Positions 1 through 31,654 of a DNA stretch of 31,654 nt are shown one piece after another. The stretch is from Bondarzewia mesenterica. Its lineage: Eukaryota > Basidiomycota > Agaricomycetes > Russulales > Bondarzewiaceae. The notes under the pieces are model-generated. The model saw nothing but the letters and a program-made list of their open reading frames with translations, ran no database searches and was not told the origin of the DNA. The DNA is taken from positions 1-31,654 of the forward strand of contig SGPL01000390.1 in NCBI GenBank assembly GCA_004802705.1. Reading direction: 5' to 3'. The translations under genes were made by a program, and so were the position numbers. Each line of letters begins with the position of its first letter. Positions within the stretch are counted from its first letter, which is position 1.

Positions 1-280
1 ATATCTGATCCCAAAGATCTTGCGCGGGCACGACGAGCTCTGTATTCCAAGGCTCGGTCAGTGTCCCCATATAATCAAACCACATCGGCAAGAACTTCTC
101 ATGCCAGCGAGGCAAACAATTCTGAGGAAGGTCCGCATTCGTCCAGACCTTGGCCGCAGTGCGAGGCTTTGAGTCAGTTTGCGGTTGAACTTCAGATGGA
201 AGGCTTGACACATCGCTGCTTGTCTTCATAATCGATGCGGGAGCAGCAGCAGGCGCAGCGCGTACCACGATTTCAGTCAT
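1..280 (-). CDS. N-terminal part of an unrecognised protein, cut by the window edge
   Basis: An open frame starts at the ATG read on the minus strand at 280 and runs without a stop to base 1, giving about 93 residues. The first 45 or so residues are rich in Ala, Ser, Pro and Thr, so the N-terminus looks disordered. They are followed by an aromatic, folded-looking stretch that begins KVWTNADLPQNCLPRWHEKF and continues with MWFDYMGTLTEPWN. I have an impression of similar WTNADLP-type segments in basidiomycete proteins of unknown function, some near transposable elements, but cannot name a family. The start follows an AT-rich upstream stretch. The downstream part and any introns lie outside the window. 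Confidence 0.5.
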   Translation of the reverse strand, partial: MTEIVVRAAPAAAPASIMKTSSDVSSLPSEVQPQTDSKPRTAAKVWTNADLPQNCLPRWHEKFLPMWFDYMGTLTEPWNTELVVPAQDLWDQI

Positions 281-799
281 CACCTATTTTCAAAATATCG
301 CTGCTTGATTAAATTTATACTTGTTAGGAGAGGGCCGCTGCATTGCACGGCATAAACGATTCCCGCCTCTTTTCAACTTTATTTTAAATTCAACTTTATT
401 CAAATATTCCACCAGACTTAAATAAATTAATATTAAATCTGATCTCTTATCTAATAAGTGTAATCAAGTTTGGGCAGCCACTGTGTGATTTCTGAATAAA
501 TATCCATTTCAAGTGTGAAAGTCGAACATCGATGACCAGAGTTAGCACCTTTTGCCGAGAATGAATTGAACAGGTGATAATTGCAGGAGCATATGACAGT
601 TCTCGCCTGGCTCCAAGTCAAGTGATGGGTCGCAAATGGTTTAGGGTCACGTGCATTATACTAGTACATTGTGCAGATTGAAAAAAAAAAANGCAAAACG
701 GGCACAGCAGATGCCCCAAAGGTGTGCTGGATATAGGAGTAAGGTTGATGGAACGACTTGATAGAAAGACCACACGGAGCGCACCTTAGAAAAGAAAAG
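281..799. other. AT-rich intergenic region
   Basis: No coding frame is convincing here. The stretch is AT-rich, especially 360-500, and has an A run ending in an N at 692. It separates the start of the left-edge gene from the 3' end of the F-box gene. It probably holds the promoter of the first and the terminator of the second. Confidence 0.5.
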
Positions 800-2405
800 T
801 CACTGCCATCGCATCGGCGGTGGGGAAAACATCATCGGCTCCTGTCGTGTCATAGTCATCTTCCTGCACTCCTCCAGCAACTGCTTCAATTCCAGCGCAT
901 TCGCCGGCTTGAATTGTACCTCGCTCTCGTCACTGTCGCTTTCACTCTCTTCTTCATCCTCCGGCAACTCGCCCAGCAACGCTCCAGTACAATCCTCCAA
1001 CCTCACGTCCTCTCTCCGGCACTGCTCCTCCCACCACTCCCACCTCGCGAAACAACCGCCAACATTCTCCGGCCCGTTGTTCTTCTCCAATTCCCTCAGC
1101 AGCACACGGTTGAGGACGCGAATCACCTTGAGCGATGGGAAGAACTGACGCGTCAGTTGGCCGAACGTGAGGTCATTCGTGCGCTGGATCATGTACGTCG
1201 CGACGGGCGTCAGCAACGGATTCAACCCGCGAGTTATGGACGGCGTGAAAGCGTGCAGGAGCTGGTGCAGTCCAATGTGAGTGATGTGGGCGTGCGACGA
1301 CCGAAGCAGCGTCGGTTGAGGTGCGCCCGGATTCTGGCTGTTCACCTCAGCGTGGAAGGGAAGGCGCCAGTCGGGATTGAAACAGAACGTCGTGAGGACC
1401 GGGCAGAAATCCAGGATAGATGATAGGTCAATAGCAGGGATGGTGTTAAGATCGAGGAAGGTCAGTGAGGATCCGTGATATTTAAGAAATTCGAGGACGT
1501 CGGGGAGGTCGTGACGCTGGGCAATGAAATCGAGCGAGAAAGACTTGAGCGCAGGTAATGACCAGCCAATGAGCTGATCCACAAAATCTGATGAAAAGCC
1601 ACGAAGCAGGAGTTGTTCAAGTGAAGGAAGAACGAGTGATAGACTACTGGCGGACCCGAGCAGCAGTGTCTTATCCACTTGGTCATTCGAATCCGACGAA
1701 GGTTCGAAATTGATGAATGCAGACATTAACGAGGGCAGAGAATCGAGTGTCCAGATAAGCCTCGGCAATGCTGCTGGAGAAAGAGACCAATGAATTGACC
1801 GCAATGATTGGGCTGAAAACGTGCACAGCGCATCGGCGATCGGGAGGAAGGAAGGTGTGATGGGCCAGTCTATAGTGAAATTCTCGAGGTTGGGGCATTG
1901 ATGAATGATAGAGACAAGTATGTTTTCGATCTCGGGAAGGCTGATACGATGTGTCGCGTAAAAGCGAAGGAGGTGTATGCGTTTAACGTACCAACCGAGC
2001 GAGGCGTTGCGGTCGAGCGCGAAGCAGAGGGAGGGTAATTTCGACGGATCCAGGAGGAACAAGAACCGAAAAAGAAGATGATAACCGACATGGTACCATT
2101 GTCGACATGTGAACAGGATCGCCTAGAGGACGTGAGCACTCGCATGGGGATAATCAAGTCCGTAATACCTTGGTAGCACGATATTTACTGAGCTGCCCCT
2201 TGTAGGTTGTATTCAAGGGATTGACGAGCACCCATCCATCTCCGCTTCTACTCGGCTCCCAGTGACACTCAGACATGGCATTAGGAAGGGCATGGTCGAA
2301 TAATCTCTCATCCTCGACTGCCAACTCGAAGATTTGTATCAAAATCTCAGCAGGGACAGAGAAACAAGTCATGATTCTTCTACGGCGGACCTTCCAAATC
2401 TCCAA
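800..2405 (-). CDS. F-box/leucine-rich-repeat-like protein, two exons
   Basis: Exon 1 (2405-2169) carries an F-box-like start, VPAEILIQIFELA. A 46-nt intron (2168-2123, GTATTA...CTCTAG) joins in frame to exon 2 (2122-800). The joint reads ATK-AILFTCRQWYHVGY, the region after an F-box where the mRNA-level frame continues. The rest has spaced leucine-rich segments (for example LPSLEQLLLRGF and LTFLDLNTIPAIDL) and ends in an acidic Glu/Asp/Ser patch, EDEEESESDSDESE, before the C-terminus. Total length is 519 residues from 2405, or 508 from the second ATG at 2372, which starts MTCFSVPAEIL and may be the true start. F-box proteins recruit substrates to SCF ubiquitin ligases, and mushrooms carry large lineage-specific sets of such genes. 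The substrate is unknown. The family call is good for the fold class, but no specific orthologue is recognised. Confidence 0.75.
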
Positions 2406-2801
2406 GCATGGACTGATCGTACGTAGAGAATGTTGAAGACGGCGTAGAAACGGTGGCGCGTTATTGAATGGAAAGTGTTCGACAGGCGATTATCCGTCGG
2501 ATAGCGATTTCGGCAGCAGAACCTCCGCTTTGAAGAAGGTAAGTTTTCAGGGTCGCAGGAAAAGTATTAGCGTACTCACTGCGTACGTTGAAAAAATGTT
2601 GCTAGAGAAGGGAGATTGGGGAAGATTACGACTGTCATTATAAATGTTGCTGTTAAGTATGAATTGAGAGTAATATCGGCCGGAGGACCTACAAGGACAA
2701 ACAGATACTTTCCTGATTTGGTCGATAGGTGGCGTTGCACTTGAAGCCGCAAAATTTGGTCACTTCCAAGTCACTTCAACGATAACAGCGACGACGACAA
2801 A
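2406..2801. promoter_or_regulatory. Shared upstream region of the F-box and eIF3g genes
   Basis: This is a divergent intergenic stretch of about 400 nt between the F-box gene (-) and eIF3g (+), with no supportable ORF. It should contain both promoters. I see no clear TATA box placed for either gene. Confidence 0.4.
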
Positions 2802-4031
2802 ATGCCATCCGCGTACGCTAATGTTTTAACTTGTTGATTCACCGAGTTCTGAACCATGTACCACAGAGTGCAGAAAACTTCATGGGCCGACGATGTTGAT
2901 GAGCTGGGTAAGTCCCTGTTGCGCGCATGCCGTCATTTGCATACTGATGGCACCTTGCAGAGCAACCCAAGACCGAGGATTTTGTCGATGAAAACGGGGT
3001 CAGAACTACCATTGAATATACTGTGAATGAGGATGGCAAGAAAGTGAAGGTGTGCTTGCCTTTCAACTATTGTCCTCAAGTACGCAGACGCTAACGAGGA
3101 CCACAGATCACTCGGCGGATCAAACGCACTCTCCAAAAGTCTCTTGTTGAACATGCAGTTGCAGAGCGAAAGACGTGGGCTAAGTTCGGACACGAGAAGG
3201 GAAGTAAGCCTGGCCCCGATCGGGCTACCACGACGGTTGGAGAGAACGTTGCGTTGAAACTCAGTGCTGGAAACAAGGTGGGCATCAGGTTCTCGACTTC
3301 CTTGCTGGCTTCGTGCTCACGCACAGCATTATGCAGTCGTCAGAGCCAGAGCCATCAGCGGAGCAGACCATGAAGGATAAGTTGGCCAAATCTGGTGCCG
3401 GAAAGGTCGTCTGTCGGTTATGCAAGGGCGATCACTTCACGGCGAAATGCCCTTACAAAGATACTCTTGCTGGTCTGGATAGCACCGGTCTGCCTCCTTT
3501 GCTTCTTCTGCCGACTATCACTGATTTTTTTTCCGACTTGTACAGAAGCGCCGCCAACGGGGAACGACGACGACGGCGAGTCTCCTGCATTGGCAGGTGT
3601 AGCACCTGTGGCTCCCTCCACGGGTGGCCCCAGCAAATATGTTCCGCCGTCTATGCGCAATCGCGGACCGGGCGAATCGATGTCTCGGCCTGGCGGCTCG
3701 CGGGACGACCTTCCCACCCTACGTGTCACCAATATTTCTGAGGATACACAAGAGAACGACCTGCGCGATCTGTTCGGTATGTTCGGTCGGGTGGCGAGGG
3801 TGTATGTGGGTAGAGATCGGGAGACGGGTATCGGGAAAGGGTTTGCCTTTGTCAGCTTTGAGGACAAGACGACAGCGCAAAAGGCTATGGAGAAGACGCA
3901 TGGTCGGGGCTACGATAGCCTGATCTTGAATGTGCAGTGGTCTCGTGAGTTCACTCTTTCTTCTTCATCGGCGCCGCTATATACTGAACCTGGTCTTCTT
4001 CGCGCGGATAGAGCCGAGAGAGCAAAGATAG
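2802..4031 (+). CDS. TIF35: Eukaryotic translation initiation factor 3 subunit G (eIF3g), seven exons
   Basis: eIF3g is a small subunit of the eIF3 complex, which acts in mRNA scanning on the 40S ribosome in the cytosol. Exons: 2802-2812, 2867-2907, 2961-3049, 3107-3277, 3337-3487, 3546-3944 and 4012-4031, all with GT-AG introns and consistent phase, giving 293 residues, the usual family length. Visible parts: an N-terminal TSWADDVDEL-type segment; the eIF3g N-terminal domain, with ENGVRTTIEYTVNEDGKKVK and the TRRIKRTLQ stretch; a zinc knuckle, CRLCKGDHFTAKC; and a C-terminal RRM with RNP2 LRVTNIS and RNP1 GKGFAFVSF. The last intron (3945-4011) matters: reading through it gives an unrelated tail to 4150, while splicing gives the short ending WSQPREQR expected of this family. 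The first exon codes only three and two-thirds residues. Confidence 0.95.
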
Positions 4032-4519
4032 AAAGATGCTTGCGCTCGTACTTGCCGCTCGGTTTCTGTATTATCAGTTCCATGCAATCATCATGTTGTT
4101 TTGCTAGCTTTCATTCTGAATCACGTATGCAAGCATACCGACCGCTTTGAAACACACACGATACTTACTGACTCGTACTGACTCGTACTGACTGCGAAAC
4201 GACAGCAAGTAACGGCAAGCATCGGACATCCGAGTTCTGTGGATCCCATCTATGTTAGAGCGAGTGGGAGCGCATTACCTTCTTTTTATGCGCAGGTATG
4301 TCTCATGATTGAAGACTTCAAAGGCGGCTGACGAGACATTGAAGGACTTGTGGATATCCCCACTAAATGCAAGAGTAGTACTTGGGCCGGGACTCGAACG
4401 CGGAAGTCGAAGTCACATGGGAACCACGCGACCGCGCCCACTTATGGCCAATCCAACGCGTTACAACCTCGGTCCTCTACACTTAGCACCCCACAGCTCC
4501 TCGTCCGAGTCGCTGAAAG
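4032..4519. other. Intergenic region between eIF3g and the low-complexity protein gene
   Basis: This is the 3' flank of eIF3g and the probable promoter of the next gene. It contains a short 10-bp tandem repeat (TACTGACTCG, nearly three copies, 4166-4193). A stretch read on the minus strand near 4369-4445 has tRNA-like box sequences but no proper cloverleaf. Confidence 0.4.
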
Positions 4520-6951
4520 ATGCCTGTGTCCTCAGACGATGCTGTCTGGTCTTTCAATCTTCGAACTTGCGGGTATCACTCCCCCTCTTCATCTTCGGCA
4601 TCACCATCTTCGTCGCCGCAATGCCTCTCCGCGGATGCCCAACTTTTAAAGGATATTGACCTAACTTCCCGGAACGACGAGGCGGAGTACAAGCCGAATC
4701 CGTGGTCAATCGCAAAGATCAATGCTGCATTGCGGCCAAAATCGTCGGAGCAGTCTTCGACAGAAGGGGCTCAAACAGAGAACGCAAAAGAAAAGAACCT
4801 GCCAAAGCCGAAGGGCATGATCGCAGACCTTCTAAACAAACAAGCAGAGGGCTCGAGTGGAAAGAAACCGACTGGGTTCAGACCTGGGTTCCCTCTGCGG
4901 CTATCTCGTCGTCCGGACCCGAAGAGTCGTTTGGGGAAGCCTGTAGCAACAAAACGCTCTACTCATACCGTCTCGGATCCTGCTGGTCCTCTGCCGACAA
5001 TTACTACCCCTTCTTTGGATGTTCATGCTGATATTATCTCCAAGATAGATGCCTACGGCACCCTAGTTCCTCCAAACTTGAACCTGCTCAACCAAGCTGT
5101 TGCTCCTGCCTCTCTGGATCTCGGCAGCGCCGCTCTTGATGTCCCTTGCGGCCCATCTCATGCTCTAAACACACACCGGCTTGCTCAGAATACCGACTTG
5201 GACTTGGAAAATGCGCATATACTGACTGACTATGTCTACGACATACCCAAGCCTACTTCCCACATTAACTCTGGAAATGCTTTCTTCTCTTCTCCCCCGC
5301 GACCATCCCGTTTTGCTCAGGGCTCTGCTTCATGGCTCTCTTCTTCTGCTAACTTTGACGTCCTAACAAATTTCCCTGCATTGACTGATCGTGCCTCAGA
5401 TTCTAATCTTCATGACTCTCCTGTCGATCTCGCGCTTCTTCCTAACCATGGACGTGCCTCTCCACCGGTGCTGAAATCATTTTCCTCACCACCCGCTTCG
5501 CTCCATGTCTTCTCGCACGGCGTATCTCGAGCAAACCCTGCATATATCCACCACCATCCCTCTCAGAGCACATCCGAATTCCGTTCAAAGTCGCTAAAGC
5601 CCGTATCAGATCCCGATCTAGCGCAGTTCAGGGAACTTCAAGAAAGTGGGTTGGAGGCTGCTTCATCTATTTTTAGCTCTTCTGGGCTGATCAGACTTGA
5701 AGGGCCATCGTTCTCGTCTCCCGATGACCATTTTCTCCAGGATAACAAGCATTCCTACGGGAGCAGCGCATATGCGCAGCTCTCTAGGCGTGCGGCAGTG
5801 TCGCCTCTTAAACGAGATACCGTCTCCGAAGATGCCAACCGGAATGGCGAGATTACATACCTCGCTTCGCCACCTCGCCAATCAAGTGTCTCTCTTCCTG
5901 CTTCTTCACCAATCTCTTCCCCGTTTCGCTCTCATCCTCGTCCCCCTCATCGACCATCTTTCAACCCGCTCAAACGCCCTCATCGGTCACCGAGCCCATC
6001 GCCTCCCCGTCCAAGCTACCGCTTCTCTGCCGGCACCACAGGCGAAATCAGCAATACGGACGCATATACGCATACTTCCTTCCTCCCAACACCAGATGAA
6101 GCATGGTCGACACTCCCTCCCAAACGTCCTCCTAAAACTTTGTCGAGCAAGAGCAAGAGTAAGAATATGGGAGGGATCAAGACATCGGGAAAATTCAAGA
6201 TGCCGTTGAAATTTGCGGACGCGAGCGGCAACCGCAGTGGTAGTCAGCTGAGCAGGAAGGGCATTGGTGACGCGGAAAAACGGGGAGACGCATGTGCGAG
6301 TGGCAGGAGAAAGATAACGCTGTATCGTCCGCCCCCGCGCACCTTTACAGACATAGCACCGTTGCCTTCGCCACCGCCGTCGGACCCACCAGTTCAGCAA
6401 ACGGAGGCCGAGAGGGAGAAAGAACAGGTGCTCAGATTTGATGTTGAAGGTTTGAATGCCAGGTACCGCGATGTTCGGAAGATGGCGAGGGAGGTATGTT
6501 CGGCCCTTTTCCTGGTTTAATTTTTTCTCGCTTCGTTTCATGGAAATTTGGCGTCAACTGGGAAGTCATCAGTTGTTATACTCTGCAAGTTAACCTGAAA
6601 AGTGCATCGATTTTCTCCACGTCCTTGTCAGCTCGATTTCTGTATTTCGTGCTCTCTTCCCTCCTGCCACCGACCTTTCTTGATAAACTGACTCTCAGCA
6701 TTTGCTTGCTTGAACGATCTAACGTTTTCATCGCGGCTTGCTGATTCACTCTGTTCTGCACGGCAACCGCACGCCAGTAGCGCCGCCGCGCCGCTTCGCG
6801 CGTTTGGGACATGTTGGGTCTGCCAAGCTGCGGGGTCGTGTTTCGCGAACAACGTGAGGAGGGCAAGGCGGTGATGAATGTGCTGGAGGAAGGGAATAAT
6901 GAGCTCGAATTTGTTGTGTGGAATGGGATATGTATGCGGACGAATACATGA
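4520..6951 (+). CDS. Large low-complexity (disordered) protein of unknown function
   Basis: A 666-residue open frame runs from the ATG at 4520 to a stop at 6518-6520. It is dominated by Ser, Pro and basic residues, for example repeated SSPPRPS, HRSPSPSPPRPSYR and KSKSKN tracts, and has no recognisable catalytic domain or membrane segment. It therefore looks like a largely disordered, perhaps nuclear or regulatory, protein. Its C-terminal segment RFDVEGLNARYRDVRKMARE looks folded and is followed at 6494 by a strong donor (GTATGT). Splicing 6494-6780 (acceptor CAGTAG) joins in frame to a further exon ending at the stop at 6949-6951 with a charged helix-like segment (REQREEGKAVMNVLEEGNNE). That intron would be 287 nt, long for this window, so the 3' end is uncertain. 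The gene body is well supported by length and codon-scale openness. Function is not recognised. Confidence 0.65.
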
Positions 6952-7536
6952 TTTTGGACGACGCGCACGGCGACATCGCAGGAGTAAAGTTCTTCGTTGT
7001 ACCATGCAAAACTCATCTACATACAATAGTGTACCAAAGACTGTACATCGGACGTTCAACCGCTCCCTCTCGTGCTTTTAGCACCCAGGCCTGTAACCAC
7101 GAGCGTATCTCAACAAGCAATGTCTATGCATTTATCCGAAGGTCCATCAAAAGCGCAACGCGACAATTATGATACAATCTGTGCACACGAGCATGAAAAC
7201 CGTGGAGTTTCATTCGTTCGAGGGATTGGACGTACGTATCTACGAAGACCGCGGGTCACACGCTCCGCATCAGCATCTATAGCAGTACCTCTTCAACATC
7301 GACCTGGACATAAAGATCTCCGCTGTCTGCGATTTTGTGGTTCGCTTCACGCAGGTCCAGCATGAGACGGGATACAGTCACAACGGAAAGCCTGCGAATC
7401 GTTTAACGCACGAGTAAGCGTGAGACGTCAAGCCTACTTCCACGAAATGGGTATTTGGAAGAGAGATACACACATATTTGTAAGGATAGTGTTCGTTCCC
7501 TGGAGGATTGGCTAGGCATAGTTCTGGGTTAGAGGT
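6952..7536. other. Intergenic region, nothing clearly coding
   Basis: Small ORFs occur on both strands but none has recognisable content or neighbours. A two-exon reading near 7170-7415 is possible but unsupported. Confidence 0.35.
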
Positions 7537-8880
7537 CTATGTGGAGGCTAGGCCGGATAGCTCACTGGAGCATACTGCTAGCCATCAGGGCCTTGGACGT
7601 GAGCACGAAAATGTACAGGATTGAACGTACCAAGTACATCGCGATGTTCGATAGAGTGCTGAGGAACAGTGCTCTGAGAAATTGAGATATCAACCTCAAA
7701 TGCGGTCTAGAGACTTTGGTCGATGGAACCTACATAAAGTACAAGGCACCTGTAGATAGTAATGGATTTCCATAAGGTATAGCTCAGCACGCAGAACAGC
7801 TGATCAAAACTTGCCATCCCGTACCAGGACCCGATGAATGCCGATTGAGTTGCGGATTCCCATCGTGTGCGCTTTGAGCAGCGTGAGGATGAATACGAAG
7901 GAGTCGAAGGCGAGGATGATGCACCATGGTATTAAGCTGCCTGTTGTTAACGTGGATAAGATGCGGAACGAGGTTCAAGGCGTGATTGGATGCCTACGGT
8001 GACTCCTGTGTATGATCAGTTCACTATAAGTAATAATAAAAAGATTGAATACGATATGTACTGTGTGTAAGAAGGTGAATATCCGCATCCAGGGACATCA
8101 AATTTCATCTTCATTGGTGCTTCTTCATATCGGCCAGAAATCCCGATCCACTGATGTGTAGAGGCGGACTGGGTGAATCAGGTGTATGACTGATCAGAAA
8201 CGACGACTGTACAAGGAATGTGGCTGCAATGGTGCATATGAACAAGCTCAAAAGAGACTGGGTCACTCGATGATGGTTGTATATCGCTGACACGCGCATG
8301 GCGCAGAGCACTTATTCCGTCCCATATTGATTATGAATTAGACCTCTGAGGATATGTACCACGTACCGGACACCATGATCTGGATGAGTGCCGAGAATGT
8401 TTGGTGGTACACGTGGAGCTGAGAACATCTGGGTAGGGACAGTAGACAATCAGCCGGGGGTGGGGTCATCAAGACTGAAACTACTCACGCCTGGACACAT
8501 TCGTCCAAGTCACGGTATCTGAGCTCCGTGTCCTGAGGGATATACAGATGCACTCACCTGGGCGATGGCACGATCGTGGTAAGGACGTATGAACAATCCA
8601 ATCACCAGTGGAATCTGTCCCAGCAACGCGAAATACCGAATTGAAAAGAAGATCAATGACGGCCATGTAACTCGCCGATGCGGAGGCCAGAACAGCTCGA
8701 CTTCGTCTATCACAGTTATCATATAGTCGTAATAAATAACAACTAGAATATAAATTGATATATCCGGGCCAGCATAATGAAGAGAACTGCTAGTACCCAC
8801 CGCTATATGCCAAAGACAAGGCGTTCCCGACGTACCTAATGTTAGGAGCGTGAATTGTGATGGAAATATCCTGAACTATG
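7537..8880 (-). CDS. DUF6533-domain multi-pass membrane protein, exon map incomplete
   Basis: The N-terminal DUF6533 signature is clear after removing an intron: YYDYMITVIDEVELFW, then a hydrophobic helix (SLIFFSIRYFALLGQIPLV). Later exons on the same strand give CSQLHVYHQTFSALIQIMVS, a further helix (LLSLFICTIAATFLVQSSFL), and FDSFVFILTLLKAHTMG followed by a VLVRDG-ALYF junction, all in the order seen in this Agaricomycete family of about seven-helix proteins of unknown function. The VRDG/ALYF joint uses a GC-AG intron (7814-7750). The exact start is not resolved: no in-frame ATG is seen close upstream of about 8880. The last exon hits TAG at 7537-7539 just after SGLAST, where homologues usually continue with one more helix. 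One very short apparent intron (about 25 nt, near 8560) is also odd. The gene may be real with exons I have misplaced, or may be decaying. Confidence 0.55.
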
Positions 8881-10050
8881 GACGACGTACAATTGAGCGC
8901 TGGAGGTATGAATTTCGTCAAGCCAGAGGGGCATGGCAAGTCGCAGTTGCAGTGAGGAACAGATTGTGGGAAGATTCAATTCACTCTCCGAAGACCTTCC
9001 ACACTTAAATGCACAAGTCGTCTGATGCATCAAGGATGAGCTTCCAACCGCCAAGCCCAATAGTCTCTTGCGGGTAAGGCATTGACTCGAAAAGAAGTAT
9101 GCACCGCGAGTAACAGCCTGCCTGGGAAGGAGTCAAAGGTCAATTCGTGAAGTTGCCCATGTTACCAACAGATGGTTGTCTGTCAACCCGGATGAGTGTC
9201 CCGCGATGATCAATGAGAGCTGAGCAGAGCGTCATAACAGGTCATAACGCCGCCGGAGGCTAACAACAATCCATTTCTCAACGCACCTTAGGTACGGAAG
9301 AGTCGGAAGTCTCCAATCGACGCTCGGACGCCTTTTCAAGAAGACCTGCGGAGGACCTATCAAGCGTTGTGCTTCAAGCCAATGGCCATCAGCGCTGTTC
9401 GACTCGGAATTCCATCAACAAACCTTGAAGACTGGGAGACATGATGCATGATTCATGATAGGAAAGTTCTTTATTGAGCTCAGCCGTCAGTCAGGAGGAT
9501 CCTGAGGCACGAAGGTTGACGAGTGGCTACTCTGCCCCCGGGAGACTAGCTCAGCCCTGCTCAGCCGCTTGACAGCGAGGCCTCTGCTTCGGGATGATCC
9601 GCGACGTGACGGAATGCTGTAACACGAGAGTGGGATGCGGGAATGCAGCGATTGCCTCGCGGGCGGCTGTGAGTACTCGGATATAAACACTTTTCTATGA
9701 GAGATATGTTTGGGAGTCAGGCCCCCCAAGTGTTTTCAATAACTATCGGGACACTTCAAAACCCCAGGATTCATTGCCAGAGCTTGTCAGGCGTTGCGGG
9801 AATCACCTGGATTCGGAGGGTCCGTCCGATTTCCAAGACGATTCCTACAGGAGCCTACAGGACCTAGGGAAATCGTGCAAGATGCCATTATCGTCGAGAA
9901 TGGAAAGACCGCGCACTGCAATATAATAGCAGACAGAACTCATCAACAGGGCAACAACACAAATGACACTACAATAGGTCAATGATATCGTCTCACGCAC
10001 CCCTCGCACTATGACGCCTGAAAACCCCGCAAAAGCTCGGAGCTGCCCAT
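8881..10050. other. Gene-poor stretch
   Basis: About 1.2 kb has no supportable gene. Short ORFs on both strands lack recognisable domains. The only patterned element noticed is three near-copies of the heptamer CATGATG at 9440-9460. Confidence 0.4.
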
Positions 10051-11423
10051 CTAGGAAGTATGCGGAGAAATGAAGATGGATGTATCGCAGGGATTGAGGA
10101 AATCAGGTGAGGTAGCACACGTAAATGGACATGAACAAAGGTAAGATGAAACGGAAAAGGAAAAGGAGCAACAAAACAACAAAGACGAAAAAAAAAGTAC
10201 AGAGATGAAAGTCTCCAACTTACTGCTTAGACGGAGCGGTCGTCCGCGAGCGGGCAGAGGCTTGATCGGGAGTTCCTCCTCCTCTTCCTTCTGCTTTGAC
10301 TCGGCTGCCTCCTTCACGGCAGCTAGGGCAGTCCACGCTCCAATCTTCTGGAACTGTTCGATCAAGGCGCTCGGTGGCATCAAGGACTCAGGCTCATCGT
10401 CTCCATCCGTGTCCCAACGGTCAAGGCTGAGCAGACGTTTGGAAGCAGCCTGCGGTACCAGAAGGTCTGGACTAAGCGCTTGTGTACTTGGCTTGGTTTG
10501 ATCGGAGTCGTTGGTAGACGGGCGAGGAACAAACGGCGGGGTGTGCAGTTCTCCGATGGAGAGAAATCGGGATGATCCATAGGTAGCTGTGCGCGTGGGT
10601 TGACTGGGGCATTGTAATGCGGGTTCTGAAATGCTTGCTTCTTCCCCCGGCTAAGTAAACCGCGATTAGAGGGAAAAGGCAGAAAACGTGGTGGACAGAC
10701 TCACAAAATATAGGTCAAAGTGGGCTTCTCTTGGCGCGACGTCGGGGTGCGGGGCTCAATTGGAGAAAAAGGAACAGAAAAGCATTATCGGGCGAGTCCC
10801 GCACAGGTGCTTTCTTAGTTTCATGGCGCATCGGCGGTGCCGGTTTGCAGCGGTTGCACGAGGCAGGGCGACTCGTCACTCGGGGCCGCACGCGAGAGGC
10901 AATGCGCAAGTTCTCGGCAATATCATTGGGTGCGAACGAGACTGCGAGAGGCGTCGCATGGATGATGTACGAGGACGAAGTCTATCTGCGCCTAGGATCC
11001 GTCGTAGTGAAGGGGGGTTCGTGTCTCGTTCGCTGCGCCACACTCGGTTTGGGTTTTGCGGACGACGACGCCGCCGCCGCCGCCGCCTGGCCCATCCAGG
11101 ATACCTCTTGATGGTCCCTCTCATCACTCAAATCTCGCAGGAAGCTCGTCAATTCCCCTGCATTTGTTCTAGCTACTGTAGACTTCCCTTTAGACTTATC
11201 TCCATGGGGTTCGGGGTACGCTCGAGGGTGTGCGGGCGAGCTCGGGCAATGCGTGATCGTCCTCGTCATCGGAGCATGCAAAGACTGGTCCAGGGCGAGA
11301 TCTCGAGCGCCTTTTGACTGTCCGTGGAGGAGTTGGGAGCGACGCTGTCGATGGAGTCCGTTTGAGAGGGTTGGAAAGTGCAGGGGTTATAAGAGACGAG
11401 TCTAGAATGCCGTGGGACGACAT
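10051..11423 (-). CDS. Unrecognised conserved-looking protein, multi-exon
   Basis: The N-terminal exon starts at the ATG at 11423 and gives 68 residues rich in Ser, Pro and Arg with an acidic patch (CSDDEDDHALPEL). Downstream segments on the same strand look genuinely coding: GELTSFLRDLSDERDHQE, YIIHATPLAVSFAPNDIAEN, a CNRC pair followed by KPAPPMRHETKKAP, and a long last exon with SKRLLSLDRWDTDGDDEPES, then MPPSALIEQFQKIGAWTALA and a Lys/Glu-rich helix. The CNRC pair could be half of a metal site. Joining exon 1 to the GELTS segment through the obvious donor at 11219 and acceptor at 11158 puts the reading one base out, so that junction is unsolved. The 3' end is either the stop at 10051 or, if the GTAAGT donor near 10220 is used, a further exon. 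No function is assigned. Confidence 0.55.
11075..11092. repeat. GCC/GGC trinucleotide repeat
   Basis: An uninterrupted run of GCC triplets encodes poly-alanine on the minus strand if translated, but it lies in what is probably an intron of the unrecognised gene. Confidence 0.6.
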
Positions 11424-11890
11424 TCACAGCAATGGAGTTGTTCTCAAAACAAATTTAGATGTAGATGTAAATGTTAAAAGCAATCGTGGAAGTAGAATGG
11501 AAAGAACAGTGGGGGCAACAATTTAGCAATTTAGCAAGCAGGCCGACGACAAAGAGTGTTGGGTAAATCAATTGGCACATGATTTTTCCCACATGTGGGC
11601 GCTCATGGGTTCTTATATCCAGCACCGTGCTGGGTCGCTCCACTGGTACAGAACAATCGTGACCACACCAGCAGATGCATAGTACATAGTATTAATAGTA
11701 TTAGTGAGCGAACACTCTGTCAAACTCTGGATTAATTCACGGCTCATCAACACGCGGGAGAAATGATTGAGCAAGTAACATCCAGCCATACAATACAAAC
11801 AACTCGCACGGTCCCCAGAGTTACAAAGTTACAAACGCTTTGTGAGATCGAACACACTCATCTTGACATGAGTACAACGCTTTCGTTCTC
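11424..11890. other. Intergenic region
   Basis: This is an AT-leaning stretch between the 5' end of the unrecognised gene and the 3' end of the sugar transporter. No coding content is seen. Confidence 0.4.
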
Positions 11891-14358
11891 TCACTCGATA
11901 TGTACCATCTCGCCCTCCTTCGTGTTCTGTCCGCCCAGCTTAGCCTCTCCCCCCGCAGAGATGATATCCTGGTTCTTGCGGTCCTGTTGGCGGACCTGCT
12001 TATTGTACTCGAACGACTTGCGTGCAGGTATACCGGCCTGGAAAAGGCCATTGATTTCCTCCAGCGAAAGGCCGGCCATTTCGGGAACGAAGAGATAGAT
12101 GAACGCCGCTGCGAGGAAATTCGCGCCAAAGAACACGAAACCCTGAAAGTGGTACATATAGCAGTATGAGAAGAACGACTCTGAGTTCATCAATATGGAT
12201 ATGGAATGGAGACATACGTATTTAGCTCCAATTTTGGCCGAGATGGGTGGGGAAAAGTACGAAAGGAGGAAGTTCCACACCCACTTACTCGAAAAGCTTC
12301 CATCAGTAAGGCAAATGTTGGCCGCATGGATTACTCACGTTAGAAGCACTGACAAAGGACAGTTGCTTGGCTCGAGTGCGCAGAGGTGCAATTTCACCGG
12401 CTGCAACATCATGTCAGTTCATATCACTATAGTTTCGGATCTTCCAAGAATTCAAGCCACGTACTATTTACCCAACCACCGGGGCCCCATGAGCAACCGT
12501 AGGAAAGCACGAATACGCAGATCACGAACAGCATTCCTCCACCAGCTCCCTTCCTCGCCACTTGGGTTGGGTCGTTGTTGGGATACAGAGCGTAGGATCC
12601 CTGGTAGGACCAACACAATTCAATAAGATAAGTGACGGAGAAAGAGCACAGTTTATCTCACAATGACCGCATACAACATATATGAGAGACCTTTTGAACC
12701 CGTCATCATATATTAAGCATGTCATCAGACATCCATTCTCTCAATCATAGCACTCACCCATGACCAACGCTCCGGCAATCATTGTCCGCCTACGACCAAA
12801 TCTGTAGCAAGTTGAGAGTTCAGCCTATTAGCCATACATGGAGTAAACTCACCGATCGAGGCAGTATAGGCCTGGAAGAGTGCCGATCATATCCAGAAGA
12901 CCAAAGATGATCTGACTGATATACGAGTTCAGACTCGGGTTGATTGAGACGAAAATAGATGTGCCATAGTACTAGAACCGGATACCTAAATCTATCAGAT
13001 GCTAATGCGGCGGCGGGCGTATGCAATACTCACGAAAATAAAGTTCGCTCTAGTTAGGTTTGAATACGAATATTCAGCTTTCACGTATTCTAAGCACGAA
13101 AAAAAAGGCCTACCCAGTAAGCTGCTGGAAGCTCTGTACGAGACATCTGAGAACGGAATAAGACAACCGCACACATACTAATTAATCACAGTTAACGCAC
13201 CCAATTAATGTCCTCTGCCCTGTCTTGAGCTCGTTCCGGAAATCGAAGCAATCCAGATAGGTTGTCCCGGAATGCTTTTCTTCTTCGATTTTTTCCGTGA
13301 TCTCGTCTATGTAAGCTTGAACCAAAGGGTCTTGAACAGGGATCGCGTGCATTCGCGCGATGACCACTCGTGCCACTTCGGTGTCGCCATTGAGAATAGA
13401 CTCACGAGGCGATCTAGGCAGGAAAGGGACACCCGCACCTAAGAGCACGCATTGAGTGCGTCGAAGTTTGATCAGTCACAAAGGAAAAAACATACAAAGA
13501 ATGGCGCCCCCAGACAACTTGGAGACCGATCGGAATCTTGTAGCTGGCAGTACCGTCAATGCCCTTGCAGGCTAAATCGAGGATGTAGGCGATGAGGATA
13601 CCGAACGTGATCATAACCTGGTAACATGATACGAATGCTCCTCGAAGAGCTTTTGGCGAGACTATGATTCGTGAGGAATTTATAATCAGTATGAAGAAAC
13701 ACAGAAGGGAAGATATTGAGTACACACTCTCTCCTTGATAAAGAGGAACAAGGGCAGACAAAGCCTTGTAAGCCAAGTACATTGAGTCGCAGGATGCCAA
13801 TGAAATGAGGCAAAACTATACTCACGCCGACGCCAAGCCCAGCGACAAACCTCCCCGCAATCAAAGCACCCAAATTTCCGGTGGGTGAAATTTGTACGAT
13901 GACACCCACAATGAAGATGGATGACATCATGAAAATGGCACCCCGCCGTCCCAAGAAATCAGCAGTAGGTACACCAAGCAAGGCGCCGGCGAAGCACCCT
14001 GCGGAGAGGAGGGATACAATAACAGATTGGCGATGTGATGAAAGCGAAAAGCCAGACGAAGAAGCCGAGTCGAGGGTGCCAAATGCGATTTGAAAATGAA
14101 GCATAATGAGACAACCTGAGATGTAGCTAGAAGGGGGGAGGATATGTAAAGTGAATAGGTATTCCGAGTGGACGGGCGCCAACGACTGACCCTATGTCGT
14201 ATCCGACTGAAAACAATGAATTTGTGAGCGCTGAGAAACATGGTAAAAAAGATAGCAAATACGCGGTGCGCACAGATGAAGCCTCCTATACCAACGAAGA
14301 GGTTGACAATAATGGCCAACATCGAGACCGGCTCGCCGCGAAACTTGAATCGGCCCAT
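11891..14358 (-). CDS. MFS sugar transporter (hexose-transporter type), many exons, probable 1-nt frameshift
   Basis: This is a proton-coupled sugar transporter of the plasma membrane by family. The start ATG at 14358 gives MGRFKFRGEPVSML, then a helix leading into GGFIFGYDIG across an intron. Further family marks in order: FLGRRGAIFM (loop 2-3), GRFVAGLGVG, the ALSALVPLYQGE joint, LPRSPRE (usually LPESPR), SFQQLTGANFIF, FGRRRTMIAGALVMG, SWGPGGWVN, PLRTRAKQLS and the C-terminal FVPEMAGLSLEEIN. About a dozen short GT-AG introns keep phase. One break is seen. In the exon ending near 13495, the coding strand has five G (13507-13511), shifting the frame at QVVWG, whereas one base fewer gives WGAIL and continues cleanly through the next intron. 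This is either a decayed allele or a consensus error. The substrate is not determined. Confidence 0.85.
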
Positions 14359-16501
14359 GACGAGGATGGTATAGTAGATTTTTCAACAAATCGAGGGTCG
14401 TGAAGAGAGGGAGGTGGGGAAGGGCTGCGTTTGATTTCGTGGGCCATCAGCTGCCTTTCATATGATCACACAAATCGCAATGCGGGAAGCGGTCCGTTGT
14501 GGGTATGATAGTTCTGATATGTGGAGAGTTTGAGGGCAGCACAAAGACGTGGCCGCCGGTACCAGACCACGGTTCTACACCGGGCCGGCATTCCACTGCG
14601 AAAGTGTTCGTATCTATTGAACCTTGACGGAACCAAAGTCGCAAGCCAGTGACCATGTCTCGACCTGAGGCGAACCTTCGAGCCTTCAGAAGTAAGAGCC
14701 GCGATTTGCGAGGTGTCAGGCTTTTGATTCACAAGAAGATGACCCTTTGAACGATACCGGAAGATGAAGTAATGCCCGGCCCGCGCAAAAGCGATATGTC
14801 CTGCATTTTCACGGCAGGATGGGCAAGTGACCAGAGACGGAGCGGAAGCATTAGGGGAAGCTCAAAGTTGGCGCTTACGCTGCATGCGAACGCCGCATAC
14901 GAGTCCCGCATACGAGCTCGGGTGTGCCCGTGTGATCTTATGTAATGTCACGCCCGATGAGTGAGCATCAAGCAAGTTTAAGCCATTCTCCTCCTTACTA
15001 CTGAGTGTACTCAATGCTCGGCTTCCTGAACAGCACAATGAAGTTCTCGTCTTTCTAGATCTCACTGATGAGCTTCCATGTAAGTTCATTATGATTGCCG
15101 ACCAGGGCAAGGGTGGAATATTTGGTGCCCTGTGAGCATTTTTGGTTGGAGGCTGAGCAAGTGCCGTTTCAACAGAATTGGGCCTGGTAATCCTGGTAGC
15201 TTTGCGTCTGCCACCCATTACAGATTAAATTAAATAAAAAAGTCAAGAGACGTGGATGGTGGTGGTTGAAATCAAAGACGATGCGACGCGATACGACACT
15301 GGACAGTGGACACGGTGCGACGAGTTGCGGAGCGCCGTGTGATGGTGTTATGTCACGCGTCCATCACAGCTCCACTGGCTCGCATGCAGCGTAAGCGCCA
15401 ACTTTGAGCTCCCCTATTGATATTGAACGTTGAAACGTTGAACGTTGAACGTTGAACGTTGAACGTTGAACATTTGAACGTTGAACATTTGAACGTTTGA
15501 ACACCATACCTTGACCCTCACGTAACCCTCACGTGCACTGATGTGGAGACTGGGTACTCTGTGAACCTTCGGTACGTTTTTCATTCCTTGAACCCCGTCG
15601 GTTTCTTTCCTAACTTGGTCGTACAATTATGTGTTGGATGCCGTTGTGCATAAAAAAAAACTAGCCGCGCATTATATAACCTGATGCGAGGAGACTGAGA
15701 ATCTTAGCTTGTTTCATGTGTCCATGGAATGAGATATTGCATGATCCATTGGTGACGAGCCCACATCGTACTCTCGTGTCGTCTATCTTCAATACTGGTA
15801 GAATATGGTAGACGTGACAGGTGGCCTCTGGTGGCAGCGAGACACTGAACACACAAGAACTCAGATTAATTGCAAAATGCGAACAAAATGTCGTGAGGAT
15901 CTTTTGAAGACAATACATACAGACAGTGAATCCAAGCCACCATTCTGTGATTCAGCGTGAGTTGTTTAACCAAGAGTGAGGCCTTGGTATTATCGTGAAC
16001 TTGAACGTGCCTACCTATGTAAGCCACAACGCGGCCCTGACCCTCTTGCTCAGTTTCCAAGAATCAGAACCGTGACGTCCGTCATTTCTCAAACAACACG
16101 GGGAACTCATGCCAAGTGTTACTCAAAGGGATCACCCGCAGAGAATGACTGTCCAGCGCCATCGCCATGCACCAGTGAAAACCGAAGGAGGCATTGATAT
16201 CTTATATAGCGTCAGGATGAAACAAGGCGATGGAAGACGTAACAGACGTAAACGCAGACGAGATATGTATACCGAGGTCGAATAAGATCAAAGCCCCAAT
16301 AGGGCAAAGAGTCGGTAGGGTGAAAGATGCGGGGCCGACAAACAGTCTAGAAAGGACTGCAAGGACGTACGACTGTTACGAGCGACTACTAGCGGGGAGG
16401 GGTATGCAAAGGATGGATGGGGAGATGCGTGGATGGTTGGAGTAAATAAGAACCAAATGGAATTCTCGCCAACGTCGAGCGCGCAAAGTGAAAGTACGGA
16501 A
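14359..16501. other. Gene-poor gap with minisatellite
   Basis: Over 2.1 kb lies between the start of the sugar transporter (-) and the 3' end of rho1 (-). Two moderately long minus-strand ORFs (14862-15218 and 15661-16060 in parts) have no recognisable motifs, and I do not call them genes. A heptamer tandem array lies at 15423-15502. The part next to 14359 should hold the transporter promoter. Confidence 0.4.
15423..15502. repeat. Tandem repeat of a 7-bp unit (TTGAACG)
   Basis: About eleven imperfect copies of TTGAACG occur head to tail, with some units changed to TTGAACA and some expanded by one T or A. On the other strand it reads CGTTCAA. It lies in the gene-poor gap. Nothing shows a function. 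Confidence 0.85.
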
Positions 16502-17415
16502 TTAGAGGACAACGCAGTGCGAGTGCTTCTTGCGGCCCTGGGACCGGCTCAGCAAAGCCGCCCGCGTTGCGTACTGGAACACCTCGCGTACGCCCTCACC
16601 AGACTTGGCGGAGCACTCAAGATAGTGCTTGGCACCGATCTTTTGCGCAACAGCCATACCCTAAAACGAATCGTCAGATCATTCAATGTCTGATGAAGAT
16701 AACAAAAACGTACCTCCTCAGGAGTCACCGGCCGCTGGCTTGTCTTCCTGAGTTCCTCAATCACACGGGGCTCACGCCTTAAGTCCTTCTTGCAACCAAC
16801 AAGGATGATAGGGAGGCCCGCGCAGAAATGCATGACTTCCGAGATCCACTGGAAGAGGAATGATGATCATATAAACTTAGTCAGCAACAAGGCTATGCGG
16901 ATGCCCGGTGCGGTGGTGCAGAGAGAATGAAGGTTGAAGCAGTGCGCACCTTCTCCTGTACGTTGTCAAGGGAGTCTGGAGAGTCGACAGCAAAGCAGAT
17001 GAGAATGACGTGAGAGTCTGGGTAGCTCAAAGGCCGAAGACGGTCATAATCTTCCTGTCCCGCCGTATCCCACAACGCAAGCTCAACGTGCTTTCCATCA
17101 ACTTCAACATCCGCGACGTAGTTCTCAAAGACGGTGGGGACGTAAACCTATAGATTTAGGAAAGGCAGTAATAACAGGTCAAAGTCCGCGCGAGACGGTG
17201 GGCATTAGCCAATCTGTCTGAACCAAACAAAGATAATGCAGAGAAAACGTGCCTCTGGGAATGTTCCTTTGGAGAACACGATCAAAAGACAGGTCTGTTA
17301 TGAGAGAAAGGGCAGGAATGAGTGAGATGGGGTAGGTGGTATGAAGGTGCAATAAATCAACCTTTCCACAAGCACCATCCCCAACAATGACGAGCTTTCT
17401 GCGAATTTCAGACAT
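16502..17415 (-). CDS. RHO1: Rho1-type small GTPase, five exons
   Basis: Rho1 is a membrane-anchored molecular switch that activates beta-1,3-glucan synthase and protein kinase C in fungal cell-wall growth. Exon 1 (17415-17362) gives [18 protein letters not shown] with the P-loop GDGACGKT completed across the intron. Later exons give the switch I segment [10 protein letters not shown], the switch [21 protein letters not shown], the GCKKDL guanine-specificity motif (T/CKxD class), [10 protein letters not shown] and a basic tail ending in the CAAX box CVVL, which predicts geranylgeranylation. Length is about 194 residues, normal for the family. The second intron (17252-17148) starts with GC (CCAGAG/GCACGT) and ends CTATAG; no GT alternative restores the invariant FPE-VYVPT joint, so this is a GC-AG intron. 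All other introns are GT-AG. The start context and first exon match Rho1 exactly in layout. Confidence 0.97.
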
Positions 17416-18501
17416 AAGTTGTGTATAGAGAGTGTAAAGGTTGTTGGAAGAGGAATTGAAGGAGAAAGTTGATTATGGGCGACGCTGTTGGTGGTGACGG
17501 CAAGTGAGGGGTGCAATTGACGGTGATACGAGGCGGGTTCTTAAGCGGGCCTTGAATTCGGCTCCTTCCAAGTCGGCATTGCACAGCCGTCTATGGCACG
17601 GCTTATGTAATCAGCCTCAGGCCTGTGCGTGGAAACGCCTCGCCTTTTATGGTCATATCGGATACTCCGTTTCACATTACTCTACGACAGACGAACTACT
17701 GTAGACAATATTTGTTTCAGCAGGACAGCGGGGGGCTACAAAATGCATTCTCCGCCGAGAAGAGACTCGATCTATCTGTTCTTTTGTGACACTTCCGTCG
17801 CGGTAGCTCCACTGCGATCACGGTGTCGGAAACAGCACAAGGCGTTTCAACAGACTCGAGACATTTTTTGACCGTGCCCGGTGACAAAAAGCAGCTTGCC
17901 AGTAAGTTGATAGGGGCAGTTTAGCATCTTTTCATAACTAACAAGACGGGCAGTGGGGTAGATCCAGGCTTACCTTCGGTCTGAGAAGGGAATACGACTT
18001 GGAGCTTGCGACACAATTGCGAGCATAATGAGCGAAGATGGTTTGAGATACATAAGGCACGAGGAACTAGATCTTTTGACGGTGAGACGAATAGCTCACG
18101 CTTGGCTCACACTGAAGAGAATGCTGAATTGTCCCTTCCGGAGGGAAAAAGAAGAGCGATAAAAATGATCAAGGGAACGAGGCGTGTGCCTAGGCTCTAG
18201 CCCTTACACCTTTGAAGTGGTCGCCACCCATCGATCCGCTCCTTTCGTCTCGCGTGTCAGCCAAACGAGCAAGAAAGGGTCGAACTGCCTCGACTTTGCC
18301 TGTCACGTGGCCGAGGAAAGGGCTTTTTTAGGTAATGGAATGTGGAGAGAACAGTCCGCGAAGCGCGTCATGCCGCAACTCTGTCTCAGCGCGCTCCTCG
18401 AGACTCCCTCCACCCAACCCATCCCTGTTTGCAATATAAACCGATGGTCTGTCCTCATTCACCCTCTCGTCTTGTTCCCCGTAGCTTGTCTTTGCTAAAC
18501 C
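17416..18501. promoter_or_regulatory. Divergent intergenic region between rho1 and the phosphatase gene
   Basis: About 1.1 kb separates two divergent genes and should contain both promoters. No convincing ORF is seen. Pyrimidine-rich tracts just before 18502, such as the CCTCATTCACCCTCTCG area, are typical of fungal core promoters. Confidence 0.4.
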
Positions 18502-19160
18502 ATGATCAGTTTTGCCGGCCTATGTCCCGAAGTCATGCAGGCCATGTGCACTCCCATGCACCTCATCCTCCCCGCCGCGCCTTCTCATGAACCATCCCCT
18601 CCTCCGCACCGTACATCTTCCCCGTCTTTCGCAGGCCAAGGCGCTCTATACCTCGGCTCATTTGCCGCCGTTCTTGAACCTACTCTTTTGAAAGAACACA
18701 ATATCTGCCATCTTGTCCAAGTCCTCGACGGCTCTTGGACTCCCGGTCCCAGTCCCAGTGGAATCTCCGCTCATCGGATTGACATACAGGATATAGAGAG
18801 CGCAGATTTAAAGCCTCACCTAGAGGACGCGGTAGAGTCCATTGACTCCGCTTTGTCTAGAGGTCAGAATGTCCTTGTACACTGTCATCAGGTGGGCATT
18901 TCTTCCCCTTTGTCGCTCCTTCATACCCAACCACGCTCTTCTTCTCGTGCTCGTACGCGAGCCAGGGGGTATCACGATCGGCATCCGTCGTAATTGCATA
19001 TCTCATACGCAAACGTGGCATGTCTTACGACTCCGCGATCGCCTACGTCCGTCAACGGAGAGCTTGCATCAAACCCAATCCCGGTTTTGTTAGGTGTCTT
19101 AAAGAGTGGGAACATCAATGGCGACCACTCGCCCCCGTTCGTACCCAGAGCTCGAGGTGA
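18502..19160 (+). CDS. Dual-specificity protein phosphatase, two exons
   Basis: The enzyme removes phosphate from Tyr and Ser/Thr residues through a Cys-phosphate intermediate. Exon 1 (18502-18891) codes 130 residues: a short N-terminal tail, the segment ALYLGSFAAV typical of the start of the DSP fold, then QNVLVHCHQ. After a 74-nt intron, exon 2 (18966-19160) continues GVSRSASVVIAYLIRKRGMS. Together these give the HCx5RS active site, HCHQGVSRS, with the general loop Asp likely in the DIQDIE stretch. The family-typical YVRQRRACIKPNPGF and a WEHQW helix follow. Total length is 194 residues, ending at the TGA at 19158-19160. A donor (GTGAGA) overlaps that stop, so a longer spliced tail is possible. 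The substrate, perhaps a MAP kinase, is not known. Confidence 0.9.
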
Positions 19161-20315
19161 GATAGCCCTTGTTATCATCATTCTGCTCAATAGCAAACTC
19201 TGTTCAGTATGCAGAATACGAGATACTCTCGCCCGCTGATGCATATTGACAATCGTATACGCGCTGGGGTACACTCGGGTTCGTGTACCTAGTGCTGCCC
19301 TCGTTGGACGCATCTCCGTTTGTGGCCTCTATCTCAGGCTCTCAGGCAGGCATGAGGGCTCTGCACGTACGAGTAGACCGTTGATATATCACATCTTGCG
19401 TCTCCAATCTCCAGCGATCAGAGACGCTCTCCTGACCTTACTTTTTCTTGTATATTCCCTCAGACGTTCCAGTATAACCAGTCTCATATGTTCTTATTAC
19501 TTTCGATGTCGATGTCCTTGTTCCCTAGAAAGCTGACATCGAACTTTGCACAAGCAGATATGAGATCGCGTGGTTGATAAATACGGCACGTTTCTTAAGT
19601 TAATATTTGGGGACGCGCTGGCGTTCACGGCTCAAGCGCTCACCTTCCGGCATGTCCTCACGCCTTCCTGTATATCTATGGGCACCATGCTCGACATTAC
19701 TGTAATCACGAATCTCGGCATCGTTCGACACCTGACCGACCTTGACCGACACCTTTCCCTTGCTGACTGGTCTGACGCTGTGATTTCCGGTCGGCTCTTC
19801 ACAAACAATGTCCAACATACATCAGCATACACCGGCGGTAGGTTTATGCCTCCGGCATACGTATACCCTCTCCCGGCGCCTCTCCACTCTGACCCGTTTT
19901 CGACCGCCTGAGCTCCCAAGCCATTCTCAGTGCGAGGCCGCTCACGCGCGTTCCTTCTCTGCTCAGCCAGAGTCAGTCATTCTCGCCCAATACTTCTTCA
20001 AATTCGGTTCTTATGCGTATCTCTTCTAAGCAATCTGATCCACATCTTGCAAGTATTTACAGATGTTCCTGTTTTCCTCCATTTAGTCTTCCCACCACAG
20101 TGGCGTCGGTTCGACTGCCGAAGATGCAACATGGGCGTGTTCACCGGGTACGAGCAGTTGAAGAACGGGCGAAAAGGCAAGTTGGAACGAAATGTGCGAA
20201 CGAAAGCGCATCCTGTGTGCGCCAGTTACTATTGCTCGTGCGGGCTTGAGTCGAACGTCTTGAGTTTCAACGCTGACGGTACTGGAAATATAGAACTCCC
20301 TGTCAATTGTAACAG
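19161..20315. other. Unassigned stretch upstream of the HNH relic
   Basis: Several plus-strand ORFs (for example 19570-19911 and 19930-20379) overlap in different frames with no recognisable domain. The later part includes a Cys-containing run (FDCRRC and YYCSCG) that could be an upstream exon of the HNH-type gene. I could not join it in frame. Confidence 0.3.
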
Positions 20316-20960
20316 GCCCTCATTCGCGATACCTTTCGTCGCATCATCACCGGCACGTACGACAAAGCTTGCCGCCTGAAAATGCCTGAATTAAATCGAA
20401 TGATCAATGCTCAGCAACTTCCTGTGACGGAGACCCAGGCTGCTCACATTTTCCCTGAATCCAATCAATCAGGGGGTTTCCGAGATGAACAAAGAGGCGG
20501 AAAGGTGTGGCTTGTCTTCTCTTATCTGTTCGCACTCAGCAATAAACCAAACGATAATCAATCCAGCATCAGTGTGCCGCCCCAGCCTGGGTAATTATGG
20601 AGCGTTTTGGCTGGGTCATCGTCGTTGCTGACGAAGTTCAATGGGCATGATACTCACCGCCTGGAGAATGTTGTGACTATGTCTCTCAACTTGCTTCAGA
20701 GATTTGATGACTTTGAGAATATTGATACTGTTTTCAGAGACATGGAGGAGATGCCGGCGTTTGGCGAGCAACGGAGAATCTGCAGATGCCCTGAGCTATG
20801 CGTTGTTGTGGCACGGGCATATCGCAGTCTTCCGATTTCTTTTTGTAGAATAAGCAATGGCAGGCTTCCTATATGCCAACATGTCATCCTCGATATCTTC
20901 TACCATCTCAATTTGGTCTGTCTCGCTCAGCAAATCCATACCCATCGATTCAATGTCTAA
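20316..20960 (+). pseudogene. Broken HNH-nuclease-domain gene
   Basis: After an acceptor at 20315 the reading is ALIRDTFRRIITGTYDKACR, then TETQAAHIFPES, the layout of the basidiomycete HNH_2-type nuclease domain (R...TG...AHI-P-S). An intron (20505-20572) leads to AWVIMERFGW. Only after dropping one base of the GGG at 20613-20615 does the frame continue SSSLLTKFNGHDTHRLENVV and the LLQRFDDFE helix, both expected parts of the domain. The upstream half found in such proteins cannot be joined, and the C-terminal part after about 20760 no longer resembles the family. It is therefore probably a decayed copy, though the single G may be a consensus error. Such genes are numerous in mushroom genomes. 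Their role is not known. Confidence 0.55.
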
Positions 20961-21347
20961 TCAGAAGTTGCAGTGTTGACTGAAGTCCACGATTCTGGGA
21001 GGGGTCAAAGTAGCCCATGGTACCCGGCAAAGGGCGATTCCCTGAGCGGGGATCATAACTGCAGTGTACGACAGTAAGTTTGTGCTTTTGCTGATGTGTT
21101 AATAATGTCAGGGTCCTAGATTATCTTCGCCGCATTGTTGATCAATCGATCAATGATTGATGAGGAGCAACTGTATTGTGCGTTCTAGTTCAAGGAATGA
21201 TTCGAGTGACTGCTGCCGCTAACATGCAACGGACACACGTGCCTACATACATTACGATACTTAATGGTATTTCTCCGGAGCCATCATGGCCGATTCTTCC
21301 TCCAAACTTCCTCCTCTCTTCAGACAAGGTCCACATCTATCGGAGAC
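20961..21347. other. Intergenic region
   Basis: No coding content is recognised. It lies between the HNH relic and the membrane-protein gene and probably carries the latter's promoter. Confidence 0.4.
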
Positions 21348-22411
21348 ATGAGACAAGAGTATGAGCTCTTACCCACAGATGAGAGCGCAGGCGCTCTTGA
21401 TGACGCAATAGGTAATCAACAATCCTTCACTGAATGGTCTATCATGTTTAATTTCTTTACTTCTACGTGTAGGGTCGGACTCCTCTTCTAGGGTGCAACA
21501 TAACCGATTGTTCTTTTCAAGCGTTCTGCCAGCGCTATTCGCGCTCCTCTGCACCCTCGCCAACTTCGCCCTCTGGTATGCTGGGCGCACAGGAATAGGC
21601 CATCCCCATGCAAGTGCACTTCTAACACGCCTCTCCTCCTCCCTCGAACGCCCCTCGACCTATATTGGTCTCGACAAGCTCACTTACGATCGTATCTCTG
21701 AATCTCACCGCCAATTTGCGAACTTTCCGTTCTTGCTCACCCAGATCAGCAAGGTGGAGCCGGAGCTTGTGTGGGCTGACGATAGCAAGCAGAAACTTAC
21801 AAGCATCGGATCCATCTCTCCTGATTCGCGGCGTTTTATGCTGACGCCTGAGGTGAATAGATATCACTCCTTTGGACTGCGGTCGCAGTAATTGGCTAAA
21901 CTACTATGGTGAATGGCATTCAGATATCGTCCGTCGCTCAATTCCGAGTCGTGGATTACGGTTACGAGAACTGCTCGCTGAATTTTGCTTTGCAATCTTC
22001 AGCCAAGCAACTCCCCCTCGCAGGCGCGTCTGTAGACATCTGGTCCCTCAGCATGTCGTCCTCCCGTCTTGACGCTACGCGTCTATCCTGGACTTCACGG
22101 CCGTCAAGAAGGGAGAAGCTCGGAATGGTGATGCTCGCTCCAAATGCTTCTGTTGAATTGGAGAGGACTTGGCCTTGCAAATGGGGGGAGTTTCAAACAT
22201 TCGAGTTTGCGTGTGCGATGGACGAGAAAGAGGGTGAGCGGCGGGGGTGCAACGTCGATTTCTGGCAGGATCCAAAGGTTCCGAGTCTTGGTCAGTATTG
22301 CTAAGTATTCCCATCGATTGTCCGTGTTATGTGGGCTGATTCTTTTCCTTTTTTTTCACAATTGGTGCAGGGGTGACTATGACGCAGCGCTCGTCGCTCG
22401 CTGGGGCGTAA
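21348..22411 (+). CDS. Single-pass membrane protein of a conserved fungal family, four exons
   Basis: Exons 21348-21411, 21473-21852, 21924-22290 and 22371-22411 keep phase through three GT-AG introns and give 283 residues. The N-terminal 30 residues are hydrophilic (MRQEYELLPTDESAGALDD) and are followed by one membrane helix (VLPALFALLCTLANFALWYA), so the C-terminal domain probably faces the lumen or outside. The rest has the pattern RPSTYIGLDKL, SPDSRRFMLTPE, AQFRVVDYGYENCSLNFAL, WSLSM, CKWGEFQTFEFACA and CNVDFWQDPKVPSLG. This layout is one I associate with an uncharacterised family found throughout Agaricomycetes. Two or three Cys in the luminal part could form disulphides. No enzymatic motif is seen and no function is assigned. 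The gene looks intact. Confidence 0.8.
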
Positions 22412-23032
22412 TTTAAAATTCTCTCGGCGAGATATATCCCGTGCGTCCCGGTTCACCCTTTCTTTGTGTTTGTATACCAAAATTGTGAAAAAATCGTAAG
22501 CTGATGTCGAGCTGATGCTATAAATTTAAAGCCAGCCTGCGCTTCAGCTAGATGCGATTGCACAAGTCTTAAGGTTCAGCATAACGCAATAGATAGGCAT
22601 CTGGGTTCCTAATAGGTAACACAACAAGATCTATCGAACCACTTATGTAGCCCAAAAAAATTCCGGTTTACTGCCAACATCTACGCACAAGAGGCTCGCC
22701 TTTTTCGTCAAGATCTTCTCCGTCAGGCGACATGATGCATGATGCATGATGGGTTGTACACGCACAGGATTGGAATCGACAGCAGAACATGAAGATCAGA
22801 TTACGGGCACTCTAACGCCGCGAGGCTGCGCCGAACGTATCATCGGCATTTTTCTTTCCATGGCCTTCATCAAAAGGCGAAGGAGGACATTCGTCCTGGG
22901 CGGAGATGACAGGACGTTACAGTCAGCGTCAATTGCTCTCTCTGGGAGACAATGTCTGGATGCATCCTGGCGGGATTGACCTCCATCGACGTCGTGCGGA
23001 GAGGATGGAGAGCAGACCCAGTTCATAAAAAT
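22412..23032. other. Convergent intergenic region
   Basis: The 3' ends of the membrane-protein gene (+) and UstYa-like gene 1 (-) face each other here. The stretch after 22411 is AT-rich. Three exact copies of CATGATG lie at 22731-22751. No gene is seen. Confidence 0.4.
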
Positions 23033-23722
23033 TTAGTTGTCCCCTCTCCAATTCTGCTCTCTGAACTTCATCCACTCCCAATAATTACGCTCTACCAGTT
23101 CATAGACTTCCCTCCAATCCCTACAGACCCTTTCCCTTCCTCCACCTGTGCCAATCACTCCCTGTTTTGCACTCTCCAGCCAGCCGTATTCCTCAAGCAT
23201 CGTGTCGGCTTCACACAATAAATGCTGCCTCACGTAGTTCAAGCAATGGTGCAGATGTTCCTCGTTCCCCCCTTCATCCGCAGATAACCAGTCTTCGGCA
23301 ATTGCCTTGGCGAAGAGATACACGCAGTGCGACGCATGTGACATCGATATTGCGAATATGCGTTTGTTTGGACCGAGACGGATATAACCGAGCTGGTGTG
23401 GCAGGGAGGCGAACCATGAGGGAAGAGAGGATGAGGTCGGGGTGTAACGGGTGGAGGATTCGAATGTGTAGGATATTGATGGGAGGCTTGAGAGAGAAGA
23501 GCGGAGGGGTACAGTAGAGGGGAAGGAGTCGCCCAGGTACGTATATCCTGTTGCCGTGACCGGTAAGCGGACTGGAAGAAGAAATGAGGGAGGGGACTGA
23601 CTATGAATGATTTCGCGGCTGGTGTAGTTGAGGACCGTAAGAGATAGCAGGACGAGGTTCGCGATGCTCAGCAAGCCGAGTGCGAGCTTGCCCATATTTT
23701 GAGGAGGGGTGGGTATACGCAT
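23033..23722 (-). CDS. UstYa-family (DUF3328) protein 1
   Basis: UstYa-type proteins are small membrane-anchored oxidative enzymes that modify fungal ribosomal peptides or other metabolites in the secretory path. Here the start is the ATG at 23722 (MRIPTPPQN) or 23695 (MGKLALGLLS). One N-terminal membrane helix follows (LLSIANLVLLSLTVL). Then comes YTYLGDSFP, the family start of the soluble domain; a RLGPNKR segment; the first HxxHC motif as HASHC; the second as HLHHC in HLHHCLNYVRQHLLC; and CRDWREVYEL. A 54-nt segment (23601-23548) has good donor and acceptor signals and keeps frame, so it is probably spliced out, giving about 200 residues. Both metal-binding motifs are intact. It lies 1.1 kb downstream of, and on the same strand as, the membrane-protein gene at 24.1-25.5 kb. 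Confidence 0.85.
   Translation of the reverse strand: MRIPTPPQNMGKLALGLLSIANLVLLSLTVLNYTSREIIHSQSPPSFLLPVRLPVTATGYTYLGDSFPSTVPLRSSLSSLPSISYTFESSTRYTPTSSSLPSWFASLPHQLGYIRLGPNKRIFAISMSHASHCVYLFAKAIAEDWLSADEGGNEEHLHHCLNYVRQHLLCEADTMLEEYGWLESAKQGVIGTGGGRERVCRDWREVYELVERNYWEWMKFREQNWRGDN
23548..23601 (-). other. Probable in-frame intron in UstYa-like gene 1
   Basis: It begins GTCAGT and ends CAACAG, is 54 nt long (a multiple of three) and has no stop. Removing it joins the stem region directly to YTYLGD. UstYa-like gene 2 has an intron at the same place in the protein, which supports splicing. Confidence 0.6.
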
Positions 23723-24115
23723 GCCGCCGACAATAGATATACAGCGATGGAGGCCAAGTTTATATAAGTACCAAGGCCAGTTCTCTCGCGGATCAGATCG
23801 TGGTATCAGCGCTTTGGTCCTAGTACTTCGTGATTGTGTTTCAGGACTCGGAATATATGATTCCACAGATTCTGATAAGCCATACATCCTAGCTCGAGGC
23901 GACTTTTTTTTCTCAGCCAGGAAAATAGTCATTTCTCGTAAGTACATACATGTATACCATGCATGCATGGCATCTGAAAAGTGATGCGTTCTTCAACGTT
24001 CAGGGCAAGTTCAGGAATATACATACCCTCTCTACACAATCGAGTACAAACTTTATAACGGCGAGAACCTCACTCCATATACTTGATGACCGTATATGCC
24101 AAAAAAATCAGCTGC
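23723..24115. other. Intergenic region upstream of UstYa-like gene 1
   Basis: It should carry the promoter of UstYa-like gene 1 and the 3' end of the membrane-protein gene. It is AT-rich with short A/T runs (near 24100) and has no supportable ORF. Confidence 0.4.
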
Positions 24116-25481
24116 TCACACCTCCTCCCTCCAGCTTCCACTCTCCAGGCTCATGCCAAGTGAATCGCTCAGCCCTGAGATATTTGTACCCTGCTTCTTA
24201 CCTTCCGTTCTTCTGTCACGGTCTCTTTCCTGGGGCGGTAAACGTAGCTGAGTCACGCCAGTCTCCTTGTCTGCGTCGTCCCTGGTTGAATGCTGAACTC
24301 CGTCTCGGGACTGGAATTGTATGCTGGTCATGGGTGCTGTACCGGTTTTGGAGTCCCACGCGCGGCGGGTCGCCACGCGGAATATGATCAGCATCGGAGC
24401 TATGATCTACGGCCAACATCAACACGAGCATGACACCTGCATCTGCGTGCATGAAACTGGGAGGAGATGAAAAGAAGACGCACTTGAACCTGCGACAAGA
24501 CCGGCAAAAAAATATTAGAAATATGGCTCTTCGCTCCGTATGGCCCAATGAATAGTAATGACGACACAGCGTAAAGCATTGAGCTTTCAACGATCATAGC
24601 TGCGATACTGGCGTAGGGTATGGAATATGCGTGGTCCGGGCCAAGTGCATGACGAAGGGCGCGGCGATAGAGGAGGAGGCGGGCGGCGATGAGGAGGGTG
24701 AGGAGAACATTAAGGGATGCGGAAAGGGAGAAGTAGGGAATTCCGAAATTGACACTTGTCTCGGACCAGAGGTTCGCGGAGGGGCGAGATATTTGAAAAA
24801 GAAATATCATGCCCATCGCTGTACGAGGATAGCGAGAGGGAGGTGAGTCAATGAAGGGCGAGCCATATATGAGGGGATTAGGACTTACAGATTGAGCCGA
24901 GGTACATTAGGATAGGGAGCGCGATGATGTATAATTTGAGGTGGAAAATGACGAGACAGCGGTATAGCTTTTTCAGAGATTAGTATCTAGACTAGGTGCA
25001 CGAATTCTTCGTGCATCCGGAGTTGGCCGAACTCACCAAGAACCCATCCGCAAGCCAACCAGCGACAATGGAACACGCGTTGGGAACGACCGTGATCGCA
25101 GAAGAATACTTCGAAAGGGAATATGCAGTGGGACCCCCAGGATACTCACGGTTGTCGATGAACATGAGCTGGAGCGATTTCATGTCCATACCAATGAAGG
25201 CCGTGCCGAGAGCGAAGATGATGAAGGTATAGACAGGCAAGATGTAATCCAGATGCGAACGGTTGGATTTCAGGTTTTGATTTTGATAGAGAGCATACAT
25301 CGTCTGGAGGAAGATGACGAAAGACGCGCCTAGATGAGGATGTCAGAATTGTCAGACACAACATAACGAAGATGAGAAGAGGCGCACCGAAGGCTATCTG
25401 AGACATGCAGTCGCCAAGCAATGTTGCGCGCTCGAGCCAGAGGATGTCAGGGGGTAGGTGGGGGGCATAGGGATTCGACAT
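24116..25481 (-). CDS. Multi-pass (about seven-helix) membrane protein of an Agaricomycete-expanded family
   Basis: The start ATG at 25481 gives MSNPYAPHLPPDILWLERAT. Exon 1 is 25481-25388, exon 2 is 25330-25037, exon 3 is 24967-24899, and further exons run to the stop at 24116-24118. Family landmarks in order: helix SFVIFLQTMYALY; helix DYILPVYTFIIFALGTAF; FIDNREYPGGPTAY; SIVAGWLADGFL joined to LYRCLVIFHLKLY; helix ALPILMYLGSI; NFGIPYFSLSASLNVLLTLL with RLLLYRR; SIAAMIVESSMLYAVSSLLF; IFLPVLSQVQ; and IAPMLIIFRVATRRAW. A hydrophilic tail of about 80 residues, rich in Arg, Asp and Gln, follows. The layout is common in mushrooms and often found in large copy number; the function is unknown, with receptor or transport roles possible. 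Next to UstYa-type genes it might move or sense the peptide product, but that is inference. Confidence 0.85.
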
Positions 25482-25913
25482 GGGAGGTCTGTCTGTATGG
25501 TGCAGTGCGAGGAGAGGTGAGCAGTACTCCGGGACAACTCCTTGAGTACATTCGATAACCTGCAGGCGCTCGAGCTCATCAACGTCAACGTCCTTCCATT
25601 GCATCTGATCAGTTTCTGATGCCTCATGCGTACGATTTGAGCGGGTTCTCTGATCGATGATCCTTGATCCTGGCGGCGCTCGGAAGGATCACATCAAGTC
25701 GACATCAAGGAAGCGATCATCTTCTGAGATGGATCCGTGAGAGCGGGAGTCGCTTGGAGAACATGTGTCGAAAGACGCCTGCGTTATGCAAAACGCCCAA
25801 GACCCCCCTCCAGACTGATCTATCACGGTTGTTCGTTAGTGAGTGCATTTCAACGACGAGCGTGCGGCCACACATATCGGCTGACGGCTGACCAAACATC
25901 TTGAAGACACGCA
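25482..25913. promoter_or_regulatory. Divergent intergenic region (membrane protein and hydrolase genes)
   Basis: It lies between two divergent start codons, so both promoters should be here. No coding content beyond shadow ORFs is seen. Confidence 0.4.
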
Positions 25914-26917
25914 ATGCCATTTGCCCAAGTCAGAGAAGGCGAGATCCCATTCACCGTCGACACGGAGACGTTCTCCACCCACTACAAACTTTTTCGGCGA
26001 CCTCTCCACCTCCTCCCGTCCCCCGCTCATAGTTCTCAACGGAGGCCCGGGTGTCTCATACGACTACCTCCTCCCCCTCTCTGAGCTCGCTTATCTCGAA
26101 CCTCCAACGCCCGTCATTTTCTATGACCAAATCGGCACTGCTCGCTCCACGCACCTGCCATCCAAACCTTCCTCATTTTGGTCCATTGACCTTTTTCGTC
26201 TCCGAGCTCGAGAATCTCCTGTCTCACTTCTCCATCGCTGACTCGTTTGACCTCCTGGGGCACTCCTGGGGCAGCATCTTGGCCGCCGAATTCATAATCC
26301 GACGTCAACCTAAAGGTTTAAAGCACGTCGTGCTCGCCAACGCACTCGCGTCTGCAAAGCTGAGGAACGAGGCCAGAGTGAAGTTGAGGAAGGAACTGCC
26401 CGAGGATGTGCAGGAGGTCATAAGGCGCCATGAGGAAGCGGGCACGACAAAGGAGGCGGAGTATAAGCAGGCGATGCTGAGGTTCTACGAAAGGCATTTA
26501 TGTCGGCTGCAGCCCTTTCCCGAGGAAGTGCTGTACTCGTTCAAGCAGTCCGAGTTGGACGATACGGTACTGAAGAACATGTACGCCAGTATTTCCTTGC
26601 TTCCCTCCTCCCCAGTCTCCCCACATCCAGTGGATTTGTGCAGAATAAAAGGCCCTGATTTTGGACACGTTGTTTGCAGGCAGAAAAATGGCCTCGAAGA
26701 CAAGTGGGACATCACCGACAAGATCCACCTCATCCGGGTTCCGACACTTCTCCTCAATGGCGAGCACGATTTCGAGACGGACGAGGTTTGTGCGCCATTC
26801 TTCTGGGGGATCGACAAAATCAAGTGGGTCAAGTTCGCAAAGTCGAGCCATATGCCGCACTGGGAGGAGCGCGAGAGATATATCGAAGTCGTTGGGTCAT
26901 TCCTGAGGGATGTATAA
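25914..26917 (+). CDS. Proline-iminopeptidase-type alpha/beta-hydrolase, with two apparent 1-nt shifts
   Basis: Peptidase family S33 members cleave N-terminal residues (often Pro) from peptides or hydrolyse amino-acid amides. The start ATG at 25914 gives MPFAQVREGEIPF. The oxyanion-region motif NGGPG and the FYDQIGTARS stretch follow, then the nucleophile elbow GHSWGS, the acid region NGEHDFETDE and the catalytic His in SSHMPHWEERERY. These are all parts of the triad in the usual order. An intron lies at about 26581-26643. Two runs of five T (25990-25994 and 26192-26196) each shift the frame by one, and one T fewer in each gives the family reading (KLFGDL; DLFVSELENLL). A consensus error or a decayed gene are both possible; the otherwise intact catalytic residues favour error. 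It sits between the UstYa-like genes and 445 bp from the repeat-precursor gene. Confidence 0.8.
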
Positions 26918-27361
26918 ATACAATGTGTTGAGGCCCATTGGAAGTCAACCCTGTTCTGTACTTAATCTCCGTGCGAACTCGATTTTCCTCAGACCGCGGT
27001 CGTTCTGATGTATATGGGTTCTATTTGTCGAATCAAGGTATCTGCATCATGATCACGTAGTTGCTGTCCCAGCTGTTAGAGACATCGTCCCGACTTTATT
27101 CATAACGTATGGATTTGCAGCGACGGACAAGGGCATGCCAGGAGGCGGCAAGAGAATACATATTCACATTTGCACGCATGCACATATGAATCAGACTCCT
27201 GAATAATCAGACTTTTCGCAGCAATCTGATTCATCCTCGATATACAAAGACACGTATCCGCGATCTTCCCCAAGGCGCCAAACATATCGAGTGGGGAAGA
27301 TTTCGTAGCGTAAGGAAGAACGCGGAGACAGACTCAGTCCACAACTTGTTCCCTCCCCTCG
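26918..27361. other. Convergent intergenic region
   Basis: The 3' ends of the hydrolase gene (+) and the repeat-precursor gene (-) face each other. The part adjoining 27361 still matches the precursor's internal repeat for about 30 bases past its stop codon. Confidence 0.5.
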
Positions 27362-27391
27362 TCAGAAGTCCATGAGCTTCTTTAAATCCAT
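27362..27391 (-). repeat. Precursor repeat copy 2 (C-terminal)
   Basis: This encodes the D-M-DLKKLMDF unit directly before the stop codon. At the DNA level it matches copy 1 in an extended block that continues past the stop. Confidence 0.75.
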
Positions 27392-27627
27392 ATCCTCATC
27401 ACGCCGATGAATCGTAGGCTTCGAAGTGACCAAAACTGCGTCCTTCCCCCGTCGAAAGTCCATAAGTTTCTTCAAATCAGCATCCTCTTATAATCCATAA
27501 GCAACATAAGCACCTGCTTAGGGAAAAATGTAAAGAGACGGTTGCGCTCACCGGAGCGAGGGGTGGCTGCGGCGTGCGAGAGCACGACGAACATCAAGGC
27601 AGAGAGCAGGATGGCAAAGACACGCAT
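27362..27627 (-). CDS. Small secreted repeat-peptide precursor (KEP/dikaritin-like RiPP precursor candidate)
   Basis: The ATG at 27627 begins a signal peptide: MRV, then a hydrophobic core of about 14 residues, ending SHAAA with likely cleavage near residue 21. Exon 1 is 27627-27552 (76 nt), the intron 27551-27487 (65 nt, GTGAGC...TATAAG) and exon 2 27486-27362, giving 66 residues. The mature part holds two copies of a ten-residue unit, D-x-DLKKLMDF, at residues 27-36 and 57-66. Copy 1 is followed by Arg-Arg (37-38), and a linker leads to Arg-Arg (53-54) before copy 2, so the sites fit Kex2-type proteases. Four of the codon differences between the copies are synonymous and only one residue differs, which suggests selection on the peptide. 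UstYa-family genes lie 1.2 kb and 3.6 kb away. I infer a ribosomal-peptide precursor. An alternative is a plain Kex2-processed secreted peptide without modification. The core has no Tyr, unlike ustiloxin. Confidence 0.7.
27454..27483 (-). repeat. Precursor repeat copy 1
   Basis: This encodes the D-A-DLKKLMDF unit followed by Arg-Arg-Gly. It differs from copy 2 mostly at third codon positions. Confidence 0.75.
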
Positions 27628-28786
27628 GATGGGCGGCAAGGGGTGTTGAACGTACTGCAAGCAGAGTGGATTTCGCGGATTCGAGGTGCTCAGGCGGCGT
27701 TAAAGTTGAGCTCCTATCGTATCATGGCAATGGTCTTATATCCAACTGCACTCTGCACTCTATACAGCCAGGTCAGTGATGATAGTCAGCGAGACCAACC
27801 ATGTTCGCTGTACTTCTGAGTCAGCTGTGAGATTGACAGCGGTTCGTGATGATCAGATAGGATCAGATGGCGCAGGTTTTCGAAACTGAGGTTAGTACTC
27901 ACAGCATCGTGTTTGGAAGATTGGATCCTCATAACGTAAACAAACTTTTCCCGAGCTGACGCTGACATTTTTCCTGGAATGAGCTGGACATAAATAGACA
28001 TCTCCCATCTCTTCATGCCGCGTGCAGTCTATCAGCGAAGGTGATAATCCGCAGTCCAAGTATCAGCTTCGCTGATGCATGCTGCTGATACTTGCATTTG
28101 ATTGATTAGATACTTAAACTGAGGCATTTAGGATGACCACAACACACAGAAGGTTATCATATCCACGCGTGGAGCACTGGAATAGACTCGGTTGGCTTAT
28201 TCTCCTGGAATCATCGGAGTTTCAGCTTAAGGCCTCCGTCTTCTATATCAAGATAAGTCGGGTGAATTGAACAGTCCAAAGCGAGCGTACCTCGGATTAC
28301 TCAGATCCATCCTGCTTCACCAACTTGAAAGGTAGCAGCATTCTCTGATGAACAATGGAAGATCCATTTGAACAAGTGTTTGTATTCTGCGCTGCAGAAC
28401 TTGTTTCCAATTACTTAGCGCCCACCGTCTTTCTATTCCATCTATATCAGATTCGTGATAGGGCGGTGCAAAATGAGGGCGGTGCGCTATGGAAGCAGGT
28501 TGGAAGGCGATGAGACAAATAATTCTACGGCACAGTTCACTTCCGATTCAGAACGAAGGTGACCATGCGATCAGCGCACAGACTTTGATTGATCAAGAGA
28601 CATTACTATCGATGTAACATTGGTGATTACATTTTGTCGTGCATGCAGCATACTTGAAGGGAGGTGAAGTCCATGTCCTCCGTGTCCCTTTTGTCGCGTA
28701 CGCGTGTGCGTGACAAGTCCGAGTCGAAGCCACCTCGCTTGCGTCCTCATCTCGCCTGCAGACTCAGTGTAAAGTGTTGCCACAAG
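27628..28786. promoter_or_regulatory. Divergent region between the precursor gene and UstYa-like gene 2
   Basis: About 1.16 kb lies between two divergent start codons, so it may drive both the putative precursor and the putative modifying enzyme. No supportable gene is seen in it. A perfect 11-bp inverted repeat lies at 28057-28094, with extra partial copies of its TATCAGC core nearby (28030-28036 and around 28071). Confidence 0.45.
28057..28094. promoter_or_regulatory. Perfect 11-bp inverted repeat, possible regulator site
   Basis: CAAGTATCAGC (28057-28067) and GCTGATACTTG (28084-28094) are separated by 16 bp. It lies in the divergent region about 430 bp from the precursor start and 690 bp from UstYa-like gene 2. 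It could be a dimeric regulator site or a hairpin. Function is inferred only from position. Confidence 0.4.
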
Positions 28787-29438
28787 ATGGATCTGCGCTG
28801 GCATGCCGCTCTTGCGCTTACATCGACTGTGTTGCTGCTCATCTTGATCTGGTCTCATGCCAATTCTGCAATCGTCCCATCGCAGACTCGCGACTATAGT
28901 GCGTCATCCTCCCCAATTTTCAGCATGGAGAGAATACTCAACGAGATTGACAACTTCTTTTGCAGCCTATATCGGCGATGACTACCCCCTCACATGGCCA
29001 CTCCCAGAAATGGATAACGTCATCATGTACCCAGAAGACACGCACCGTTATGCCCTTCGTACACCAGAGGGCACAGCTGAATGGCGCGCCCTTCTCCCTT
29101 TCGATGATACCCATAGCGGTTTCCCAAACGGGACTATACATTTAGGCCCGCATGACCGCCCCTTCACGGTCGCGATGTTCCACCAGCTACAATGCCTCGA
29201 TATCATCCGGAGTGCGCTCGCCTTCCCGACCCATTCCAAAGACTCATGTGGCAAGAACCTCAGAGATCATTGCCTCAATTATCTGAGGCAGGCAGTCCTT
29301 TGCCACGCTCACACGGACCTCGAATCTATACGCTCTGACCAAGGCCCCAAGATCGCGGACCTGACAAGATCAATGTATATATGTCGTGATTGGCGGGTGC
29401 TATATGGTGGAAAGGAGAGGGGCGAGACATCGAGGTGA
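28787..29438 (+). CDS. UstYa-family (DUF3328) protein 2, two exons
   Basis: Exon 1 (28787-28898) codes 37 residues: MDLRWHAALAL, then a membrane helix (STVLLLILIW). The intron is 28899-28965 (GTGCGT...TTGCAG). Exon 2 (28966-29438) starts TYIGDDYP, the standard family opening. The protein has 194 residues, normal for a one-helix UstYa-type enzyme. The first metal motif is HQLQC (residues 110-114) in place of HQLHC, and the second is LRDHC (136-140) in place of HxxHC, within HCLNYLRQAVLC. So one His of each motif is changed. CRDWRVLYGG closes the domain. Such proteins catalyse oxidative cyclisation in dikaritin peptides and are often encoded in pairs, with one full-motif and one variant copy. 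UstYa-like gene 1 in this window has both motifs intact. The variant residues might mean a helper or inactive role, which is inference. Confidence 0.87.
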
Positions 29439-29801
29439 GGGTAACCGTGTCGTGCAAAGACGTGCTGTAGTTGTATTTTCATGCTGTCGCTTGATCGTGC
29501 CATTTGTGCACGTTTAACACGATGCTTCACCGTGACCTGCACGGCCGTTGGGACGCCAGCACTGGAAAAATTGTCGAACAAGCAGGGCTGGGTAGTTACG
29601 ATTCCCGAACTTAGGTTAGGAGGAGGGCGAAGCCCGACGAACAGGAATGTAAGTAAGATGAGGCTGGTAGTGACTAACAAGAGCTCGCTGTAAGGCAAGG
29701 CTCAGGTTTCGACTGAAGTCTCATCAGAGTCTACCAGGGCAGTATATATAAGGAGGAAACATTAGGGTAGGTAGCTGAGTTCCAAACGCGCTATCTACAA
29801 C
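29439..29801. other. Flank of UstYa-like gene 2 with a possible membrane-helix remnant
   Basis: On the minus strand, 29698 to about 29630 reads a strongly hydrophobic segment (ELLLVTTSLILLTFLFVGL), without an in-frame ATG and without the rest of a UstYa domain. A TATATATA sequence lies upstream of it near 29745. It may be the relic of another N-terminal membrane anchor. No gene is called. Confidence 0.3.
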
Positions 29802-30907
29802 TTCAGTCAGCGGCGTTCCCACTGACTGAAAGCTAATGAGTAATGTTCGGCGGGCTAGGCCCTCGCGAGACATTTGCCATTGGTCGATAAGCGACCATAT
29901 GGCACCGAATCTATCTTTAGCGGACGTGGACCCCACGCTGGCTGCGGATTAGGTTAGGTGGCGGCGTCGAAGACGCCGAGCGCGAAGCGCGAAGAGAGAA
30001 CGGTGAGTGGAATGGAACAATACTGCAGGAGGATGTAATTCCTCCACACTACCTAAGTAGATATCAGTATTTCGCATGATGCTCATCAGGTTCCAAGCCA
30101 TGCAGTATTTATATGGTGCCCCTTGAGGGCAGGCTCTACAATCGCCTTTGGCGATTTTCAAGAGAGCCGACAGGCTCAGTAAGCCGCCGAGCGGCTGACT
30201 GATGCTCAAGAGTGATGACTGAGGGGAATTCCCACATCAGTCATCCTTTATCATCCAATCAGAGGATGGCTAAAGCAGCTCATCTCTTTTCGGTCGTGGT
30301 TTTTGCCACGCCTATTCATCAGCTGAGTAATCTAGATTACAATACACACTTAGTAAGACGGAAGTGAGTGGGTCAGAGTTATTCTTAGAACGTCTTCTTA
30401 GAAAGAAGGGCGGGAACCTCGGGGATTAGTCAAGGTCCGCGGCTATCGGATTTAATTTACTTGTGCCGATGACGATGCCGTCGAGCGGCCGTCAGGCCGC
30501 TGTGCAGCATGCTCGGCAGGTTCCTTCGGTCGGATCGGTTCGCCCGTCGTCAGACGGTCCGTTATGATTCCTCCGGGCCTTTCGGCCCAGTCGGCGACGG
30601 ACACCNGCCCGAGGGCCGNGCCGNCAGGCCCGGGCNCTAANAAATGCCCAGGCCCATGCCTNTNAGGTTAATTCCTTGTAAAGCCCCGGCTTAATATCCG
30701 GTCCATGCCCTTGCGGGTTTAGGTACCNAATTACCGGAACATAATCGTAGTAAGACGGCCTTTCGGGTTACTNAGTTCCTTCCTAGGGTTCCCGCNTNGC
30801 AGAGGCCACGGCGCAGCCGTGGGCGTCTCTTCAGCAAAGCAANGGTTCACAAAGGTAAAAATCCTTCCCCAAACGAGGGGAAGCCCACGTGACGGGACAT
30901 TATGTCC
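29802..30907. repeat. Dense array of perfect short hairpins, probable repetitive element
   Basis: At least 15 perfect inverted repeats with 4-9-bp arms and short loops occur in 1.1 kb. Examples with arms and coordinates: TTCAGTCAG/CTGACTGAA 29802-29830; TGGTCG/CGACCA 29881-29897; CGTGG/CCACG 29925-29937; GGCGTC/GACGCC 29963-29977; TGCCC/GGGCA 30117-30131; AATCGCC/GGCGATT 30140-30156; GAGCC/GGCTC 30164-30177; AGCCGC/GCGGCT 30182-30196; GATGACTGA/TCAGTCATC 30214-30245; CGTGG/CCACG 30295-30310; AGCGGCC/GGCCGCT 30484-30501; CCGTC/GACGG 30544-30557; GGGCC/GGCCC 30575-30588; CCACGGC/GCCGTGG 30806-30822; CTTCCCC/GGGGAAG 30864-30883; GGACA/TGTCC 30895-30907. Several N bases lie inside 30606-30843. 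This is probably part of a transposable element, such as a long terminal repeat, though no boundary was found. Confidence 0.7.
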
Positions 30908-31130
30908 AGCACGTGCCTACAAATCTGATGCCACTAGTTCTACGTTCGCAAATTACGTAATATGAACTAAATTCCGAATGGAATAGCATAAGTGTGTTAA
31001 GATTAGGTTAAGTTCGGATTTAGGTACTAATAGGTTGTTAAGTTATTAGAAGGTACAGATAAGTACGGTTAGGTTGGGGTTTTGAAGGCCAACGCCGTTA
31101 ACCAATACTAAATCCGATTACTATTGTAAT

Positions 31131-31646
31131 CTACCAGTTATCAAAGTCGACAGCGGCGATTAAGTCGTCGTTGCTCTGTGACTCGAGTATAGTTTTTTTG
31201 AGAGCTGAAATAATATCATAAAGGTTGCGACCACGCTTCCTTGAGATAATCCATCTCCTATCGCAGAATCCCACGTAACGTACGTCGAGCACTTTCACAA
31301 TCTCGAGCATGTTAGACCCAGGAATACTCCTGACTAGGCCAGTTTCGACCAACGGTCCTCTTAGATTCCGATCGGCGCGAGCAGCCGCTGTCGTCGCATT
31401 TGCGTCATGTGTATCACTTGTGACCCCTCCATCCCCTTCGAGCATATCTTCATCGCTCCCCGCACTGTCGGCAGGGGCTGCGTACTCATGGGTTCGAAGC
31501 GAATCAGCAGGCCCCAATGAAGGGTCCGGCACATCAACATCTGCATTTGCAACGGGCGGCGCCGCAGCAACCGACCAGAAATCGTCCAAAGACCGCTGTA
31601 TGGTCTCCACCGGCTTTGCCGTACGGAGCGTTACCTGTTCCTGCAT
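31131..31646 (-). CDS. Unrecognised ORF of the right-edge element
   Basis: A 171-residue frame begins at the ATG at 31646, eight bases from the window edge, so it may be only the last part of a longer gene. The N-terminal 100 residues are rich in Ala, Asp and Pro and look disordered. The C-terminal 65 residues look folded: EIVKVLDVRYVGFCDRRWII, then KRGRNLYDIISALKKTILES and DFDNW at the end. No protease, integrase, reverse transcriptase or zinc-knuckle motif is seen. Its position beside the hairpin array suggests it belongs to a mobile element, perhaps a gag-like or accessory product, but the family is not recognised. Confidence 0.4.
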   Translation of the reverse strand: MQEQVTLRTAKPVETIQRSLDDFWSVAAAPPVANADVDVPDPSLGPADSLRTHEYAAPADSAGSDEDMLEGDGGVTSDTHDANATTAAARADRNLRGPLVETGLVRSIPGSNMLEIVKVLDVRYVGFCDRRWIISRKRGRNLYDIISALKKTILESQSNDDLIAAVDFDNW

Positions 31647-31654
31647 GACGGGAC

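What the first reader, a model, noticed from the sequence alone, without database searches (positions are those of the whole stretch)
23033..29438. Candidate undescribed basidiomycete RiPP (dikaritin-like) locus
A 66-residue secreted precursor with two D-x-DLKKLMDF units separated by Arg-Arg sites lies between two UstYa/DUF3328-family genes, with a proline-iminopeptidase-type hydrolase and a multi-pass membrane protein in the same 6.4 kb. Known ustiloxin, asperipin and phomopsin clusters combine a Kex2-processed repeat precursor with UstYa-type enzymes. Here the core lacks Tyr, so any cross-link would involve other residues (Phe, Lys or Met), which would make the product class new. The sequence shows the precursor and both enzyme genes directly; the shared pathway is inference.
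Basis: partly seen in the sequence, partly recalled or inferred. Interest (0 to 1): 0.92.

Follow-up and report, generated by a model that had tools for sequence, protein, structure and literature searches.

The report
Tyrosine-free mushroom peptide biosynthesis locus
A wood-rotting mushroom carries a small secreted peptide gene beside two copper-oxidase genes of a kind used by moulds to make ring-shaped peptide toxins, and a second, shuffled copy of the same gene set elsewhere in its genome suggests a real peptide-making pathway whose product nobody has yet seen.

Summary
A 66-residue secreted precursor with two identical DLKKLMDF units and Arg-Arg sites lies between two UstYa (PF11807) genes. 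Its one database relative, from Bondarzewia mesenterica, has the same length; its four differences all fall in the spacer, and both cores are unchanged. A But2-like gene extends the locus. A rearranged paralogous set on contig C223 holds But2-like, two UstYa, two proline-iminopeptidase-type hydrolases, the same membrane family and a small secreted candidate with the same exon-1 design but one different core; C668 has a partial set. Each set pairs one UstYa with both HxxHC copper motifs and one that lost a His from each. I read a UstYa-type RiPP cluster, Tyr-free with two cores. Such clusters are known in silico in basidiomycetes (103 of 1680 repeat precursors) and Tyr-less repeats are common, so 'new product class' is overclaimed; that survey's three-repeat rule excludes this precursor. 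The hydrolase copy here is broken in frame as assembled. No transcript, product or enzyme-substrate link is shown. New variant of a known kind.

The parts
27552..27627 (-). Precursor exon 1: signal peptide (by hydropathy) and ...TPRS; a phase-1 intron follows
   Evidence: splice enumeration; same exon-1 design found at only one other place in 229,483 unique bases scanned
27487..27551 (-). Precursor intron, 65 nt, GTGAGC...AG
   Evidence: the B. mesenterica gene model has the same 66-aa length
27362..27486 (-). Precursor exon 2: EDADLKKLMDF-RR-spacer-RR-DEDMDLKKLMDF-stop
   Evidence: cores identical and 4 of 4 differences in the spacer in the one relative
23033..23695 (-). UstYa A (PF11807), N-terminal membrane helix, both HxxHC motifs intact; probable 54-nt intron 23601-23548
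28787..29438 (+). UstYa B (PF11807), N-terminal membrane helix, degenerate motifs HQLQC / LRDHC; intron 28899-28965; divergent from the precursor across 1.16 kb
25914..26917 (+). Proline-iminopeptidase-type alpha/beta hydrolase, reading frame broken at two places as assembled; relatives on C223 (one unbroken over the matched part, one with a stop inside the match) and on C228 (unbroken over the matched part)
   Evidence: relatives of proline iminopeptidases in the PDB by the C223 copy
24116..25481 (-). Multi-pass membrane protein, several exons (exact splice sites not determined), no Pfam family; paralogs on C223, C668, C575, C350
21348..22413 (+). But2-like gene with one N-terminal hydrophobic helix (PF09792 E 1.8e-4, 22.4 bits, below cut-off 24.2); relatives beside UstYa genes on C668, C223 and C751. 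Outer limits and splice sites approximate

Best explanation
This is a UstYa-type RiPP cluster of a Bondarzewia-like mushroom. The precursor enters the ER by its signal peptide (hydropathy evidence only). Membrane-anchored UstYa A, a copper oxidase with both HxxHC motifs, acts on the core, probably as a complex with UstYa B, which has lost one histidine from each motif and so may be a partner rather than an independent catalyst. Kex2 cuts after each Arg-Arg and Kex1 trims the arginines, releasing two near-identical 12-residue peptides, SEDADLKKLMDF (its N-terminus is uncertain, as no dibasic site precedes it) and DEDMDLKKLMDF, or shorter forms. With no Tyr, Trp or Cys in the cores, the modification would be an oxidation of an unactivated C-H or a cross-link through Lys, Leu, Met, Phe or Asp. 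The hydrolase, the But2-like protein and the multi-pass protein are accessory (trimming, recognition, export or sensing). Shown: genes, motifs, the repeated gene set, core conservation between two species. Inferred: that the enzymes act on this precursor, all processing steps, and the product.
For: Precursor architecture and silent-only divergence of the two units. One relative, 66 aa, 94% identical, cores unchanged, 4 of 4 differences in the 14-residue spacer: p = 0.0014 if placed at random over 66 residues, 0.0099 over the 41 after exon 1. UstYa is rare: 11 exon matches on 6 of 844 contigs. Accessory families recur beside UstYa: membrane family 3 of 5 genes, hydrolase 3 of 4 genes, But2-like 4 of 7 matches at E up to 0.1 (counts are lower bounds). 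The C223 set keeps linkage with a changed gene order and holds a small secreted candidate with the same ...RS + phase-1 donor design, which under one splice model gives an acidic 12-residue core, then RR-G. A kexin P-domain exists in the genome (1 match, C589).
Against: No expression, proteomic or chemical data. The hydrolase frame is broken as assembled. No confident precursor was found at C668 or C169. The C223 candidate has a single core, so repeat scans do not see it; its splice model has rivals, one with a shorter intron and a TAG acceptor, and it has no database relative. In C751 the Tyr-bearing repeat precursor lies about 8.7 kb from the nearest UstYa gene. The UstYa A search found no protein named as B. 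mesenterica although that species has the precursor (its contig there is only 3445 bases, and two of the four hits are unnamed). Agaricomycete repeat-precursor peptides detected in PMC9769878 were linear and minimally modified (abstract and discussion). The block may owe its repeated linkage to duplication as one piece.
Confidence: 0.7

Rival explanations
1. The precursor is an ordinary secreted protein cut by Kex2 into linear, unmodified peptides, and its place between two UstYa genes is fortuitous or reflects another pathway (for example UstYa enzymes acting on a different peptide).
For: Coprinopsis, Lentinula and Pleurotus repeat precursors were detected as linear or minimally modified peptides (PMC9769878: abstract, passages, sections 5 and 10). 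1577 of 1680 basidiomycete repeat precursors in the 2020 survey had no DUF3328 gene among the 15 closest genes (PMC7329392, by subtraction). No Tyr in the core.
Against: UstYa matches lie on only 6 of 844 contigs, and a small secreted candidate with the same exon-1 design sits in the paralogous set on C223.
Confidence: 0.18
2. A decaying cluster: the precursor survives but the pathway no longer works in this strain.
For: Hydrolase frame broken at two places as assembled; a broken partial copy of UstYa B, 90% identical over 759 bases, lies on C275.
Against: UstYa A, UstYa B and the precursor have open frames under the models used; the cores are unchanged in B. mesenterica; hydrolases with unbroken matched frames exist on C223 and C228; the two frame breaks may be sequencing error.
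Confidence: 0.15
3. A peptide-signalling cassette: the secreted peptide is a ligand and the co-encoded multi-pass protein its receptor, with UstYa enzymes maturing the ligand.
For: The multi-pass family is 3 of 5 at UstYa loci. Five hydrophobic segments were called in the window's exon pieces; seven helices is my reading by eye. The window and C223 sets have different cores.
Against: No Pfam family or receptor signature; no functional data; such membrane families are common in mushrooms (recalled, no call).
Confidence: 0.12

Closest known systems
Dikaritins (ustiloxin, phomopsin, asperipin-2a) of Ascomycota
   Same: Signal peptide, Kex2-type dibasic sites, more than one core, UstYa/DUF3328 genes nearby (two here).
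   Different: Two cores only, separated by a long spacer; no Tyr; no tyrosinase match in the window (PF00264 matches only on C1 and C566); But2-like and multi-pass membrane genes are not among the five dikaritin gene kinds quoted in PMC12048977 (passages).
Kex2-processed repeat proteins (KEPs) of Basidiomycota with DUF3328 neighbours (Umemura 2020, PMC7329392)
   Same: Secreted repeats between dibasic sites with a DUF3328 gene nearby; Bondarzewia is listed under two KEP types.
   Different: That survey required at least three tandem repeats of at least 8 residues; this precursor has two. Its supplementary list could not be read here.
CctR and other copper-dependent DUF3328 enzymes (PMC12435403)
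   Same: UstYa A keeps the HxxHC(x)nHxxHC motif and an N-terminal membrane helix.
   Different: UstYa B lacks two of the four histidines; alanine mutants of the conserved His and Cys residues abolished CctR activity (passages).

Membership tests
Dikaritin cluster (five-gene description attributed to Ding et al. 2015 in PMC12048977) | Precursor with N-terminal leader and repeated core/recognition motifs | tested here: met
   Two units with RR sites; signal peptide judged by hydropathy only
Dikaritin cluster (five-gene description attributed to Ding et al. 2015 in PMC12048977) | Multiple DUF3328 proteins | tested here: met
   Two PF11807 genes above cut-off
Dikaritin cluster (five-gene description attributed to Ding et al. 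2015 in PMC12048977) | Tyrosinase | tested here: not met
   PF00264 has 2 matches in the genome, on C1 and C566, none in the window
Dikaritin cluster (five-gene description attributed to Ding et al. 2015 in PMC12048977) | Methyltransferase | not tested
   None among the eight stretches of the reported locus scanned; the rest of the window was not scanned for it
Dikaritin cluster (five-gene description attributed to Ding et al. 2015 in PMC12048977) | Transporter or peptidase | tested here: inconclusive
   A proline-iminopeptidase-type hydrolase is present but its frame is broken as assembled
Dikaritin (DUF3328 as class-defining enzyme with two HXXHC motifs, as quoted in PMC12048977) | Two HXXHC motifs in the DUF3328 protein | tested here: met
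   UstYa A HASHC / HLHHC meets it; UstYa B does not (HQLQC / LRDHC)
Dikaritin | Oxidatively cyclised, modified product | not testable with these tools
   Needs LC-MS
KEP sensu Umemura 2020 | At least three tandem repeats of at least 8 residues between Kex2 sites | tested here: not met
   Two units only
Copper-dependent DUF3328 enzyme | HxxHC(x)nHxxHC motif plus N-terminal membrane helix | tested here: met
   UstYa A meets both; UstYa B meets only the helix; copper binding itself not testable here
Ustiloxin-type YXIX core | Core tetrapeptide with Tyr and Ile | tested here: not met
   No Tyr in the 66-residue precursor

The most novel reading that the evidence does not exclude
A family of duplicated cassettes in which a conserved leader design carries different short cores, an A/B pair of UstYa proteins (one with a full copper site, one that has systematically lost half of its histidines) modifies Tyr-free peptides by chemistry not yet seen in dikaritins, and the co-encoded multi-pass protein senses the product: a modified-peptide signalling system of mushrooms outside the mating-type locus.
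Probability: 0.1. Interest if true: 0.85.

Novelty: new variant of a known kind. Interest (0 to 1): 0.55.

Why it matters
If true, it would be a basidiomycete UstYa pathway to test at the bench (the listings showed me no characterised one, in open-licence papers only), a Tyr-free substrate for copper oxidases whose best-known dikaritin products are cross-linked at Tyr, and a precursor of a size that a survey with a three-repeat rule does not list. The intact/degenerate UstYa pairs would make heterodimer function directly testable.

Tried and rejected
Unspliced reading of the precursor: frame lost. Chance repeat: no hit in 30 resampled windows. More copies of the core elsewhere in the genome: none. 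Rfam: no family at gathering score in the window. Precursors with repeats beside the other UstYa loci: among the loci scanned only the C751 repeat gene had dibasic-separated repeats; C223, C668 and C169 gave none. The two small Cys-bearing secreted peptides of C668 were set aside as precursors because one has a 90% copy on C446, where no UstYa match was found. Simple decay as the explanation of the UstYa B motifs: rejected because the same two histidines are missing in the C223 and C668 partners. Against a neat A/B story: group B in the tree (98/95) contains C751_3, whose motifs are intact, so the clade is not defined by the loss. Structure prediction of UstYa A from 4 sequences: mean pLDDT 42, not used. 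No solved relative of the UstYa profile (best E 0.88, a ribosomal protein). The C223 peptide query found no candidate. An ustiloxin-like tyrosinase in C751 was suspected by eye but not confirmed.
Full report
What is there. The window is the whole of contig C324 of a 33.1-Mb, 844-contig genome. The 66-residue precursor on the minus strand stands as a gene model: ATG 27627, a 65-nt intron with donor GTGAGC, and both D-x-DLKKLMDF units in the second exon. The two units use different synonymous codons at four positions and are otherwise identical over eight residues, which points to selection on the peptide after duplication. The unit's DNA pattern occurs nowhere else in the genome. A repeat scan near dibasic sites gave four overlapping hits in the window, all in this precursor, and none in 30 resampled windows.

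Independent support. A search of about 5.8 billion proteins, which considers only proteins of similar length sharing exact words, returned one candidate: EW146_g10335 of Bondarzewia mesenterica (Russulales), with the same length and 94% identity. Its four differences all fall in the 14-residue spacer between the Arg-Arg sites; signal peptide and both cores are unchanged. If the four changes were placed at random over 66 residues this would happen with p = 0.0014, or 0.0099 if only the part after exon 1 is counted. This is two sequences only, and the relative is itself a gene prediction.

Enzymes. Both flanking genes match PF11807. I aligned 11 UstYa sequences: four from the protein search, including the window's own UstYa A, and seven genome stretches; the C169 and C275 matches and a third C751 gene were left out. 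UstYa A of C324, C223 and C668 keep both HxxHC motifs, while their partners read HQLQC/LRDHC, HQLQC/LTVHC and HQLRC/KAQHC. In C751 one copy is degenerate (HQLQC/YTAHC) and its close paralog is intact (HQLHC/HTEHC). The tree separates the A set from the B set with support 98/95, but the B set includes the intact C751 copy. In the characterised DUF3328 enzyme CctR the motif binds two coppers per monomer, the enzyme is a homodimer, and alanine mutants of the conserved His and Cys residues lost all activity (PMC12435403, abstract and passages). I therefore infer that B proteins are partners of A rather than stand-alone oxidases; this is untested.

The set is larger and is repeated. A But2-like gene (PF09792, E 1.8e-4, below cut-off) with an N-terminal hydrophobic helix lies left of UstYa A. 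Its C-terminal part gives 7 matches in the genome at E up to 0.1, 4 of them beside UstYa genes (C324, C668, C223, and C751 at E 0.005). The membrane family has 5 genes, 3 at UstYa loci; the hydrolase has 4 genes, 3 at UstYa loci, two of them at C223, one of which has a stop inside the match. C223 holds, in a different order, hydrolase, small secreted candidate, But2-like, UstYa A-type, UstYa B-type, hydrolase and membrane protein. Identities to the window genes over the aligned pieces are 55% (149 residues, hydrolase), 68% (113, membrane protein), 41% (138, UstYa B) and 33% (177, UstYa A). Linkage kept through rearrangement argues for joint function, though duplication as one block explains part of it and the search counts are lower bounds. 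C668 has But2-like, both UstYa types and the membrane protein but no hydrolase match and no confident precursor.

A second precursor candidate. On C223 (L018, minus strand, ATG at C223:105876) a signal-peptide exon ends in ...ARS with a phase-1 donor, as the window exon ends in ...PRS with a phase-1 donor. With the CAG acceptor (101-nt intron) exon 2 reads DEDDAVILLGGI-RR-GIDLA: a single acidic 12-residue core followed by RR-G, like SEDADLKKLMDF-RR-G. In the window plus loci L011-L032, 229,483 unique bases, the exon-1 design was found at only these two places. Other splice models remain, including a 43-nt intron with a TAG acceptor that gives an Arg/Cys-rich tail, and no database protein resembles it. 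I hold the homology of the two precursors as likely, not shown.

Weak points. The hydrolase frame is broken at two places relative to paralogs on C223 and C228; sequencing error and gene decay cannot be told apart here. The UstYa A search returned four proteins: the window's own, one of Phellopilus nigrolimitatus and two without a name; none is named as B. mesenterica. A broken partial copy of UstYa B lies on C275. No expression data exist in these tools.

Comparison with what is known. Umemura's survey found 103 of 1680 basidiomycete repeat precursors with DUF3328 genes nearby, Tyr in 65.6% of repeats in precursors beside DUF3328 genes across fungi, and used a rule of at least three repeats (PMC7329392, abstract, passages and sections 7, 9, 13). 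The kind is thus known in silico; this precursor falls under its threshold. Pleurotus has 16 UstYa-like genes, six developmentally expressed (PMC8893723, passages). Repeat-precursor peptides detected in Coprinopsis, Lentinula and Pleurotus were linear or minimally modified (PMC9769878, abstract, passages, sections 5 and 10). A passage of PMC12048977 names only ascomycete classes as sources of identified dikaritins. PMC9233826 was seen in passages only. The listings of the ten paper searches showed me no characterised basidiomycete UstYa product; they cover open-licence papers only.

Verdict. A UstYa-type RiPP locus, 0.7; 'new product class' is not supported by the absence of Tyr alone. New variant of a known kind because of the two-core Tyr-free precursor, the recurring intact/degenerate UstYa pairing and the But2-like and multi-pass accessory genes.

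Noticed in passing
L013:4788-5420 (C751 about 9.8-10.4 kb), UstYa genes at C751:19.2-23.3 kb: A classic Kex2 repeat precursor with 11 units of the type KR-VPH[RK]YGISADEELE (YXIX-like) in the same genome, with three UstYa matches, a But2-like gene and two methyltransferase-domain genes (CARME, PCMT-like) within about 13.5 kb: a Tyr-bearing dikaritin-like locus.
   Followed up: partly
L020:8415-9168 (C275 about 22.4-23.2 kb): Partial, broken copy of the window's UstYa B, 90% identical over 759 bases; no other cassette gene was found in the fetched stretches of C275.
   Followed up: partly
L014:4829 (+) and L015:5277 (-) on C668; C446:89075-89251: Small secreted Cys-bearing peptides with similar signal peptides flank the C668 UstYa set; one has a 90% identical copy on C446, where no UstYa match was found.
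   Followed up: partly
L022:2123-2788 (C228): Closest relative of the window's hydrolase (about 73% at DNA level over 980 bases) near a contig end, with no UstYa match on that contig.
   Followed up: no
L019:5869-6484 (C223 about 114.9-115.5 kb): Three tandem copies of a 228-256-base unit, about 68-81% alike in parts, overlapping open frames near the C223 set; nature unknown.
   Followed up: no
window 30600-30850: Isolated N letters scattered next to the locus; similar scattered N letters in L011, which suggests local assembly trouble.
   Followed up: no
window 27443-27490: The C-terminal MDF of the core recalls the end of vertebrate gastrin/cholecystokinin; recalled from memory, probably chance.
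   Followed up: no
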